A stretch of 64,000 nt of DNA from the NCBI RefSeq assembly GCF_030845195.1, contig NZ_CP132543.1:1133501-1197500 (forward strand). The letters are read 5' to 3'. This DNA comes from Sanyastnella coralliicola. GTDB lineage: Bacteria > Bacteroidota > Bacteroidia > Flavobacteriales_D > Sanyastnellaceae. The notes under the pieces were generated by a model. The model was not told the DNA's origin. It ran no database searches and saw only the letters and a list, made by a program, of their open reading frames with translations. Below are positions 1 to 64,000 of this stretch, piece by piece. The translations under genes were made by a program, and so were the position numbers. The first letter of the stretch is position 1; each line of letters starts with the position of its first letter.

Positions 1-132
1 AATTCAGTTCTATTAGTAGACATAAGGAGGAGATTCTGCTAGTGAACTGAAAATAGGGGTTTTAAGCCTAAAATCCTAATGTTTAGGCCCTTTTTGGAGC
101 ATTTTATCCCATAATGGGAGCTTTGACGGGAT

Positions 133-717
133 TTAGCTTCCTTTCAGTTTTTCGCCTCGTGAAGATAGCAGCGCTAGTTCTTGAATGCGCTTTTGACGGG
201 TTTTGTCTGTCTTGGCAAGCTTAACCCAACGGAGAACAAAGCGTTTACTTGAATCATTGATTTGCTCAAAGAAGGCTTCTGCGGTATCGTATGTTTGGAG
301 TGCTTTGCGGAGATCATCGGGCACTACGAGATTGTCTACGTCGTCCATGAAATTCCAGAGTCCATCGGCTTTTGAGCGTTGTATGGATTGCATTCCAGAT
401 TCATGCATGCTCCCTACTTCGATAAGGCGAGCAGCACGTTCTTTATATGACTTGGCCCAGTGTTGTTTTCTACGAGGAGAAATTAGCTGCATGGTTTTGG
501 TTTCGTCTAGCTTTCTGCGAATCCCATCAATCCAACCAAAGGCAATCAATTCGTCGAGGACTTCTTCTCTAGAAACGTATTTCTCAATCTCCTGCTTTTT
601 GTAGGTCACGAGCCAGATGGCTTCTTCTTGCTGATGATGCTCTAGTAGCCAGTTGCGTAACGCTTCTTGTGAAGTGCATTCAACTTGAATGAAATTCTCA
701 GTTTTAATACCCGCCAT
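133..717 (-). CDS. YdeI/OmpD-associated (OmdA) family protein
   Basis: A 194-residue cytosolic protein without signal peptide or membrane segment. It has the layout of the YdeI/OmpD-associated family: an N-terminal part with GWIDGIRRKLD at about residues 61-71, ISPRRKQHWAKSYKERAARL at 79-98, and the C-terminal OmdA-type segment starting VPDDLRKAL at 132-140. The family has been linked to bacteriocin or antimicrobial-peptide tolerance, but its biochemistry is not established, so no reaction is assigned. It is the last of four genes on the minus strand (sensor kinase, LytTR regulator, pentapeptide protein, this gene), 33 bases after the pentapeptide gene, so it may share their transcript. Family call is fairly sure; role is not. 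Confidence 0.75.
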   Translation of the reverse strand: MAGIKTENFIQVECTSQEALRNWLLEHHQQEEAIWLVTYKKQEIEKYVSREEVLDELIAFGWIDGIRRKLDETKTMQLISPRRKQHWAKSYKERAARLIEVGSMHESGMQSIQRSKADGLWNFMDDVDNLVVPDDLRKALQTYDTAEAFFEQINDSSKRFVLRWVKLAKTDKTRQKRIQELALLSSRGEKLKGS

Positions 718-750
718 GGGTATGTAACCACCTATGGCATCAAGTGTTCG

Positions 751-1326
751 CTACCCTTGTTCGATCTTCAACCCGTATTTATCAAGGAGGGTCAATACTT
801 CAGGGTAGGAGAATTGAGCACCCTTGATCTTGTTGTGCTCTGGATCGATATTGAAACCCGATGAACCACGAAGGTCAGTTCGTTGAAGGTTTGTTTGATC
901 GAATATGGCGTTGGTGAGTTTGCAATGACTTAATCGCGCTCCCTCCAAGGAAGTTTCTGCAAGATCAACTCCTTCCATTTGGCAGTTCACAAAAGAGCAG
1001 CGATTCAACTTCATTTGATAGAAGGTGGCCAAGTCTAACTGGCTGTTGTTGAATTGAATGGAGAACCCGAAGTCGTTGCAATGTTCCCACTGAATACCTA
1101 CTAATTTGCATGCACTGAATTCAACCTCTTGGAAAAGGCTTTTAGCCACCTTCGCATTGCTCAAATCACATTCAATGAAGGTGCATTCGATGAATTTCAT
1201 CTCTGAAATGTCAGCCTCGTTGAAGCGACAATTCTGAAAGGTACATGCTTCGTACTCTCTCTTCGCTAGTAGGGTAGAGGTAAAGTCTGCTTTCTTGAAT
1301 TCTTCTTCGTAGGTATAGGATGACAT
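751..1326 (-). CDS. Pentapeptide-repeat protein, Qnr-like
   Basis: About 191 residues of pentapeptide repeats of the A(D/N)Lxx type (for example CTFQNCRFNEADISEMKFIE), forming the expected right-handed quadrilateral beta-helix. The start MSSYTYEEEF, the interruption around EHCNDFGFS, and the end YPEVLTLLDKYGLKIE resemble Qnr/McbG-type proteins, which mimic DNA and protect gyrase. Quinolone protection is only an inference; many such chromosomal proteins have no known role. The reading frame opens at a TTG at 1359 directly after the LytTR regulator's stop, but the ATG at 1326 matches the usual N-terminus and is preferred. Likely cotranscribed with the regulator. Confidence 0.8.
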   Translation of the reverse strand: MSSYTYEEEFKKADFTSTLLAKREYEACTFQNCRFNEADISEMKFIECTFIECDLSNAKVAKSLFQEVEFSACKLVGIQWEHCNDFGFSIQFNNSQLDLATFYQMKLNRCSFVNCQMEGVDLAETSLEGARLSHCKLTNAIFDQTNLQRTDLRGSSGFNIDPEHNKIKGAQFSYPEVLTLLDKYGLKIEQG

Positions 1327-1359
1327 GGCGCGAAAGATTGAATCCGTGAAGGTATTCAA

Positions 1360-2052
1360 TTACAGTCCGAGACGTCTAAAAACTTCTTCTCGATGTGTTT
1401 TTCCAATCGGGAAATTCTTGCCTGCTAAGGTTAAACTGTTGCCTTCAATTTTGTCAACCTTATCGAGGTTCACAATGTACGATCGATGCACTCGAATGAA
1501 GTTGGAAGGGAGCTTCGTCTCCAATTCGCTCATGGTCATCAAAGTCATCACCTTCTGGTCAGCGGTGTAGAACCGTAAGTAGTTCTTCAAGGCTTCTACA
1601 TATAGGAGTTCTTCAAAGACCACTTTTTCGTAGCTGTTCTTAGAGTCACCTTTGACGAGCAAGTGCTGGGGTGCCTCTTTTGAAGGAGTGAGCGATTCCG
1701 CGCTAGCGACACGACGAACAGCTTCTTCAAAACGATCATAAGAAAATGGCTTCAGGAGGTAATCAGAAACAGCGTATCGGTAACCTTCAATGGCGTATTC
1801 AGTGTAAGCGCTGGTGATAATCACTTTGAACTGCCCCTCGGCCAAATCGAGTAATTGTAGGCCTGTGAGCTCAGGCATTTGAATATCAAGGAAGACCAAG
1901 TCAATCTCCCCGCCTTCTAGAATCCTCCGTGCTTCCCATGGATCACTGGTAGCAGCTACCATGTCAACCATGTCGCATTTCTGAGCATACAATTGAAGTA
2001 ATTCAATCGCATGTGACTCATCGTCAACGGCTAAGCATCGCAGTGGCTTCAT
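1360..2052 (-). CDS. LytTR-family response regulator
   Basis: A 230-residue two-domain regulator. The receiver domain (about 1-120) has the acidic pair D10/D11, phospho-acceptor D56 in FLDIQMP, and K101 in LLKPF. The C-terminal LytTR DNA-binding domain (about 127-230) shows the family pattern LYVEALKNYLRFY and FIRVHRSYIVNLDKVDKIE. Its start overlaps the stop of the upstream sensor kinase by four bases, so the pair is translationally coupled and almost certainly a cognate system. Targets are unknown. The coding sequence contains one copy of the 14-bp iterated motif at 1696-1709, where it encodes part of V-A-S-A-E-S. Confidence 0.92.
   Translation of the reverse strand: MKPLRCLAVDDESHAIELLQLYAQKCDMVDMVAATSDPWEARRILEGGEIDLVFLDIQMPELTGLQLLDLAEGQFKVIITSAYTEYAIEGYRYAVSDYLLKPFSYDRFEEAVRRVASAESLTPSKEAPQHLLVKGDSKNSYEKVVFEELLYVEALKNYLRFYTADQKVMTLMTMSELETKLPSNFIRVHRSYIVNLDKVDKIEGNSLTLAGKNFPIGKTHREEVFRRLGL
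1696..1709 (-). repeat. Iterated 14-bp motif TCGCTAGCGCGGAA (copy 1)
   Basis: Exact copy, inside the LytTR regulator gene. The plus strand reads the reverse complement. See the finding on the iterated motif. Confidence 0.8.
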
Positions 2053-3053
2053 AGATCGATCTCTAGATTAACTTCAAAATAGTGTCCTTCTTCACCGGCT
2101 TCCATCGTGTAGTTTTCGCCGTAGACAAGGTCTAGGCGTTTGCGTGTATTATCCAATCCGATGCCGGTTCCTTCGTGAGGAATGCCGTGCATAATCTTGT
2201 TTCGAAGGAAGATATGAAGCTTGCTGTTTTGTTCCACGATGCGGATTATACCAGGATCGTCCTCGGACCGTAGGTCGCCATGCTTGAACATATTTTCTGC
2301 CAATGGCATGAGCAGCAAGGGTTCCACCATGATCGCTTCATTGGCTTGAACTTCCATATCTACATAACACTCATTTGGAAAGCGCTTCTGCATAATACTG
2401 TACAGGTCTTGAATGATCTGTAACTCCTCTTTGAGCGTATTCTGTCCTTCTTTCGCAGAAGTAAAGGCCTTTCTCAAGATAGATGAAAGCTCTTCCGTCA
2501 TCGCCGCCGTTTCAGGATCAACAGCGTAGACTTTGCTATGTATGAAGCCCAATGTATTGAATAGGAAATGCGGATTCACTTGCCCTCTAAGAAATGCCAA
2601 TTCGGCGTTAGCCTTTTCTTGACCAAGAATAGCCTCGTTGCGCTTCATCTCATTTTGACGGCCAACCAACCAAACAATCAAACTAGCGAGGATGGTAGGA
2701 ATGGGACGAAACATGTTATCCAAGATATAACCCACCGTCCATGGGTAGCGGTAGTTTCCTCTTCCTGTAATGGCTTCTACGATGACTTCTTGAAGAATGA
2801 CACGGCTGAGAATGAAAACACCAACACCGGCTAACAATCCCACAATCAAGTAGCCCCATTGCCTGCGCGGAACAACACGTTTCCAAACGTGTGGGTAGAA
2901 GACGTAGAAGGCGCTTGCATGTGCGAGAATGTGGGTGAAATTCAGTAGAAGACTGTGCAGATCAAGCGAATTGTTGATGATCTCTTCGATCATGTAATAC
3001 AGCAGCACGGCCAGCCAAACCAACAAATGATATATGCGAGAAGGGATCTTCAT
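2049..3053 (-). CDS. LytS/YehU-type sensor histidine kinase (His_kinase family)
   Basis: A 334-residue membrane kinase. The first ~135 residues hold four hydrophobic segments (about 8-22, 40-55, 67-90, 110-130), followed by a short coiled region and the His_kinase domain with H162 in GQVNPHFLFNTLGF. The ATP-binding half has the N box (PLAENMFKH, about 249-257) and the G box (GTGIGLDNTRKRLDLVYG, about 295-312). It partners with the overlapping LytTR regulator. The sensory part is only membrane helices, so the stimulus is probably sensed in or near the membrane. Signal and targets unknown. Confidence 0.9.
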   Translation of the reverse strand: MKIPSRIYHLLVWLAVLLYYMIEEIINNSLDLHSLLLNFTHILAHASAFYVFYPHVWKRVVPRRQWGYLIVGLLAGVGVFILSRVILQEVIVEAITGRGNYRYPWTVGYILDNMFRPIPTILASLIVWLVGRQNEMKRNEAILGQEKANAELAFLRGQVNPHFLFNTLGFIHSKVYAVDPETAAMTEELSSILRKAFTSAKEGQNTLKEELQIIQDLYSIMQKRFPNECYVDMEVQANEAIMVEPLLLMPLAENMFKHGDLRSEDDPGIIRIVEQNSKLHIFLRNKIMHGIPHEGTGIGLDNTRKRLDLVYGENYTMEAGEEGHYFEVNLEIDL

Positions 3054-3127
3054 GTAGCGAAAGTAGTTCGACGTTTCCCGAAGAACGGAAATTTTGGACG
3101 AAGGTGTTGTTTTTAAGGACGAACGTT

Positions 3128-3141
3128 TCGCTAGCGCGGAA
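3128..3141 (+). repeat. Iterated 14-bp motif TCGCTAGCGCGGAA (copy 2, intergenic)
   Basis: Exact copy in the gap between the divergent kinase gene (start 3053) and the EreA/ChaN-like gene (start 3242). It is the one copy seen outside coding sequence, which argues that the motif is selected or propagated as DNA rather than as a peptide. Confidence 0.8.
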
Positions 3142-3241
3142 CGCTGCGCTTTTTCATGTTAGTCCTTGAATAGAAGCGATTCGTCACTAATTCCTGCAGG
3201 GCCTGATTTCATGGGCAAGATTTGCTCAAAATCTTTCACAC

Positions 3242-4483
3242 ATGAAACGCATAACATCAATTCTATTCGGAACCTTCGTTGCTCTTTCTTGCCTTGCGCA
3301 ACGCCCTGACACGGTATCCATCGCTGATATCGCTCCCTACGTACATACCTTCAACCTTGAAAATGGCAAGCTGAAAGGCGAGGGAGCAGACATCTTGATT
3401 TCAGAGATTCAAGAGTCTCAGTTCTTTCTCTTAGGAGAGTATCACTACGACTCAGGGATTTCTAACCTCACCGAAGTTCTACTGCCCATCTTAGCTGATG
3501 CTGATTACGATCACTTCGCTGTTGAAGTGGGGCCATACTCAGCAGAAAAACTCACAGAATTAGGCAAAGAGAAGAACATTGAAGAAGCGCTTCACGGTTT
3601 CTACTCTGATCAATTAGCCTTAACAGGAAGACAACCCATTCCGTTCTTCAGCGGAAAAGAAGATGCAGCCTTCTTCGAAACGGCATTAGATGAAGGCTTT
3701 GACATTTGGGGACTTGATCAAGAATACCTTGGTGGCTTCTTGTTCTTATTTGATGAGTTGTGGCAAAGTGCCTACCAGCCAAATGACCTGCTTTCAGAGT
3801 ATGAGGCAGCACGCGAACGAATCAAACAGTTTTACATCAACAATGCGGAAGACGACGAGAATGAGGTCTACAATCAACTATTGGCTGATGAACGTTTGAT
3901 CAAGTTGATGAATAAGCTAGCGAAGAAGTCGTGCAACGGTGAAGACCGTGTAGACGAGATTCTCAGAAGCAGTGAGATTTACCGCGACTGGAAGGGAGAC
4001 CTTATGGAGAACTTAGAAGGGAGAGCCGCGCTCATGAAGGAGCACTTTAGAGAATATTACCAATGTACACGTCAGCGCGAACCTAAGGTCTTCATTAAGA
4101 TGGGAGCGATGCATACTGCACGAGGTTTTACAGGAAATAGCTGTTACGAGCTAGGAAACATGGTTCACGAATTGGCGAATATGAACGGAACTAACGACCT
4201 CAATGTCACTTTTGCCACGCGTTACTATCTCGATGAAGAAACGGGTGAAATTGGCGACAACTTAACCTACGAAAGCGACTGGGTGCGCAATATGACACCG
4301 CTACTCGCCCAAGGACAACTCGATGAATGGGTGTTGATTGACCTTCGACCGATCAAAAAGATGTGGGTGAATCGCGAGCGCACGATGACGTATCAGCTGA
4401 AGTATCTGCTGCGAAACAATGACTACATCATCATCATGCCTCCGTTGCCAGAGGTCACTCCGAACTACGTTGCTGTGGATTAG
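3242..4483 (+). CDS. Exported EreA/ChaN-like (Tiki/TraB superfamily) protein
   Basis: A 413-residue protein with a signal peptide (MKRITSILFGTFVALSCLAQ). After it come the spaced acidic and histidine motifs of the erythromycin-esterase/ChaN-like superfamily: FFLLGEYHYDSG near 55-66, HFAVEVGPYSAE near 95-106, WGLDQEYLGG near 160-169 and KMGAMHTARGF near 286-296. The superfamily includes EreA esterases, haem-binding ChaN and TIKI metalloproteases; the substrate here cannot be read from sequence, and antibiotic inactivation should not be assumed. It is a single gene between a divergent kinase and a convergent dehydrogenase gene, with stop codons overlapping the latter by four bases. Confidence 0.55.
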   Translation: MKRITSILFGTFVALSCLAQRPDTVSIADIAPYVHTFNLENGKLKGEGADILISEIQESQFFLLGEYHYDSGISNLTEVLLPILADADYDHFAVEVGPYSAEKLTELGKEKNIEEALHGFYSDQLALTGRQPIPFFSGKEDAAFFETALDEGFDIWGLDQEYLGGFLFLFDELWQSAYQPNDLLSEYEAARERIKQFYINNAEDDENEVYNQLLADERLIKLMNKLAKKSCNGEDRVDEILRSSEIYRDWKGDLMENLEGRAALMKEHFREYYQCTRQREPKVFIKMGAMHTARGFTGNSCYELGNMVHELANMNGTNDLNVTFATRYYLDEETGEIGDNLTYESDWVRNMTPLLAQGQLDEWVLIDLRPIKKMWVNRERTMTYQLKYLLRNNDYIIIMPPLPEVTPNYVAVD

Positions 4484-6486
4484 TAATCCAAGAGCGCTTG
4501 AATCTTCGATCCAAGGCGATCAGAGGCTAAGAAGTTGTTCTCTAGGTCTGCTGCAAAAGGAACAGGGGTATCCAAACTTGCGCAACGCGTAACAGGAGCA
4601 TCAAGGTGTTGGAAGCAGTTTTCTGTGATCAACGCACTTAACTCTCCACCAATACCACCGGTAAGGGTGTCTTCGTGAAGAACGAGCGCCCTTCCGGTCT
4701 TTCTAACACTTTGGAAGATGGTTTCTTCGTCAAGTGGAGACAGCGTTCTCAGGTCAATGACTTCAATCGAAGCATCAGACTTATCCGCTTCGGCGATAGC
4801 CCAATGAACACCCATACCGTAGGTGACAATAGTCAAATCACTTCCTTCGCGAACAGTCGCCGCTTTGCCATAGGGGAGGCTATAATAATCTACCGGTACT
4901 TCCGCAGAGATGCTTCGGTAAAGAGCCTTGTGCTCAAAGAAGATGACTGGGTTCGGATCTTCGAAGGCCCGTGTCAATAATCCTTTCGCATCTTCCGGGA
5001 AAGCAGGGTAGGCGATCTTCAGACCAGGAACTTTGAAGAACCAAGCTTCATTGCTCTGGCTGTGGAATGGACCAGCCGCTACGCCAGCACCTGTTGGCAT
5101 GCGTACTACAACGTCGGCATTTTGGCCCCAGCGGTAGTGCAGTTTAGCGAGGTTGTTTACGATCTGGTTGAATCCGCAGGTAACGAAATCAGCGAATTGC
5201 ATTTCCATCATTCCTTTCCATCCTTTGATTGACAGCCCAAGGGCAGAACCAACGATGGCACTTTCACAAAGTGGCGTATTACGAACGCGTTCTTTTCCGA
5301 ACTGATCAACGAAGCCTTCGGTCACTTTAAACACACCACCGTATTCAGCGATGTCTTGTCCCATAAGTACTAGCTTATCGTGCTTCTCCATTGAATGACG
5401 GAGACCGTCTTGGATAGCATCAATGAAACGCATTTCTTTCGTTTCACCAGCTGGAGCTGTGGCTGCTGGTGTACCATCAACGTAGATGTCACCTAGTTCT
5501 CTATCTGTGCTCACAGGAATGGTAGGCAAGGCCAAGGCCTCTTTCAATTCCTTGTTGATGCGGTCTTTTACTTCTTTGCGCTTCGCTTCGATTTGTTCGT
5601 CGTTGAGAATGCCTTTCTCGATAAGGAACGCTTCGAAATTTTCAACTGGATCTTTTGTGCTCCATTCATCGATAATCCCTTCAGGGTAGTATTTCGTACC
5701 AGAAGCCTCCTCGTGTCCGCGGATACGGAAGGTCATGAATTCAATCATGATTGGACGAGGGTTCTTGCGAATGGATTCAGCAGCGCGTTGTACTGTTTTG
5801 AAGACTTCAATGATGTTATTACCATCCACTTGAATAGCGTCTTCCTCAGGGATGCCGTATCCAACGGCCTTCTGAGTGAAGCTCTCAAAACGGAACTGCT
5901 CGTTTGAAGGGGTAGAAAGTCCCCACTTATTATTCTCAATTCCGATAATCACGGGGAGTTGCCAAACCGCAGCAACGTTCAATGCCTCATGGAAATCACC
6001 TTCAGAAGCTCCACCGTCTCCAGTGAATACGAAGGTGGCTTTTTCGTCTTTGCCCAACTTGTTCGCCAAGGCTATGCCATCTGCAATCCCCAGCTGAGGA
6101 CCGAGGTGAGAAATCATTCCCACGATGTTATGCTCAATAGTACCAAAGTGGAAACTACGATCTCGACCGTTCGTGAAGCCAGCTTCTTTCCCTTGGAATT
6201 GGGCAAAGAGGCGTGTCAACGGCACTTCACGTGTAGTGAAGATCCCTAGATTTCGGTGCATTGGAAGGATGAATTCATCCTTGTCAAGTGCGGCAGCTAC
6301 TCCCACTGAAATGGCTTCCTGCCCCATTCCACTGAACCATTTTGAGATCTTCCCCTGACGCAATTGACTGAGCATTTTTTCCTCAATCAAACGTGGCAAG
6401 ATGATCTTGTCATACAGGTCTAGCAGGGTCTCGTTGCTTACTCCTTCAGTATCGTAGGCTAGCACTGGCTTTTTAATCGTAGTCAT
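4480..6486 (-). CDS. 2-oxoacid dehydrogenase E1, fused alpha and beta subunits (branched-chain type)
   Basis: A 668-residue fusion of the two E1 subunits of a thiamine-diphosphate-dependent 2-oxoacid dehydrogenase complex, the step that decarboxylates branched-chain 2-oxoacids and acylates the E2 lipoyl group. Alpha part: about 1-335, with the ThDP motif starting GDGGASEGDFHEALN at 156 and ending NN at 185-186. After a linker with proline and alanine (about 336-350) the beta part begins MRFIDAIQDGLRH at 352 and contains GQDIAEYGGVFKVTEGF and FFEHKALYRS. Such fusions are common in Bacteroidota. E2 and E3 genes are not in this window. Pyruvate or acetoin as substrate cannot be excluded. Confidence 0.9.
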   Translation of the reverse strand: MTTIKKPVLAYDTEGVSNETLLDLYDKIILPRLIEEKMLSQLRQGKISKWFSGMGQEAISVGVAAALDKDEFILPMHRNLGIFTTREVPLTRLFAQFQGKEAGFTNGRDRSFHFGTIEHNIVGMISHLGPQLGIADGIALANKLGKDEKATFVFTGDGGASEGDFHEALNVAAVWQLPVIIGIENNKWGLSTPSNEQFRFESFTQKAVGYGIPEEDAIQVDGNNIIEVFKTVQRAAESIRKNPRPIMIEFMTFRIRGHEEASGTKYYPEGIIDEWSTKDPVENFEAFLIEKGILNDEQIEAKRKEVKDRINKELKEALALPTIPVSTDRELGDIYVDGTPAATAPAGETKEMRFIDAIQDGLRHSMEKHDKLVLMGQDIAEYGGVFKVTEGFVDQFGKERVRNTPLCESAIVGSALGLSIKGWKGMMEMQFADFVTCGFNQIVNNLAKLHYRWGQNADVVVRMPTGAGVAAGPFHSQSNEAWFFKVPGLKIAYPAFPEDAKGLLTRAFEDPNPVIFFEHKALYRSISAEVPVDYYSLPYGKAATVREGSDLTIVTYGMGVHWAIAEADKSDASIEVIDLRTLSPLDEETIFQSVRKTGRALVLHEDTLTGGIGGELSALITENCFQHLDAPVTRCASLDTPVPFAADLENNFLASDRLGSKIQALLDY

Positions 6487-6562
6487 TGACGATCGGTTTG
6501 GTTCGCAAACTTAACGAACGTAGGTTGGAAGTGGAACTAGAGCGGAATAGATTTTACTTATT

Positions 6563-6597
6563 GGTTGACGGTTGACGGTTGACGGTTGACGGTTGCA
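6563..6597. repeat. Heptamer array, unit GGTTGAC
   Basis: Four exact copies of GGTTGAC in tandem followed by a degenerate fifth (GGTTGCA), in the gap upstream of the E1 gene. Part of the 7-bp-period family described in the findings. Confidence 0.85.
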
Positions 6598-6643
6598 TGT
6601 TGAATTAGGATGCTGGTAATGGAATGAAGTTTATCTCGACTTT

Positions 6644-6692
6644 CGCACCACGCACCACGCACCACGCACCACGCACCACGCACCACGCACCA
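6644..6692. repeat. Heptamer array, unit CGCACCA
   Basis: Seven exact tandem copies of CGCACCA, ending three bases before the stop codon of the GNAT gene (which ends at 6696 on the minus strand). Same 7-bp period as the neighbouring GGTTGAC array but an unrelated unit. Confidence 0.9.
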
Positions 6693-6695
6693 AGA

Positions 6696-7118
6696 TCACT
6701 CCATTTCTTTCTGAAAATGGAATCCTAGTACTTTGTAGCCTTCGTTGTAATAGAACTTATGCGCTCTAGGATTAGTGACATAGGCGTTCAACTCCACTGT
6801 CAAGCAGTCATTTTCTTTCGCCCATTGATGGATGTGCTCAAAGAGTTTAGAGCCAATCCCCTTCGAACGCATTCTCGGGTCAACGACCACATTATCGACC
6901 TCTAGTTGTTTCCCGCTATACCAACGAACGGTCAACCATCCCGCAGAAATAGCAATGAGTTCATCGTTTTCGAAAAGACCAAAGCATCGGTATGCTTCAT
7001 AGTTGAACATATCCCGCTGCCTCTCCCGAAGCACAGATTCTTTCAAGTTCGGATTAAGTAATTCCGCCAAGGCTACCAGGTCGTCGAGGTAGCTAACGTC
7101 GAGCTGCTTGAATTCCAT
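6696..7118 (-). CDS. GNAT-family N-acetyltransferase
   Basis: A 140-residue single-domain GNAT protein. The acetyl-CoA-binding loop is RMRSKGIGSKLFEHIHQWA (about 82-100), preceded by the beta strand LEVDNVVVDP, and the C-terminal NPRAHKFYYNEGYKVLGFHF is the usual last motif. It would transfer an acetyl group from acetyl-CoA to an amine, but the acceptor is unknown. It is isolated by heptamer arrays on both sides and is probably monocistronic. Confidence 0.85.
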   Translation of the reverse strand: MEFKQLDVSYLDDLVALAELLNPNLKESVLRERQRDMFNYEAYRCFGLFENDELIAISAGWLTVRWYSGKQLEVDNVVVDPRMRSKGIGSKLFEHIHQWAKENDCLTVELNAYVTNPRAHKFYYNEGYKVLGFHFQKEME

Positions 7119-7136
7119 GGTGCAATATAGGATTCA

Positions 7137-7221
7137 GGCCTATGGCTTATGGCTTAAGGCTTAAGTTTTATCCTATATGACCAAACCAACTTACGCCATA
7201 TGCCTTAAGCCCTAGGCCTTT
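7137..7221. repeat. Heptamer array pair in inverted orientation (GGCTTAA / GCCTTAA types)
   Basis: Bases 7137-7164 are four heptamers GGCCTAT, GGCTTAT, GGCTTAA, GGCTTAA. Bases 7194-7221 hold the other strand's version (CGCCATA, TGCCTTA, AGCCCTA, GGCCTTT). The two halves can pair imperfectly into a hairpin with a roughly 29-base loop. Confidence 0.7.
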
Positions 7222-7279
7222 AAAAAAAGTAACCCGAAGCACCATTCACGGTGTTCCTTAAGCACCGGTGCTTCGGGTT
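7222..7279 (-). terminator. Rho-independent terminator of the TonB receptor gene
   Basis: Minus-strand stem AACCCGAAGCACC pairs with GGTGCTTCGGGTT (7231-7243 with 7267-7279, 13 bp). The stem is followed on the minus strand by AC and a run of seven T (about 7222-7228). It lies about 30 bases past the receptor stop at 7310. Confidence 0.75.
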
Positions 7280-7309
7280 CTCCTTGCCCTGATCGTTTAA
7301 ATCGGTTTA

Positions 7310-9652
7310 TCAGAAAGTGATACGGTAAGAGAGGACAGGTAATAATGACAATTGGTAATCGTACGCGAGGCCGCCAGTTTCTTCGTCGTAGTATTCACGA
7401 AGGCGGGCTTGGTTGTTGGTGAAGTTCTGAACGTCCATTTTGAGTTCGTGGGTGCTGTTTGGACGATCACGGCGTAGGCTGATGGCGATGTTTCCAATGA
7501 AAATGTCGTCTAGCTTTTTGCTGTAGACATCGTCTGAGTACACGCTTTCGCCTTCCAAGCGAGAGGCTTCGAGATCGATTGGGGTGGTGCGTCGTCCGCC
7601 GATGAGGCTGAATCGACCGTTGAATGCGAGGACACGTTTCTTGGCTGGATCTCCTACTGGGAATTCTTTGCCGATGATGGCGTTGGTTGCGTAGTTACCG
7701 TTGTAGCGGCTGTTGCGCTTCACTCCGTCAAGAGCTACATATTTGCTTTCATACAGTGATCCTGTTACCATGAAGAACATGCCTTTATCAAAAAAGCGTT
7801 CAAGGGTGAACTCTACTCCGTAGTTTTCTCCTGTTCCTGAGTTGACGAGGTCACGTGTTGTAAACCACTCATTACTATTGATCAGGCTGTATGAACTTGT
7901 TGGATCATTCTCCACCGGGATATCGTACAGATCTTGGTAGTATACCTCGGCACGAGCGAAGAGGAGAGGGGCGATCTGACGCTCATACCCGAGTACGTAG
8001 TGACGAGCCTTTGGAAGTTCAAGCTCGGTGTTGGGCTGGAATTCATTTCCAAAATCATCGACGTCGATGGCTTGGTAGTTTGTGATCGACTCGGTTTTAC
8101 TGTGCACTCCGAACCCAGCCGTAATGGTGTTCAGCTCATTCACCTTCCATTTCATACCGAGGCGTGGCTCAATATAGTATGTGCTGTTCGGCAGGTATGA
8201 AAGGACGTGTACACCTCCGGTAAATGAAACATCTTGAGTCATTCGGTATTGCCAGCTCGCGAATCCTTGGAAGACTCCTGCTTCACCTGAGCGATCAAGC
8301 GTTGTCACGCGCTCCCAAATATCTTCGTCGATGTATGAGAGGTTCAATGAGTAGAAGTGCTGAGAGTAGATTACCCCGGTACGGAGCTTGTTTCGCGCAT
8401 TGAATTTGTGGTTGTATGTAGTGGCACCTCGCACAGTTGATTTACGAATCTCACCATCGTCATCAAGATAGAAGGTACCTAATGAGTCGCGTTCGTCGCT
8501 GATGAATCCACTGTGGTTTTCAGAGAAGGTCATGCTGCTTTTGAGGTAGCTCTTTTCTCCCAATGGAATGGTATGCGTAGCACCAATAACCGTCAATCCA
8601 GAATTGTAGTCGTTGTCTGTCTCCAGCACTGTTTCTTCTTCGTCGAGGTAAAGTTGTTCGTTGATCTTACTTCTCCCCATCAATCCGAAGGTGGTAAAGA
8701 CTCCGGCATTTTTGGTTGGAACATTCACTTTGAATGCCGCATCCTGATACTTCGGTACCCCTTGAAAGTCTACGATTCCCGCAGCATCAAGCATGGCTAG
8801 CGATGAGTAACGGTAGTTGAAGAGGTATGAGGCGTTATTCCCCACATTCAACGGACCTTCCATCGTCACATCGGTACCGAGTACTCCGATTCCCACAGAA
8901 TATTGACGCTGATTCGGATTTCCGTTTCGCAGTTTGATATCGAATAACCCAGAAAATGCATTTCCAAATTCAGGAGCGAAAGCACCGCTGTAGAAGTCTG
9001 AATTCGCAAGTAGATCACTGTTTAGGGCGTTGATCGGCCCACCTGTTGATCCTTCATCGCTGAAGTGGTTTGGATTGGGAATTTCAATGCCCTCCAGGCG
9101 CCATTGAATTCCTTTCGGACTGTTTCCTCGAACAACAATGTCATTGTTTCCTTCAGGATCTGAGGTCACTCCAGCGAAACCAGCAACCATTCGGGCTGGG
9201 TCATTGAAGCTTCCGGCGTATCTGCTCGTTTCTTCCACTGAGAAAGTTCGAGAACTCACCGTAGCCATATCATTAGATACTTCGGTTGGAGATTCTTTTG
9301 CGGTAATCTCAGCGGCTTCCATTTGGATCACCGATTCGGTCATTTCAAGGTTGAGGAGTACTTCACGACCAGCAGTGACGAGCATATTAGGCATGACCAC
9401 ATCTTCGTAGCCGATGGCAGAAATTTTCAAGTCAATACGACCGATAGGAGCCTCAAAGGAAAAGTTCCCATCAAGGTCAGAGTTGGTTCCAATGAATGGA
9501 TCAGAGTTCGGAACAAAGATGTTCGCACCCACGATCGGAAGTTGGGTGTCAAGATCTTTGAGGCTTCCTGATACGCGTTGCGTAGCAAGTTGGGCTTCCG
9601 CGCTAGCGAAAAATAGAAGAGAAAAAATAAGTAAGCTGAGTGTGCTTTTCAT
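7310..9652 (-). CDS. TonB-dependent receptor with carboxypeptidase-regulatory-like N-domain
   Basis: A 780-residue outer-membrane receptor. Signal peptide MKSTLSLLIFSLLFFASAEA; a carboxypeptidase-D regulatory-like beta-sandwich at about 25-110 (GSLKDLDTQLPIVGANIFVP ... SAIGYEDVVM); a plug domain at about 125-230 with NNDIVVRGNSPKGIQWRLEG; and a barrel to a terminal aromatic residue (SYRITF). It would import a substrate across the outer membrane using TonB energy. No SusD-like lipoprotein or glycoside hydrolase is adjacent, so the substrate is open; the plug's VRGN..KG..WRLEG type is common in Bacteroidota receptors of unknown ligand. A copy of the 14-bp motif lies in the signal-peptide codons (9596-9609). 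Confidence 0.9.
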   Translation of the reverse strand: MKSTLSLLIFSLLFFASAEAQLATQRVSGSLKDLDTQLPIVGANIFVPNSDPFIGTNSDLDGNFSFEAPIGRIDLKISAIGYEDVVMPNMLVTAGREVLLNLEMTESVIQMEAAEITAKESPTEVSNDMATVSSRTFSVEETSRYAGSFNDPARMVAGFAGVTSDPEGNNDIVVRGNSPKGIQWRLEGIEIPNPNHFSDEGSTGGPINALNSDLLANSDFYSGAFAPEFGNAFSGLFDIKLRNGNPNQRQYSVGIGVLGTDVTMEGPLNVGNNASYLFNYRYSSLAMLDAAGIVDFQGVPKYQDAAFKVNVPTKNAGVFTTFGLMGRSKINEQLYLDEEETVLETDNDYNSGLTVIGATHTIPLGEKSYLKSSMTFSENHSGFISDERDSLGTFYLDDDGEIRKSTVRGATTYNHKFNARNKLRTGVIYSQHFYSLNLSYIDEDIWERVTTLDRSGEAGVFQGFASWQYRMTQDVSFTGGVHVLSYLPNSTYYIEPRLGMKWKVNELNTITAGFGVHSKTESITNYQAIDVDDFGNEFQPNTELELPKARHYVLGYERQIAPLLFARAEVYYQDLYDIPVENDPTSSYSLINSNEWFTTRDLVNSGTGENYGVEFTLERFFDKGMFFMVTGSLYESKYVALDGVKRNSRYNGNYATNAIIGKEFPVGDPAKKRVLAFNGRFSLIGGRRTTPIDLEASRLEGESVYSDDVYSKKLDDIFIGNIAISLRRDRPNSTHELKMDVQNFTNNQARLREYYDEETGGLAYDYQLSLLPVLSYRITF
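9596..9609 (-). repeat. Iterated 14-bp motif TCGCTAGCGCGGAA (copy 3)
   Basis: Exact copy in the signal-peptide codons of the TonB receptor, encoding F-A-S-A-E-A. Confidence 0.8.
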
Positions 9653-9713
9653 GGCAAGTGATTTTGGACTTCACTCTTATTGACCATGAAAAAAATAAAG
9701 GTTGCATGTGGGA

Positions 9714-9741
9714 GGATTGCGGATCGCGGATTGCGGATCGC
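9714..9741. repeat. Heptamer array, units GGATTGC/GGATCGC alternating
   Basis: Four tandem heptamers in strict alternation (GGATTGC, GGATCGC, GGATTGC, GGATCGC), about 60 bases upstream of the receptor start. The alternation suggests amplification of a 14-bp unit after one substitution. Confidence 0.85.
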
Positions 9742-9777
9742 GGTTTAGCTTGAACTTTAGATTTGGACTCTCTTTTT

Positions 9778-10575
9778 CTACAATTCGTAGCGGTAGCTGA
9801 GGCCGAAACTTCCGGAGTTTGCGACTACTGTGGCGTCTTGTCCTTGGATGAATTGGAGGCCGATGTTTCTACGGAATGAAAGTCCGAAGTAGCCATTTTC
9901 GCCTACGCGGTAGGCGATGCCGTAAGGGATGCTAAGGCGAGAGTAGTAGACATTGCGAGCAGCGAAGCGTTCTTCTTCCATGGCTTCTTGCGTTGTTGGG
10001 TGCAACTCAGGGTCGTAGTACCTTCCTGAAAGGATGATCATTTCGTTGCCTGTGCTCCATCCAGCTGAGAAACCTCCGCCGATGTGCCATAACCAGTTAT
10101 CTCCCCAAGTTCCTTTAAAAATGTACGCTGCGTCGAGGTTGATTTCGCCGTGGAGGTTGCAAAAGACGATCGATGAATCGAGTTCTTGACTCTGGTAAGT
10201 TACCATGGCTTCTTTCGGAGATACTAAGCGCATACCCAGCTGAAGCTCCTGATTTTCGTTGTATTCGCGCGTTTTCTTGTTGAGTGGATTCCATGTGGCA
10301 CGCACGCTAATGAAAGCTCCGGCGGTCTCAGCTGTGATATGTTCTGAGAACATGCCTAGATCTCGTTTCATGGCCGTAGGATTCTTCGCAAACTGCATCA
10401 TACGGTCAAAAGACATGCTGCCGTAATTATCCCAATCAATCCCAAGATCCACTACTGCCGAAGCAGTCTTCCAAGCACGCGTTGGTTGTCCTTTGGTATA
10501 CCCAGGATAATAGTCTTGGGCTAACAAGGCAGCGGACGAGAAGCAGAAAATGAAAAAGGCAGCTAGATGTTTCAT
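9778..10575 (-). CDS. Exported protein of unknown function, probable outer-membrane beta-barrel
   Basis: A 265-residue protein with a signal peptide (MKHLAAFFIFCFSSAALLAQ). The rest alternates aromatic and polar residues in strand-like stretches (for example GENGYFGLSFRRNIGLQF) and ends GSFGLSYRYEL, as outer-membrane barrels do, so an 8-10 strand barrel is plausible. I do not recognise a named family. It is the next gene upstream of the TonB receptor on the same strand but separated by 125 bases with a heptamer array, so cotranscription is uncertain. Confidence 0.55.
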   Translation of the reverse strand: MKHLAAFFIFCFSSAALLAQDYYPGYTKGQPTRAWKTASAVVDLGIDWDNYGSMSFDRMMQFAKNPTAMKRDLGMFSEHITAETAGAFISVRATWNPLNKKTREYNENQELQLGMRLVSPKEAMVTYQSQELDSSIVFCNLHGEINLDAAYIFKGTWGDNWLWHIGGGFSAGWSTGNEMIILSGRYYDPELHPTTQEAMEEERFAARNVYYSRLSIPYGIAYRVGENGYFGLSFRRNIGLQFIQGQDATVVANSGSFGLSYRYEL

Positions 10576-10607
10576 TGTCGTGGGTTTGGTTAAAGATAGT
10601 ACTTATT

Positions 10608-10737
10608 GGTGGACGGTGGACGGTGGACGGTGGATGGTGGAACGCGGATTGCGGATTGCGGAACGCGGGTTGCGGAGCGCGGTGGAATGTGGAATGTGGA
10701 ACGTGGATCGCGGAAGGCGACAATTGGTTATTGGTTA
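10608..10737. repeat. Long composite heptamer array (GGTGGAC, then GCGGATT, AATGTGG, ATTGGTT types)
   Basis: From 10608 five heptamers GGTGGAC x3, GGTGGAT, GGTGGAA; then GG recurs every 7 bases through GCGGATT-, GCGGAAC-, AATGTGG- and ATCGCGG-like units to about 10715, with a single 3-base phase slip near 10684; then ATTGGTTATTGGTTA at 10724-10737. After it, 10757-10788 carries the opposite-strand form (AACCAAA, AACTAAA, GACCAAC, AACTAAC). The gap 10576-10815 holds nothing else that I can see. Confidence 0.85.
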
Positions 10738-10815
10738 TTTTTTTGGACGATTTGGAACCAAAAACTAAAGACCAACAACTAACAATCTTCCGATTAGACC
10801 TCAGCACCCATTACC

Positions 10816-12225
10816 TTACTCTACCCAGTACACCGAATTGTATTCTCCGAATTCATTGTTTTCGAAGAGTTGGTTGTTAGGGTCAGTCATCCATTCACCG
10901 TCGACGATGAATTTGTAGGTGTATTTGCCTGGATGGAGGTTGAGGTCAATGACCCATTCATTGTTGCGTCGGTCCATTTGATAGCCGGTGGTGCTCCAGC
11001 CGTTGAAGGATCCTGAGAGATAGACATGTTCCGCGTTAGCGAAACCAGGAAGCGCAAAATGCGCGTTCGGAGCGATAGCGATCAATGAATTACGATACTC
11101 ATCAGCACCATTCACTACTTTATTCGCAGGATCTAGAATCCATGTGCCATCAACGATGAATTTGTACTCATAGTTGCCAGGGGCGAGGACGTAATCAATT
11201 TCCCATCCATTCCCCGATCTTGTCATCGTGAGACGTTCTTCATCCCAATTGTTGAAGGTACCTGTGAGTAGAACCTTCGTTGCTTCGCTGTAACCGTCTA
11301 AGCGGAACATTGTAGGAGTGCCGATGGAGAGGACTGAATTGTACTCGCCATATTCATTCGGATGCTGGTTTGGGTTCGCCGGATCTGAAATCCAATCGCC
11401 ATCCACGATGAAACGGTATTCATAATTACCGTCTTCCAAGTACACATCAACATACCATCCTGTGGCGTCTTTTTGCATGCGCACATCACGCTCTTGCCAC
11501 CAGTTAAAACTTCCGCTGAGGAATACTTTTCGGGCCTTTTGATAACCCTCGAGGTAGAAGCGGTGGTTCGTTTTGAAGTAAACACTGTTGTTACCCCAGT
11601 GGCCATCATCTTGCGTTTGCTTGTTGGAAGGGTCATCAACCCACTTACCGTCAACGACGAATTTGTAAAGGTGCTTTCCTTCTGCCAAAACTTTCGTCAA
11701 TTCCCATCCTTCAGAGGTTTTGGTCATCAGGTCTGCTTTCGGATCCCATTTATTGAAGCTTCCGGCGAGGTAGACTTCCTTGGCGTTCTTGTAGCCATCA
11801 AGGACGAAGGTGGTTCCATTTTCGATTTCGAAAACGCTTAAAGGGAATTTCAAGCGGTTGGCTCCAAAACGTGCTTGTTCAACGGCTTCGGCTCCAGCTT
11901 CTTCAAGGGTAGAAACTTCTTCTTGAGATATGCTTCCAGAAAGAGAAGTAATCGGCTTTCTGAGTTGAATGAATTCGCCACCGTAGTCTTCGAGTAACCA
12001 ACCGAGTGGAGTGACCTTGTCTGAGGAGTTCCAAAGTGAATCCATTTCAGACATGCACGTACCGTAGCTGCAAAGCAAGCTGTCGAGGGCGGCTTCGCTG
12101 ATGCTGTTGTTCAGTTTGACCACGATATCGCTGCCTTCGAAGTTTAATTCGAGGGTGTCTTTTTGCGCTAGCGCGGAAATGGTTCCGGCTAACACGGCGA
12201 GTATGGTCAATATGTCGCGCATCAT
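10816..12225 (-). CDS. Exported protein with four tandem glycogen-binding-like (CBM48/AMPK-type) modules
   Basis: About 469 residues from the ATG at 12225 (an ATG at 12234 is also possible), with signal peptide MMRDILTILAVLAGTISALA. After an N-terminal region of about 120 residues come four copies of an isoamylase-N/AMPK-beta glycogen-binding fold, each about 85 residues, with the repeated pattern (V/L)xLxGSFNxWxxxxxxM, W near the middle, YxYKFIVDGxWxxDPxN, and EYNSVxxI at the end. AMPK-type modules bind alpha-glucans; four in a row on an exported protein with no catalytic domain suggests binding of starch- or glycogen-like polymer at the cell surface (inference). Its start abuts the stop of the protease-like gene upstream (12227), so the two are probably cotranscribed. 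Confidence 0.8.
   Translation of the reverse strand: MMRDILTILAVLAGTISALAQKDTLELNFEGSDIVVKLNNSISEAALDSLLCSYGTCMSEMDSLWNSSDKVTPLGWLLEDYGGEFIQLRKPITSLSGSISQEEVSTLEEAGAEAVEQARFGANRLKFPLSVFEIENGTTFVLDGYKNAKEVYLAGSFNKWDPKADLMTKTSEGWELTKVLAEGKHLYKFVVDGKWVDDPSNKQTQDDGHWGNNSVYFKTNHRFYLEGYQKARKVFLSGSFNWWQERDVRMQKDATGWYVDVYLEDGNYEYRFIVDGDWISDPANPNQHPNEYGEYNSVLSIGTPTMFRLDGYSEATKVLLTGTFNNWDEERLTMTRSGNGWEIDYVLAPGNYEYKFIVDGTWILDPANKVVNGADEYRNSLIAIAPNAHFALPGFANAEHVYLSGSFNGWSTTGYQMDRRNNEWVIDLNLHPGKYTYKFIVDGEWMTDPNNQLFENNEFGEYNSVYWVE
11029..11042 (-). repeat. Iterated 14-bp motif TCGCTAACGCGGAA (copy 4, A variant)
   Basis: Exact copy with A at the variable position, in module 4 of the glycogen-binding-like protein, encoding F-A-N-A-E-H. 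Confidence 0.8.
12166..12178 (+). repeat. Iterated motif, near match CGCTAGCGCGGAA (copy 5)
   Basis: Thirteen of fourteen positions (the first base is G instead of T), in the signal-peptide codons of the glycogen-binding-like protein, here read antisense so that the gene encodes I-S-A-L-A. Confidence 0.65.
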
Positions 12226-12226
12226 C

Positions 12227-13126
12227 CTAATCATAAAGGTACATTTCAAACGACTGGTTTTCAAAATCAAAATAGGTCACACCTCTGACTAGCAGAGAGA
12301 TCCCGAGCATTCCGTCAATCGACCTTCGGTATGATTCTCCCATCACTTCAAGGTTGGTGATGATCAATGGCATCCCTCTAAATTCTTTTCCTTGGATCTC
12401 ACATCTCTTGAAACTTCCCAGAAGGACCTCGACTTCGCTTCCAGTCGAACTAGTTAAAAGACTGCGCTTTCTGATGGAGATGTCACTCAATAACTCCGCT
12501 GGAATGTCCGTGTTCAACACAGAAACCTCGGCACCTGTATCAATGGAAAAGACCGAGGAAACACCTGAGACTTTTAGATCCATAAAGATGGCCTCACGGG
12601 TCGATTCCATGTCTATCTTGATGTCTGCCTTCGGTCTATCTTGATTCTTCTTGTACAGAACTAAGACACGGTTTCTCACATCGAGCTTGACTAGATATGG
12701 TGTTAACAGGTTGAGCCCAAAAAGTCCGTGGATTTGAATGCCTCTTTTTTCTTCTAATGCCCCAAGGTCTGTCAAGTCGACATCTACACCCTTGTAGCTG
12801 ATTTGATCAAGTCCGAGATTCTTTACTCGAGAACGGTAGGCGAGGTCATATTGACCTCCAACACCGGTGACCACGCGGTCTTCAGCGCTGATATAGTCAC
12901 GGAAGTAAGTAGAATTGAGTACAAGGTAAGGGGCTCCAGTATCTAGAATGAAATTGCCATCGATGCCATCAACGGTGGCTTCAATGATGAGCAGGCTGCC
13001 AGCCATCTTGAGCGGTATCACCGCAGAGTCTCCTTCCATGATGCATTGTGGAGGAGTAATGTTGGTTTCCCCAGCATGGGAACACAACGCTGCGAAGATT
13101 AGCCATATGGACAGCAGAGCGCGCAC
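12227..13126 (-). CDS. Exported retropepsin-like aspartyl protease
   Basis: A duplicated aspartyl-protease fold with two DTGA motifs, FILDTGAPYLVLN in the first half and FSIDTGAEVSVLNTD in the second, each followed by a hydrophobic-Gly stretch (IHGLFGLNLL and IDGMLGISLL). This matches the periplasmic or surface aspartyl proteases of Bacteroidota. The frame opens at an ATG at 13186, but that ATG lies in the terminator hairpin of the preceding gene; GTG at 13126 gives a clean signal peptide (RALLSIWLIFAALCSHA) and is preferred. It is followed without gap by the glycogen-binding-like gene. Substrate unknown. Confidence 0.75.
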   Translation of the reverse strand: MRALLSIWLIFAALCSHAGETNITPPQCIMEGDSAVIPLKMAGSLLIIEATVDGIDGNFILDTGAPYLVLNSTYFRDYISAEDRVVTGVGGQYDLAYRSRVKNLGLDQISYKGVDVDLTDLGALEEKRGIQIHGLFGLNLLTPYLVKLDVRNRVLVLYKKNQDRPKADIKIDMESTREAIFMDLKVSGVSSVFSIDTGAEVSVLNTDIPAELLSDISIRKRSLLTSSTGSEVEVLLGSFKRCEIQGKEFRGMPLIITNLEVMGESYRRSIDGMLGISLLVRGVTYFDFENQSFEMYLYD

Positions 13127-13163
13127 GAAGGGAAGGTACTCAATACTCGGTATCAACAAAAGA

Positions 13164-13187
13164 AATGGCGGGACAATGCCCGCCATT
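13164..13187 (-). terminator. Terminator downstream of the Asp-box/T9SS gene
   Basis: AATGGCGGG (13164-13172) pairs with CCCGCCATT (13179-13187), 9 bp, six-base loop, followed on the minus strand by a T-rich stretch. It starts 12 bases past the stop at 13199. Confidence 0.7.
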
Positions 13188-13198
13188 CTTTGTTAAGT

Positions 13199-15319
13199 TT
13201 AGTTGATGATCAACCGCTTGATTACCTCTTGGTTATCGAGGCTTATTCGCACATAATAGATGCCAGTTGAGAGGGCTGAAACATCTAGTTGAGAGATGTT
13301 GTAGTGCGTTGAGATGATTCGACCATGTTGATCGAAAATGATGATCTGTTCAGGAGTTGAGCTTGTTTGAATAGTGAGCTGATCTGCAGCAGGATTGGGG
13401 TAAATCGTCGCTTCCAACTCGTATTCGAGAACATTGTCAGGTTCTCCACTGACCGTCCAGACGCCACCATTAAACCACAGTCCGTAGAAAGCTCCATCGA
13501 ACTGATAGAGTTGATCAAGGAATGGGTAGTTAGGTCCGACCGTACCAATGAGCTGCTCCCATGTTGAAGCCTGTTCGTTCCATTGGTACAGACCGAAAGG
13601 AGTGTTGAAATCATTGTAGGTATAAAGGTTACCGTTCAACGACCAAATTCCTTGATAGTCGTTTTCAGACGTTAACCCGGTTGTGGATACGTCTTCCCAA
13701 TCGATTCCATTCTGTGAACGAGTAAGTGACTTTTCATCTTGGAAGAAACCACCGAGTAAATAGCGATATACGAAACTATCATGAACAGTGAGCATGTTGT
13801 TTGAATTCATGTCTCCATAGAATGTCCATGTAGAACCATTATCTGTTGAGATGGCGTACCCAGCATTCATATCAGCGTACAGCGTACCATCGAGACTAAG
13901 GATGTTTTCGATATGGTTGTCAATCACACCGCCGAGACCGAAAGTGACATTGTTAGTCCATGTGGCTTCAGCATACGAATTCCCGTTGTCCTCAGAAACC
14001 CAAACTTTAGGTCCTTGCGCAATATTGAAGCTGCGACTGCAAATGATTTTGAGGTTGTCTGATTCAGTAATGAAATTCGGTTGCTGACCTCCGAATTCGT
14101 TCGACATCCTTGGTTGAAAATCGTAGCTGCCATTCAGACTCGAAAGAATGTTTGCTCCACAGATAAATGTCGAATCACCAATAACGGCGACGTATTCATT
14201 TCCAATTTCGAATCCTGTTGATTCAGCATCGGCGAGTGTTTCCCAGGAGTAGGTAATCGGGTCAAAGCCCATTAAAGCGCTTCCACCTGTAGCCAATAAA
14301 AGACCGTCGTACTGAACTAGGTTGGATGTTGTGGCAGCCTCACCTGGTTTTGAAACAAGATCGCCTTCACCGTAATCAGCAAATTCACAGACACCGTTTT
14401 CGGTTGACACTAGCAGATGGTCATCATTGAAGATGGCCATTGAATTGATTTGACCCAAAGAACGAATCAACGTCCAGCTAGCACCTTGATCTGTTGATTT
14501 CCATATTCCATCAAGGTTCGTAGTGAGGAGATGATCGTCATTGACCTTGATAAAGCGTTGTCCATAGTCACTATAAGTCGTAGAACTTAAGTCGGAAGAA
14601 GTCCAGCTCAACCCATTGTCATCAGAATAGATGACAGGAAAACCTACGATGTTCGTACCAAGTAAAATGCGATCACCCACTTTCGCAAAACCTTGTCCGA
14701 TGGCAGAAAATAGAATTCCACCGCCAATATCTACTTGTGGTTCAGTTGCGAGGGTTGTCCATGTTTCGCCGAGATCTGTTGAGTATTTGGTGACCCCACT
14801 CACCACGCTTCCAGCGCATTGCCAAATTTCATTTTCCGCAACCAAGTCCAACCCATGCGTGAGAGAACCACCGGCTTCAGCTTCAGTCCATGTTCCCTGA
14901 TCAAATCGATGAGGTGCATGGAGAGTTCCTCCAATCATCTCAATCCCGGTACCTCCTATGGCATGTGTAGGAATCAAGATGGAGCTTAATGTCTGACTTC
15001 CATTATCAAAGGTATCCCCCCAATCATCTGACATGTAGACACGTTGCCCGTCGTTTGTGCCGACGATAAGATGACCTTCAGAGATGGTAATTGTACGTGG
15101 ATCACAGAGTTCTGGAATACCATTGGTAAGGTGTTCCCAAGTAGCACCGCCATCGGTTGTCCGCATTAGTTTCTCATTGAAACCAATAAATGCGGTTTCA
15201 CCTGAAGCCCAGACGGCTTTTGATACGCCATTGGTATTCACTGGACCACCCGTAAATTGAAATTGGGAGAGTCCTAGGAAGGGCGAGATCAATAGGCAGA
15301 TCGTAATTAGATTTTTCAT
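13199..15319 (-). CDS. Secreted Asp-box (BNR) repeat protein with T9SS sorting domain
   Basis: About 706 residues from the ATG at 15319, which gives the signal peptide MKNLITICLLISPFLGLSQ; the longer frame to 15409 would run into the upstream regulator gene. The body holds at least six Asp-box motifs (TTDGGATWEHL, STDLGETWTTL, SDDNGLSWTSS, STDQGASWTLI, SEDNGNSYAEA, STDNGSTWTFY), as in sialidase-like and Ycf48-like beta-propellers. The last ~75 residues (YPNPAADQLTIQT ... STGIYYVRI ... VIKRLIIN) are a type A T9SS sorting domain, so the protein is exported by type IX secretion. Asp boxes alone do not show enzyme activity; the catalytic residues of sialidases were not found. Confidence 0.85.
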   Translation of the reverse strand: MKNLITICLLISPFLGLSQFQFTGGPVNTNGVSKAVWASGETAFIGFNEKLMRTTDGGATWEHLTNGIPELCDPRTITISEGHLIVGTNDGQRVYMSDDWGDTFDNGSQTLSSILIPTHAIGGTGIEMIGGTLHAPHRFDQGTWTEAEAGGSLTHGLDLVAENEIWQCAGSVVSGVTKYSTDLGETWTTLATEPQVDIGGGILFSAIGQGFAKVGDRILLGTNIVGFPVIYSDDNGLSWTSSDLSSTTYSDYGQRFIKVNDDHLLTTNLDGIWKSTDQGASWTLIRSLGQINSMAIFNDDHLLVSTENGVCEFADYGEGDLVSKPGEAATTSNLVQYDGLLLATGGSALMGFDPITYSWETLADAESTGFEIGNEYVAVIGDSTFICGANILSSLNGSYDFQPRMSNEFGGQQPNFITESDNLKIICSRSFNIAQGPKVWVSEDNGNSYAEATWTNNVTFGLGGVIDNHIENILSLDGTLYADMNAGYAISTDNGSTWTFYGDMNSNNMLTVHDSFVYRYLLGGFFQDEKSLTRSQNGIDWEDVSTTGLTSENDYQGIWSLNGNLYTYNDFNTPFGLYQWNEQASTWEQLIGTVGPNYPFLDQLYQFDGAFYGLWFNGGVWTVSGEPDNVLEYELEATIYPNPAADQLTIQTSSTPEQIIIFDQHGRIISTHYNISQLDVSALSTGIYYVRISLDNQEVIKRLIIN

Positions 15320-15383
15320 TGGTTGAATGTTTGACACAAAGGTCATCTTCAACCTGTCGCTGCTCAATAGGGCAACTGCACCA

Positions 15384-16025
15384 TTATATGAGTTTATGGC
15401 GGTATGCAAGCTGTAGGGCTTGCGAACGATTGTTCACGTTGAGCTTCTTGTAGATGTTCTCCGTGTGGCGTCTGACGGTGTTCGGACTAATATTCAAGTT
15501 ACTTCCGATTTCACCAGAATTGAGTCCGTTGCATAAATGCGCTAAAACGTCTAGCTCTCTTGGAGAAAGGCCAAAGTCTTGGGCTTCTTTATCTACAATC
15601 TCAGGATCTTGAATAATCCGAATGGCCTTTGATGCCACTTCAGGTGATAGCATTGCTTTGCCGCTCATGACAAGGTCGATCGCGTTTCGAAGCTCTCCAG
15701 GGTCACTTTCTTTGAGCAGATAACCCTTTGCACCCGCTTTTAAAGCTCCATAGACACTCTGTTCGTCGTCTTTAACGGTCAACATGATGGTTCTAATGTG
15801 AGGGTAGAGCTGTGCAATCTCTCCACAAGCTTCAATACCATCCATACCTGGCATATGAATGTCCATCAAGATGATGTCGATATTGCTGTCGTTCGCAAGT
15901 TGTGCCAACAATTCACCGCCCTCCGTCGCCTTTGACTTGATCTTGATGTCGTCAAATAGGCCGAGTTTATTGATGATGGCTTGCGCCAGGAAGGCATTGT
16001 CTTCAGCGAGGGCAATTCGAATCAT
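15384..16025 (-). CDS. NarL/FixJ-family response regulator
   Basis: A 213-residue regulator: receiver domain about 1-120 with D9, phospho-acceptor D55 (ILMDIHMPGMDG) and a lysine in YLLKESD, then a LuxR-type helix-turn-helix at about 148-205 (LSPRELDVLAHLCNGLNSGE ... ISPNTVRRHTENIYKKLNV). It lies 48 bases after the propeller sensor kinase on the same strand, which is its expected partner. Targets unknown. Confidence 0.93.
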   Translation of the reverse strand: MIRIALAEDNAFLAQAIINKLGLFDDIKIKSKATEGGELLAQLANDSNIDIILMDIHMPGMDGIEACGEIAQLYPHIRTIMLTVKDDEQSVYGALKAGAKGYLLKESDPGELRNAIDLVMSGKAMLSPEVASKAIRIIQDPEIVDKEAQDFGLSPRELDVLAHLCNGLNSGEIGSNLNISPNTVRRHTENIYKKLNVNNRSQALQLAYRHKLI

Positions 16026-16073
16026 GATACGAAGATGCTGGATTCTGCCAGAGATGGCAATAGTGCACTTGCC

Positions 16074-18734
16074 CTATTCGTTGAATGGAATCGATAATGA
16101 GATGCCACCTCCTGATTCTCTCTTTAGGATTTGAAATGAGGATTGAACTTCAGAGGCACGTTGCGCCATTCCTTTTAATCCGCTACCTCGTTTCATTTCA
16201 GCTTCGCCGAATCCGATGCCGTCATCTACTACAGTGATCTCAATACTTGATGGATGCAGAAGGAAACTGACGGTAATCTGTTCTGCTTGCGCGTATTTGA
16301 TCGCATTGTTGATCGCTTCCTGAATAATTCGGAAGTAGTTGATGGTCTGCGCAGGGGATAGTTCAATGTCTGGGATATCAGCACTTTGAATTTTGATTTC
16401 TCCTGAAAAGGCAGCTTGAGACTGTTCGACATACCGATCAACTCGGGCTTGGAATTCAGAGAAGTGGATTCGTCGTTCTCCAACTGCCCAAATGGTTTCC
16501 CTCAATTGCCCCATTGTTTCTCGCGCGAAGGAGTTAATAGGGGAGAGCTTCGTCTTTTGATCCTCGTCGCGGTACATCTCTAAGTCAATGCTTGAGATGA
16601 TGTGTGAGAGCCTCGCTCCAATGTTGTCATGTAATTCTCTTGAGATTCTGATCCGTTCATCAGCCACCTTTTTATCTTCCAGTTGCTTACGGATCAGTTG
16701 TCTTTGTCTGCGGTTTCGAGCCAAGGCAAATGCTAGAAGGACTAACAGAACAGTAGATGTTATGATGATCAAGATGAACCACCATCGTTGTGTTATCGGA
16801 GTGATACGTTCGATGTTTAGGAAGTTGGAGTCGCTGGCAGCATACATTTGCTGCGAATACTCATCTTTAACCCAAGTCTTAATATCAATTTGTTCATCTA
16901 CCTGAATGAGTAGTTCTTCACCATGGATGACCTGCTTCAGTGAATCTCCTGTTTCCACCCAGAAGGTGTATCGATTTCCTTTTTCTGGATAGACACACGA
17001 TACTTTGATTTTTGCTTGCTTTTGTTGTGCTGCGATCCAAGCCTTTTCTGTGGCAAACTCCACAGCGTTCGCAACATCAACGCGCATTTTAGGCACGGAT
17101 GCCGCTTCGGATAGAATGTCCGAAAGATTGAATCGTGCAAATCCCTCGACTCCAGCAACGTATACATGATCTGCTTGATCTACGTACCATCCGCCTTGAT
17201 TGAATTCTCTCTGCGGAAGGCCGTCACTGTGATCAATCTTTAGAATGTTGTCACCAAGCATCAAATATGTTGAACGCGTGCCCAAAACGAATAGATCGTT
17301 ACCAACGACATCCAGACCAAGAAGATCAATGTCAGGACTTGGTACAGACACCAACTCTTGCCCTTGTAGCTTAAACAAGCCGCCTTGTAGCGAAGAAAAC
17401 CAAGTGGATTCGTTGTATTTGACGCTACTTGAGAAGACCATGGTTTCCTCATGGTTCAACACTTCGGTAATGTTGAGTTCACTATCTAGAAAAACAACCT
17501 CCGTTGTTGTGGATGCGAGATAGCCGTTCAGGTACGGTGTGATATGCATGATATATCCCGTAAAGCCTGCTTCCTTCAGTGAAGTGTGAGAAAGGTAATT
17601 CCCTTGTGGATCAAAAAGAACAACACTCGTTTTAGTAAAGCCCCAGATTGCTTGTCCATCAATGCTTTCTTGAAAGCAAGTAACTGTGTTCCCGATGGAT
17701 TCTACTTGGTCATAGAAGACGAACTCTAAACCTATACCATTCCATCGGAGAATGCCGTTGCGATATGTACCAACTAGGAATGTTTGATCTGTTTCTATTC
17801 CCGAGATGCAATTCATTCCTTTTGTTGCAGAAATAATCGGATGGTTCGATTCTCCGAAGCTTTCAATACCATTGGAAGTGGTGCAAAAAACATCACTCTT
17901 CCCTTCGAAAATGGACCATGCCGGATTGACTTTATCATCACTAGAACTTGGATAGAAATCAAGGTGCAAGGCGTTTCGATGAATCATCCAAAGGCCGTTG
18001 GATACAGTGCCGATCCAAAGATTGCCGCGACGGTCAACAAAGGCAGTTTCGAGGCGGGTTTTAGGCCAACTTACCCGGATATTTTGAGGTGAATCCGTCT
18101 CCAGTTGATAGATGCCTTGATTCGCGAGTACGATCTTTTCTTTCTTTGAGATCAACAGCTCAAAAGCATAACTAGTCTGAGTCAGAAACTGTCCGTTGAT
18201 AAACAAAGAGTCGCCATGTAAATTCTCGTGTAGCTTCAGTGAATTACTTCCTCGAGAATAAGGTGTGTGATAAGGAGCTTCCATCATTCTCCCTCCTGAT
18301 AAATCAGATGCAATGATCCAATGAAGATCATTTCCGAAAATGATCAAGCTATCATTTTCTTCACCTGCGTAATTAGAAAAGAAGGAGGTCGGGAATTCGA
18401 AACTTGTGAGTTCATTTCCACTCTTGTCTAGCCTGTGAATAGCACGCTGAGATAGCGCGTAAAGGTGCGTTGAATCAGAGGCGTAGAAAAGGTCATAGAT
18501 GTATTCATCTATGGTAAAGTCTCGCAACTGGTAACCATCCCAGCTCTGCAGTCCGCCAGGGGTTCCCACCATGATTGTACCATCTGGAAGTTCGTTAATG
18601 GCAGTGACGGTATTGCGACGCAATCCGTCTTCAATATCTATTTCAAGCGTAGTGTATAATTGAGCGGTTGATTCCTGTCCGAACGAAGCATGGAAAAGCC
18701 AGAGGCAGGAGCAAAAAGTCAACCAACGAATCAC
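16074..18734 (-). CDS. Two-component regulator-propeller sensor histidine kinase (NarX-type kinase domain)
   Basis: An 886-residue kinase starting at GTG. Signal peptide, then a large periplasmic region of propeller-type repeats (RRNTVTAINELPDGTIMVGT, TAFVDRRGNLWIGTVSNGLW) and a Y_Y_Y-like beta-sandwich (YTFWVETGDSLKQV), a single membrane helix at about 648-668, a coiled segment, a HisKA_3 dimerisation domain with the phospho-accepting H in RISRELHDNIGARLSHI, and a HATPase domain (EAINNAIKYA; DDGIGFGEAEMKRGSGLKGM). This architecture is typical of Bacteroidota polysaccharide or envelope sensors. It pairs with the NarL-type regulator downstream. The ligand is unknown; proximity to the glycogen-binding-like protein is only suggestive. 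Confidence 0.9.
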   Translation of the reverse strand: MIRWLTFCSCLWLFHASFGQESTAQLYTTLEIDIEDGLRRNTVTAINELPDGTIMVGTPGGLQSWDGYQLRDFTIDEYIYDLFYASDSTHLYALSQRAIHRLDKSGNELTSFEFPTSFFSNYAGEENDSLIIFGNDLHWIIASDLSGGRMMEAPYHTPYSRGSNSLKLHENLHGDSLFINGQFLTQTSYAFELLISKKEKIVLANQGIYQLETDSPQNIRVSWPKTRLETAFVDRRGNLWIGTVSNGLWMIHRNALHLDFYPSSSDDKVNPAWSIFEGKSDVFCTTSNGIESFGESNHPIISATKGMNCISGIETDQTFLVGTYRNGILRWNGIGLEFVFYDQVESIGNTVTCFQESIDGQAIWGFTKTSVVLFDPQGNYLSHTSLKEAGFTGYIMHITPYLNGYLASTTTEVVFLDSELNITEVLNHEETMVFSSSVKYNESTWFSSLQGGLFKLQGQELVSVPSPDIDLLGLDVVGNDLFVLGTRSTYLMLGDNILKIDHSDGLPQREFNQGGWYVDQADHVYVAGVEGFARFNLSDILSEAASVPKMRVDVANAVEFATEKAWIAAQQKQAKIKVSCVYPEKGNRYTFWVETGDSLKQVIHGEELLIQVDEQIDIKTWVKDEYSQQMYAASDSNFLNIERITPITQRWWFILIIITSTVLLVLLAFALARNRRQRQLIRKQLEDKKVADERIRISRELHDNIGARLSHIISSIDLEMYRDEDQKTKLSPINSFARETMGQLRETIWAVGERRIHFSEFQARVDRYVEQSQAAFSGEIKIQSADIPDIELSPAQTINYFRIIQEAINNAIKYAQAEQITVSFLLHPSSIEITVVDDGIGFGEAEMKRGSGLKGMAQRASEVQSSFQILKRESGGGISLSIPFNE

Positions 18735-18746
18735 AGCAGCGATACC

Positions 18747-20156
18747 TTAAACCTGAGGTTCTTCAAGTTCACCTTCGCTTGCTGCAATGACAGTAGAAAC
18801 GGCACCATCACCCGTCACGTTCACAACGGTACGACACATATCAAGGATACGGTCTACTGGGAAGATGAGCGCGATCCAAGCGTCGTTCAATCCAACAGAG
18901 GTCAAGACCAACATCATCAGAACCAATCCGGCACTTGGTACAGCTGCTGCACCAATTGATGCGAGGGTAGCAGTTAAGACAATCGTGGCTTGCGCTCCGA
19001 ATGATAGATCTACCATGTGGAACTGCGCCAATGCGATAACGGCCACCGCTTGGTACAGACTTGTTCCATCCATATTCACCGTGGCTCCAATTGGAAGCAC
19101 GAAACTGGTGGTACGTTCAGACACTCCAATATTCTTGTTCACACAATCCATTGTTACCGGAAGCGTAGCCACTGAGGAAGAGGTCGCGAATGCAGTAATC
19201 TGCGCATCACGCATTCCCTTGAGGAATCGACGAGGTGTCATTTTCTTCACCAACACAGAAACAAGTGTAGGATATACGAGGAACACCATGATCACCAGAC
19301 CAAGGATCACCACCGCAGAGTATTTCAATAAAAAGTCAAGAAGCGAGAAGAACTTGTCGGGATCGGATCCCGCGGCGGTTACTACCTGACCGGCCATCAA
19401 GGCGAAAACGAAGATCGGCATGAACTGCATGACGACAATCACCATGCGCACGAATATCTCATTCAGGCCATCAATCAATTTGACGACAGGGTCACTCTTT
19501 TCACTAGGTATGGTCACCAACACGATTCCGAAGAAAATCGCGAAGAAGATGATCTGCAGCATTTGTTGCGAGCTCAACGCCTTAAAGATGTTATTCGGAA
19601 TCACATCAACCAAAGGCTGCAAGGGGCCTTGCTTCTTGGTTGTGTTCATCTTGTTGATCTTGTCTTGGAGGTTCGCGTCTACCTCTTCGGCACCCATTTC
19701 TTCGCGTACTTCAGCTACCATCGCTTGACGCGCAGGGTCATTCAGGTAGTCGATTTCATCTAAGCGCTCGATACCACTATCTGTGGCCCAGATTTCATAG
19801 CGAACACGATTTCTCGATCGGAGGTCATCATCAACATGAACCCCTGGTTTGATGAGGTTTACCAAGACTAATCCAATTACAATCGCAGCGGCAGTAGTGA
19901 TAACGTAGGTACCCAAGGTTTTGAGTCCCATCCGACCCAGTTTCTGGATATCTCCCAGTGATGTCACACCCACGATGATCGAGAATAATACCAGCGGCAC
20001 CGCAATCAGCTTCAGGAGATTCACGAAGATGTCTCCGAAAGGCTTCACATAGTCTATCGTGAAGTCATTCCAACCAAACTTGATCGACATCCAGGCGAAC
20101 ACAGCACCCAACACCATTCCGATAATAACTTGCCAATGCAGCGCGATCTTTTTCAT
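18747..20156 (-). CDS. Dicarboxylate/amino acid:cation symporter (SDF/DAACS family)
   Basis: About 469 residues from the ATG at 20156, eight or more hydrophobic segments plus the two re-entrant loops. Diagnostic motifs are the serine-rich loop ATSSSVATLPVTMDC and the NMDGT motif in PIGATVNMDGTSLYQ. Such carriers take up glutamate, aspartate or C4-dicarboxylates with Na+ or H+. An insertion of about 75 mostly polar residues between early membrane segments (about 115-190) is longer than in GltP and is seen in other Bacteroidota members. It starts 22 bases from the divergent heptamer/hairpin region and ends 12 bases before the sensor kinase gene's start. Confidence 0.9.
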   Translation of the reverse strand: MKKIALHWQVIIGMVLGAVFAWMSIKFGWNDFTIDYVKPFGDIFVNLLKLIAVPLVLFSIIVGVTSLGDIQKLGRMGLKTLGTYVITTAAAIVIGLVLVNLIKPGVHVDDDLRSRNRVRYEIWATDSGIERLDEIDYLNDPARQAMVAEVREEMGAEEVDANLQDKINKMNTTKKQGPLQPLVDVIPNNIFKALSSQQMLQIIFFAIFFGIVLVTIPSEKSDPVVKLIDGLNEIFVRMVIVVMQFMPIFVFALMAGQVVTAAGSDPDKFFSLLDFLLKYSAVVILGLVIMVFLVYPTLVSVLVKKMTPRRFLKGMRDAQITAFATSSSVATLPVTMDCVNKNIGVSERTTSFVLPIGATVNMDGTSLYQAVAVIALAQFHMVDLSFGAQATIVLTATLASIGAAAVPSAGLVLMMLVLTSVGLNDAWIALIFPVDRILDMCRTVVNVTGDGAVSTVIAASEGELEEPQV

Positions 20157-20200
20157 GGGAGAATTTTTGGAGGTGGTAAGATGCGAAAAATCTTCCACCC

Positions 20201-20272
20201 GGCGTCGGGTGACCGGCGTCCGGCATCCGGCGTCCGAAAGGTAAATACGGATGCCGGACGCCGGATAGCGGA
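20201..20272. repeat. Heptamer array with 16-bp perfect inverted repeat (CCGGCGT type)
   Basis: Units CCGGCGT, CCGGCAT, CCGGCGT are followed after 20 bases by ATGCCGG, ACGCCGG, ATAGCGG. CCGGCGTCCGGCATCC (20213-20228) is the exact reverse complement of 20249-20264, so a 16-bp GC-rich hairpin can form between the divergent symporter and membrane-protein genes. Confidence 0.85.
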
Positions 20273-20323
20273 ACCCCTACCGTTCCCCACGTTTGTGGTA
20301 CGTCAATCCTAAAAAGCCAGGGA

Positions 20324-20331
20324 TATGTTTG
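20324..20331 (+). promoter_or_regulatory. Possible -7 box TATGTTTG
   Basis: It matches the Bacteroidota TAnnTTTG -7 consensus. An ATG inside it (20325) opens the downstream frame, but if the box is real that ATG is not transcribed and translation starts at 20352. Confidence 0.35.
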
Positions 20332-20351
20332 TATTCAACTATGTTGTAATC

Positions 20352-20933
20352 ATGATTGAAGGTGCTAGGTATGTTGATCTGATAGCTTTTTTGCATTCGT
20401 CTGAGAAACGCAAGGTCACGATCAGACCGATGTTTGGTTGGCTCCGGATGGTCATCGGCTCGCTGCTGATAATTCTGGCCATTGCTGGGAATTATTCTTT
20501 GGATCCAGAGAAGCAATCATTGACAACGGTCATTGCACTTGTGGTTTTGATCGGCGGGTTCAGCTTTACATGGGTTCGTCAAGTCATTGATAAGTCTTTT
20601 GGAGTAGAGGAACGCGCATGGTGGCTTGGTATCATTCCAGGCAAAACACATCGCTTGAATAAGAGCGATTTTCAGGCCATTTGTCTCCTCAAACAACGAG
20701 CCAACCATGGTTATCAAAGCGTTCGTTTTCAAGTCTCCTCGGCAACCACGAATACTGTCATCGACCACTATCGCATCACCTTATTAGGAGACGGGCATAA
20801 GACCAAAGAAATCCTTCAAGACATTAAGGAAAATCAAGAAGTAGCTGAAGAATTACTGAAAGCTTGGAGTGTAAGTTTCGAACTCCCAATTGAAGCTTAC
20901 AATCCTCCACGAACATCACGAAAGCGACGATAA
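20352..20933 (+). CDS. Membrane protein of unknown function, paralogue of the next gene
   Basis: About 193 residues from the ATG at 20352 (the frame is open from 20325). Two hydrophobic segments form a hairpin (GSLLIILAIAGNYSL region and TTVIALVVLIGGFSFTWV), followed by a cytosolic-type domain of alternating strands (YRITLLGDGHKTKEIL) and a basic end YNPPRTSRKRR. The next gene has the same plan and the same tail (YSPPRVARRRR), so they are a tandem duplication, now strongly diverged. I do not recognise the family; the fold resembles small bacterial two-helix plus PH-like proteins. Confidence 0.6.
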   Translation: MIEGARYVDLIAFLHSSEKRKVTIRPMFGWLRMVIGSLLIILAIAGNYSLDPEKQSLTTVIALVVLIGGFSFTWVRQVIDKSFGVEERAWWLGIIPGKTHRLNKSDFQAICLLKQRANHGYQSVRFQVSSATTNTVIDHYRITLLGDGHKTKEILQDIKENQEVAEELLKAWSVSFELPIEAYNPPRTSRKRR

Positions 20934-20937
20934 AACA

Positions 20938-21516
20938 ATGAAAAATACTACACTAGATCAATTCTTAATTGACGACACTCAAAAGGTTAAGGTATCCGAA
21001 TTACTATGGGGGAAATCTAAGTCTGTTGTGGGAGTCGTGATGTTCGTGATTGTTACGCTCTTGTTTACACTAATTCTGCACTTGGCCATTGTAGTGGTCA
21101 TCTTTCTACTAGTTCTGTGGATAATCGGAGCGTATATGGGCTTTTCACGTCAGGTCTATGAAATAGATATTGAAAATCGGACAGTTCGAGACTATGTGAA
21201 GGTATTCGGACTATATAATTCTAAGGGTGAAGTTATTTACTTTGATGACTACCCATACCTCTCTATGATGAGAGCGAATGTGGTCAGCAGTCGTCAAATT
21301 TCGATGATCTCCGCTGCGGGAGTGGCAGGCAACGACCTAAATTTCACGGAATACCGCGTCACCTTGCTATCCAAAGATCACCGTAGAAAGCACGTCATCG
21401 AACGCATCATCGAAGATCCTGAAAAAGCCAAGAAAAGGGTAGAGGCATGGAGTGAAAAACTGGACTTGCCGGTGGTGACGTATTCGCCTCCGCGGGTTGC
21501 TAGACGTAGGCGATAA
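20938..21516 (+). CDS. Membrane protein of unknown function, paralogue of the preceding gene
   Basis: About 192 residues from the ATG at 20938, four bases after the previous stop, so the pair is one operon. Two adjacent hydrophobic segments (SVVGVVMFVIVTLLFTLIL, IVVVIFLLVLWIIGAYMGF), then a beta-rich domain with YEIDIENRTVRDYVKVFG and EYRVTLLSKDHRRKHVIERI, ending YSPPRVARRRR. The YRVTLL/YRITLL strand and the PPR..R.RR tail align with the upstream gene. Function unknown. Confidence 0.65.
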   Translation: MKNTTLDQFLIDDTQKVKVSELLWGKSKSVVGVVMFVIVTLLFTLILHLAIVVVIFLLVLWIIGAYMGFSRQVYEIDIENRTVRDYVKVFGLYNSKGEVIYFDDYPYLSMMRANVVSSRQISMISAAGVAGNDLNFTEYRVTLLSKDHRRKHVIERIIEDPEKAKKRVEAWSEKLDLPVVTYSPPRVARRRR

Positions 21517-21524
21517 ATTTTTAC

Positions 21525-21559
21525 TAGGCGTTAGGCTATAGGCTTTAGGCGTTAGTTAG
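21525..21559. repeat. Heptamer array, unit TAGGCGT/TAGGCTT
   Basis: TAGGCGT, TAGGCTA, TAGGCTT, TAGGCGT, TAGTTAG in the short gap between the convergent stops of the membrane-protein operon (21516) and aroC (21589). Confidence 0.8.
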
Positions 21560-21588
21560 ATCCTCTGTTATAGACTATAGTTTATTAA

Positions 21589-22680
21589 TTATCGATTAGA
21601 GACTCTCGACGCTCGACCGCGCAGCAAAGCGTCTGCGATGACCATTGCTGTCATGGCTTCTACGATTGGGACTGCTCGGGGGAGTACGCACGGATCATGT
21701 CTCCCTTTTCCTTTTGCCACTGCTTCTTGTCCTGCGGTGTCTACGGTGCTTTGGTCTTGCATGATGGTGGCTACAGGTTTGAAGGCGATGGAGAGAGAGA
21801 TTTCTTCTCCGTTTGAGATTCCTCCTTGGATGCCGCCGCTGTTGTTGCTGGTTGTTTTTATTTCGCCTTCGGTGGAAGCGAATGAGTCGTTCTGTTCACT
21901 GCCGTAGTCATAGGTGCCTTGGATTCCGCTTCCGAGTTCAACGCCCTTCACTGCGTTGATAGAGAAGAGGGCCTTAGCTAGCTCAGCGTGCAATTTGTCA
22001 AAGACGGGCTCGCCGATTCCAGCCGGCATGCCGCGAACGATGCAACGAATAGATCCTCCTACCGTGTCGCCTTTTTTTCTGGTTTCGTCTATGAGGGAAA
22101 TCATCTGTTCCGCGCTAGCGAGATGAGGACAACGAACAATCGTTTGATCAACATCAGTCTTTGAAACCCCTGAGTGATCATATGCGTTATCGATGGTTAG
22201 ATCCTTTACACGTTCGACCCAAGCGATCACTTCAATGTTTCGAGTCGAAAGGAATGCTTGGGCAACAGCCCCACCTACAACACGAGAAGCCGTTTCACGA
22301 GCACTCGATCTGCCCCCTCCGCGATAGTCGCGATGACCGTACTTCATTTGCCAGGTGTAATCAGCATGAGAAGGACGGTAAACATCTTTGATGTGACTGT
22401 AATCCTTTGAACGTTGGTCTTGGTTGGGAATGATGAAACCTATCGGTGTGCCAAGTGTCTTGCCTTCAAACACCCCGCTCAGAATCTGCACCGTGTCACT
22501 CTCCTTGCGCTGGGTGGTGATTTTGGACTGACCCGGCTTTCGACGATCCAATTCAGCCTGAATCATTTCTGAAGTGAGCTCCAGTCCAGCCGGACATCCA
22601 TCGATCACACCGCCAATGGCGGATCCGTGAGATTCACCGAAAGTGGTGAGTTTGAAAAGGGTTCCTAGGGTATTTGACAT
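21589..22680 (-). CDS. aroC: Chorismate synthase
   Basis: A 363-residue enzyme converting 5-enolpyruvylshikimate 3-phosphate to chorismate with reduced FMN, the last step of the common aromatic pathway. The start [19 protein letters not shown], the central [19 protein letters not shown] and the late [18 protein letters not shown] are the family signatures, and length is standard. It stands alone with no other aro genes nearby. One copy of the 14-bp motif lies at 22108-22121. Confidence 0.97.
22108..22121 (-). repeat. Iterated 14-bp motif TCGCTAGCGCGGAA (copy 6)
   Basis: Exact copy inside aroC, encoding L-A-S-A-E-Q. Confidence 0.8.
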
Positions 22681-22806
22681 GGCTACTTATTGATCCGAAA
22701 GTTCCAAAATAATAACATCAACTCGGCATGTTTTGCTCACAGCGAATGCATAAGTGATGATAATATTAGTCATAAACATTCCGTTATAATTCAAACCTGC
22801 ATTTTC

Positions 22807-23238
22807 ATGAGACAATTACTTAGCCTGGCCTTTCTGGCCTTATGCGCCATTGGTGTATCCGCACAACAATGGCAGACAGATTTCGATTCCGCTTCCGCGC
22901 TAGCGAAAAAAGAAGGGAAGAAACTTATCATGGTATTTCAAGGGTCTGATTGGTGTGCACCATGCATGAAGTTAGATCATGAGATTATCTCTCAAGAACA
23001 ATTTGTAACTATCGCTAACGCGGAATTCGTGCTACTCCAAGTAGACTTTCCTCGTCGTAAAAAGAACGCTTTAAGTGCCGAACAAACCGCTCAGAATAAG
23101 CGGTTGGCATCGATGTATAACCCGAATGGAATATTCCCTCTTGTTGTTGTTTTTGATAGCAATGGCAAGAAGCTAGGGGAGTTGGGATATGAGAAAACGA
23201 CGCCCGATCAATACGCCAATAAAATCACTCAACTCTAG
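22807..23238 (+). CDS. Exported thioredoxin-like protein (DUF3570/ApbE operon)
   Basis: About 143 residues from the ATG at 22807, where a clear signal peptide begins (MRQLLSLAFLALCAIGVSAQ); the longer frame from 22690 has no such feature. The mature part is a thioredoxin fold with the active site GSDWCAPCMKLDHEI and the cis-proline region NGIFPLVVVFDSNG. It would act on disulfides or cysteines in the periplasm. It is the first gene of a four-gene operon (3 bases to apbE, then overlapping genes). A likely role is keeping the cysteines of the small DUF4266 lipoprotein reduced (inference). Confidence 0.85.
   Translation: MRQLLSLAFLALCAIGVSAQQWQTDFDSASALAKKEGKKLIMVFQGSDWCAPCMKLDHEIISQEQFVTIANAEFVLLQVDFPRRKKNALSAEQTAQNKRLASMYNPNGIFPLVVVFDSNGKKLGELGYEKTTPDQYANKITQL
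22893..22906 (-). repeat. Iterated 14-bp motif TCGCTAGCGCGGAA (copy 7)
   Basis: Exact copy in the thioredoxin-like gene, antisense to it (the gene encodes S-A-L-A here). Confidence 0.8.
23012..23025 (+). repeat. Iterated 14-bp motif TCGCTAACGCGGAA (copy 8)
   Basis: Exact A variant in the thioredoxin-like gene, encoding I-A-N-A-E-F; second copy within 120 bases. Confidence 0.8.
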
Positions 23239-23241
23239 CCT

Positions 23242-24219
23242 ATGCGAATCTTCCTTGTCACTTTACTTACAGCGTTGAGCTTCCATCTTTCAGCCGAACA
23301 GATATATACAAAGACGACCAAACTCATGGGAAGTCGATTCGATATCACAGTGGTGGCCGAGAGTGCTGAAGACGGCGATGCATTCATTCAATCCGCGATT
23401 GAAGAGATTACAAGAATTGAACAATTGATTTCTTCTTGGGATCCTCATTCATTGACTTCTGAAGTCAACGCTAACGCGGGAATTACTCCGGTTGAAGTAG
23501 ATCAAGAGTTGTTCGATTTGATTAGCCGAAGCAAACAAATTTCGCAACTGACCGATGGAGCCTTTGACATTTCATATGCATCGATGGACCGAATCTGGAA
23601 GTTCGATGGATCGATGTCGATGCTTCCTTCCGAAGATAGAATTGCCGCATCTGTAGCGAAAGTTGGCTTTCAGAACATTCAAATGGACGTCGAAGCGGGC
23701 ACCGTGTTCTTACCCTTAAAAGGGATGAAGATTGGCTTTGGAGGAATAGGAAAGGGGTATGCCGCCGATATGGCAAAACAGCTATTGCGCGACCAAGGAG
23801 CCACGGCTGGAATTATAAATGCCAGCGGGGACATGAACACCTGGGGAACACAACCCGATGGAACGCCTTGGACTGTTGCGATCACCAACCCTATGAACAA
23901 GAATGAGTCTTTCGCCACTCTTCCTATTCAAGATCAAGCGGTAGTTACTTCAGGGAATTATGAGAAGTATGTAGAGATCGAAGGACAACACTACGCGCAT
24001 ATCATCGACCCTCGGACTGGAATGCCTTCTCAGGGCATTGTTTCAGTAACGGTGTTCGGACCGTCGGCAGAACTAGCCGATGCCTTGGCTACTGCCACGT
24101 TTGTCATGGGAATAGAAGTAGGCATCGATCGAATAGAACAACTAAAGGGAATGGAGTGCATCATCGTAGATGACCAAGGAAAGCTGCATGTAAGCTCCGG
24201 AATCAATATCAACAACTAA
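23242..24219 (+). CDS. apbE: FAD:protein FMN transferase (ApbE)
   Basis: A 325-residue exported enzyme (signal peptide MRIFLVTLLTALSFHLSA) that transfers FMN from FAD onto a Thr or Ser of target proteins outside the cytoplasm. Family motifs in order: TKLMGSRFDITV, GAFDISYASMDRIW, GFGGIGKGYAADMA, GIINASGDMNTWG, TSGNYEKY and HIIDPRTGMPSQG. Its stop overlaps the start of the DUF4266 gene (TAATG). The targets are presumably encoded in this operon or elsewhere; no NqrB/C or Rnf gene is in the window. A near match to the 14-bp motif lies at 23469-23479. Confidence 0.95.
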   Translation: MRIFLVTLLTALSFHLSAEQIYTKTTKLMGSRFDITVVAESAEDGDAFIQSAIEEITRIEQLISSWDPHSLTSEVNANAGITPVEVDQELFDLISRSKQISQLTDGAFDISYASMDRIWKFDGSMSMLPSEDRIAASVAKVGFQNIQMDVEAGTVFLPLKGMKIGFGGIGKGYAADMAKQLLRDQGATAGIINASGDMNTWGTQPDGTPWTVAITNPMNKNESFATLPIQDQAVVTSGNYEKYVEIEGQHYAHIIDPRTGMPSQGIVSVTVFGPSAELADALATATFVMGIEVGIDRIEQLKGMECIIVDDQGKLHVSSGININN

Positions 24220-24428
24220 TGAAGAAGATAACCAGCATACTGTTACTCGCACTATTTCTTTCCGGCTGCACTGTGCTAGAAGAATACGAGAAAATGAATC
24301 TGAATGATCCAGATATGGCATTGTCAGATTTGAAATTGGATAAGAACTTAAGCACATTCCATTCTTATAGAGAAGCGGCCTCAGGAGGGAATGGCGGTAA
24401 AACCGGCGGCGGATGCGGATGCAATTAA
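24219..24428 (+). CDS. DUF4266 small lipoprotein with C-terminal Gly/Cys-rich tail
   Basis: A 69-residue protein with a lipoprotein signal (LFLSGC, Cys at residue 16) and a tail GGNGGKTGGGCGCN. The middle LNDPDMALSDLKL ... STFHSYREAASGG fits the DUF4266 family. In other genomes DUF4266 is found beside DUF3570, ApbE and thioredoxin-like genes, as here (recalled, not searched). The conserved GCGCN end suggests that the two terminal cysteines bind something, are modified, or form a redox pair served by the thioredoxin. Function is unproven. Too short to be found by length alone, but coupled at both ends by overlaps. Confidence 0.8.
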   Translation: MKKITSILLLALFLSGCTVLEEYEKMNLNDPDMALSDLKLDKNLSTFHSYREAASGGNGGKTGGGCGCN

Positions 24429-25759
24429 AGCATATAGTCTCCTTCCTATGTTTCGGCATTTTCTTGTTTGCCTCACGATCATCCAATGCTCAAGAAGAGC
24501 CCTCGGATACGGTGAAAGTGTACAAGAAACGTGTCTTGGAATCAACCGAAATCGATATCATCTCTAGCTATTACCAGCAGGATGGTCAAAACGCCGCTGT
24601 GACCGGTGGTATCGGTACGGAATTCCTCACTGATGCGACCATGGGAATTTCGGTCTCTGTCCCTTTAAACGATGACGATGTTCTTACCGTTGACGGTAAC
24701 GTCAGCGCTTATACGTCGGCATCTTCTAGTAATGTAGGTCCATTCGATGGACAAAATGCCGACGCTTTTGTAGCCAGTACAGGAGCATCGCATAGCGATG
24801 TTTGGACCAACGCGAACATAACGTACAGCCATAGCAGTGATGATCGGAATCAGGTAATCAGTGGAACATTCAGTATCTCCAATGAATACGATTACTTCTC
24901 GTTAGGCCTATCTGGTAACTACACCCGCCTGTTTAATAAGAAGAACACAGAGTTGAGCCTGAAAGCGAGTGCTTTCCTTGATCGTTGGAATATTATCATT
25001 CCAATGGAGCTTCGTCCGCCTGGAAACGGAGGAGATGAAGATGATGATGATAATTTCGATATCACGCAGTACACCGTTACTGGAAATACGAATTACGCAC
25101 CTCTATATACTCCTTTAGGTCGATCGAATCGTAATTCTTATGCGGGTGGGTTTGTGTTGTCGCAAGTCTTAGGAAAGCGGACTCAAGCGTCATTGGCTGT
25201 AGACCTGATTATGCAAGACGGATTGTTGTCGACACCGTTCCAACGTGTCTACTTCAGTGATATTGAAGATTCATTTATTCAAGACTTCCATTTGGCTGAA
25301 GATGTAGAACGTTTGCCATCGACCCGTATGAAGTTTGCTTCTGGGGTTCGACTGCACCACTACTTCAGCGAATATGTTGTTGCGAGGAGTTTCTATCGTT
25401 TCTACGTTGATGATTGGGGAATTGTATCGCACACCGCGAGTATTGAGCTTCCTGTAAAGTTGGGCATGAAGTTCACCTTATATCCGTCGTACCGCTTCTA
25501 TCAGCAAACGGAGGCAGATTACTTTAAGGCATACAATCAACACTTGAGCACTGATGAATTCTATACTAGTGATTATGATTTGTCGAACTATACTTCTGAT
25601 CAATTCGGAATTGGATTCGGGTACACAGATCTTCTGGTTCAGAAGCATCTTGGGCCACTGGGCTTAAAGAGTTTGAATGTGAAATATTACTTCTACGAAA
25701 GGAATACAGGACTGCGTGCAGACTTGATCACTTTTGGAGCGAAGTTCGTCATGGAATAG
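24413..25759 (+). CDS. DUF3570 outer-membrane beta-barrel protein
   Basis: A 448-residue exported protein (signal peptide about 1-26) of the DUF3570 family, rich in amphipathic strands, with a late GPLGLKSLNVKYYFYERNTG and a terminal strand ITFGAKFVME. It overlaps the DUF4266 gene by 16 bases (an ATG at 24419 is also possible). At about residues 117-126 the sequence DAFVASTGAS resembles the Asp-x-x-(S/T)GA(S/T) sites used by ApbE, so it might itself carry FMN (inference). Probably the surface part of an extracytoplasmic redox system with the upstream three genes. Confidence 0.8.
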   Translation: MRMQLKHIVSFLCFGIFLFASRSSNAQEEPSDTVKVYKKRVLESTEIDIISSYYQQDGQNAAVTGGIGTEFLTDATMGISVSVPLNDDDVLTVDGNVSAYTSASSSNVGPFDGQNADAFVASTGASHSDVWTNANITYSHSSDDRNQVISGTFSISNEYDYFSLGLSGNYTRLFNKKNTELSLKASAFLDRWNIIIPMELRPPGNGGDEDDDDNFDITQYTVTGNTNYAPLYTPLGRSNRNSYAGGFVLSQVLGKRTQASLAVDLIMQDGLLSTPFQRVYFSDIEDSFIQDFHLAEDVERLPSTRMKFASGVRLHHYFSEYVVARSFYRFYVDDWGIVSHTASIELPVKLGMKFTLYPSYRFYQQTEADYFKAYNQHLSTDEFYTSDYDLSNYTSDQFGIGFGYTDLLVQKHLGPLGLKSLNVKYYFYERNTGLRADLITFGAKFVME

Positions 25760-25781
25760 GGAGGGGTAGACCTCCCTTTTT
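25759..25781 (+). terminator. Terminator of the apbE/DUF3570 operon
   Basis: GGGAGG (25759-25764), six-base loop, CCTCCC (25771-25776), then TTTTT. It begins on the stop codon of the DUF3570 gene. Confidence 0.7.
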
Positions 25782-25783
25782 CC

Positions 25784-25791
25784 TACCTTCG
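25784..25791 (+). promoter_or_regulatory. -7 box TACCTTCG of the methyltransferase gene
   Basis: One mismatch from TAnnTTTG, directly after the terminator and five bases before the ATG at 25797, giving a nearly leaderless transcript. Confidence 0.4.
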
Positions 25792-25796
25792 CCGCC

Positions 25797-26639
25797 ATGT
25801 TGAAGAAGCTTTACAGATTCTTACATCCGCGTTTCCAAACGCTCTTCCTTGAATATCCGGTAGATATGAAGCCGCGATATGGTCATGGATTGCCGCCACA
25901 TCCTGAGTTGTATTCGATTGTGAATGAGCGACGTAATGAGTATAAGCAGTTGTTGGAAGCAGCGAAGAAGTATGAAGAGCATTTTCTTCAGTTCAAAGAA
26001 GCCAAGGATGAAAAGGATCCAACGCTTCCCGTTTGGAATAACGACTTTCTTCCTGGCCTAGATATTGTGATGATCTTCACAATGCTTGCAGAGCGTCAAC
26101 CGAAACGATACATCGAAGTAGGTTCCGGAAACAGCACGAAGGTGGCCCATTTCGCAAAGAAGACGCTTGGTCTGGATGTTCAGATTATTTCCATTGATCC
26201 ACAACCGCGTGCCGAGATTGATGCGCTGGCTGATGAGATCATTCGTAAGCCTTTCGAGAATATCGATGCTTCGTTTATCGAAGGACTAGGGGAGAACGAT
26301 ATCCTATTCATTGACAACTCTCACCGCATTCTTCCGAATTCAGATGCGATGGTCTTCTTCAATGAAACGCTTCCGAGATTGAAGCCAGGCGTCGTGGTCC
26401 ACATCCACGATATCTATATTCCATACGACTATCCGCAATTCATGTGCGATCGCTTCTACAGCGAGCAATATGGCTTGATGCACTACATCCTAGCCAATCC
26501 ACAGCGCTTCCAAACTATTTGTCCGAACTACTTCATCTCTGAAGACAAGGAACTGGATGGTATTTTGAATGGGTTGTGGGAGAAACTTCCGAATGTTGAA
26601 AGGCATGGGGGGAGTTATTGGTTAGGGATTAAGGGCTAA
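25797..26639 (+). CDS. Class I SAM-dependent methyltransferase
   Basis: A 280-residue protein with motif I of SAM-dependent methyltransferases, RYIEVGSGNSTKVAHFAKKT (about 103-122), followed by the acidic loop ISIDPQPRAEID and NDILFIDNSHR, as in the methyltransferase-24 type. The N-terminal 90 residues and the late VVVHIHDIYIPYDYPQFM are of the type seen in proteins acting on surface sugars or small metabolites; the acceptor is not identifiable. It has its own promoter-like box, and is followed by non-coding repeats. Confidence 0.75.
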   Translation: MLKKLYRFLHPRFQTLFLEYPVDMKPRYGHGLPPHPELYSIVNERRNEYKQLLEAAKKYEEHFLQFKEAKDEKDPTLPVWNNDFLPGLDIVMIFTMLAERQPKRYIEVGSGNSTKVAHFAKKTLGLDVQIISIDPQPRAEIDALADEIIRKPFENIDASFIEGLGENDILFIDNSHRILPNSDAMVFFNETLPRLKPGVVVHIHDIYIPYDYPQFMCDRFYSEQYGLMHYILANPQRFQTICPNYFISEDKELDGILNGLWEKLPNVERHGGSYWLGIKG

Positions 26640-26936
26640 AGGGCGAAATGGCTAAAAGGCGAAATGGCTAACGTATTATGCAGTCACTAGTCACTAGACG
26701 CTAGACTCTCGTCTCTCATCTCTCGTCTCTCGTCTAAAGAACCAACCCCACCAACCTAGACCGAAATGAAACACGTGTTGGTCTTGGCTTGAGGCCTTGC
26801 ATGGTCTTCGTTATAGTGGCTTATTTTAATCTAGAATCTTTAAACGATAACCAATAACCAATAACTAACGACTAATAACCAACGACCAATAACCAACGAC
26901 CAATAACTAAGAACCAACAACCTAACACCAAAACCA
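26640..26936. repeat. Repeat-filled gap with several heptamer arrays
   Basis: Between the methyltransferase and the barrel gene. 26640-26670 repeats GGCGAAATGGCTAAA-type units. 26684-26735 has heptamers CACTAGT, CACTAGA, CGCTAGA, CTCTCGT, CTCTCAT, CTCTCGT, CTCTCGT. 26844-26929 has ACCAATA, ACTAACG, ACCAACG and similar units in strict 7-base phase, ending close to the stop at 26937. No ORF or terminator stem is apparent. Confidence 0.8.
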
Positions 26937-27677
26937 CTAAAAAGTATAATGCAACAGCCCTTCTATCCCTCTTAACCGAAAAGTGAATTCGCTTGAAGGG
27001 GCAGTGCTTCGCTGTGATTGGTCGGAATAGGTCTCACTCATAGGCCATAGGTACAAGACCTCCGGTGTCCAGCGAATCATGAAGTTGAAGTTTTCGTTGA
27101 TGTATAGTTTTTGTCCGATGGAAAAATCAAGACCTGCGTATCCGTAGGTGATGGTTTGCTCGGTAAAGGTTTCCGCTACAAAAGGTGAAGGGACGTATAC
27201 CTCAAATTCAGGGTCGAGGTAAAACGGACGAATACGCTCGCGATCAAACTCTGACCAGAACCCAACTAAAACATCTACTCCGTAGGTCATAGAGCTCTTT
27301 TGATCTGCTTTGTACCATTCGGTTCCGAATCGAAAATCGATGTTGTAGTAGTTTCTTGAATCATATTGAAAGGTGATGGTAGTATCTGACCAACTTACCG
27401 GTGAATCATTGCGTTCTTCTTCGTAGAATTCTCGATCTTCAAAGTTCACTTGGAAACGCCAACTGCGATTGGGTTTGACTTGACGTTTGTACATCAAGCT
27501 GTATCGCGAAATGACCGGGGTACCGTTCATGACTGTGACAATGGCCGGGGTGAGGTTTACACCAATTGAATTTACCTTCTCAGGCATGGTGAAAACCACG
27601 GGCTCGTTGTCATATTGTGCTGACAATGAAGGAGCAATGAGCAGCCAGGTGGCAAGAAGAATAAGGTGTCTGATCAT
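26937..27677 (-). CDS. Exported protein of unknown function, probable outer-membrane barrel
   Basis: About 246 residues from the ATG at 27677, which gives a signal peptide MIRHLILLATWLLIAPSLSAQ. The rest is strand-like with many aromatic residues (RSWRFQVNFEDREF, YYNIDFRFGTEWY, ENFNFMIRWTPEVLYLWP) and ends GIEGLLHYTF, typical of an outer-membrane barrel. No named family recognised. Divergent from hutI with 54 bases between starts. Confidence 0.55.
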   Translation of the reverse strand: MIRHLILLATWLLIAPSLSAQYDNEPVVFTMPEKVNSIGVNLTPAIVTVMNGTPVISRYSLMYKRQVKPNRSWRFQVNFEDREFYEEERNDSPVSWSDTTITFQYDSRNYYNIDFRFGTEWYKADQKSSMTYGVDVLVGFWSEFDRERIRPFYLDPEFEVYVPSPFVAETFTEQTITYGYAGLDFSIGQKLYINENFNFMIRWTPEVLYLWPMSETYSDQSQRSTAPSSEFTFRLRGIEGLLHYTF

Positions 27678-27696
27678 CGTATCCCAAGGTAGTCTA

Positions 27697-27726
27697 TTGC
27701 AGGGAATGAACAAGGAATTATCTTCG
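27697..27726 (+). promoter_or_regulatory. Candidate promoter of hutI
   Basis: TTG at 27697-27699 and TATCTTCG at 27719-27726 (consensus TAnnTTTG), 19 bases apart, five bases before the hutI ATG. Confidence 0.45.
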
Positions 27727-27731
27727 TTGCC

Positions 27732-28976
27732 ATGAAGTTGCTGATCAAGAATATCAAAGGACTCGTCGGTGCACGAGAAGAAGCTCCTAGCATTTTAAAA
27801 GGTGCTGACATGAAAGATCTTCCGATCGTCGAAGACGCATGGCTGGCGGTGGAAGACGGTGTCATTGCTGACTTCGGTAAAATGGAGGACTGGCCTGGGA
27901 TTAGCGACTGGCGTGACCTTGAAGTGATTGAAGCGGATGGTCAGTTTATTCTTCCCGGATTCGTTGATAGCCATACACATATTGTCTACGCCGCCAATAG
28001 AGAAGGGGAGTTCGTTGACCGAATTAAAGGACTGACATATGCTGAGATCGCAGAGAAAGGTGGGGGCATCTTAAACTCTGCACGCAAGCTGGCAGAGGCT
28101 TCTGAAGATGATCTGTTCGAAGCTGCTTTCGCTCGCGCGGAAGGGCTCATTCGCATGGGAACAACTGCCCTCGAAGTGAAAAGTGGGTACGGACTCTCCA
28201 TGGAAGCCGAGTTGAAGATGCTACGTGTCATTCGACGACTCGAAGAAGCATTGCCAATACCGGTTCGTTCAACCTTCCTTGGAATGCACGCCATTCCCAT
28301 GGAATACAAAAGCAATCCTGAAGCCTACATCGATCTTGTAATCAATGAAATGCTTCCTGCGGTAGCAGAAGAAAAACTAGCAGACTACGTAGATGCTTTC
28401 TTAGAAGATGGATACTTCTCAGCTGAGCAAACAGTACGTCTCATCGAAGCTGCAGACAAGTTTGGTCTTGACGCCAAAATCCACGTGAATCAATTCACTG
28501 CTACCGGCGGGGTTCGTGCCTGTGCAGAAGCAGGAGCCCTCACCTTAGACCACCTCGAGGAACTCACCGATGACGACGTCCAAGCCATGCTCCAATACGA
28601 CACGATCCCAGTCGCCCTTCCATCGTGTTCCTTCTTCCTCAGCATCCCATACACCCCAGCCCGCCAAATCATCGACGCTGGATTACCTTTAGTTCTCGCC
28701 ACAGACTACAACCCAGGATCTACACCAAACGGAAACATGAGCCTTGTAGTTGCCATGGCCTGCATCAAGATGAACATGCTCCCAGAAGAAGCAATCAACG
28801 CGGCGACTTTAAACGCTGCTGCCGCACTACAACTCAGCGAGGTCACCGGAAGCATCACCCCCGGCATGCGCGCTGATTTCATCCTAACCAAACCGATGTC
28901 TTCGATCAATTATCTACCATATTCGTTCGGAGAGCAGTTGGTGGATGAGGTTTTTGTGGCAGGAAAGCGGTGGTAG
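27732..28976 (+). CDS. hutI: Imidazolonepropionase
   Basis: A 414-residue amidohydrolase that opens imidazolone propionate to N-formimino-L-glutamate, step three of histidine degradation. The metal ligands appear in GFVDSHTHIVYA, KIHVNQF and LPSCSFF ... LVLATDYNPGSTPNGN, and the substrate region KSGYGLSMEAELKML matches HutI. The next enzyme (FtcD) is encoded 19.5 kb away at 48504 with an unrelated block in between. HutH and HutU are not in the window. Confidence 0.95.
   Translation: MKLLIKNIKGLVGAREEAPSILKGADMKDLPIVEDAWLAVEDGVIADFGKMEDWPGISDWRDLEVIEADGQFILPGFVDSHTHIVYAANREGEFVDRIKGLTYAEIAEKGGGILNSARKLAEASEDDLFEAAFARAEGLIRMGTTALEVKSGYGLSMEAELKMLRVIRRLEEALPIPVRSTFLGMHAIPMEYKSNPEAYIDLVINEMLPAVAEEKLADYVDAFLEDGYFSAEQTVRLIEAADKFGLDAKIHVNQFTATGGVRACAEAGALTLDHLEELTDDDVQAMLQYDTIPVALPSCSFFLSIPYTPARQIIDAGLPLVLATDYNPGSTPNGNMSLVVAMACIKMNMLPEEAINAATLNAAAALQLSEVTGSITPGMRADFILTKPMSSINYLPYSFGEQLVDEVFVAGKRW
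28128..28141 (+). repeat. Iterated motif, near match TCGCTCGCGCGGAA
   Basis: One mismatch (C for A) from the 14-bp motif, in hutI, encoding F-A-R-A-E-G. Could be chance or an eroded copy. Confidence 0.4.
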
Positions 28977-29170
28977 GATTGTGGAATGCGGATCGCGGTA
29001 TGGAATTGATACCACGAACCACAAATCGAATCAACCAGACTAAACGAATGCTTCTATTGACATGTTTAAGTCCTATTCGTAATCTCTTCGAACGCGGATC
29101 AGAGAATTAGCTGGGTTTAAAGAGAGAAAGCAGAGATTTTTAGTTGGGGGAGTTAAAGTTTTAATTGATC

Positions 29171-29203
29171 AAGAGCACTAGATACAGACTCCTAATCCGT
29201 AGG
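29171..29203 (+). other. Possible tRNA-Arg(CCU)-like fragment
   Basis: AGAGCACTAG followed after a few bases by ACAGACTCCTAATCCGT resembles the end of a tRNA D-arm and an anticodon arm with loop CTCCTAA (anticodon CCU). One stem pair is mismatched and no T-arm (GGTTCGAATCC) or acceptor stem follows, so it is not a functional tRNA. It lies at the left border of the AT-rich block, where integrases often leave tRNA fragments. May be chance. Confidence 0.25.
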
Positions 29204-29213
29204 ATACTGTCAT

Positions 29214-29678
29214 TTAGCTTTTTGCACAGTATTTTTTGAGTAGGTTGAATCTCTTTTGCGTATAGAATTTTGAAGACCGAGCTTCTCCGTTTTTCTTGAA
29301 ACGTTTCCATTCTCCGATTTTAATTCCATCTACAATTCTTCCTTCAGATTCGATATTTCCATTAGGCCATAGGTATTTGACATAGCCAGTGAATTGTTTG
29401 TTTTGGTAGTCCTCTACTTGTCCTACAGCAACGATGAGTTCAGTCGTTGGTTCGATGATTACGATTTCTTGCCCCAGTGATGAATTATATAGGGTTCCTA
29501 TGTATGATAAACTATCCGATTCATCCAAGATGTCTAAGTCATGAGAGACGTTTTTGTATTCTAAAGGAGTTTTATGAAATACAGGAGGTTCGATGTTCTC
29601 AACCACTGCAAGCAGTCCGTCTTGTTGACCGAGGATTGTGAGAGGAATAGAGAGTAATAGTATAAATAGAGTTTTCAT
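29214..29678 (-). CDS. Exported MORN/YwqK-type repeat protein
   Basis: A 154-residue protein with signal peptide MKTLFILLLSIPLTILGQ. The second half carries MORN-like repeats of the YwqK type (GYVKYLWPNGNIESEGRI, DGIKIGEWKRFKKNGEARS), as in many exported Bacteroidota proteins of unknown role. It ends in a basic tail with a single Cys near the end (KKYCAKS). It sits alone at the left edge of the AT-rich block. Confidence 0.6.
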   Translation of the reverse strand: MKTLFILLLSIPLTILGQQDGLLAVVENIEPPVFHKTPLEYKNVSHDLDILDESDSLSYIGTLYNSSLGQEIVIIEPTTELIVAVGQVEDYQNKQFTGYVKYLWPNGNIESEGRIVDGIKIGEWKRFKKNGEARSSKFYTQKRFNLLKKYCAKS

Positions 29679-29926
29679 TTTGATGTGTTTTATTCAACAT
29701 ACCTAATGAAAATGTTGGGCCGTTTTCGACATGTAGCCTTGAAGTCGGTGTTTGCGTAGGTTTTAGGTACTTCGACTAGAGCAATACAACAGAGTTTTGA
29801 AGAGAGATTACGCGATAAGGGGAAAATTTTCCACAGTTAAATCCAATTCGAGAATGCCAGTTTGTTATATATCAAGTACTCAGAGAAATGGCACGTGGTT
29901 TTCAGTATTATGGGAAAACAACAGCC

Positions 29927-30403
29927 ATGAAAAAGACCATATTACTTTTATTCGCTATTTCAATGTGCACATTTGGTTTTGCACAAAACGATTACAATCT
30001 CGGTATTGGAGTTAGAGGAGGCTTAGCTAGTGGGTTAACCATTAAAAAAGCCACAGGAGCCTCCACTGCAGTGGAAGGAATCTTCGGATTCCGTTGGAAT
30101 TCCTTCCAAGCCACAGTGCTCTTTCAACGTGCTAATAACCTTGGGTCAGATGAAAATTTGAACCTATTTTATGGGCTAGGAGGTCATATTGGGTCATATG
30201 GAGGGAGATACGCTTACCTTCCTGATGATTACGAAAATGGGCGTTTTGTCAATGTAGGAGTCGATGCAATTTTAGGTGTTGAGTATACATTCGATAGTGC
30301 TCCATTTGCTTTGAGTCTAGATGTTAAACCTGCAATAGATCTAGTCTATCTCTCTCCTATTTATATGGGTGCAGGCTTGAGTCTTCGTTATGTAATTGAA
30401 TAA
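29927..30403 (+). CDS. Small outer-membrane beta-barrel protein
   Basis: About 158 residues from the ATG at 29927 (the frame from 29888 lacks a signal). Signal peptide MKKTILLLFAISMCTFGFAQ, then strands such as YNLGIGVRGGLASGLTIKKA, FRWNSFQATVLFQRA, NVGVDAILGVEYTF and a final MGAGLSLRYVIE. The size and pattern fit an eight-stranded barrel of the OmpW/PorT-like kind. Role unknown. Confidence 0.6.
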   Translation: MKKTILLLFAISMCTFGFAQNDYNLGIGVRGGLASGLTIKKATGASTAVEGIFGFRWNSFQATVLFQRANNLGSDENLNLFYGLGGHIGSYGGRYAYLPDDYENGRFVNVGVDAILGVEYTFDSAPFALSLDVKPAIDLVYLSPIYMGAGLSLRYVIE

Positions 30404-30424
30404 CAACTCTTCCCTGAGAATCAA

Positions 30425-30452
30425 GCTCTGGCGTTGCCAGGGCTTTTTTTTT
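30425..30452 (+). terminator. Terminator of the small barrel gene
   Basis: GCTCTGGC (30425-30432), GTT loop, GCCAGGGC (30436-30443, with a G-T pair), then nine T. Confidence 0.8.
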
Positions 30453-30514
30453 CTAGAAATAGAACAAAAATGGCTGTTTAGTAAGAAGAAATACAATAAT
30501 CAAAAAATAAATCT

Positions 30515-31252
30515 ATGGATAAAAAAAGCACATTTGAAGGATTAAAGGCGGTGTATATTAACTGCACTTTGAAAAAATCCCCAGAAGTAAGTCATACGGC
30601 CAAACTTATGCGTGTATCGGAGGCTAGAATGCGTCATGAGGGGGTGAATGTAGAACGAATACGTCTAATTGATTATAAAGTAGCTACAGGTGTCTATCCT
30701 GATATGACAGAACATGGATGGGATCAAGATGATTGGCCTGAGATTGTTAAACGAATAAGGGCGGCTGATATTCTTGTCATTGGATCTCCTATTTGGTTAG
30801 GTGAGAAATCATCCGTCGCTCAAAAGTTGATTGAGCGGTTATACGCTATGAGCGGAGAGACGAATGAAAAGGGTCAGTATTCCTTTTATGGCAAAGTTGG
30901 GGGGTGTATCCTGACAGGGAATGAAGATGGCCTAAAAAGTACAGCTAAAAATATCTTATACGCTCTACAACATATCGGTTTTTCTATTCCACCTCAAGCC
31001 GATTGTGGTTGGCTTGGAGAAGTAGGACCTGGCCCTAGTTATGGCGACATAGAATGGGAAGGTGAGAGACTTTCGGAGCCTGCGGGATTTGCGAACGAAT
31101 TCACGAAGAGGAACTCAACATTTATGACATATAACTTACTGCACTTAGCACAGATGTTGAAAGAGCAGCAAGGTTATCCTTCTAAAGGGAATTCAGCCAG
31201 TGATTGGGATCAAGGCGAGCGTTGGGCTTTCGAAAATCCAGAATACCGCTAA
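30515..31252 (+). CDS. NAD(P)H-dependent FMN reductase / flavodoxin-like protein
   Basis: A 245-residue cytosolic flavodoxin-fold protein. AVYINCTLKKSPEVSHTAKL is the first strand and phosphate-binding loop, ADILVIGSPIWLGEKSSVAQ the flavin-binding loop, and GKVGGCILTGNEDGLKS the third. It would reduce FMN or a quinone with NAD(P)H. The extended C-terminus (QADCGWLGEVGPGPSYGD) is characteristic of one flavodoxin-family subgroup found in diverse bacteria. Bounded by terminators on both sides, so monocistronic. Confidence 0.8.
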   Translation: MDKKSTFEGLKAVYINCTLKKSPEVSHTAKLMRVSEARMRHEGVNVERIRLIDYKVATGVYPDMTEHGWDQDDWPEIVKRIRAADILVIGSPIWLGEKSSVAQKLIERLYAMSGETNEKGQYSFYGKVGGCILTGNEDGLKSTAKNILYALQHIGFSIPPQADCGWLGEVGPGPSYGDIEWEGERLSEPAGFANEFTKRNSTFMTYNLLHLAQMLKEQQGYPSKGNSASDWDQGERWAFENPEYR

Positions 31253-31258
31253 AAAAAA

Positions 31259-31286
31259 AGAGTCACTTTTTCAGTGACTCTTTTTA
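31259..31286. terminator. Bidirectional terminator
   Basis: AGAGTCACT (31259-31267), loop TTTTC, AGTGACTCT (31273-31281), flanked by an A run on the left and T run on the right. It serves the flavodoxin-like gene and the convergent gene ending at 31308. Confidence 0.85.
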
Positions 31287-31307
31287 TTTATTTCAAGATT
31301 GAGGTTA

Positions 31308-31997
31308 TTATTCACTATCAGGAACATCGACTTCAATTTCCTTTTCTTCGGTTTCAAGTTCTGCACTATCGTCCTCGACAACAATGGTTTTCGAAGGGGA
31401 ACTTGTTTCTACTTCATCAGGAGCAATGGTCAAAGTGTAGTCTGCTAGCTCGTCTTTATATTTCAACTCGTTGGTAGAGATTTCAGTTTTGGTCTGTGCA
31501 AGATCATTTTTAATTACAATCTTATCTTGGTCCATACTGATTTTACCGGCCTCACTTTTGACTTTCACACATTTTTGACCTTCAAAATCAATACTGAGAT
31601 CATCGTCTTCATATTCGTAGTCGTAGGCTAGATCATTCATCATTGATTCCATATATACAGCATATTGATCCATAGTGAGTAAATCATACAGCTTTGCATC
31701 ACGCTCTGCTAGAATTAGTTTGACGCGGTTGTCATAGATCTGATCATTCAACCTATATTGATCTTCAATCTGCAGAATTCTACGCGTCGTCTCGTTGTTT
31801 AATCGTTCAACCGCGAACATTTGATCTAAGGTTAGACCTAGATCTTCCATAGCAAGACTGCGGATGGCATTTTCATTAGTTGTTTGCATGTTTTCGATGC
31901 ATGACTCAGAGCCGTCAAGGGTGTAGTAAGCTTGTTTGGTTTGAGCGGTTGTTGACAACGTAAGTGCCAACATAAAAATCATTAGAGTATATTTCAT
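31308..31997 (-). CDS. Exported protein of unknown function with acidic C-terminus
   Basis: About 229 residues from the ATG at 31997, with signal peptide MKYTLMIFMLALTLSTTAQ. Residues about 30-100 are helical and charged (LDQMFAVERLNNETTRRILQ, NRVKLILAERDAKLYDLLT), resembling the periplasmic Spy/CpxP-type helical proteins in style; the rest is acidic and ends with a Glu/Asp-rich stretch (ELETEEKEIEVDVPD). No family recognised. It follows a possible 33-codon ORF by eight bases. Confidence 0.5.
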   Translation of the reverse strand: MKYTLMIFMLALTLSTTAQTKQAYYTLDGSESCIENMQTTNENAIRSLAMEDLGLTLDQMFAVERLNNETTRRILQIEDQYRLNDQIYDNRVKLILAERDAKLYDLLTMDQYAVYMESMMNDLAYDYEYEDDDLSIDFEGQKCVKVKSEAGKISMDQDKIVIKNDLAQTKTEISTNELKYKDELADYTLTIAPDEVETSSPSKTIVVEDDSAELETEEKEIEVDVPDSE

Positions 31998-32004
31998 AAT
32001 AGTA

Positions 32005-32106
32005 TTAAAATTTATTTGATAGATGTAGAGCAAATTCTATTCCTTTACTGATAATCAGGGGGTTGTGTTCTTGCATGTGTTGTTTGCTGTAGTTGTTATT
32101 ACTCAT
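32005..32106 (-). CDS. Possible 33-codon ORF upstream of the acidic exported protein
   Basis: ATG at 32106 to TAA at 32005, encoding MSNNNYSKQHMQEHNPLI and 15 more residues. It lies between the terminator-like stem after the DUF1328 gene and the start of the next gene (31997), in the same direction, so it could be a leader ORF or a genuine small protein. Composition looks protein-like but there is no independent support. Confidence 0.25.
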   Translation of the reverse strand: MSNNNYSKQHMQEHNPLIISKGIEFALHLSNKF

Positions 32107-32171
32107 AATGTAGAATAGTGTTCACGTTAAATAATCCAATTGTTTAGCTTTCATTTTTGTCCTAAATGAGA

Positions 32172-32193
32172 AAACCCCGCAAATGCGGGGTTT
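32172..32193 (-). terminator. Terminator of the DUF1328 gene
   Basis: AAACCCCGC (32172-32180), loop AAAT, GCGGGGTTT (32185-32193); on the minus strand the stem ends in a T-rich stretch. About 22 bases past the stop at 32215. Confidence 0.7.
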
Positions 32194-32214
32194 AGAACCA
32201 ACCAACCAGTCAAC

Positions 32215-32376
32215 TTATCCGTTGACTAATTTTTTTAGAATGTTTACCACCAAAAGTATTAGGGCGATAAAGAAAATAACTTTAGCTATGGTTGCGGCAC
32301 CAGCTGCAATTCCTCCAAAGCCCAGAATGGCAGCGATTATGGCAATAATTAGAAATGTGAATGTCCATCTTAACAT
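32215..32376 (-). CDS. DUF1328 small membrane protein
   Basis: A 53-residue protein beginning [20 protein letters not shown] and continuing [20 protein letters not shown], the DUF1328 (YtjA-like) signature with two membrane segments. The family is widespread in stress-responsive loci but has no assigned biochemical role. Thirty bases after the barrel gene on the same strand, so last of a three-gene operon (48-codon ORF, barrel, DUF1328). Confidence 0.85.
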
Positions 32377-32406
32377 GAGAGTAAGTGTTAGTTTATTAAA
32401 TGATTA

Positions 32407-33030
32407 TTACTGAATGAGTACAAAGCCAATTTTTCCATTAACTGTGAATACTCTATTTTTGAGGTCAGGAGTGAATTCACTCGTTCCAATACGCACTACA
32501 CCATAGTCGTATCGAGCTGTTGCACCAATGATGAGTCGGTTTAGAATCAACTCGATGCCTCCACCGAATACGATTCCCATGTCTCCGTCTTTAACAGAAA
32601 TATCATTGTACTGAGGATCAACATCATCCAGGTTGGATAAGTATACCTGTTCTTCACTAATTCTGGTAGCAACATAAGGTCCGATAAAAACCTTCGGGTA
32701 AATGGTTTCCCCAATTGGAAGTCTCAAGTTGAAAAGAATAGGGAGCTCTGCGTAATCAAGACGGATTTGTTGTACTCCGTTAGAAGTGAGAACATCGGCT
32801 CCCTTGTTTGTAACGAGAAATTGTGGTTCAATAGAAAATGTTGGGGTAGGGGCCAAATTCAAACTTACGCCTAACCGAGATCCTACTGTTGGATCAACAT
32901 TATCTGAGCTCAGTCCTCCGAACGTCGAGTTAGCTAGTCCGTAAATGAACCCGGCAGATACTGATGATTGGGCCATGACTCCGCTAATAGAGCAGAAGGC
33001 GATTGCGAATGCTATTATATATTTTTTCAT
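32407..33030 (-). CDS. PorT/outer-membrane beta-barrel family protein
   Basis: A 207-residue protein with signal peptide MKKYIIAFAIAFCSISGVMA. Strand-like repeats typical of the Bacteroidota outer-membrane barrel family: SRLGVSLNLAPTPTFSIEPQ, LDYAELPILFNLRLPIGETI, VFIGPYVATRISEEQ, MGIVFGGGIELILNRLIIGA, ending GKIGFVLIQ. The pattern ELPIL...P...FGP matches PorT-like proteins, which are structurally related to the T9SS component but are usually not part of it. Its start overlaps the stop of a 48-codon ORF by ATGA. Confidence 0.75.
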   Translation of the reverse strand: MKKYIIAFAIAFCSISGVMAQSSVSAGFIYGLANSTFGGLSSDNVDPTVGSRLGVSLNLAPTPTFSIEPQFLVTNKGADVLTSNGVQQIRLDYAELPILFNLRLPIGETIYPKVFIGPYVATRISEEQVYLSNLDDVDPQYNDISVKDGDMGIVFGGGIELILNRLIIGATARYDYGVVRIGTSEFTPDLKNRVFTVNGKIGFVLIQ

Positions 33031-33173
33031 CGTAGTAAGAAGTATAGTGATACCAGTACCATCAATGTTATGATACTGATGGTGAGTTTTTTAATGAAAG
33101 GTCGAGGCTTCTCATCCTTCCGTTGAATTATATCTCCGTCTGATGCGGATTGGGTGTGTTTATTATCTTTCAT
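33027..33173 (-). CDS. 48-residue single-pass membrane protein, translationally coupled to the barrel gene
   Basis: ATG at 33173 to TGA at 33027-33029, with the stop overlapping the barrel gene's ATG (ATGA). The protein begins MKDNKHTQSASDGDIIQRKD, continues through a basic patch (EKPRPFIKKL), and ends in one membrane segment TISIITLMVLVSLYFLLR. The coupled stop/start and the sharp charge/hydrophobic layout support a real gene. No family recognised; it may be a small membrane partner or anchor. Confidence 0.6.
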   Translation of the reverse strand: MKDNKHTQSASDGDIIQRKDEKPRPFIKKLTISIITLMVLVSLYFLLR

Positions 33174-33344
33174 ACCTACACTATGACAAGTTCCGCTCCA
33201 AGACTCTCGAAATAGTTTGAATTCTTAGATATACCTTGTTTATTAAGGGTTTTCGAATGTTTGTTCGTTGAATAGCAAGAACATAAGGGGGAGGGAATTG
33301 TAGAATACTTGCAACAGACTGTGAAGGAATTGGTCAACGGCGAT

Positions 33345-33701
33345 ATGACACAGAACGTTTTTATACTTGATGATGAAGATGATTTGCGGGGTTTAATTGT
33401 TAGATCTTTAGTGAAGAAAGGATTCAAGGTGGAGGATTATGCCACGGTATCAGCGATTATAGACAAATTGAATTCTGGTGCACGACCGGACATAATGATC
33501 TTGGATTACAATTTACCTGATGGAAGTGCTCTTGATGTTTTGCAGCTGGCAGGGTTCGACCCAAGAGAGTGCAATATTATTGTCATTTCAGGATCATTAG
33601 GTGTAAAGGAATCTTGCCTTGAACATGGCGCGGACGCGTTTATTCCCAAGCCGATTCGAATGAGTAACTTGTTCGCAGTTATAGATACACTAACAACTTA
33701 G
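33345..33701 (+). CDS. Stand-alone receiver-domain response regulator
   Basis: About 118 residues from the ATG at 33345 (the frame opens at a TTG at 33309). Only a receiver domain: acidic residues in FILDDEDD, phospho-acceptor D54 in IMILDYNLPDG, serine in IIVISGS and lysine in FIPKPI. It has no output domain, so it would act in a phosphorelay or by protein contact. It lies ten bases before the sigma-54 activator gene and is probably cotranscribed with it. Confidence 0.9.
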   Translation: MTQNVFILDDEDDLRGLIVRSLVKKGFKVEDYATVSAIIDKLNSGARPDIMILDYNLPDGSALDVLQLAGFDPRECNIIVISGSLGVKESCLEHGADAFIPKPIRMSNLFAVIDTLTT

Positions 33702-33711
33702 ATTCTATCAG

Positions 33712-35115
33712 ATGAAAGACATTAATGTACTTGTCATAGATGATGATGTAGACATCTGTGGCTTACTTCAGCGATTTCTGGAAAGAAATGGAATGAAGGT
33801 GGAGACGACATTTTCAGGTAACAGCGGAGTGAAGCTCTTAGAAAGAAAGAAATTCGATGTTGTGTTAACTGACTTTAGACTTCCAGACCTGAGCGGGATA
33901 GAACTTATAAAGCGATTAAAAGCAACAAGGGTTTCAAGTGAGATCATTGTGGTCACCGGATATAGTGATGTGCGTAAGGCCATCGAGTCAATTCGTGTAG
34001 GTGCTTTTGAATATGTCACTAAACCGATTCAACCAGATGAGATCCTTGAAATTATTAAGGCTGCGTTCGATAAAAGCGAATCAAGGAGCAGCACAGCAGA
34101 TTTACCAACTACAGAAACAAAAGTACCACAGGTTAAACCCAAGAAAAGTAGCAAGACCTACCTGACACCGAATAGTGCGTACGCGAAAGACTTGGATACC
34201 AACATTTCCATGGTTGCTCCTACTGACTTCAGTGTAATTATTTTAGGAGAAACTGGAACTGGAAAAGAGGTTGCAGCCAAATCAATCCATGAACGCTCAA
34301 AAAGATCCAATAAACCTTTTGTCGCAGTTGATTGCGGGGCCTTACCTAAGGAGCTTTCAGGTAGTGAGCTTTTTGGACACATCAAAGGAGCATTTACCGG
34401 AGCAATTAGTGATAAAACCGGTAGTTTCGAGGCGGCAAACGGGGGGACGCTTTTCTTGGATGAAATAGGGAACTTATCTTATGACAATCAAATCAAGCTT
34501 CTAAGAGTTCTGCAAGAGAGAAAAATCCGAAAAATTGGTGGAACGAAGGAAATAGAAGTGGATGTTCGCGTAATCGCGGCAACAAATGAGGATTTAGAGG
34601 AATGCATTCATAAAGAAGACGGATTTCGGGAAGATCTTTACTTCCGTCTCAACGAGTTCAAAATTAAGCTATTGCCTCTCAGAAATCGGAAAAGTGATAT
34701 TCATAGTTTCGCTAACTTCTTCTTAGAGGAAGCAAATGAAACTCTCGGTAAGGAAATCAAAGGTTTTAGTGACAAAGTCGAGGAGAAATTTGAAAAGTAC
34801 TATTGGTACGGAAATCTTCGAGAGTTAAGAAACGTGGTTCGTAGGTCAGCCTTACTTACCACAGGTGAATTTATTGAATTGGATGCTCTTCCTCAGGAAA
34901 TCGTACATCCTAGTCAATTGGGTTATTTTGAAGATGTAGCTGAGGTTTCTGACGAAATAACAGATTTGAAATCGATTACTGAAGATGCAGAGCGAAAAGC
35001 AATAGAATCTGTGCTTGTGAAGACAAATTATAACAAGACTAGGACAGCCGAGATCTTAAAGATTGACCGAAAGACCTTGTATAATAAAATGGCTTCCTAT
35101 GGAATTGACGTATAA
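33712..35115 (+). CDS. Sigma-54-dependent response regulator (NtrC family)
   Basis: A 467-residue activator. Receiver domain 1-120 with D10-D12, phospho-acceptor D54 (LTDFRLPD) and K104; AAA+ domain about 147-390 with Walker A GETGTGKE at 179-186, the sigma-54-contacting GAFTGA loop at 226-231 and Walker B TLFLDEIG at 246-253; and a Fis-type helix-turn-helix at the end (YNKTRTAEILKIDRKTLYNK). It would drive sigma-54 promoters when phosphorylated. Candidate kinases are the PAS kinases at 36667 and 38554. The block's stress genes are plausible targets (inference). Confidence 0.95.
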   Translation: MKDINVLVIDDDVDICGLLQRFLERNGMKVETTFSGNSGVKLLERKKFDVVLTDFRLPDLSGIELIKRLKATRVSSEIIVVTGYSDVRKAIESIRVGAFEYVTKPIQPDEILEIIKAAFDKSESRSSTADLPTTETKVPQVKPKKSSKTYLTPNSAYAKDLDTNISMVAPTDFSVIILGETGTGKEVAAKSIHERSKRSNKPFVAVDCGALPKELSGSELFGHIKGAFTGAISDKTGSFEAANGGTLFLDEIGNLSYDNQIKLLRVLQERKIRKIGGTKEIEVDVRVIAATNEDLEECIHKEDGFREDLYFRLNEFKIKLLPLRNRKSDIHSFANFFLEEANETLGKEIKGFSDKVEEKFEKYYWYGNLRELRNVVRRSALLTTGEFIELDALPQEIVHPSQLGYFEDVAEVSDEITDLKSITEDAERKAIESVLVKTNYNKTRTAEILKIDRKTLYNKMASYGIDV

Positions 35116-35146
35116 AAAAAGGCTCTCAATTGAGAGCCTTTTTTTG
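35114..35146. terminator. Bidirectional terminator between the activator and lipoprotein genes
   Basis: GGCTCTCAATTGAGAGCC (35121-35138), perfect palindrome, with seven A before and seven T after it. Serves both convergent genes. Confidence 0.9.
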
Positions 35147-35160
35147 TAAAGCTGTTAGTA

Positions 35161-35598
35161 TTAGCTCTTAAACCAGTCGGAAATATCGTCCTGGATTTCT
35201 TCAAAGTCGTTTTCTACTCTGTCCATCCATTCATTCGTTTCCTCTTTGAACTGTTCCCAGTTCGAGTCGTTGTTATCGAGCTTGTCAAGTCGGTCATCTA
35301 TTTGTTCTCCCAATTCTTCAAGCTCATTTTTTGCTTCGGTCCATTTTTCATTGACTTCATCTCCAGCGTTCTCCATTTTTCTTTCAAGCATGGCTAGTTG
35401 ATTGTCAATGTTTTCGTCCATCTCTTCCAGAGATTCTTTTAATTCAGATCTGGAATCATGTACGTCGTCTTGAAGTTCTTCAATGGCTTGTTCTGTTTCT
35501 TCAACTAACTCTTGTGCAGGATTGTCATTTTGTTGGCATGCCCAAAAAGAGGTTAGACTAAAACAGATAGCGGCGAAATAAATTGCGGTCTTTTTCAT
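35161..35598 (-). CDS. Coiled-coil lipoprotein of unknown function
   Basis: A 145-residue lipoprotein: signal with lipobox SFWAC (Cys at about residue 20), then an almost wholly helical, Glu-rich mature part (EETEQAIEELQDDVHDSRSE and so on) that would form a long coiled coil. Similar charged helical lipoproteins accompany stress genes in many Bacteroidota. It follows mscS by 11 bases and is probably cotranscribed. Possible spacer or scaffold between the membrane and peptidoglycan (inference). Confidence 0.6.
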   Translation of the reverse strand: MKKTAIYFAAICFSLTSFWACQQNDNPAQELVEETEQAIEELQDDVHDSRSELKESLEEMDENIDNQLAMLERKMENAGDEVNEKWTEAKNELEELGEQIDDRLDKLDNNDSNWEQFKEETNEWMDRVENDFEEIQDDISDWFKS

Positions 35599-35609
35599 TT
35601 TTATGTGGT

Positions 35610-36524
35610 TTAATTATTGTTTTCATTAAGTATGTGAAGCTGTGTATTACTCAGCCCCTTGCCTCCTCTAATTCCAAAATCAAGAGTTCTGATTGGGAAT
35701 GGGATGCTGATATCTTCGCGCTCAAAAGCTTGTTTGATGGCAATAACTCCATCGCTCAACCCCTTGAGGTACTTTGACTGTTTGTGTTCGTCTACCCAGT
35801 ATCTTACGGTAAAGTTGATACTACTATCTGCGAATGAGTTATAAAAGACGGTTACCTCTTTAGACTGATCCAGAAGATCTAGGTTTTCAATGGCTGTTTT
35901 CGCCACTCTCTGGGCCTTTTCAAGATTATCACCGTAACTAACCCCGACATCAAGGTCAATTCGTCTTTTCGGATAAAGAGTGTAGTTCGTCAATGCGTTC
36001 TGGAATATTTGCTTATTCGGGATAATTACATCTTGACCTCGAAAAGTGCGTATACGTGTTGAACGTAGGTTCATTTCTTGAACAATCCCTTCGTTCCCAG
36101 AAGTTTCAATGTGATCACCTATTGAGTAAGGCTTCCTTGTTGCAATTAAAACACCTGCAACAAAGTTTGAGGCTATGTCTTGGAACGCAAAACCTAAGGC
36201 GAGGCCCACAACACCAACACCTGCTAATAGAGATGTTACGGCTTTGTCTAAATGAAGGATAGATAAGGCAACAAAGGTACCAATAGCTATCACAGCGACA
36301 TATAAAATGGTTCCGCTTAAGCGAACTAGAGAAGCGTTGTCTGTGAATTTGGATAGTAGTTTTTTTCCTGTACTGCGTACGAGGCGTGCTACTAACCAAA
36401 AAGCAACAACTACCAAACAAGCAATAACGAAGTTTGGTAACATTTCAATGAATGTGGTTGCCCATGACTCAAGCTTCGATGTGACGAGCTCAACGGATTC
36501 GGATATGGAAAAGTCTTCTAGCAT
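35610..36524 (-). CDS. Small-conductance mechanosensitive channel, MscS family
   Basis: A 304-residue channel with three membrane segments (about 28-47, 70-90, 95-125). The pore helix is AVTSLLAGVGVVGLALGFAF, followed by the beta domain with NEGIVQEMNLRSTRIRTFRG and QDVIIPNKQIFQN, all MscS hallmarks. It releases solutes on osmotic downshock. First gene of a two-gene operon with the coiled-coil lipoprotein. Neighbours with CsbD, YtxH and Dps suggest an osmotic/envelope stress role for the block. Confidence 0.93.
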   Translation of the reverse strand: MLEDFSISESVELVTSKLESWATTFIEMLPNFVIACLVVVAFWLVARLVRSTGKKLLSKFTDNASLVRLSGTILYVAVIAIGTFVALSILHLDKAVTSLLAGVGVVGLALGFAFQDIASNFVAGVLIATRKPYSIGDHIETSGNEGIVQEMNLRSTRIRTFRGQDVIIPNKQIFQNALTNYTLYPKRRIDLDVGVSYGDNLEKAQRVAKTAIENLDLLDQSKEVTVFYNSFADSSINFTVRYWVDEHKQSKYLKGLSDGVIAIKQAFEREDISIPFPIRTLDFGIRGGKGLSNTQLHILNENNN

Positions 36525-36666
36525 GATTTGTTTCTATTTGACATACTAGAGTTCATAAACCTTGCCCTTTGGTTTAATTCGCTGTTAGACAGTGAGATAG
36601 AGTTAAAAATGGACTAAGGTCAATCCGTTTGTTGGAGACTCTTGACAACAAATTGTAGATGATTTC

Positions 36667-38088
36667 CTACAGCGGAAACACTAAAGTGAACGTTGTTCCT
36701 TTACCTAATGTGCTTTCACAGTTAATCGTGGCACCATGAGCTTCAATGATGTTCTTGGTCAATGTTAGACCAAGTCCCTTACCCGATGATTTTCCAGAGA
36801 AAAAAGGCTTCCAGATTTTCAGTTTTGTCTTCTCGTCCATACCAATGCCGTTATCACACACTTGAAACACAACACTTGATTCGGAACATTCAACTTTCAA
36901 CTCGATTGTTGGAAGATCTTGGTTAGCAACAGCTTCGACAGCATTTTTAAGTAGGTTCGAAAGAGCGAGCAAAAACTTTTTTTCATCAACCTTGAAGGGG
37001 GCGCATGGACCTGTGGTAACCAGAAAGTTGATGTCTTCAATGGCAGTCCGATCGGCTATTGTTTTTGCAGCTTCCTCGGCAATTTTTTCGGGCGCTTCTT
37101 CATCTAGTCTTAATTCTGAAGGACTTGAACTATCGAGAATCAAATCTACAAGGTCATTTATACGCACCCCATTCCTCTTAATGATGTCGAGAAAATAGCT
37201 AAGATCATCTTGATTCAATTCATTATCCACACCAGATTCAAGTTGTTCCACAGAAAGTTGAATGTTGGTCAAAGGATTTCTAACCTCATGAGCAATTAAA
37301 CGTGCCATTTTCTCTGCGAACTGTGCTTTCTCCCGATCTTTTTGCTCGGAAATAAGTCGCATCTGATCTGAAATGTCTTGAAGAAATACCTGAAATTGAA
37401 TATCGTCTCCAAATTCAGTTTGATCTACTATACTAATGGTGACTTTCTTTGTCCCGAGTTCAGTCTGTATTTCAAATGGTCCTGAATTCTTCGAATCGAA
37501 TAGACTTGCCGATACAATTTTATCATCATGGTTAAGTATATGAAACAGATTCATACCTGATGATGCATTCGGGTACCACGAAAAGAATGCGTCATTAAAA
37601 ATGGCAATCTCTCCAGTCTTTCTCATTAGAACTATTGGATTCGTAGAATTCTTAAAAATCGACCGAAATTTGGTCTGCTCTCGGAGTAGCTCTTTGGATT
37701 GGATATCTCTGAGAATAGTGTAGCGTATTATCTTATCCAATAATTTCGAATTCAGATCTTCTTTGGCTAGATAGTCGGCTGCACCGGAACGAAGTGCCTC
37801 AAGATCGAGGTCTTGTTTTTTTTGCCCCGTGAGCAAGATATAAGGTGGGAGAGAGGATACTGACTTCTTTAAATCTTCAATTAATTCTAATCCGTTCTTG
37901 GCACCCAGGTAGAAATCGACGAAAAGAATATCAAACGGACGACTTGATAGCTGTTCGAAGGCTTCAGTTGGTTTCTTGGCCCAAGTCAATTCGAATTGAA
38001 AGGAGGTGTCGAAGAGAAAGTCTTCAATAAGAAAACGTTCATCTTCATCATCGTCGATTAGGAGAATCTTATAATGTTCGTTCGACAT
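36667..38088 (-). CDS. Hybrid receiver-PAS sensor histidine kinase
   Basis: A 473-residue soluble kinase: receiver domain 1-125 with phospho-acceptor D58 (FVDFYLGAKNG), a PAS domain at about 135-240, a HisKA domain with H267 in LIAHEVRNPLTNIQ, and a HATPase with N box LLKNAVEAVANQ, D-box DNGIGMD and G2 GKGLGLTLTKNIIEAHG. No membrane segment. The receiver at the N-terminus suggests it takes a phosphoryl input or is tuned by another kinase. It overlaps the Rcp1-like regulator gene by 20 bases, so they are coupled. Confidence 0.9.
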   Translation of the reverse strand: MSNEHYKILLIDDDEDERFLIEDFLFDTSFQFELTWAKKPTEAFEQLSSRPFDILFVDFYLGAKNGLELIEDLKKSVSSLPPYILLTGQKKQDLDLEALRSGAADYLAKEDLNSKLLDKIIRYTILRDIQSKELLREQTKFRSIFKNSTNPIVLMRKTGEIAIFNDAFFSWYPNASSGMNLFHILNHDDKIVSASLFDSKNSGPFEIQTELGTKKVTISIVDQTEFGDDIQFQVFLQDISDQMRLISEQKDREKAQFAEKMARLIAHEVRNPLTNIQLSVEQLESGVDNELNQDDLSYFLDIIKRNGVRINDLVDLILDSSSPSELRLDEEAPEKIAEEAAKTIADRTAIEDINFLVTTGPCAPFKVDEKKFLLALSNLLKNAVEAVANQDLPTIELKVECSESSVVFQVCDNGIGMDEKTKLKIWKPFFSGKSSGKGLGLTLTKNIIEAHGATINCESTLGKGTTFTLVFPL

Positions 38089-38512
38089 AAGGCAACTTCA
38101 CAGTTTGCAACCAATATTTTTCAATTTGCTGCGCTATGTCTTTTAGCTCATTATAATGACTTGGTTTCGTGATGTACGAGTTAGCCCCAAGAGAATAAGT
38201 CAACTCGATGTCATCCGTATTCTCAGAAGTTGTGAAAATAAGGATGGGAATGTTTCTGAAGGCATGATTTTGTTTGATGACCTCCAAGGTTTGCCGGCCG
38301 TCCATTTTGGGCATATTCAGATCGAGAAGAATTATTCTCGGTAGAGTCTTCGAGTCTTCAGCTTGGCTTTGTTGTAAATAGGAGATAACCTCTTCGCCAT
38401 TCTTGGCAAATTGGTACGTTATAGATGAATCAAGATCAGAGAGAGCGTCTTCTAAAATTAAACGATCGTCTGCATCATCTTCAGCAATTAGTATATCTGG
38501 GTAGCAAGTCAT
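38069..38512 (-). CDS. Rcp1-like stand-alone response regulator
   Basis: About 147 residues from the ATG at 38512 (a TTG at 38524 is upstream). Receiver domain only, of the CheY-like Rcp1 type with the longer loop SYLQQSQAEDSKTLPRIILL, phospho-acceptor D64 in LLDLNMPKMDG, T in IFTTSEN and K in YITKPSHY. Such proteins usually partner with phytochrome-like PAS kinases, and one is encoded directly upstream. Third gene of a four-gene minus-strand operon. Confidence 0.9.
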   Translation of the reverse strand: MTCYPDILIAEDDADDRLILEDALSDLDSSITYQFAKNGEEVISYLQQSQAEDSKTLPRIILLDLNMPKMDGRQTLEVIKQNHAFRNIPILIFTTSENTDDIELTYSLGANSYITKPSHYNELKDIAQQIEKYWLQTVKLPYVERTL

Positions 38513-38553
38513 ATCTACATGCAAAGTATCTATAAAATGGTTCAGTCTGACAA

Positions 38554-40083
38554 TTATTGCAATGGAAGGAAGATAATGAAAGTGGCTCCTTGACCCGGAG
38601 ACCCTTCTGCGGTGATGTGTCCACCGTGGTTTTCGATAATTTTTTTCACAATAGCCAGTCCTATGCCTGTACCTTTATATTCTTCTTTGCTATGTAGTCG
38701 CTGGAATATGGTGAATATCTTTTCGAGATACTCCTCTTCAAATCCAATACCGTTATCTGAAATGGTAATTTTATAGTATTGAGAGTAAGCGATCCCCGAG
38801 ATGGTTTGCCAACCTTTGACTTCGCTCTTCTTGGCTTTTCTAGATGATACCTCAATCGATGGCTTTCTATCAGGAGATCGAAATTTTAAGGAATTCGAAA
38901 ACAGGTTGAGGAAGACACGGTAGATTTGGTCTTTTGCACCATAGATTTTCGGAAGCTTTCCAACGACAATCTCAGCTTGTGTTTCTTCAATATTTACCTG
39001 TAAATCTTGAATCACGGTATCGATGACTTCGCTTAATTGGAATTCCTCTCCAACCGATTCTCTGCGGCCAATCCTACTGAACTCAAGAAGATCCTTTACA
39101 AGTTGTTGCATCCTCCCAGCCGCTTGGTTCATACGTTCGATGTATGATTGATCTCTTTCCGACAGATTGTTGGATTTTATCATCAATCGTTCACCGAAAG
39201 TTTGGATTTTTCTTAACGGTTCTTGAAGATCATGAGACGCTACATAAGCGAATTCTTCTAGCTGTGAATTCGACCTTTTGAGGTCATCAAGGAGGGTTTC
39301 TATTTCAATCGACTTCTTTTTACTGATGGAAATATCTCGGAAAGTTCCGTAGAATGAACTTTTTCCAAGTTCTAGATCCATTTTAGGGTCGTAGTAACAC
39401 TTTATAGTACGAAATTCAATTGAAGAATCAACGGGCATGAGGGTGAATTCAAATGACAATTCCTCATCTGAAGTAAAGTCATATTTCAGTTTCTTGTACA
39501 CATAATCACGTTCCTCTTCGATTATTATATCAAGAAATGCCTGCAAGGAAATACGCTCTGATTCGAACCCAAATAAAACTTGCCCCCCTTTACTGAATTC
39601 AAACTCCTCCTCATCAATTTTCCATTGGAAAGAAGCAAGTTTCGCAGCGCGCTCAGCAGAGTAGAGAAGCTCAAGGTGTCTTTCTCGATCAAGTTCAATA
39701 CTTTTTCGAATGGTGATATCTAGTACAATACCAGTCATCGCCTTAGCACCTGTGCTTGAATCTATGTATGAACGACCACTACCTTCTATCCATTTAATTT
39801 CACCATTCGGAAGGATAATTCTGTACTGAACCTTAAATGGTGTTCCATTCGTGAAGTGATCTTCGAGTTTTTCGGAAATCACCTCTTTGTCTTCGGGATG
39901 AACACAATCGAAGAAAGTATCAACATTCGGCTCGCATGTCGATTCATTCAAACCAAGAATTTGATACATGCTTGGTGACCAAAGGTTCTTTTTTTGAGAA
40001 ACATCTGGCCAGTCCCAGACTCCGAAATAGTTGTTGTCAAGTATGGCGTCCCAAGTTTGGTTGCGCTCTAGAGGTTTGCTCAT
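38554..40083 (-). CDS. PAS-domain sensor histidine kinase (phytochrome-kinase type)
   Basis: A 509-residue soluble kinase. Two PAS domains: one at about 12-130 of the PAS_3 type (GVWDWPDVSQKKNLWSPSMY ... CVHPEDKEVI ... PNGEIKWIEGSGR) and one at about 142-255; then a short coiled linker, HisKA with H284 in FAYVASHDLQEPLRKIQ, and a HATPase with NLFSNSLKFR, DNGIGFEEEYLEKIFTIFQRL and GTGIGLAIVKKIIENHGG. The tetrad SHDLQEPLRK is typical of the Rcp1-partner kinases. Signal unknown. Adjacent to DUF2383 upstream (one base apart). Confidence 0.92.
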   Translation of the reverse strand: MSKPLERNQTWDAILDNNYFGVWDWPDVSQKKNLWSPSMYQILGLNESTCEPNVDTFFDCVHPEDKEVISEKLEDHFTNGTPFKVQYRIILPNGEIKWIEGSGRSYIDSSTGAKAMTGIVLDITIRKSIELDRERHLELLYSAERAAKLASFQWKIDEEEFEFSKGGQVLFGFESERISLQAFLDIIIEEERDYVYKKLKYDFTSDEELSFEFTLMPVDSSIEFRTIKCYYDPKMDLELGKSSFYGTFRDISISKKKSIEIETLLDDLKRSNSQLEEFAYVASHDLQEPLRKIQTFGERLMIKSNNLSERDQSYIERMNQAAGRMQQLVKDLLEFSRIGRRESVGEEFQLSEVIDTVIQDLQVNIEETQAEIVVGKLPKIYGAKDQIYRVFLNLFSNSLKFRSPDRKPSIEVSSRKAKKSEVKGWQTISGIAYSQYYKITISDNGIGFEEEYLEKIFTIFQRLHSKEEYKGTGIGLAIVKKIIENHGGHITAEGSPGQGATFIIFLPLQ

Positions 40084-40084
40084 T

Positions 40085-40543
40085 TTAGGTTACTTGGTGT
40101 TTTTCAATGGCGTGCTCTAAGTAGGCCAGAGAGCGTTCTACATATTGTTTGTGTTGTTCGAGAACTCCTTGAATTTTCACAATATACGGACTCTTGAAAA
40201 TGGCTCGTTTATATAAGTTCAACAACTCTGTTTCTCCCAGTTTACACTCAGTAATCAAGAGTTCAGTAGATTTCTCATCCGATGATAAGAACTGTTGGAG
40301 TTTGATATACGCGCGATGAATGGTTCCTGGGATTGTCGTCTCGCGTTCGGTGGTCTGCGCAAAAGATTCCATCGACAGTCTTAATTCTTCTGCCATAGAT
40401 TTCCTTTCCTTTGAGCGGTATTCGAACCAGACTTGAAGCTCTTCGTCTTCGGCTTGTTCACTCGCAAGTTTGAACCCTTTTTCCGCATCCGTGTTCAACA
40501 TTGTAAGTCGTTCAATGAGTGCTCTATAATTCTCTTCTGTCAT
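40085..40543 (-). CDS. DUF2383 (PA2169-like) four-helix-bundle protein
   Basis: About 152 residues from the ATG at 40543; the frame is open to 40639, but the extra residues lack the family pattern. The start NYRALIERLTMLNTDAEKGF and the repeated helical segments (EYRSKERKSMAEELRLSMES, GTIHRAYIKLQQFLSSDEKS) fit the ferritin-like DUF2383 family. Probably a small metal- or lipid-related stress protein; function unproven. First gene of the operon with the kinase and regulators. Confidence 0.8.
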   Translation of the reverse strand: MTEENYRALIERLTMLNTDAEKGFKLASEQAEDEELQVWFEYRSKERKSMAEELRLSMESFAQTTERETTIPGTIHRAYIKLQQFLSSDEKSTELLITECKLGETELLNLYKRAIFKSPYIVKIQGVLEQHKQYVERSLAYLEHAIEKHQVT

Positions 40544-40770
40544 TTTTTTCCATAGAGTAGGAGTAAAACCATGCCAATTCAAGAGCCCCAAGGTTTGCAG
40601 GCGAATCCAATTTGCTCGACGAACTTCATCGGGGAACACTTACCACAGAGTGAGTATTTATTCCACAGAAACGACATCTTCATATCCATGTCTTAAGCGG
40701 TTTACATGTGATAATAGGGTAGATTTCGACTTGGCATGATTTAGGAGTATTGAAAAGAAAAATCGCAGTT

Positions 40771-41145
40771 ATGATGGAACAGGAAAAAGAAGCAAATCGA
40801 ACCGGGGCGTTTTACAAGTCCAAAGCTGAAGCAGAGTCGCTTATTGCTCTACACAAACGAATGCTCACCTTGCGTGTCGTTGAACTCAGCTCCAACTTAA
40901 TTACCAAAGGCCTTGCAGTCTTGATTGTAGTCTTATTCGGAGCACTTTCTCTTTTAATCGGAAGCTTCGCTATAGGGAGGTATTTAAACACGCTCCTTGA
41001 AAGTCAGTTTATGGGATTCTTTCTTGTATGCGGCGGATATTTGTTCCTCATTGTAATCTTGATCGTGTGTAGAAAGATTCTTTTTGACTCATTACTAAGA
41101 AATGCAGTGATTCGTACCTTATTTCAAATGATCTCTGAAAAATGA
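40771..41145 (+). CDS. Holin-like (putative Actinobacterial Holin-X/YqjE type) membrane protein
   Basis: About 124 residues from the ATG at 40771 (a TTG at 40750 opens the frame, and an ATG at 40774 is also possible). A charged N-terminal helix (AEAESLIALHKRMLTLRVVE) is followed by two membrane segments (GLAVLIVVLFGALSLLIGSF and FFLVCGGYLFLIVILIVC). The arrangement fits the phage-holin-superfamily-III/YqjE-like membrane proteins that lie next to stress genes and are not phage holins. Its stop overlaps the next start (ATGA). Confidence 0.65.
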   Translation: MMEQEKEANRTGAFYKSKAEAESLIALHKRMLTLRVVELSSNLITKGLAVLIVVLFGALSLLIGSFAIGRYLNTLLESQFMGFFLVCGGYLFLIVILIVCRKILFDSLLRNAVIRTLFQMISEK

Positions 41146-41366
41146 AAGACAAATCAATCAATAGCTTGAAAGAACTCCGAATGGAGAAGCATTTCATCAA
41201 CATGGAAATAGAGATGAGAAAATCATCTTTGATACGGACCGTGAAAGAGGAAAGTAGTTTAAATTCGCTTTTAGCTCATGGATTGAAGAATGCAAGTCAA
41301 TACTTCAAATCGCTAAATCTTCCGTCCATAGTCTCTAATTTGATTGAACGCGCGTTTCGTGCGTGA
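41142..41366 (+). CDS. Small helical protein coupled to holin-like and AI-2E genes
   Basis: A 74-residue basic, helical protein with no membrane segment (KELRMEKHFINMEIEMRKSS; LKNASQYFKSLNLPSIVSNL). Overlaps the genes on both sides by four bases (ATGA and GTGA), which supports it as a real gene. The position between YqjE-like and transporter genes resembles the small YqjD/YqjK-type proteins of enterobacteria, but I cannot assign a family. Confidence 0.6.
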   Translation: MKDKSINSLKELRMEKHFINMEIEMRKSSLIRTVKEESSLNSLLAHGLKNASQYFKSLNLPSIVSNLIERAFRA

Positions 41367-42388
41367 GAGAGAACATGCCCAAGCCAACATCAGTCCTTAT
41401 TTCTCTAGCCATCATTGTGTTAGGGTTAGTTTATTTCAGTGAGATCATTTTTCCGCTGATTTTCGCAACCGTTGGGTGCCTGACCCTGGCACCTTGGGTG
41501 AGAAGTCTTAAGAAAAAAATGCCTGATATTCTCGGTGTGTTCATTGGTCTTCTCACTCCAATGAGCGTTATTATTTTATTGGGATTCGGCTATTATCTAG
41601 CCATATCGGGAGTCATTTCTGACCTCCCAGATTTATCTGACCAAGCCAACGAAATTGTTGACGATGCCGGCGATAGTGTTGAGTCGACTATTGGAATGAA
41701 CGTTCCTTCTTTTCAAGAAATGAAGAGACAATCGAAAGATTTATTGGTTTCGGGTTCAAGTATTCTGACAGATACATTTAGTGCCTTTTCTGGGCTACTC
41801 TCTTTTCTTGCATTGATTCCAGTTTACATGTTTTTCATCCTTCGTTCTGAACAGAACTGGATCAGGTTTTTACAGATGCGTTTTGATCCTTATCGTGCTC
41901 AGAGAGAAATGGTGAAGCTTAAACTTTGTTCAGAGAAATTGCTTGCGTATTACAAAGGGCTGTCAATAATCATAATCATAGTGGCAATTATGAATACAGC
42001 AGGCTTATACCTTATTGGAGTCCCGCACAGTATCACCCTTGGTACTTTTAGCGCTTTGTTAATAGTGATTCCGTATGTAGGAGTTTTCATTGGGGGAGTA
42101 CTTCCCGTAATTATTGCCATTGTAACTGGAGAAACTTATGCCACAGGCCTTTATGTCATTGGATGGTACGCTCTTGTTCAATTCCTTGAAGGAAACATCA
42201 TCACCCCTAAGCTGCTTGGCAATATGGTTGACTTAAATCCTCTAAGTCTCATTGTCTTTATGTTGATTGGGGGAAGTGTCGGAGGAATCCTTGGAATCTT
42301 TTTGGCAGCTCCGATATTACTAGTTATTAAAGTATATCTGAGTTATTCCTCTGGCTATCGATCTTGGTCCAGTTTGCTAGGAAATTGA
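41363..42388 (+). CDS. AI-2E family transporter (PerM-type)
   Basis: A 341-residue protein with about eight membrane segments and the AI-2E/PerM layout: an early LTPMSVIILLGFGYYLAIS, a periplasmic helical region (SDLPDLSDQANEIVDDAGDS), and the late ITLGTFSALLIVIPYVGVFIGG and FLEGNIITPKLLGNMVDLNPL, the family signature. Members have been linked to quorum signal export, osmotic stress or sodium export; which applies here is open. GTG at 41363 overlaps the previous stop; ATG at 41375 is the alternative start. Confidence 0.88.
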   Translation: MRENMPKPTSVLISLAIIVLGLVYFSEIIFPLIFATVGCLTLAPWVRSLKKKMPDILGVFIGLLTPMSVIILLGFGYYLAISGVISDLPDLSDQANEIVDDAGDSVESTIGMNVPSFQEMKRQSKDLLVSGSSILTDTFSAFSGLLSFLALIPVYMFFILRSEQNWIRFLQMRFDPYRAQREMVKLKLCSEKLLAYYKGLSIIIIIVAIMNTAGLYLIGVPHSITLGTFSALLIVIPYVGVFIGGVLPVIIAIVTGETYATGLYVIGWYALVQFLEGNIITPKLLGNMVDLNPLSLIVFMLIGGSVGGILGIFLAAPILLVIKVYLSYSSGYRSWSSLLGN

Positions 42389-42389
42389 T

Positions 42390-43439
42390 TTATTCTCCTC
42401 TTTTGAAATCGACTGAATCGTCAATGCCTCTTTCCAGTGGTTCGATGTATGCATTTGCCAAAGTCGCACCCAGTGCGCGCCAAATATTACCATCCGCACT
42501 TGTTACTTTTCCCGAGACGGGTAATTTAGTTGCGAGTTGATCTAAACGTTGATTCGTAATTGGTTCTTTCGCCGCCCCAATAAGTAGATTCCATAGTCCA
42601 TTTAAAAAAGACTGCTGAAAATCTTCTTTTTGAAGAACATCTACATCTCTTAGTAGTGGTTTGACGTATCCAGACAAAACACTATCCTTGATAGAAGCTT
42701 CTGAATATAAATCTAAGGAGCCTTGCGACAAGTCGATATTCAAATGACGTTCGAATGAGGGATTAAAGGCAGTAAGATCAGTTCCTTCATATGAAAATGA
42801 TAAGTCAACATCAGGAATCGACTTGAGAAGATTAGCATCGGCTTGGATAGAGATCCAACCTCCACCTTGTGATATTCCATTAATAGACAAGGAAGAAGGT
42901 AAAACTGAAGATTGTTCGACTGTAGCTAAATTGGTCGCGTACAATTGTAGAGAGTCTACAAAGACGTCAATTTCAGAGTCTCCAGTTCGATCGAAAAAGT
43001 CAAATCGACCATCGGTAACATTTACCTGATTCATCGTTATGACACCTATGTCTTTGACAATCTCCACCCAGTTCAGTGTTGTATCAACATTTAATTCTGC
43101 TGAATCACCAATTAATTCAATGTTGAGTTGTGGGTTAACTAAATTCAGCTCGCCAACGAAATGGCCTTCAAGAAGTGGTCTCCATTGCATCTGTACTTTC
43201 GTTGATGGAAGGTCTGCTAACGGGCGATTAAACTCTTGGTCATCAACCATCAGTTTCATGTCGTAAATATGTACTGACGTAGTGAAAACATTGACGTCTA
43301 CATCTTCGATTTCTCCGTAATAACCGTCAATGTTATCTAGTTCGGAATTTAGATACCACAAGACAATCGGGTCGAGCGCAAAAAATAAGATGGCCAAGAT
43401 GGCCAGTATGATTAGGGATGTTCGTTTAATTTTCTTCAT
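42390..43439 (-). CDS. AsmA/DUF748-like envelope protein
   Basis: A 349-residue protein with one N-terminal membrane segment (SLIILAILAILFFALDPIVL) and a beta-rich periplasmic domain with the AsmA/DUF748-type patterns (ADLPSTKVQMQWRPLLEGHF; GELNLVNPQLNIEL; INGISQGGGWISIQADANL). AsmA-like proteins move lipids between membranes; membership here is inferred from pattern. The end (GATLANAYIEPLERGIDDSV) is unlike AsmA. Its start overlaps the YihY stop (ATGA). Confidence 0.6.
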   Translation of the reverse strand: MKKIKRTSLIILAILAILFFALDPIVLWYLNSELDNIDGYYGEIEDVDVNVFTTSVHIYDMKLMVDDQEFNRPLADLPSTKVQMQWRPLLEGHFVGELNLVNPQLNIELIGDSAELNVDTTLNWVEIVKDIGVITMNQVNVTDGRFDFFDRTGDSEIDVFVDSLQLYATNLATVEQSSVLPSSLSINGISQGGGWISIQADANLLKSIPDVDLSFSYEGTDLTAFNPSFERHLNIDLSQGSLDLYSEASIKDSVLSGYVKPLLRDVDVLQKEDFQQSFLNGLWNLLIGAAKEPITNQRLDQLATKLPVSGKVTSADGNIWRALGATLANAYIEPLERGIDDSVDFKRGE

Positions 43440-44347
43440 TTGATGGAGGATTGTTCAACTGCGGATACTTCTTTTCTGACATATTTGATTGCATATTTTG
43501 AAGGGGACACTCCACCATACGATTGTTGAAGAACTTCGGTGATTTTTCCGCCGACGAGCAAAATGAATGACGTGTAATAGACCCATATCAGGAGGAGGAC
43601 AATGGAGCCTGCAGCACCATAAACACTACCTAAGTCATTCGTAGTTAGGTACCAAGAGATTAAATATTTACCACCGGTAAACAATGTAGCTGTTGCTAGA
43701 CCTCCGAACAGAGCGTTCCTCATTGATACTTTGGCATCAGGTAAAACCCGGAATACAGCTGTGAATAACGCGGCATTCAACAGAATACCTATCACTAACT
43801 GCGTTAAAGTGGCCATGTGTACTACCCAGGTTTCTTGGGTCGTCAAATAATCATGGAATACAAGCAATAATCCTTCTACTGCTAATGAGAAGATCATAAG
43901 TAGCCCAAGAGTTAATACGATACCGAAGGAGAATAAACGATCCAGGAAAATTTTCAAGAAACCGGAACTTGGAGAAGGTTTGACATTCCAAATTCTATTT
44001 AATCCACTCTGAACAGCTCCAAAAATAGTTGTAGACCCAATCAACAGAGTCCCCAAACCAATGATGGAGACGGTGCCTTGATCGTCTGTTTGAATCGTGG
44101 TAAGAATAGAATCGAATGAAGCTGTGAAATCGAATCCTAGAATCCCTGAGAATTCTGTACGTATATAAGATCGAATCTGCTCCTTGTCTAGCAGCAATCC
44201 GGCCCCTTCAATAACGAAGAAGAGAATTGCTGGTAGACTGAACAGAGTGTAAAAAGCTATCGAAGAACTATAGGCGAATGGTTCTGCAGAAAAGAACTCT
44301 TCGAACCATCGTTTAACCGTTGTCCATATTTGTCGAAGCTTTTTCAA
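43436..44347 (-). CDS. YihY/virulence factor BrkB family protein
   Basis: A 303-residue membrane protein with six hydrophobic segments. Family patterns: FAYSSSIAFYTLFSLPAILF near the start, GSTTIFGAVQSGLNRIWNVKP, RVLPDAKVSMRNALFGG and YGAAGSIVLLLIWVYYTSFI. BrkB/YihY proteins are widespread with unclear biochemistry; earlier RNase BN assignments were wrong for this family. Middle gene of a ytxH-yihY-AsmA-like operon. Confidence 0.9.
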   Translation of the reverse strand: MKKLRQIWTTVKRWFEEFFSAEPFAYSSSIAFYTLFSLPAILFFVIEGAGLLLDKEQIRSYIRTEFSGILGFDFTASFDSILTTIQTDDQGTVSIIGLGTLLIGSTTIFGAVQSGLNRIWNVKPSPSSGFLKIFLDRLFSFGIVLTLGLLMIFSLAVEGLLLVFHDYLTTQETWVVHMATLTQLVIGILLNAALFTAVFRVLPDAKVSMRNALFGGLATATLFTGGKYLISWYLTTNDLGSVYGAAGSIVLLLIWVYYTSFILLVGGKITEVLQQSYGGVSPSKYAIKYVRKEVSAVEQSSIK

Positions 44348-44356
44348 ATCGCCTTG

Positions 44357-44584
44357 TTATGCAGCGTGAGCCTCATCGACACGCTGTTTGATTTCTTCAG
44401 CGACGTCATGCCCTTTTTTTACTACTTGGTCTTTGATTTCACTGAGAGTTTCTTTCGCTTCATCAACTTTGTTAGCGATTTTTTTTCGCGTGTTTTTACC
44501 GCTGTCTGGGGCGACCAGAATTCCAGTTACTAATCCTGCTACGGCTCCTGCTACGGCCCCTACTAATACATCTTTCGTTTTCAT
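44357..44584 (-). CDS. YtxH-domain general stress protein
   Basis: About 75 residues from the ATG at 44584 (the frame is open to 44632). MKTKDVLVGAVAGAVAGLVT begins a membrane or glycine-rich segment, then GILVAPDSGKNTRKKIANKV is the YtxH signature, followed by a helical tail (EAKETLSEIKDQVVKKGHDV). Similar to Gram-positive general-stress protein YtxH. First gene of the operon with yihY; a -24/-12-like element lies 25 bases upstream. Confidence 0.85.
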   Translation of the reverse strand: MKTKDVLVGAVAGAVAGLVTGILVAPDSGKNTRKKIANKVDEAKETLSEIKDQVVKKGHDVAEEIKQRVDEAHAA

Positions 44585-44608
44585 ATAATTTGTTTTTGGT
44601 ACTCTTAT

Positions 44609-44624
44609 CGCGATGATTGTTCCA
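44609..44624 (-). promoter_or_regulatory. Possible sigma-54 (-24/-12) promoter of ytxH
   Basis: On the minus strand TGGAACAATCATCGCG, with GG and GC at the exact -24/-12 spacing (TGGCAC-N5-TTGC consensus, two mismatches). About 25 bases before the ytxH ATG. A sigma-54 activator is encoded 10 kb away. Found by eye; may be chance. Confidence 0.3.
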
Positions 44625-44735
44625 AAAATCATTTTGGTTGTAACGCGTTGTCAAAGAGTTGATTATGTGAAAAGATGAGTGCGGGCTGGAGAGTTCGTTA
44701 TGTGTAAATTCTACTCAATATGTAGAAGAGTCTCC

Positions 44736-45710
44736 TTACTCATTGCTGTGTAAAGGTGAAGAGAGCACTAGATCAATTGTCAAGGGAAAGTGGTCACTAC
44801 CGTTATTCTTGCCAATTGATAAGTCCTTTAAAGTAAAATGATCACTTACAAAGATATGGTCTAATGGGAAGCGACAGATTGGCCACCGCGCATGGAATGT
44901 TTTGAACATCCCACGTCCTACACGTGGGTCCTTCAACCCAGACTTTTTCTTGAACCATCTAGTAGATCTGCTCCAGGCTACATCATTTAGATCGCCGCAA
45001 ACAATGGTTGGTGAGGTTTGTGTTTCAATTTTCAGAGCGGCCAAGTGAAGTTCAGAATCTCTTTCTCTAGATGTTTCATTCTGTGTTGGACTTGGAGGTG
45101 CAGGATGAAGAAATATACCGCGGATCAGGTTTTTATTCCATTCAAAATCAGCAAAAATGCTCGGAACATCCTGCTCAACCAAAAATTGGATTTCAGAATG
45201 TGTGATGGGTATTTTAGAGTACAGTGCAATACCATATGTATTTGCCAGAGGTAAAAGTTCCCGAAAAGGATGTAATGAAAGTTGCGGCTCAACAGCGGAT
45301 TTCCAATCTTCACTGTATTCAAGAAAAACGATAATGTCTGGATCAATCTGATTGAGTTGCTTCAGTACGCTGTCGTAGTCATCGTTTCCCATTTCAACAT
45401 TTGCACAGTAGATGCGTATCGATTCACTCATGACGTCCGCATCAGGTATTTCTGAACGAGACATTCTTGTGTAAGGGAAGATCCGATAGAAAGTCCAAAC
45501 TGTGATGAACAGTAGCATAATGACTGTCAGCCAGGTCATCCAATGGCTGAAACTACCTAACACTAGGGTTGTCACCAATTGAACTAAAGCTACAACCAAG
45601 ATTTGATGGTAAAGAAATTCTGGCACCCGAAAAATCCAATGTCTATTTCCGCTCAGCGAAAACAATACAGCTAGAAAGAGAATACAGGTTAGAGTGAATA
45701 GGATGGTCAT
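44736..45710 (-). CDS. Endonuclease/exonuclease/phosphatase family protein, membrane-anchored
   Basis: About 324 residues from the ATG at 45710 (TTG at 45722 also possible). Three N-terminal membrane segments (about 1-20, 34-55, 60-80) and then a DNase-I-like domain: IYCANVEMGNDDYDSVLKQL with the metal-binding Asn, FLEYSED with Glu, CGDLNDVAWSRSTRWF, and the late PLDHIFVSDHF and GSDHFPLTIDL. The active site faces the periplasm or exterior. Substrate (DNA, phosphoesters or lipids) unknown. Confidence 0.85.
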   Translation of the reverse strand: MTILFTLTCILFLAVLFSLSGNRHWIFRVPEFLYHQILVVALVQLVTTLVLGSFSHWMTWLTVIMLLFITVWTFYRIFPYTRMSRSEIPDADVMSESIRIYCANVEMGNDDYDSVLKQLNQIDPDIIVFLEYSEDWKSAVEPQLSLHPFRELLPLANTYGIALYSKIPITHSEIQFLVEQDVPSIFADFEWNKNLIRGIFLHPAPPSPTQNETSRERDSELHLAALKIETQTSPTIVCGDLNDVAWSRSTRWFKKKSGLKDPRVGRGMFKTFHARWPICRFPLDHIFVSDHFTLKDLSIGKNNGSDHFPLTIDLVLSSPLHSNE

Positions 45711-45852
45711 AGTTGTAGACAAACGTAAACAGAACTGTTGACTATTTCCACAGCGATTCCAGAATACTTGGAGTCGATGAGGGGCTTATCATCTGATTAT
45801 CAGCAAGGAAGAGGGTCTGGCTTGGATTGTGACTTGGTTTCAGAAAAAAGAT

Positions 45853-46278
45853 ATGCGAAACAACATCATTCCTAAGATTCTACTAATAGCCTTGGCCTTT
45901 TCTCTGGTAATGTGCGACAAATATGACGATGGTCCGGCAATCTCACTCATTTCTCGAACCGATAGAATAACCAACAATTGGGAAGTCTATCAAGCAAAAT
46001 CTGATGAAGAGAATGTCACGGATGAGTTTGATCAATATGAACTATTTATAAGATCAGACGGTACTTGTGAACTCCATGCTGAATATACATTTCTAGGTGT
46101 TGATTTCACCACTGAAACAGAAGGGTTCTGGTACTTCCGAGATTCAGATCAAAATGTGGAATTCGATTTCGACGATGATGACTTTGATGATCAATACGAG
46201 ATTCTTCGCCTAACCTCTGATGAACTTTGGTTACGTGACTTAGACGAAGCCCTTGAATTAAAATTAAACGAAATATGA
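45853..46278 (+). CDS. Lipocalin-like lipoprotein, first of a tandem pair
   Basis: About 141 residues from the ATG at 45853. Signal MRNNIIPKILLIALAFSLVMC with lipobox LVMC, followed by KYDDGPAISLISRTDRITNNW, then an acidic beta-rich part with WELFIRSDGT-like strands. It shares KYxxGPxISLxSxTxRxxNxW and the closing LELKLNEI/VELRLRPM with the next gene, so the two are tandem paralogues. The start pattern 'trititnnW' is that of lipocalin-like/DUF5004-type lipoproteins of Bacteroidota. Role unknown. Confidence 0.65.
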   Translation: MRNNIIPKILLIALAFSLVMCDKYDDGPAISLISRTDRITNNWEVYQAKSDEENVTDEFDQYELFIRSDGTCELHAEYTFLGVDFTTETEGFWYFRDSDQNVEFDFDDDDFDDQYEILRLTSDELWLRDLDEALELKLNEI

Positions 46279-46700
46279 AAACGAAGATTTTGAACTTACT
46301 GGTAATAGCCACAATTATGTTGTCGATTACCTCTTGTAGCAAATATGAAGAAGGACCGGTAATTAGCCTTCGATCGAAAACAGAGCGAGTAGCAAACACC
46401 TGGGTTATTGAAAAAGCTTATGACGGTGGTGAAGATGTCACCGACAATTACGACGAATATATCATTCAATTCCTCTCAAATGGTCAATCCAGTTTAGCAG
46501 CCATTTATGAATTAGGAAACATACAATTCGAATATGAAACTGATGGAACCTGGGAATTCGATAACAATAAAGAGAAAATCATTGTTGATTACGAAAACGA
46601 TGACGCAGATGGAACTTACCTCATTCTGAAACTCTATGAAGAAGAATTATGGTTGATTCAACAAGGTTCTGGAGTTGAATTAAGACTCCGACCGATGTAA
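46275..46700 (+). CDS. Lipocalin-like lipoprotein, second of a tandem pair
   Basis: A 141-residue lipoprotein (lipobox ITSC) starting four bases inside the previous gene's end (ATGA). KYEEGPVISLRSKTERVANTW and GTWEFDNNKEKIIVDYENDD match the previous paralogue position by position. Both have a lipocalin-like small beta-barrel layout. The pair's divergence in the middle suggests separate ligands. Bounded downstream by a terminator-like stem. Confidence 0.65.
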   Translation: MKTKILNLLVIATIMLSITSCSKYEEGPVISLRSKTERVANTWVIEKAYDGGEDVTDNYDEYIIQFLSNGQSSLAAIYELGNIQFEYETDGTWEFDNNKEKIIVDYENDDADGTYLILKLYEEELWLIQQGSGVELRLRPM

Positions 46701-46718
46701 TAGGTTAACACCCTCAAG

Positions 46719-46769
46719 AAAATCCCTTTTGGCAAGAATTAAGTACACTAAGCAGCCGAAAGGGATTTT
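46719..46769 (+). terminator. Terminator after the lipocalin-like pair
   Basis: AAAATCCCTTTTGGC (46719-46733) pairs with GCCGAAAGGGATTTTT (46754-46769), with one mismatch and a 20-base loop; T-rich downstream. Confidence 0.65.
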
Positions 46770-47187
46770 TCTTTTTCTAGCCGGTTCTTCCATACTTATA
46801 GAAGATCAAAGTAGGAATTAACCGCTAATTTCCGTGGAATATTCATTAGTCCTGAACCTCTGAAAGCAACTCATCAAAGAGAATACTGCAGTGACTCCTT
46901 GGTGCTGCTGAAGCACGAAAAATCAGTATAGGGGGCGTGAGATTTAAGACTAGTCTTCTTCATGATTAAGCCTGAATCTTCCATTGTCTTTTCACCTCTC
47001 TCAATTGGTTGATGATTAGTAAATCGCCAGTGGTAGAAGGAAAGCCATTCAGTCCAACCATAACCGTCTGACGGATTCTACAACTTGTTGTGAAATTTCT
47101 ACACTAATCACCACAGAACATGGAAAATAGCCACGGAAACCGGGGGTTCTAGAGATTGGTACAGTTTCTGAACTTTATTCTGTAGTT
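46770..47187. other. Non-coding gap before dps
   Basis: Over 400 bases with no ORF above about 20 codons that looks protein-like on either strand, no hairpin with T run, and none of the heptamer arrays that fill similar gaps outside the block. A weak -24/-12-like TGGTACAGTTTCTGA lies at 47157-47171, 17 bases before the dps ATG. A small RNA or long regulatory leader is possible, but nothing supports it directly. Confidence 0.4.
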
Positions 47188-47739
47188 ATGATAAAAGAAA
47201 TAATTACAGACAACGGCCAGTTGAAAAATGGCACAGAAACTAAGAAAGTTGAAAGACTCCGACCCCATGCTCTCATTGGATATCAAAAAGACCATGCGAA
47301 GAAATTGAGCGGGGCATTGAATGTGCTACTAGCGAACTACGCAGTACACTATCAAAAGCTACTTAATTTCCACTGGAACGTTAAAGGACCTGACTTCTTT
47401 GACGTCCATGAGAAGTTTGAACAAGAGTATAACAAGGCGAAAGAAATCATCGATGATGTTGCTGAACGTATTCGAATCTTCGGGATGAAGCCGATGAGTA
47501 CTATGAAGGCGTACCTCAACACAGCAAATATTCGTGAAGTCGAGTCGGATTTGACCTCAGACCAAATGATTGAGGAAATCTTATCAGATTACCAAATTCT
47601 TCTTGAAAGCCTTGTAGATGTTCTTGATACGGCCATAGAAATTGGTGACGGAGGAACGGAAGACTTAATGAAAGGATACATTAAATACGTAGAAAATAAC
47701 CACTGGATGTGGACTGCGTTCTCAACTAAAAACAAATAA
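47188..47739 (+). CDS. dps: Dps-family ferritin-like protein
   Basis: A 183-residue protein of the Dps family, which oxidises and stores iron and protects DNA in starvation and oxidative stress. The ferroxidase and hallmark motif is LLNFHWNVKGPDFFDVHEKF with further KEIIDDVAERIRIFG, giving the intersubunit His, Asp and Glu ligands. An N-terminal extension of about 35 residues is basic and may bind DNA. Two bases separate it from csbD, so they form an operon. Confidence 0.93.
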   Translation: MIKEIITDNGQLKNGTETKKVERLRPHALIGYQKDHAKKLSGALNVLLANYAVHYQKLLNFHWNVKGPDFFDVHEKFEQEYNKAKEIIDDVAERIRIFGMKPMSTMKAYLNTANIREVESDLTSDQMIEEILSDYQILLESLVDVLDTAIEIGDGGTEDLMKGYIKYVENNHWMWTAFSTKNK

Positions 47740-47740
47740 A

Positions 47741-47932
47741 ATGAACAATACACAAGTAGAAGCAAAATGGCAAATTGCCAAAGGGAAATTGAAACAGAAA
47801 TACGGTGATCTCATCGATGATGAAATCATGCGTGCTGAAGGTGCGACAGATGAAGTCATCGGGAAGCTCCGTGATAAACTAGGGAAATCAAAGGAAGAAC
47901 TTCGTAACGAGTTGAATACAATGTTAAAGTAA
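47741..47932 (+). CDS. CsbD-family stress protein
   Basis: A 63-residue CsbD-like protein: AKWQIAKGKLKQKYGDLIDD and EVIGKLRDKLGKSKEELRNE are the family pattern of paired helices. CsbD is a general-stress protein of unknown biochemistry. It follows dps by two bases, and its stop codon shares its last base with the first codon of the next reading frame. Confidence 0.9.
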   Translation: MNNTQVEAKWQIAKGKLKQKYGDLIDDEIMRAEGATDEVIGKLRDKLGKSKEELRNELNTMLK

Positions 47933-48342
47933 TTCCTAAGACCACCTTCTTCTCGCAAATCAAAATATTCGCCTTCCTCTTCATTCTCGGTTCTTTTGTA
48001 ATCGGTTGTCAGGGTAATGAAACCTCGGACGACAACTTAACTGAAAATACGGAGCTCAATGTTTTAGCTGATGCGAAACTTGAGTTGGAAGCTGAACTCG
48101 CTAAGATCAACGAAGAAATGCTACTCGCAGATTCCTTGAGGTATAATCGACTTGCTCCTTTCAGAGAACGAATTGAGCAGGGAATCAGCTCACTCGGTGA
48201 GCTGGAAGCCGAAATCCAGTCTTTACCTGATCCCACCAGACGAGATGGAATTCCTAAGGCTAGCGAACTCATCGACGAAATTGACAAAGATCTTGAAGAG
48301 ATGATGAAAGAGTACGAAAAACAAAATTTCGACATCAATTAA
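47932..48342 (+). CDS. Lipoprotein with an apparent non-canonical (ATT) start
   Basis: About 136 residues if translation starts at the ATT at 47932. The frame encodes a clear lipoprotein signal (KIFAFLFILGSFVIGC, Cys at residue 26), then an acidic stretch and a helical, Glu-rich domain (AELAKINEEMLLADSLRYNR). No ATG, GTG or TTG lies between the csbD stop and the lipobox; candidates are ATT 47932, ATC 47959 and ATA 47965. The first in-frame TTG (48085) lies after the signal and would yield a protein without one. Probably the third gene of the dps-csbD operon. Low certainty on the start only. Confidence 0.55.
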   Translation: MPKTTFFSQIKIFAFLFILGSFVIGCQGNETSDDNLTENTELNVLADAKLELEAELAKINEEMLLADSLRYNRLAPFRERIEQGISSLGELEAEIQSLPDPTRRDGIPKASELIDEIDKDLEEMMKEYEKQNFDIN

Positions 48343-48366
48343 TGGGTATGGATGTCAGGATGAATC

Positions 48367-48388
48367 GGGCCACAATTGTGGCCCTTTT
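48367..48388 (+). terminator. Terminator of the dps-csbD-lipoprotein operon
   Basis: GGGCCACAATTGTGGCCC (48367-48384), perfect 18-bp palindrome, then TTTT. About 25 bases past the stop at 48342, marking the right end of the AT-rich block. Confidence 0.85.
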
Positions 48389-48503
48389 CTATTTCCATCA
48401 AATTGTGCGAAAGAACCAAGCAATTGCTGAATAGATCCGGACCAATCGAAAAGTTTGCACCCCTCACCGAACTTCCTCAACTTCGCCGTGAAAAATTTAA
48501 ACT

Positions 48504-50204
48504 ATGGCACGCACACTTATCGAATGTGTTCCGAATATCTCGGAAGGGAGAGATGAAGCGAAGATCCAAGCGATTGCTTCAACGGTTGAAACAGTAGACG
48601 GAGTGAAGCTTTTGGATGTGGATCCTGGAGCATCAACGAACCGCACAGTAATCACTTTTGTAGGTGAACCTGATCAGGTGGTGGAAGCTGCGTTTCGATT
48701 GATTAAGAAGGCCGGAGAACTCATCGATATGAGCAAGCACAAAGGAGAGCACCCACGCATGGGAGCTACGGATGTTTGTCCGTTTGTGCCGGTGGCGAAT
48801 GCTACGATGGATGACTGCGTGAAATGCGCAAGAGCATTGGGTGAGCGTGTTGGAAAAGAACTTGCCATCCCGGGATATTTCTATGAGAATGCGGCAACTT
48901 CTGAAAAGCGTCAGAACCTTGCACATTGCCGCAGCGGTGAGTATGAAGGACTAGACAAATTGTCAAAGCCAGAGTGGGCACCCGATTTTGGTCCGGCGGA
49001 GTTCAATGATCGAGCGAAGCAAACAGGAGCTACGGCAATTGGAGCACGTGATTTCTTGGTAGCATACAACGTGAACTTAAATACAACGTCTTCGCGTAGA
49101 GCCAACGCAATTGCTTTTGACATTCGAGAGGCTGGGCGCGTTAAACGTGAAGGGAATCCGTTGACAGGGAAGAAGGTGCTTGATGAAACAGGCGAGCCAG
49201 TGCGTATCCCAGGAAGTCTGAAAGCGGTGAAAGGAATTGGTTGGTTCATTGAAGAATACGGCATCGCGCAGTTGAGCTTGAACCTAACCAACATCAACAT
49301 TACCTCAGTGCACAAAGCCTTTGATGAGGCATCTGAGCGCGCACGCGAGCGAGGTATCCGTGTGACAGGAAGTGAGATTGTTGGGTTGATCCCAAAAAAG
49401 GTGTTGATCGATGCGGCTGATCATTACCTCGATAAGCAATCACGATCGAAGGGAATTTCTGAAAGCGAAAAGATCAAAATTGCCGTTAAGTCTTTAGGGC
49501 TTGATGACTTGGCTCCTTTCGATGCACATTCAAAAGTGATTGAGTACATGATTGAGGATGGGGCTGAAGGAAAGCGTCTGATCGATATGGACTTGAAGGC
49601 CTTTGCCGAAGAGACTTCGTCTGAATCTATGGCTCCAGGTGGAGGTTCAATTTCTGCTTACTGCGGAGCGATGGGTGTTTCACTTGGCACCATGGTAGCA
49701 AACCTCAGCGCACACAAGCGTGGATGGGATGATCGTTGGGAAGAATTCTCTGAATGGGCAGTACGCGGAATGGAGTTCCAAGAGCAATTGATCGCGATGG
49801 TAGATGAAGATACCAACGCCTTCAACAAGATCATGGAGGCATACGGAATGCCTAAGAACACTGATGCCGATAAAGCTGCTCGCACTCAAGCGATTCAAGA
49901 CGCGACCAAGTACGCAATTGAAGTTCCTTTGAAGGTGGCACGATTGTCGTACCAGAGTATGGAAGTGATGAAAGCCATGGCTGAAATAGGAAATCCTGCG
50001 AGTGTGACGGATGCTGGTGTTGGAGCACTTTGTGCGCGCACAGCGGTCATCGGTGCGGTGATGAATGTTCAGGTGAACACTGGAGATTTGACTGACGATG
50101 CGTACAAGGCTAAAGTTTTGGCTGAGGGTGCTGAATTGGTCGCTAACGCGGAATCGCTAGAAGCTACCATCCGCCAGCGTGTGGATGAGGTGCTGTCGAA
50201 GTAG
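48504..50204 (+). CDS. ftcD: Bifunctional glutamate formimidoyltransferase / formimidoyltetrahydrofolate cyclodeaminase
   Basis: A 566-residue fusion. Formiminotransferase part about 1-330, starting ARTLIECVPNISEGRDEAKI with DVDPGASTNRTVITFVG and HPRMGATDVCPFVPV; cyclodeaminase part about 370-566 with SMAPGGGSISAYCGAMG and EIGNPASVTDAGVGALCA. It transfers the formimino group from N-formiminoglutamate (the product of HutI) to tetrahydrofolate and closes the ring, ending histidine degradation. It lies 19.5 kb after hutI. Contains an A-variant 14-bp motif at 50140-50153. Confidence 0.96.
   Translation: MARTLIECVPNISEGRDEAKIQAIASTVETVDGVKLLDVDPGASTNRTVITFVGEPDQVVEAAFRLIKKAGELIDMSKHKGEHPRMGATDVCPFVPVANATMDDCVKCARALGERVGKELAIPGYFYENAATSEKRQNLAHCRSGEYEGLDKLSKPEWAPDFGPAEFNDRAKQTGATAIGARDFLVAYNVNLNTTSSRRANAIAFDIREAGRVKREGNPLTGKKVLDETGEPVRIPGSLKAVKGIGWFIEEYGIAQLSLNLTNINITSVHKAFDEASERARERGIRVTGSEIVGLIPKKVLIDAADHYLDKQSRSKGISESEKIKIAVKSLGLDDLAPFDAHSKVIEYMIEDGAEGKRLIDMDLKAFAEETSSESMAPGGGSISAYCGAMGVSLGTMVANLSAHKRGWDDRWEEFSEWAVRGMEFQEQLIAMVDEDTNAFNKIMEAYGMPKNTDADKAARTQAIQDATKYAIEVPLKVARLSYQSMEVMKAMAEIGNPASVTDAGVGALCARTAVIGAVMNVQVNTGDLTDDAYKAKVLAEGAELVANAESLEATIRQRVDEVLSK
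50140..50153 (+). repeat. Iterated 14-bp motif TCGCTAACGCGGAA (copy 10)
   Basis: Exact A variant near the end of ftcD, encoding V-A-N-A-E-S. Confidence 0.8.
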
Positions 50205-50361
50205 GGAATAAGAGGTCGATCAGTGTATTAATATTGATTCGGCGCTGCCTTCTTGCTGAATCCTCCTACCTGGAAAAGAGAATTCCGACGTCAGTTCGTG
50301 TGGAAGCCCTGTGCTAATTTAACAGCGAACGAACCCTGTTCAAATACGTAGAAGAAACAGC

Positions 50362-52650
50362 TTGAATGCAGCCGCACAAATATCATGGAGGCAACGCCTC
50401 GCGAGGGTACTCTTCTTTTTCCCGCTACAACTCTTGTTGTTGCATGTTAAGAAGAACCTTTTCCTGCTGTTCTTTTGGATCATTTTGTTCGGATATACGC
50501 TGAACTATTTGGCGGCACGATACGGTGTAGCCTACCAGTTCTTGTTTCCAGAATATATGGGAGAGAACAGTCCATTCGCCTTTGCGATGGTGGGCTTTGC
50601 TTTGGGTGGATTTATCCTAGCATTCAATCTCTACACATATATTCTCCACGGATTCCGTTTTCCGTTTATTGCCACGCTGAATCGCCCTTTCTTGAAGTTC
50701 AGCATCAATAATTTCATTCTTCCAGCCAGCTTCGTCTTGACATACATGGTGTCAAGCATCACCTTTCAACGCGAGCAAGAATTGCTATCGGGAGAGGATA
50801 TTCTCTTCAACATGTTCGGCTTCGTCATGGGGATATTAAGCTACTTGATAGTGAGCTTGGTTTACTTCCGTTTCACGAACAAGAACCTGCTGAGCTACGA
50901 AACGAAGGAAGAACCGAAGAAGCCAGAGAAAGGAGATGAAGAGGAAATGGTGCGTACCAATCTTCACCGAAAAGTTCAATGGACACGTAAGAATCGAATT
51001 AAACGAGAGTGGCGGGTTGAAACATATTTGTCTTCGGCCATCCGCATTAAGTTGGCACGTTCTGCAGAACACTACAACCACGATCTCCTGCAAAAGGTAT
51101 TTGCGCAAAATCACTTAAACGCATCCCTGTTTGAGTTGGCGTTGGTGGTGTCATTTATCTTGATCGGTTCATTACGTGAGAACCCTTATTTCGTCTTACC
51201 TGCTGCGGCCAGTGTGATGCTCTTCTTTACCATGATGCTCATGCTCATCTCGGCGCTACATAGTTGGATCCGCGGTTGGACAGTCACGGTGTTTGCGTTG
51301 GCCTTTGTGCTAATCAATTTCTCTATGCCTGAACTGGGCATCTTCCATATTGAGAACCACGCTTATGGCATGGACTATGAGGCACCAAAAGCGGAGTACT
51401 CTCGAGACTACATTGCCTCTCTGAATACGAACGACTCCATTGCTGAGGCAGACTTCAATGCAACAATCGAGATGTTGGACAATTGGCGAAGGAAGCACTT
51501 AAAGCAATCAATCATGACTGGCAAGAAGCCAAAGCTGGTGATTGTGAATGTCAGTGGGGGAGGTTCTCGTTCAGCGCTCTGGACCTTCAGTAGTTTGCAA
51601 TACGCTGACAGCGCCATTGAAGGCGGACTGATTGACCGTGCAGCCCTCATTTCTGGTTCTTCAGGAGGAATGATCGGAGCGGCGTATCTCCGTGAACTGT
51701 GTTTACTCGAAAAGCAAGGGGTGCTAGACAATCGACACCACCCTAGATTCAGAGATAATATTGGTAAAGACCTATTGAACCCAGTTATTTTTACCATTGC
51801 CACCAACGACTTTTTCGTCCGCTATCAAGACGTAGAATTTGATGGACGATCATACACGAAAGACCGTGCATGGGCTTTTGAAAAACAATTGAATTCCAAC
51901 ACGGAGCAGGTGATGAATAAACGCCTAAGCGATTATGTAGAGCCTGAACGCCAAGCACTCATCCCAACGATGATCTTTGCTCCAACTATCACCAACGACG
52001 GACGCCGCCTTCTTATTTCGAGCCAGCCATGTTCGTACCTGACTCAGAACAAGCCAGAAGATGGAGTGAACTATTCGTCGATATCAGAAGACGTAGAATA
52101 CCTCAGACTGTTCGACGAGCAAGACCCTCTAAACCTTCGTTTCACAAGTGCTTTGCGGATGAATGCGACTTTCCCGTATGTCTTACCAATTGTGACACTA
52201 CCATCCAATCCACCAGTTGAAGTAATGGATGCTGGTATGAGAGACAATTTCGGAATGAAGACGACGCTTCAATTCCTCTACACTTTCAGAAATTGGATCA
52301 ATACGAATACCAGTGGTGTAGTGATTGTTCAAGTGCGCGATCTTCAACGCGATTCAGCACGTGAACACAAGAAGCCGAATCTTTTCAATAGAATCACCCA
52401 ACCTCTTGGTTCAATCTATGGGAATATCACGCGCACCCAAGACTATAACAACGACCAATTGATTCGTTACATGTCGGCACTCATGGAGAATGATCTTGAT
52501 ATCGTCACCTTGCAGTTGGCGCCAGATGAAAAGTCTGCCGTTTCTCTCAGCTTTCACTTGACGAATACCGAGAAGACCACCATCAATCAGGAACTCCAAA
52601 CCGAGGATTTCCAACAAGCAGTCGAAGAACTGAAACGATTGCTCGAATAA
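50362..52650 (+). CDS. Membrane-anchored patatin-like phospholipase
   Basis: A 762-residue protein; the frame has no ATG near its start and the TTG at 50362 is taken. The first ~330 residues hold seven or more membrane segments. From about 385 the patatin domain follows: oxyanion-hole loop VNVSGGGSRSALWTF, nucleophile elbow ISGSSGGMIGAAYL (Ser in GxSxG), and the catalytic Asp in VMDAGMRDNFG. It probably cleaves acyl chains from lipids at the membrane. A multi-pass domain fused to patatin is unusual. Confidence 0.85.
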   Translation: MNAAAQISWRQRLARVLFFFPLQLLLLHVKKNLFLLFFWIILFGYTLNYLAARYGVAYQFLFPEYMGENSPFAFAMVGFALGGFILAFNLYTYILHGFRFPFIATLNRPFLKFSINNFILPASFVLTYMVSSITFQREQELLSGEDILFNMFGFVMGILSYLIVSLVYFRFTNKNLLSYETKEEPKKPEKGDEEEMVRTNLHRKVQWTRKNRIKREWRVETYLSSAIRIKLARSAEHYNHDLLQKVFAQNHLNASLFELALVVSFILIGSLRENPYFVLPAAASVMLFFTMMLMLISALHSWIRGWTVTVFALAFVLINFSMPELGIFHIENHAYGMDYEAPKAEYSRDYIASLNTNDSIAEADFNATIEMLDNWRRKHLKQSIMTGKKPKLVIVNVSGGGSRSALWTFSSLQYADSAIEGGLIDRAALISGSSGGMIGAAYLRELCLLEKQGVLDNRHHPRFRDNIGKDLLNPVIFTIATNDFFVRYQDVEFDGRSYTKDRAWAFEKQLNSNTEQVMNKRLSDYVEPERQALIPTMIFAPTITNDGRRLLISSQPCSYLTQNKPEDGVNYSSISEDVEYLRLFDEQDPLNLRFTSALRMNATFPYVLPIVTLPSNPPVEVMDAGMRDNFGMKTTLQFLYTFRNWINTNTSGVVIVQVRDLQRDSAREHKKPNLFNRITQPLGSIYGNITRTQDYNNDQLIRYMSALMENDLDIVTLQLAPDEKSAVSLSFHLTNTEKTTINQELQTEDFQQAVEELKRLLE

Positions 52651-52675
52651 GCGTAATTCGTGTCTTCTTCAGGCG

Positions 52676-52683
52676 TATCTTTG
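52676..52683 (+). promoter_or_regulatory. -7 box TATCTTTG of the DUF3817 gene
   Basis: Perfect TAnnTTTG match fifteen bases before the ATG at 52699, 26 bases past the patatin stop. It supports 52699 as start over the upstream GTG at 52660, which lies before the box. Confidence 0.5.
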
Positions 52684-52698
52684 CGGAAATTTCACGCG

Positions 52699-53013
52699 AT
52701 GAACATCAAACGTCCTATAGGCCGCCTCCGTCTTATAGCTATCCTTGAAGGAATCAGTTACCTCTTGTTCGCTATCACGATGCCCCTCAAATACGTTTGG
52801 GAAATCACTGAGCCCAACATGATCGTTGGAATGGCCCACGGATGGTTATTCTTGATCTACATCGTGTTAGCCATTGAAAGCATTGTAGCGTACAAGTGGA
52901 AGTTCAAGCAAATCGCGTTGACCTTTGTAGCCTCTATTCTTCCGTTCGGAACCTTCTACGCTGACCACAAACTGTTCAAGCCCTTTGAAAAGGGGCTAGA
53001 TGCTGCTCAATAA
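52699..53013 (+). CDS. DUF3817 membrane protein
   Basis: About 104 residues from the ATG at 52699. RLRLIAILEGISYLLFAITM with PLKYVWEITEPNMIVGMAHG is the DUF3817 pattern (three membrane segments), also found as the C-terminal part of some Gram-positive transporters. Function unknown. Its stop overlaps the convergent GreA-like gene. Confidence 0.85.
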   Translation: MNIKRPIGRLRLIAILEGISYLLFAITMPLKYVWEITEPNMIVGMAHGWLFLIYIVLAIESIVAYKWKFKQIALTFVASILPFGTFYADHKLFKPFEKGLDAAQ

Positions 53014-53462
53014 ATCGCTTTAATCTCCACCTTTCCGGTGTTGTTCTCGAAGGATTCTCCCGACTGAAGGAGATGCATTTTTCGGCCGATAGGCGAAGCC
53101 AAAGAAATGCAGAAATACTTCTTTCCATCAAAGGTCACAGAGCCCATTCCGCTAGCAATGAGAAACTCTCCCATGCTCGTTTCGGCGTAAGCCCCAAATT
53201 CAATCTGATCAAAGTCTTTGTCTAGATCTACTCTTTGAAGGTCAGCGATCTGACCACGCAGCTTGATGATGTTTTTCTGAAGCTGTTCTTCCTCCTGTCG
53301 CATCATTTCGCGACTCGTTTCGAACTTATCTCCCGCGCTGCTTTTCTGTTCGCTCTTTTTCGACTCGCTCAGAGAATAGAGTTCGTTCGTGATGGTATTA
53401 CATCGTGTGGTCAAATCGTCAATCAAGTGATTCACTAAGGCTGTTTTCTTCTCAGAGCTCAT
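53007..53462 (-). CDS. GreA/GreB-like transcript-cleavage-factor family protein
   Basis: A 151-residue protein with an N-terminal antiparallel coiled coil (residues 1-75, tip GDKFETSREMMRQ) and a C-terminal FKBP-like domain (about 95-150). The tip carries acidic D/E as in GreA, but the C-terminus is shorter and differs (FGAYAETSMGEFLIASGMGS). Members of this family in flavobacteria are often mislabelled as 3-oxoacyl-ACP synthase. It may bind RNA polymerase through the secondary channel (inference). Confidence 0.7.
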   Translation of the reverse strand: MSSEKKTALVNHLIDDLTTRCNTITNELYSLSESKKSEQKSSAGDKFETSREMMRQEEEQLQKNIIKLRGQIADLQRVDLDKDFDQIEFGAYAETSMGEFLIASGMGSVTFDGKKYFCISLASPIGRKMHLLQSGESFENNTGKVEIKAIY

Positions 53463-53518
53463 AGACGAAAGATAGGACGTGTGAAGCTACCTGCAATGAA
53501 AATTCGTAGCGAGTCCGT

Positions 53519-55033
53519 ATGTTTGGACAAATCATCGCTATGGCGGAAGAAGAATTGCCTAAGAAACCGGAAGAGACAGCTGGCGGACAAGAGTCTGAAC
53601 AACAGCGCGAAGCAGAGAAGCAAGCAGCCGATAAGGCACAGCGAGGCTTTCGGATTGCCTTGAATAACACTTGGGCATTCCTTCAATCAATTTTGAGCCT
53701 TCGAGAGGGAGTGGATAAAGATGCGACCACTGAAGGAATCAAAATGGACGTTGAGTTCCGTGGCCATGCTGCATGGATTCTGGTCGCGTCCATTATGATC
53801 GCTTCCATTGGTCTCTCGGTGGGTAATATTCCAATCATCGTAGGTGCCATGTTGATTTCTCCGTTGATGGGACCAATTCTGGGAATTGGACTTGCGGCGG
53901 GTACGAACGACTTTGAATTGCTCAAGCGCTCATTGACCAACTTCGCCATCGCTATCGCCATCAGTGTGGTGATTTCAACGCTGTATTTCTTGATCGTACC
54001 TACGCCAGAGATTAATGCAGAGCTGCTTGATCGTAAGACAGCCACCTTGCTTTCCATTGCAGTGGCTTTCTTTGGTGGTTTTGCAGGTATTATCGCTGGA
54101 TCTAGAAGCTATAAGAGCAATGTAGTACCAGGGGTAGCCATTGCTACAGCTTTGATGCCTCCGTTGTGTACTGTTGGTTATGGTATCGCTAACGCGGAAT
54201 TGGATTTCATCATTGGGGCCTTGTACCTCTTCTTCATCAATTCCATCTTCATCGCGCTGCCGACGTACCTGTACATCCGCTACATGCAGTTTCCGGTCAA
54301 GGAGTTCATTGATCCGATTCGTGAGCGAAAAATAAAGCGTCGTATTGCTTTCTTCTTGGTCTTGATCATCATACCGGGAGGAATCATCTTTGTTAACGTA
54401 ATTCGCCAGAGTTTCTTTAGTCGGAATGCCAGTCAATTCTTGGTAGCGGTAGAAGAGACGCTTGAAGACAAGAACATCACGATTATTGACAAGCAAATCT
54501 TCTACGATGCTGACCAACCCAAAATCAAAATTGCGTTAATGGGAGACCCGGTCAGTCAAGAAACTCGTGAGCGTTGGGAAGATTTACGTGCTGAATTCGG
54601 GTTAGAAGGCTGTCAACTGGAAATCCGCGAACCACGTGACTTCACCGAAGCCATTGAAGACCTTCGTCAAGAAAATCTCAACAACTCCGCCGGACAAATC
54701 GAAGATTTTTATCGATCCGAAATCGAAGAGCGAGATGCGCGCATCGATGAACTCGAGCGAAGACTCAATCAATACGAGAACAGCGAAGGAACCTTCGATG
54801 ATATTTCGGCGGAAGTAAAAATGCTTTTCCCAGAGATTCAACGCGCGGCGTACTCGAACTTGGTAGAAACGAGCTTCAACACGGCAGCAGACACCATCCC
54901 AACCTTGATGGTTCAATGGCCTGAAGATATGACCGAGGAGCAAATTCTCGCATCAAGAGATCAGCTTTCGCGTTGGCTCAGCGCGCGATTGAAAGACGAT
55001 AAAGCGCGTGTCATAGGATACTCCCTAGAGTGA
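53519..55033 (+). CDS. DUF389 membrane protein
   Basis: A 504-residue protein with about six membrane segments in the DUF389 domain (about 75-270: WILVASIMIASIGLSVGN, IIVGAMLISPLMGPILGIGL, FFGGFAGIIAGSRSYKSNVV, GVAIATALMPPLCTVGYG) and a C-terminal cytosolic region with a coiled coil (IEERDARIDELERRLNQYEN). The N-terminal 50 residues are charged. No transport substrate is established for the family. Contains an A-variant motif at 54186-54199. Confidence 0.88.
   Translation: MFGQIIAMAEEELPKKPEETAGGQESEQQREAEKQAADKAQRGFRIALNNTWAFLQSILSLREGVDKDATTEGIKMDVEFRGHAAWILVASIMIASIGLSVGNIPIIVGAMLISPLMGPILGIGLAAGTNDFELLKRSLTNFAIAIAISVVISTLYFLIVPTPEINAELLDRKTATLLSIAVAFFGGFAGIIAGSRSYKSNVVPGVAIATALMPPLCTVGYGIANAELDFIIGALYLFFINSIFIALPTYLYIRYMQFPVKEFIDPIRERKIKRRIAFFLVLIIIPGGIIFVNVIRQSFFSRNASQFLVAVEETLEDKNITIIDKQIFYDADQPKIKIALMGDPVSQETRERWEDLRAEFGLEGCQLEIREPRDFTEAIEDLRQENLNNSAGQIEDFYRSEIEERDARIDELERRLNQYENSEGTFDDISAEVKMLFPEIQRAAYSNLVETSFNTAADTIPTLMVQWPEDMTEEQILASRDQLSRWLSARLKDDKARVIGYSLE
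54186..54199 (+). repeat. Iterated 14-bp motif TCGCTAACGCGGAA (copy 11)
   Basis: Exact A variant inside the DUF389 gene, encoding I-A-N-A-E-L. Confidence 0.8.
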
Positions 55034-55176
55034 TATAGAAAAATGGGTGTATAACCACTTCCGAGGTTGAGCCAACCAGATATCATTACCGGTCGACCGA
55101 ATTCTCATTTGGAGGGAGTAAATCGCATTTAACGCGTACCTTACTCATTAACCAACAATAACTTAACCTCTACAGA

Positions 55177-58100
55177 ATGAGAAAGTCCTACACCCGAGGG
55201 TGGCTATTTGCCATGCTCTTCTCTCTTTTTGCTGTGCTTTCATTCCAAGCCAGGTCGCAAGAGATTAATCCAGATGAGTTTTGTGTTCAATTAGGCGAAC
55301 CCTTTGAAGGTTCGCTACTAGACAACGACTTCGTCGATCCGACAACAGCTAATGTTATTATACCCGAGCCGCCTCCTTGTATTTCAATAGTAGAGGGCGG
55401 TCAACTTATTTGGGATCAGCCCCTCTCCGAGGAGTGTTGTGGACAAACCTTCGAGTTCATTTACTTCGTTGAGATTCAAGGGCAATTTGTCGGAGAAGCA
55501 ATGGTTTCGATTGAGATCAAATGCGACAAGCCAGACTGCTCATTGATTGATCTTGCAACGCTAGACTCTGGGGCCGGTGACGGTCAATCGGATCGTTGTA
55601 TTGAAGTATGTGAATGGTCATCGGCTACCTTGCTTTACCCTTTTGATCCTGATTTCACTTATGATTGGACCTTGCCAGTGCCTTTCGCTATCGGTGCGAA
55701 TGACGCTCAAATCATTGTTGATTGGGAATCAGCTGGGAGTAGTTGGGTACAACTGGATATTACAGATGATAATGGTGAGTTGACAAGTCTATTCTTCTGT
55801 GTAGATGTATTGGAAGGCCCCCAAGCAGAATTCATAACTACAGGTTATGCGTGCTTGGATGCGCCAATGACATTTGAGAACCTATATCCTTATGCCGCAA
55901 GTTATACTTGGGATTTTGGAGATGGAACCATCATCAATGATGACGGTCAGTTTATACAACATACCTACGATACACCAGGAAACTATACAGTGGTGCTTTC
56001 AGCTACAACAGCCGTTTATGGTGACGGAGCTACGGCATTATGTTGCTGTACTCAAGAATTTCAGATGGACGTTGAGGTAGACGAACTACCAGGACCGGAA
56101 ATTTCTTGTATTTCCACGCTCTGTGAAGGAGATGCTGCTACTTACACCACTAATGCCGAAAACTGCGACGAATACATTTGGACCGTCTTAGATGCTGACG
56201 GTAACATTGTTCCCATTGTCAGTGGAGATGGTACCAACACTATTGAGGTAGTCTGGGGAGCTGGTCCATTTGGAACGGTTACACTCGAAGTTTCCGGTTG
56301 CGATGATGACTATTGTGACACACCAACAACGGTTTACATTCCAATCATATCGAGCGTGGGTGTAATTGGAGGTGATGACATCGTATGTGCTGGTAGTACG
56401 TCAACCTACACGCTACCTAAGTGGCTCGCTACAAACTATGCTTGGAATGTCAGTGGAGGTACGATCATTAGTGACCCCAATATGCACACCATCACAATAG
56501 AGTGGGGAGCAGGTCCAACGGGATCCATTGATGTACAATACCAAAGTGATTTTCTTATCGACCTCGATGGGCATGATGCAACTGATTGCCAGGGTACTGC
56601 AAATTTAGATGTTAACATCCTCCCTGAGTTCAGTCTGGAGAATTTCCAGCCGCAGGTATGCGTGAATAGCACGACCTCTATCAACGCAACGGCGGTTCCT
56701 TCCACTGCGTATTCCTGGACAATCGACCCAGCGGTTCCTTTTATCGCTTTAGGAGGGTCAATTCAAGTTGATTGGAACGTACCTCCAGGAACCTACATTA
56801 TCACGGCGGAATCTACGGATGGTGCTTACTGCAATACTATTGAAACCACAGCAGTTCAAGTATCCGATATTGATGAACCACTGAGCATTTCGGGACCTGA
56901 AGAAATATGTGGAGGAGAAACTGCGATTTATATTGGTGAAGCATCACAACCGGGAGTTACCTTGATTTGGAACATTACTGGAGGAACACCAACCTTTGGT
57001 ACCGGGCCCTCTATTTCCGTTTTGTGGGACGCTTCTGGACCCTATGAAGTTTCTTTAACTCAACAATTACAAGGACCTCCGTTTTGTACTTCAGATCCCA
57101 TTTCAATTACTCCTGAGTTAAAGTCAATTGCTGTACCGAGTATTTCTGGTACGGGAAATTGCACAAATTCGATTGAATCATACTCGATAGCTGCCATTCC
57201 GTATGCCGATGCTATTATCGAATGGGAAGTTCTTGACCCTACAGATGGAAGCGTAGTTGCGGGACAAGGAACGAATGCGGTGGATGTTCAATGGAATAAC
57301 AGCCCAGGAACGGCGCAGCTTCAAGTGACGGTGACCCTTTGTGGAATTTCTTACAGCGATACGATCACATTAATCCTAAATGCACCGATAGTTCCTGTAA
57401 TTACGGTTAGTGGGAATCTCTGTCCTGGCGTTACCGCAACACTCTCAACAACGGCACCGTTTTCGAGTTACGATTGGAGCACGGGGGATGCGACGGCTGC
57501 AACAGACATTGACATGGGCGGTTTATACAGTGTTACAACTACCGATGTAAACAACTGTGAAGCCACTTCATACTTCACTGCGGAAGAAGTACCTTCTCCA
57601 GATGCCAGCTTAAGTACCCCAAACTTAGAGACCATCTGTATTAATAATCCTCATACAGTGAACCTGGTGGCGATTACTGCTCCAGACTATGAGTTTACTT
57701 GGTATTGTAACGGTTCCTTGGTACAAGGTCCATCGGCAGTGAGTAATTATACTCATGTATTCCAGAATACACCAGGTTCGTACTCATATTACTATGAGGT
57801 GGAAAACACCTCAACAGGGTGTGTTAGTGTTTCCAATACATTGGTGATATTCGAAGAGATATGCAATGGAGGTATTGGATGTACTCCTGAGCCATATGAT
57901 GTCAATCCGTCGGCTGTCTTGCAATCACCAGAATGTAACAAGGTGCAGTTTGATACGGCTCCAGTAAACTTCACTCCGACGCAATGGTTCTTCGACGATG
58001 GTAACAGCTCTACGAACCCAGCTCCACTACATACCTACCTCGAGGCTGACTGTTACTTAGCCACCGTCAAAGGTGAAGTACCTTCTGTGGATGGCGGAGT

Positions 58101-61100
58101 TTGTGTGGTTACCGATACAGTGAGTATTTGTGTGCCACTCGCGGCCAACTTTACTTGTGAAATCATCGATTGTAGAACAGTTGATTTCACCAATCTTTCA
58201 ACTTTCTTAGGTGCGCCATATGGGACACCAATCAGCAGTGTTGAATGGGACTTTGATGGTGTTATCTCTACGAGCTACAACGATACCTATACATTCCCTT
58301 CGTCAGGAACTTTCCCAGTTACGTTGACGGTATTTAACGGATCAGGGTGCGAGGCTAGTTATACGAAGAACGTGACAATCAATTCAGTGGGAGTACCGGT
58401 GATTACAATTAGCGATCCAAATCCTTGTGTGGGAGATCCAATCAGTCTTTCCGGAAGCGCAAGCAATGCTATTAGCTACACTTGGGATTTAGGGGACGGA
58501 ACAATTCATGTTGGTCAAAGCCTATTCCATACCTATGAAGCTGATGGTAGTTACATGATTACGCTCACCGTAGAAGATGTGAATGGCTGTACAGATCAAG
58601 TCGTGATCGACGTGGATGTTGAACCTGGTATTCCTCCTCAGGAAATAACAGGGGCCTTGGTGGTCTGTGAAGGAGAAGAGACATTGCTATCTGCTCCGGC
58701 TGGATACGATTATGAATGGTCAAATGGTGCTTTAACTCAAGATATCTCTGTTGGGCCTGGTACTTACTCTGTGACGATTACCGATGCCAATGACTGTACT
58801 CAAGTCATTGGTCCGGTAGAAGTAGTTGAATTACCAACTCAACCGGTTGTCATAGAAGGTGAACACTATATCTGTGACGCTGGATGTGTAGATCTATTTG
58901 TTCCTTTCATGTCTGGGGCGTTGTATGAATGGTTTGATCAAGACGGGAACTTGGTTTCCTCTTCGAATTTCCATCAAGTTTGTCATACTGACATTCTACC
59001 AAATGAATTCACCGTGGCGGTTACAGACGTAAATGGTTGTCGCGTCGTCTCTGAGCCCTTCTTTGTAGAACTGGCTATTTCACCTTCGGTATCAATTCTT
59101 GCTTCTGGTGCTTTATGCGAAGGAGACCCTAATGAGCTAACTGCAGATCCGTTCGACCCGTCCCTCAGCTACTTGTGGAGCACAGGTGAAAGCGGTGAAT
59201 CAATTACAGTGCTAGCTGCTGGTGATTACACGGTTACGGTCATTGATCCAGTTTCAGGTTGTTCTTCAAGTGATACCGAGACGATCAACCCGCTACCTGA
59301 TCTATGTAGCGTTCCTGTGGGGTGTTATGAAGATTGCGATTCGGTCGAAGTATGTGTTTTACCAGGACTAGGAACATATCAATGGAATCTAGCAGGCTCA
59401 CCAATTCTGGGGGCAAATTCCAACTGCTATTGGATCACCATGTCTGGGGTATACTCGTTGACGATTACCACTCCTGAAGGCTGTTCCGATACTTCGGGAG
59501 ATTTGGAAATGATCATTGAACCATGTGACGACGATCCGTGTGATCATGTTGAGTTCAGTTATGATTACTCAATCATCGAGAATGTAGTGGATAGCTGCTG
59601 TGTGGATATCAGCTACACCATAGATGAACCTACTTTGTACAGTATCCGCTATACCAGTTTAGACGCTGACTTAGCCTTTGATCCATCCTCACTTAGTTCG
59701 GATTTTTCTACGCAAACGAATACACCTTCTGAAGTTCGGATAGCGAATATTGATCCAACTCAGGAGCTTCCTCAAGGTACCTACAACGATTTCATGACCC
59801 TTTGCGTGACAGAGCCAAGCGTTTCTCCGCAAACCGTTTTGGTAGAGTGGTTAGACCAAGAAGGAATGGTGCAGTGTACGGATAGCATTCTATTCGATTG
59901 CCCAGTAGAACCGGATTGTTTGTACCTCCTTTCTGACTCTGCATATTGTGAAGATGGAAGTACATTCTATTCATTCACAGTTTGTAACCCAATGGATCAA
60001 GATTACAGCATTGGGTTTATTGAAATGATTGCATCATCTCCTGCTGGTGTTATCATTACTCCATCGGGAATCGATCTATCTGCAGATCCTATAGATCCAG
60101 GAGAATGTCAAACGATTCTTGTGGAGTTACTTGGTTCTGACCTCGGAGGAGAAACATTCTGTTACACCATGATTGCCCACGGGGAGGATCCTGCAGACAA
60201 TCCTGCAACACCATGCTGCTCGTTGGAAGAGATCTACTGTATTGACCTTCCGTTCTGCGATCCATGCGAGGAGGTGTATGTTGAATCTGTTCTACCCGTC
60301 AACGGGAGCGAAGGGTGTTGCTACGAGATCACGCTTGTGAACGATTTCGCAGCTGACTTCTTTGACGAAATAGTGGTTTCGATATTATCACCATCTACAA
60401 CGTTCACGATTGATAATCCGGTCGGTTCCGGATGGTTTACTTCTGGTTACACCGGAACCGATGTCTCTTTCATTCCAGATGGAAGTCCGTTTACAGAGGT
60501 TCCCCTTGGGACGTTCGATTTACCAGTGCTATGTATTGATACAGACATCGCTCCAGAACAAGACCTTTTGATTCAATGGATGAAAGATGGGGAAGTGCTT
60601 TGTGAAGATAGCATCAGCGTATTCTGCGAACCAGATTGTGGATACTTGTTCGATGTATCAATAGACTGCGACCCGGATACCGAGCAGTGGATTATTTCAT
60701 CAAATCTTCAAAACACTTCTGATTTTACCATTTCAGAAGCGGTAATTAGTTTCGATGCTGGTTCTGGATTGACCATCTATAACGAAACCGTTTTGCTTGG
60801 GTCGACGCCTCCGAACACGAGTTCAGGCATCTTCAGTTTCGACATTGGTTCTCCTGCTCAACCAGGAGATACCATTTGCTTCAATGTGACTATTCACGAA
60901 GTAAGTCCAGACGGTCTATACTTGAGCTGCTGTACCTTCGAACATTGCATTGTACTTCCCGATTGCGGTTTTGTAGGAGGATGTGATTGTGACGAAGAAT
61001 TCTTTGATGCTGTGCAATCTGGCATTAACGTGGTTGATCTGGGAGGAGGGAACTTCGAGTTCTCTTTGAACGGGGCAGCGGAATTTAGCGATGAATGTGA

Positions 61101-61542
61101 CTATGCAAGATGGGCATTCGGAAATGGAACAGCTACTGGAGCTGTGAGTCCGTTCGACGTTCTAGCAGTGTCCTATGATCCTGGATCATACGAGATATGT
61201 GTGAAGGTTTACCGCACTGCCGACGATGGTACACTTTGTTCTGATAAGATTTGCGTTAGCATTGTTGTTTCTGAATTCTTAGGTGCGGGAATCATTGTGT
61301 TCCCGAATCCGAACGATGGTCAATTCGTATTGAAGTTGAATGCACAACCAAGTGAAGATGAGGAACTCATCATCACGCTACTCGACTACATGCAACGCCC
61401 AGTTCTTATGGAACAACAGGTTGTTAATGCCACAACCACTCGGATTCCGGTGACAGCAACCGGTTTGTCGCAAGGGATCTACATTCTCCACGTCCAGCAT
61501 GGAGAAGAGGTTGTAACCAAACAAGTTTATATCACGCGCTAA
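55177..61542 (+). CDS. Giant secreted PKD/Ig-like repeat protein with T9SS sorting domain
   Basis: A 2121-residue protein with signal peptide (about 1-27), many PKD and Ig-like domains (SYTWDFGDGTII, ISYTWDLGDGTIHVGQSLFH, VEWDFDGVISTSYNDTYTFP), and a C-terminal T9SS type A domain (IIVFPNPNDGQFVLKLN ... LSQGIYILHVQHGEEVVTKQVYITR). It is rich in cysteine (CC and CxC pairs) in the last 700 residues, where a two-part module is duplicated (see findings). Probably a surface adhesin or cell-envelope structural protein; ligand unknown. Downstream terminator at 61564-61589. Confidence 0.9.
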   Translation: MRKSYTRGWLFAMLFSLFAVLSFQARSQEINPDEFCVQLGEPFEGSLLDNDFVDPTTANVIIPEPPPCISIVEGGQLIWDQPLSEECCGQTFEFIYFVEIQGQFVGEAMVSIEIKCDKPDCSLIDLATLDSGAGDGQSDRCIEVCEWSSATLLYPFDPDFTYDWTLPVPFAIGANDAQIIVDWESAGSSWVQLDITDDNGELTSLFFCVDVLEGPQAEFITTGYACLDAPMTFENLYPYAASYTWDFGDGTIINDDGQFIQHTYDTPGNYTVVLSATTAVYGDGATALCCCTQEFQMDVEVDELPGPEISCISTLCEGDAATYTTNAENCDEYIWTVLDADGNIVPIVSGDGTNTIEVVWGAGPFGTVTLEVSGCDDDYCDTPTTVYIPIISSVGVIGGDDIVCAGSTSTYTLPKWLATNYAWNVSGGTIISDPNMHTITIEWGAGPTGSIDVQYQSDFLIDLDGHDATDCQGTANLDVNILPEFSLENFQPQVCVNSTTSINATAVPSTAYSWTIDPAVPFIALGGSIQVDWNVPPGTYIITAESTDGAYCNTIETTAVQVSDIDEPLSISGPEEICGGETAIYIGEASQPGVTLIWNITGGTPTFGTGPSISVLWDASGPYEVSLTQQLQGPPFCTSDPISITPELKSIAVPSISGTGNCTNSIESYSIAAIPYADAIIEWEVLDPTDGSVVAGQGTNAVDVQWNNSPGTAQLQVTVTLCGISYSDTITLILNAPIVPVITVSGNLCPGVTATLSTTAPFSSYDWSTGDATAATDIDMGGLYSVTTTDVNNCEATSYFTAEEVPSPDASLSTPNLETICINNPHTVNLVAITAPDYEFTWYCNGSLVQGPSAVSNYTHVFQNTPGSYSYYYEVENTSTGCVSVSNTLVIFEEICNGGIGCTPEPYDVNPSAVLQSPECNKVQFDTAPVNFTPTQWFFDDGNSSTNPAPLHTYLEADCYLATVKGEVPSVDGGVCVVTDTVSICVPLAANFTCEIIDCRTVDFTNLSTFLGAPYGTPISSVEWDFDGVISTSYNDTYTFPSSGTFPVTLTVFNGSGCEASYTKNVTINSVGVPVITISDPNPCVGDPISLSGSASNAISYTWDLGDGTIHVGQSLFHTYEADGSYMITLTVEDVNGCTDQVVIDVDVEPGIPPQEITGALVVCEGEETLLSAPAGYDYEWSNGALTQDISVGPGTYSVTITDANDCTQVIGPVEVVELPTQPVVIEGEHYICDAGCVDLFVPFMSGALYEWFDQDGNLVSSSNFHQVCHTDILPNEFTVAVTDVNGCRVVSEPFFVELAISPSVSILASGALCEGDPNELTADPFDPSLSYLWSTGESGESITVLAAGDYTVTVIDPVSGCSSSDTETINPLPDLCSVPVGCYEDCDSVEVCVLPGLGTYQWNLAGSPILGANSNCYWITMSGVYSLTITTPEGCSDTSGDLEMIIEPCDDDPCDHVEFSYDYSIIENVVDSCCVDISYTIDEPTLYSIRYTSLDADLAFDPSSLSSDFSTQTNTPSEVRIANIDPTQELPQGTYNDFMTLCVTEPSVSPQTVLVEWLDQEGMVQCTDSILFDCPVEPDCLYLLSDSAYCEDGSTFYSFTVCNPMDQDYSIGFIEMIASSPAGVIITPSGIDLSADPIDPGECQTILVELLGSDLGGETFCYTMIAHGEDPADNPATPCCSLEEIYCIDLPFCDPCEEVYVESVLPVNGSEGCCYEITLVNDFAADFFDEIVVSILSPSTTFTIDNPVGSGWFTSGYTGTDVSFIPDGSPFTEVPLGTFDLPVLCIDTDIAPEQDLLIQWMKDGEVLCEDSISVFCEPDCGYLFDVSIDCDPDTEQWIISSNLQNTSDFTISEAVISFDAGSGLTIYNETVLLGSTPPNTSSGIFSFDIGSPAQPGDTICFNVTIHEVSPDGLYLSCCTFEHCIVLPDCGFVGGCDCDEEFFDAVQSGINVVDLGGGNFEFSLNGAAEFSDECDYARWAFGNGTATGAVSPFDVLAVSYDPGSYEICVKVYRTADDGTLCSDKICVSIVVSEFLGAGIIVFPNPNDGQFVLKLNAQPSEDEELIITLLDYMQRPVLMEQQVVNATTTRIPVTATGLSQGIYILHVQHGEEVVTKQVYITR

Positions 61543-61563
61543 GTGATCGTTTGTAGAACGCGG

Positions 61564-61589
61564 AAAAGGCTCCATATGGAGCCTTTTTT
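61564..61589 (+). terminator. Terminator of the PKD/T9SS gene
   Basis: AAAAGGCTCCATATGGAGCCTTTTTT, ten-base GC-containing stem with T run, about 20 bases past the stop. Confidence 0.85.
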
Positions 61590-61605
61590 GTTGGTAAGAA
61601 GTCAC

Positions 61606-61682
61606 ATTGGTCATTGGTCATTGGTCATTGGTCATTGGTCATTGGTCATTGGTTATTAGTTATTAGTTGTTGGTTCCTAGTT
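61606..61682. repeat. Heptamer array, unit ATTGGTC
   Basis: Six exact copies of ATTGGTC from 61606 to 61647, then ATTGGTT, ATTAGTT, ATTAGTT, GTTGGTT, CCTAGTT, all in 7-base phase. Directly after the terminator. Confidence 0.9.
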
Positions 61683-61835
61683 CAAAGTCTATAGCCTGAA
61701 TTGAGTTCTATACTCTCTTTGCCAAATAAAGTTTTCGACTATGGACTATACTCAGCCCTAAGACTCACCTACCCCAAACGGAAGCCGGACGCCAGACGCC
61801 GGAAATTGTAACCATCAGATAAACTCAATCGTCTC

Positions 61836-62654
61836 ATGGACATGAAAGCAATTTGGGTTCTTGTATTCTTGCTCATTGGTACCATCCCATTGTCAGCTCA
61901 GGGAGATACGGATAATTGGGATGTCTACATGGCGCAGTATGATCTTGGTCCGGGGAGTACAGTTCTCAATCTGGATTTGATTAATCGCGCGCCCATAGCG
62001 AATCTTCCAACCTTGCTTGTCACGGGGGTAACGACTCCGAATTGTGGTGAAGACGGTTTTCCTACGAGCGAAGAGCTCGATGTATTGTATCCGATTGCAG
62101 ACGAGATTATAGAAGAGTTGGGAAGGCTTACGTCCAGTGAGAATGTGGGGTCGTTCACCTACCAGTGTGAACGACTAGAGTATTTCTACATTGCCGATAG
62201 CACAGGGATCAGAGAACATCTCGAGAGCCTATATCAGGAGAACTACCCGCAGTACAAGTTCTACATCAATATTGAAAGCGATCCTGACTGGAAGGCCTAC
62301 CAAGAATTCCTCTACCCGAATGAGGAAACCTTGGAATTCATGGCGAATAACAAGGTGCTCTTACAGCTTTCAAATGCGGGAGATAATCTACTCCAAGCGC
62401 GAATGATTGACCATTTCATCCTGTTTGAAAATGAGACTGAGTTGAAGCTTTTCGAACGATGGGCAAAAGAACAAGGCTACGCATCTGCAAGTACGACCCT
62501 CGATCGATCGAACGATCTACCATACACGCTTCATATCGCTCGTGTAGATCACGTGAAACCGCCTGAAATCAACAATCTGACCTATTCGCTTCGCCGAAAG
62601 GCAGAAGAAATGGGAGGGGTATACGATGGCTGGGAGACCGTGGTAGTCAGATAG
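61836..62654 (+). CDS. Exported DUF695-RraB family protein
   Basis: A 272-residue protein with signal peptide (MDMKAIWVLVFLLIGTIPLSAQ). N-terminal part about 25-175 is DUF695-like (DNWDVYMAQYDLGPGSTVLN; LPTLLVTGVTTPNCGEDGFP). The C-terminal ~90 residues carry the RraB signature (RMIDHFILFENETELKLFER ... LHIARVDHV ... EEMGGVYDGWETVV). RraB in Escherichia coli is a cytosolic RNase E inhibitor; here the signal peptide predicts export, so the role must differ. The family assignment is fairly sure. Confidence 0.8.
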   Translation: MDMKAIWVLVFLLIGTIPLSAQGDTDNWDVYMAQYDLGPGSTVLNLDLINRAPIANLPTLLVTGVTTPNCGEDGFPTSEELDVLYPIADEIIEELGRLTSSENVGSFTYQCERLEYFYIADSTGIREHLESLYQENYPQYKFYINIESDPDWKAYQEFLYPNEETLEFMANNKVLLQLSNAGDNLLQARMIDHFILFENETELKLFERWAKEQGYASASTTLDRSNDLPYTLHIARVDHVKPPEINNLTYSLRRKAEEMGGVYDGWETVVVR

Positions 62655-62820
62655 GGTTCAGAAAGTTCATTTCATGGTATGCCTAACTTTGGATTGTATG
62701 GCGTCTAATTCCTTTCTAGTTATCATTGTAAAATGAGCGAGGTAAGCTCAGGCAATTTTTAACGGTAAATGTCGCCATCCACCATGTAATCATAAGCATG
62801 CGCTGTTTTCAAGTTACCTC

Positions 62821-63534
62821 ATGATGAAATTTCTTTGGTTGATTATTCCTATGCTCTTCTTTTTCCACGAGGGAAAAGCTCAGCAGTTGCAGCAAGCGTC
62901 AGAAATCTTGACCTATACTGTGCGGGAACCGAAAGTGGAAATTGATAATCCTCCGCTGTTGCTATTACTTCATGGCCTAGGTTCCAATGAGCGCGATTTA
63001 ATGCCTCTTGGAGAGCAGCTAGATGATCGATTTCTGATCGTGTATCTCAGAGCTCCTTACACTCAAAGGCAGGGGAGATATGAATGGTACGATGTCACCT
63101 TTACCCAAGATGGACCGGTTGGGAATGATGAGCAGGCAAAACATAGTGCTGAATTAATCAAACAGTTCATTTCTGCCCTCAGCAATGACTACGATTTCGA
63201 CTCCGAAAAGATCTACATAGGAGGATTCAGCCAAGGTGGAATCATGTCTTACGAAGTAGGCCTAGCTCCCGACACTCCAGTTAAAGGGCTCGTTGTACTT
63301 TCTGGAAGAATGATGAACATCACCAAAGAGACCATTCGAGAACATGGCATTCCAGCTGTAGAGGTTTTTATAACTCATGGCACAGAAGACCAAGTAATTA
63401 GTATTGATTACGCCCGGGTAGCCTGGAAACTTCTCGAAGAGGATGTCCGTGTCTCATATCTTGAATACAGAGGCGCACACAATGTCGGCCAATCAGCCCT
63501 TGAAGCGTTAAATAAATGGCTAGGGCATCAATAG
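62821..63534 (+). CDS. Exported phospholipase/carboxylesterase family hydrolase
   Basis: A 237-residue alpha/beta hydrolase with a signal peptide (MMKFLWLIIPMLFFFHEGKAQ). LLLLLHGLGSNERDLMPLGE is the oxyanion region, GGFSQGGIMSYEVGL the Ser nucleophile, THGTEDQVI the Asp, and RGAHNVGQ the His: the complete triad of the PF02230-type esterase family. It likely hydrolyses short-chain esters outside the cytoplasm. Confidence 0.9.
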   Translation: MMKFLWLIIPMLFFFHEGKAQQLQQASEILTYTVREPKVEIDNPPLLLLLHGLGSNERDLMPLGEQLDDRFLIVYLRAPYTQRQGRYEWYDVTFTQDGPVGNDEQAKHSAELIKQFISALSNDYDFDSEKIYIGGFSQGGIMSYEVGLAPDTPVKGLVVLSGRMMNITKETIREHGIPAVEVFITHGTEDQVISIDYARVAWKLLEEDVRVSYLEYRGAHNVGQSALEALNKWLGHQ

Positions 63535-63540
63535 GGGTGT

Positions 63541-63690
63541 GGTTCGTGGTTCGTGGTTCGTGGTTCGTGGTTCGTGGTTCGTGGTTCGTAGTTCGTAGTG
63601 CGTGGTTCGTAGTGCGTGGTTCGTGGCAATAGTTATCGGTTATAGATTATAGTTTATCGATTATAGACTCTAGTCGCTTGTCTCTCGTCC
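63541..63690. repeat. Heptamer array, unit GGTTCGT
   Basis: Seven exact copies of GGTTCGT (63541-63589), then AGTTCGT, AGTGCGT, GGTTCGT and further 7-base-phased units (CGGTTAT, AGATTAT, CGATTAT, CGTCTCT types) to about 63690, ending just before the promoter of the next gene. Confidence 0.9.
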
Positions 63691-63696
63691 GTAGTT

Positions 63697-63704
63697 TACC
63701 TTTG
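63697..63704 (+). promoter_or_regulatory. -7 box TACCTTTG of the DUF2721 gene
   Basis: Perfect TAnnTTTG, four bases before the ATG at 63709; TTG at 63678-63680 is a possible -33 element, 16 bases upstream. Confidence 0.5.
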
Positions 63705-63708
63705 CAGT

Positions 63709-64000
63709 ATGGAAGAACTCACGCTCACCACACCCGCACTTTTGTTCTCAGCGATTTCCTTGATCATGCTAGCATATACGAATCGCTTTCTTGCCTACGC
63801 AGCGGTTATCAGAAACCTTCATGACCAGTTTCTGGATAAGATGGATCAAAACCTCCTGCAGCAAATTGCCAATCTGAAAATGCGACTCAACTTGACGCGC
63901 TACATGCAGCTTTTGGGGATTTCGAGTCTCTTACTTTGTGTGCTCACGATGTTCTTGATTTACATCGACTACCACATTCAAGCAGTTTGGGTATTTGGTG
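63709..64000 (+). CDS. DUF2721 membrane protein, truncated by the window end
   Basis: The first 97 codons of a DUF2721 family protein: an N-terminal segment (TPALLFSAISLIMLAYTNRF) followed by VIRNLHDQFLDKMDQNLLQQ and a second membrane pair (LGISSLLLCVLTMFLIYIDY). The family has three membrane segments and no assigned role; the rest lies beyond the window. Confidence 0.7.
   Translation, partial: MEELTLTTPALLFSAISLIMLAYTNRFLAYAAVIRNLHDQFLDKMDQNLLQQIANLKMRLNLTRYMQLLGISSLLLCVLTMFLIYIDYHIQAVWVFG

Follow-up and report, generated by a model that had tools for sequence, protein, structure and literature searches.

A four-gene operon (positions 22807-25759, + strand) in the window, the 64,000-nucleotide stretch of the Sanyastnella coralliicola genome (1.13-1.20 Mb) analyzed here, belongs to the published family of ApbE-DUF3570 flavinylation systems, and probably operates through four steps that would lead from flavinylation to metal reduction. 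This reading draws on the published flavinylation of DUF3570 and the description of the same four-gene clusters (PMC8238504); on near-perfect co-occurrence, a conserved gene order, thioredoxin-ApbE fusions and the conservation of both predicted sites; on three Aquimarina genomes that keep an operon-type ApbE elsewhere; on an AF2 barrel with VIA-align matches to known barrels and a conserved lumen; on a genomic DsbD with a thioredoxin domain, and a locus in which DUF3570, ApbE and DsbD come together; and on the iron and metal genes that a minority of relatives carry next to the operon. The system itself is already known, and what the present analysis adds to the family is the barrel model with an outer site loop, an altered site pattern, the Aquimarina apbE genes and the metal-gene neighbors.

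The open reading frames and the sequence define a secreted thioredoxin-like protein (PF13899; 22807-23238), a secreted ApbE, or FAD:protein FMN transferase (PF02424; 23242-24219), a DUF4266 lipoprotein (PF14086; 24219-24428) and a DUF3570 protein (PF12094; 24413-25759), modelled as a 16-strand outer-membrane β-barrel and predicted to be the ApbE substrate. A 3-base gap separates the first two genes, and the following junctions overlap by 1 and 16 bases. All four products exceed the curated Pfam cut-offs (E-values of 3.9e-13 for Thioredoxin_7, 2.3e-85 for ApbE, 2e-18 for DUF4266 and 4.1e-35 for DUF3570). Signal peptides can be read by eye on the thioredoxin, ApbE and DUF3570, and DUF4266 combines an LPAM_1 match with a lipobox (Cys17). 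Its tail, ...GGNGGKTGGGCGCN, ends in GGGCGCN, and the codons of its CXC element (C66-G67-C68; 24414-24422) overlap the DUF3570 start codon. The sequence-only reading of this DNA had remarked on the export of all four products, the tight packing and the two tail cysteines, and the operon is confirmed as it was first described.

Clusters of ApbE, DUF3570, thioredoxin and DUF4266, with or without DsbD, were described by Meheust et al. (2021; PMC8238504), who demonstrated the flavinylation of DUF3570 by ApbE in Chlorobium luteolum with site mutants, reported two conserved [S/T]GA[S/T] sites in DUF3570 and proposed redox cycling for the CXC tail of DUF4266. The Sanyastnella operon shares the four adjacent Pfam families, at least one key gene with a signal peptide (as read by eye) or lipidation site, and the C-terminal CXC; DUF4266, with its LPAM_1 match, falls outside the four target genes of that study. 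Taking at least one [S/T]GA[S/T] in DUF3570 as the requirement, S126 provides it; the published form has two canonical sites, and the Sanyastnella protein departs from it because its second site is TSAS (S104). Unlike in DsbD-type clusters, DsbD is encoded elsewhere in the genome, and since 316 clusters without DsbD are counted in the same work, only the wider cluster class is claimed here (PMC8238504). Searches of the literature on DUF4266, on DUF3570, and on ApbE and flavinylation with outer membrane and thioredoxin returned this paper alone, and a flavin measurement on any member of the Bacteroidia was not found in the literature searched, which counts against the main reading. The extracytoplasmic flavin/thiol redox system suggested by the sequence-only reading was hence already in print (PMC8238504) and holds in part, with the acceptor and the role of the tail revised below.

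Among 296 genomes of the phylum, DUF4266 occurs in 83 and DUF3570 in 86, with all 83 nested within the 86 and three carrying DUF3570 without DUF4266, so that the association is not due to chance (Fisher p about 1e-70, a value that ignores kinship). The families do not occur independently in most genomes, the outcome that the sequence-only reading had named as its refutation. Partners were counted in the 80 loci found with DUF3570: DUF4266 was called in 79, with the remaining one (L108) recognized by eye, ApbE is present in 75 and thioredoxin in 72. The exact four-gene order is kept in 62 of the 80, with median gaps of 1, -4 and 11 bases; thioredoxin and ApbE are fused in loci L107, L148 and L065, and DUF3570, ApbE and DsbD adjoin in L166. 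Three Aquimarina genomes whose operon lacks apbE encode elsewhere an ApbE 62-64% identical to that of the Sanyastnella operon, besides an Nqr-linked ApbE. Two observations count against the main reading. Five of the 80 loci lack thioredoxin with no contig end to explain it, and six of ten DUF3570 paralog loci of family f17, chosen for the absence of nearby DUF4266, contain neither ApbE nor thioredoxin in the fetched stretch; locus L176 holds thioredoxin and DUF3570 only. Since f17 has two SGAS sites, like C. luteolum, we would guess that it represents the Chlorobiaceae.

The most likely FMN acceptor is DUF3570, because ApbE has been shown to flavinylate this family (Meheust et al., 2021; PMC8238504). 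The sequence-only reading had placed the acceptor either within the operon or at a distance, and the C. luteolum precedent favors the former, in the person of DUF3570 instead of the lipoprotein or a distant protein (PMC8238504). Two sites are predicted: T101-S-A-S104 (24713-24724), with an altered [ST]SAS motif, and T123-G-A-S126 (24779-24790), with the canonical [ST]GA[ST]. Among 81 aligned DUF3570 sequences, the former reads [TS]SAS in all and the latter [ST]GAS in 79. The ApbE motif has been given as D-x-x-[S/T]-G-A-[S/T] in a review (PMC12052999); the departure of TSAS from it, and the replacement of the upstream Asp at both sites, by S98 and V120, count against the main reading. S104 lacks both the motif Gly and the Asp, and S126 the Asp only, which lends substance to an alternative in which S126 is the sole flavinylated site of the clade, TSAS forms a structural turn and the protein is a one-flavin variant. 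We regard this alternative as doubtful, if far from negligible: S102-A103-S104 is invariant in the 81 sequences, whereas the canonical site reads SGES in two; the altered site aligns with TGAS/SGAS in 28 of 29 f17 sequences; 20 of 35 class relatives have [ST]SAS sites only, yet hold apbE in the locus; and changing the motif Gly to Ala leaves about 50% flavinylation, with minor effects of Asp loss (PMC12052999). If modified, the [S/T]SAS sites would broaden the motif by which ApbE substrates are searched for. In the first step of the main reading, shown for C. luteolum and presumed here, ApbE would take FMN from FAD and esterify Ser104 and/or Ser126, most likely while DUF3570 is still unfolded in the periplasm.

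In the second step, as the model suggests, DUF3570 would form a 16-strand barrel inserted in the outer membrane, its flavinylated loop lying at the extracellular end or folded into the lumen. The AF2 model (mean pLDDT 89) has an even number of strands, short turns on one side and, by inference, periplasmic ends. It aligns in VIA-align with BamA (Z of 22.1), 4y25 (21.0), CymA (17.9) and OmpG (17.4); Foldseek superposes it only loosely on its matches (query-length TM of 0.27-0.43 and rmsd of 7-19 among the 50 shown), which counts against the main reading, and as fold searches return many unrelated barrels no specific barrel family is claimed. Lumen-facing residues are more conserved than outward-facing ones (0.85 vs. 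0.65). A thiol on the barrel was considered and discarded, as there is no conserved Cys and any Cys after about residue 30 occurs in 3 of 81 sequences. Both sites lie in or at loop 103-129, between strands 3 and 4 (24719-24799). The loops of known outer-membrane barrels that are long lie outside; the model loops average 19 residues on one side and 6 on the other, and strand parity puts the site loop on the long-loop side, so that both flavin sites are inferred to lie in one extracellular loop. A periplasmic ApbE is compatible with this placement only if modification precedes insertion, a further point against the main reading. Alternatively, the flavins might face the periplasm, or the loop form a plug reachable from it, in a redox or repair system confined to the periplasm, with the barrel as mere anchor, where the thioredoxin and DUF4266 would exchange electrons with FMN to maintain periplasmic or lipoprotein thiols in the reduced state. 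The signal peptides of ApbE and the thioredoxin, the low confidence of the site loop (pLDDT block means 62-73) and a distant match of the thioredoxin to the disulfide reductase DsbH (NF043050, E 1.3e-26; 93.7 bits, below the cut-off of 190) speak for this arrangement, but strand parity and the conserved lumen make it quite unlikely.

In the third step of the main reading, electrons would pass from DsbD to the thioredoxin, whose CxxC reads WCAPC (C50/C53; codons 22954-22956 and 22963-22965), on to the CXC tail of DUF4266 and then to FMN. DUF4266 would here form a flexible arm on the inner side of the outer membrane, and some relatives may have an alternative input through a Rieske protein and cytochrome b561. 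DsbD_TM matches in the genome are found only at 3.28 Mb and 1.45 Mb, and one DsbD has N-terminal, membrane and thioredoxin domains. DUF4266 is predicted to be disordered and is strongly conserved, with GGGCGCN present in all 79 called proteins from the 80 loci. As a flavinylation target it was rejected, since the nearest stretches to [S/T]GA[S/T] in the tails inspected, SGAN or SGGN, end in Asn, not Ser/Thr. Of the two fates first suggested for the tail cysteines, redox activity or modification, the former agrees with the proposed redox cycling (PMC8238504), and nothing suggests flavin on the tail.

Consistent with the initial observation that the window contains no NqrBC/Rnf or FMN-binding protein, the operon has no NqrC/RnfG-type FMN_bind protein, and the sole FMN_bind gene of the genome lies at 1.37 Mb, about 0.2 Mb away, within a complete Nqr operon that carries the second ApbE of the genome (L156). 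Nqr likewise depends on ApbE for FMN on extracytoplasmic proteins (NqrB/NqrC), but it is an inner-membrane sodium pump and its ApbE is 30% identical to that of the operon. The closest solved relative of the operon ApbE by sequence is 7esa, which we take to be FmnB of Listeria. The FmnB surface flavoprotein system also pairs an ApbE-type enzyme with flavin carried outside the membrane, in a Gram-positive organism and with another substrate fold.

The fourth step, in which FMN would pass electrons to a metal (Fe(III) being the likeliest) for uptake or homeostasis, is suggested by the neighbors of relatives, and weakly so for this organism. Genes for Rieske proteins, VIT1, RND efflux and ferritin are found repeatedly next to the operon, though in a minority of relatives, and hint at a metal redox role. 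A CusA/CusB-type RND pump and adaptor lie upstream on the same strand in 3 of 40 and 9 of 80 loci, VIT1 adjoins the operon in 8 of 40 and 2 of 80 (all ten above the Pfam cut-off), and ferritin does so in 6 of 80, all Aquimarina; RND pumps and ferritin were set aside as obligate partners, given the minority of loci and the confinement of ferritin to Aquimarina, and are kept as a hint. The terms Rieske, copper, ferritin and efflux do not occur in the main text of PMC8238504. These same counts could be read as the signature of metal resistance, with DUF4266 a copper- or iron-binding CXC lipoprotein and FMN setting the metal redox state beside CusAB-type efflux or VIT1 export. That explanation is improbable: most of the 120 loci have no such gene in the stretch examined, a thioredoxin as partner points to thiol chemistry, and VIT1 was not found in the Sanyastnella genome, an absence that counts against the main reading as well. 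Among the genes neighboring the Sanyastnella operon, no metal gene was noticed directly beside it, which likewise counts against the main reading.

Joined together, these elements yield a bolder proposal, which we advance tentatively and consider unlikely as a whole. DUF3570 would be an outer-membrane flavin conduit, with one or two FMNs attached by an ApbE that accepts [S/T]SAS before insertion and held either inside the lumen or at its outer opening; DUF4266 would enter the lumen from the periplasm, its CXC tip passing on electrons from the thioredoxin or a Rieske/cytochrome b561 chain for extracellular metal reduction. Porin-cytochrome conduits of the MtrCAB type carry electrons through the outer membrane by means of a barrel and heme cofactors. 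The arrangement proposed here would share the barrel and the redox cofactors, but with covalent FMN and a thiol arm in place of heme. If true, Bacteroidota would reduce extracellular metal without surface cytochromes, and the barrel model, the disordered CXC arm and the iron-gene neighbors make a heme-free electron route across the outer membrane a testable proposal.

A Bizionia Rieske gene under an iron-homeostasis regulator has been described, with a locus tag neighboring a cytochrome c (PMC9478572). It could not be tied to the operon, as none of the genes listed closest upstream on the same strand (at most three for each locus; L057 without entries) encodes a CxxCH protein. PMC3597751 contributed nothing further. 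A search for a Fur box, using a 19-base consensus, revealed no enrichment across the family in 71 stretches upstream of the thioredoxin gene (mean best match 11.86 vs. 11.57 in first-order Markov resampled sequences), which counts against the main reading. The Sanyastnella upstream stretch itself matches the consensus at 14 of 19 positions, as do three others, and at least 14 matches are reached by 38 of 1420 resampled stretches.

The four-gene operon claimed by the sequence-only reading is present in the window, and it is a genuine, well-conserved arrangement of a published kind. Genes for a thioredoxin (22807-23238), ApbE (23242-24219), DUF4266 (24219-24428) and DUF3570 (24413-25759) follow one another on the forward strand, with a 3-base gap between thioredoxin and ApbE, a 1-base overlap between ApbE and DUF4266 and a 16-base overlap between DUF4266 and DUF3570, and each product matches its Pfam family above the curated cut-off. 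The start codon of DUF3570 falls within the stretch that encodes the conserved CGC tail of DUF4266 (24413-24422). Upstream, a gene read as aroC (chorismate synthase) diverges on the reverse strand from 22680 (21589-22680), and downstream a gene with a Pfam methyltransferase domain starts at 25797; the window occupies 1133501-1197500 of the single 4.1-Mb contig of this genome. Two overlapping membrane-protein genes at 20325-21516 look alike and have no Pfam family at E 0.01. In C. luteolum, two [S/T]GA[S/T] sites of DUF3570 are flavinylated by the cognate ApbE (Meheust et al., 2021, PMC8238504), and the same study describes flavinylation clusters with DsbD (n=285), typically accompanied by ApbE, DUF3570, a PF13899 thioredoxin and DUF4266, as well as clusters of ApbE, DUF3570, thioredoxin and DUF4266 without DsbD (n=316), the class to which the window operon belongs. 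Redox cycling of the DUF4266 CXC, as a proposal, and the association of VIT1 with DUF3570 (25 clusters) are likewise already in print (PMC8238504); a word search of the main text of that paper returned zero mentions of Rieske, copper, ferritin or efflux. In the literature searched, DUF3570 and DUF4266 are each named in PMC8238504 only; a structural study of flavinylated proteins that appeared afterwards (PMC11334425) covers FMN-bind, NqrB/RnfD, DUF2271, Flavodoxin_4 and FMN reductase, and the word DUF3570 is absent from its text. The additions made here concern the predicted barrel topology of the flavin sites, an altered site motif, an apbE relocated yet retained, and Rieske and cytochrome b561 neighbours.

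Co-occurrence of the families, raised by the sequence-only reading as a check, is pronounced: DUF4266 is found in 83 and DUF3570 in 86 of 296 genomes drawn from the phylum, the three extras being G213, G225 and G276 (Fisher p ~1e-70, kinship ignored). Among 40 wide-flank loci taken from the DUF4266-survey matches (the 35 matches listed for further genomes belonging to the window's class, and 5 others), DUF3570 is present in 40, ApbE in 39 and thioredoxin in 36. A search outward from DUF3570 confirmed 584 stretches; the best 80 of these, hence close relatives, contain DUF4266 in 79 cases by profile and in the last one (L108) by eye, ApbE in 75 and thioredoxin in 72. Three of the eight thioredoxin-less loci (L091, L111, L149) end at a contig edge. 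The thioredoxin gene was not found in L118, L134 and L135, where a protein of ~113 residues lies upstream of ApbE instead; that of L135 has a signal-like start, and no Pfam family was found for it. Of the five loci without ApbE, L111 lies at a contig end and the other four are from Aquimarina; the three of these whose genomes were examined each have an Nqr-linked ApbE and another one 62-64% identical to the operon's, so that apbE was relocated yet retained. Thioredoxin and ApbE are fused in a single frame in L107, L148 and L065, and in Maribacter halichondriae ApbE is split into two overlapping ORFs (L119:4772-5751), possibly through a frameshift or sequencing error. Ten DUF3570 paralogs of family f17 were picked for having no nearby DUF4266: six have no partner at all in the fetched stretch and four have ApbE, three of these with a DsbD-like protein as well (Pfam-checked in L166, called from profile match and length in the other two). 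These paralogs, together with a locus of the window's class (L176) in which thioredoxin is the sole partner beside DUF3570, speak against the four genes forming an invariable unit. In L176, a gene read as chorismate synthase (3794-4909) adjoins the pair as in the window, possibly by chance.

The sequence-only reading sought the FMN acceptor either among the operon products or in a distant protein, and the former now appears most likely, in the form of DUF3570. A genome-wide profile search found two ApbE genes and one FMN_bind gene; the second ApbE, 30% identical to that of the operon, sits after nqrABCDEF (named by reading translations) and presumably serves Nqr, so the operon's ApbE most likely serves DUF3570. 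This nqrABCDEF set with its own ApbE spans L156:4587-11818 (1.365-1.372 Mb of the genome), and its NqrC, by reading of the translation, has TGGT at the expected [S/T]GA[S/T] position, which may be a further relaxed motif in this genome. Across 81 aligned DUF3570 sequences (the window's and 80 relatives), site 1, ending at S104, reads TSAS in 75 sequences and SSAS in 6, and site 2, ending at S126, reads SGAS in 65, TGAS in 14 and SGES in 2, with S102, A103, S104, G124 and S126 invariant. Two canonical motifs occur in 26 of the 29 f17 sequences; in 24 of the 29 both lie inside the aligned loop, and in 28 of the 29 [TS]GAS aligns to site 1. Of the wide loci, 35 belong to the window's class: 20 of them contain two [ST]SA[ST] and zero [ST]GA[ST], 11 combine one or two canonical motifs with one [ST]SA[ST], one has a lone [ST]SA[ST] and three have neither; all 35 contain ApbE in the stretch, which can adjoin DUF3570 without a recognisable site, as in the three motif-less loci. 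Since approximately half of flavinylation is kept after a Gly to Ala change and loss of the Asp matters little, according to a review (PMC12052999), [ST]SAS is probably modifiable by ApbE.

The AF2 model of DUF3570, from the 81-sequence alignment, has a mean pLDDT of 89, a pTM of 0.82 and 16 counted barrel strands. The top-ranked Foldseek matches are outer-membrane porins and transporters (best E 2e-10), though loosely superposed (TM by query length 0.27-0.43 among the 50 matches listed), and VIA-align gives Z scores of 22.1 for BamA, 21.0 for the polysaccharide secretin 4y25, 17.9 for CymA and 17.4 for OmpG; because identity is 6-12% among the matches listed, the model supports a barrel but no particular family. 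Loops after odd strands average 19 residues in the model vs 6 on the opposite side, and would lie outside given periplasmic ends, as in such barrels. Both flavin sites fall within loop 103-129, after strand 3, which may hang outside or fold into the lumen, given its pLDDT of 62-73 by blocks. Conservation is 0.85 for lumen-facing vs 0.65 for outward positions, as assigned by hydropathy rather than coordinates; nearly invariant acids lie mainly in strands 1-3, 7 and 9, and bases mainly in 8, 10, 11 and 13. DUF4266 is predicted to be disordered (mean pLDDT 55.5, tail block 37) although the majority of its last 20 residues do not vary in 24 aligned rows, and for these reasons it is read as a chain that would fold upon a partner.

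A mechanism may be proposed whose starting step, the flavinylation of DUF3570 by ApbE, was shown by others (PMC8238504). Flavinylation would precede membrane insertion, the barrel would reside in the outer membrane, and electrons would travel from DsbD, present with three domains in the window's genome, first to thioredoxin, then to the DUF4266 arm and finally to FMN. Metal would be the electron acceptor, the weakest step for S. coralliicola.

Several relatives carry redox- or metal-related neighbours. A small Rieske protein is encoded immediately 5' of thioredoxin on the same strand in 9/40 wide loci and in 3 of the best 80 of 584 DUF3570 loci (12/12 match PF00355 above cut-off), and VIT1 occurs in the stretch, in some cases neither upstream nor adjacent, in 8/40 and 2 of that best 80 (10/10 match PF01988 above cut-off). 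In L044 and L049, the order is cytochrome b561, VIT1, Rieske, thioredoxin, ApbE, DUF4266 and DUF3570. VIT1 matches occur in 33/60 class genomes (40 listed stretches, some being pieces of one gene), and Rieske matches are commoner (43/60). The 8/40 for VIT1 is far above chance, with loci of one genus not independent, because at ~0.6 copies per ~3.5 Mb only ~0.2% of random 12-kb stretches are expected to hold one. The window's own genome has no VIT1 by whole-genome profile search, and its single Rieske match is located away from the operon. Upstream of the operon and in its orientation, a CusA/CusB-type RND pump and adaptor are encoded in 3/40 wide loci and 9 of the best 80 of 584; in L150 and L155, a two-component pair separates them from the operon. 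Elsewhere (e.g., L036, L055, L085) pump genes are downstream or on the opposite strand. The L087 pump, cut at the locus edge and the sole one tested for heavy-metal type, scores 700.2 vs a CusA/CzcA cut-off of 701.45. Ferritin is found in 6 of the best 80 of 584 loci, all Aquimarina. L152 carries genes for a type III glutamine synthetase and an AIR-synthase-like protein immediately 5' of its Rieske-thioredoxin-ApbE operon, and L048, L153 and L154 have same-looking genes, by translation, at that position. The VIT1 near the operon in L123 (6463-7554) has a weakly rubrerythrin-like N-terminal stretch (E 4e-4, below cut-off).
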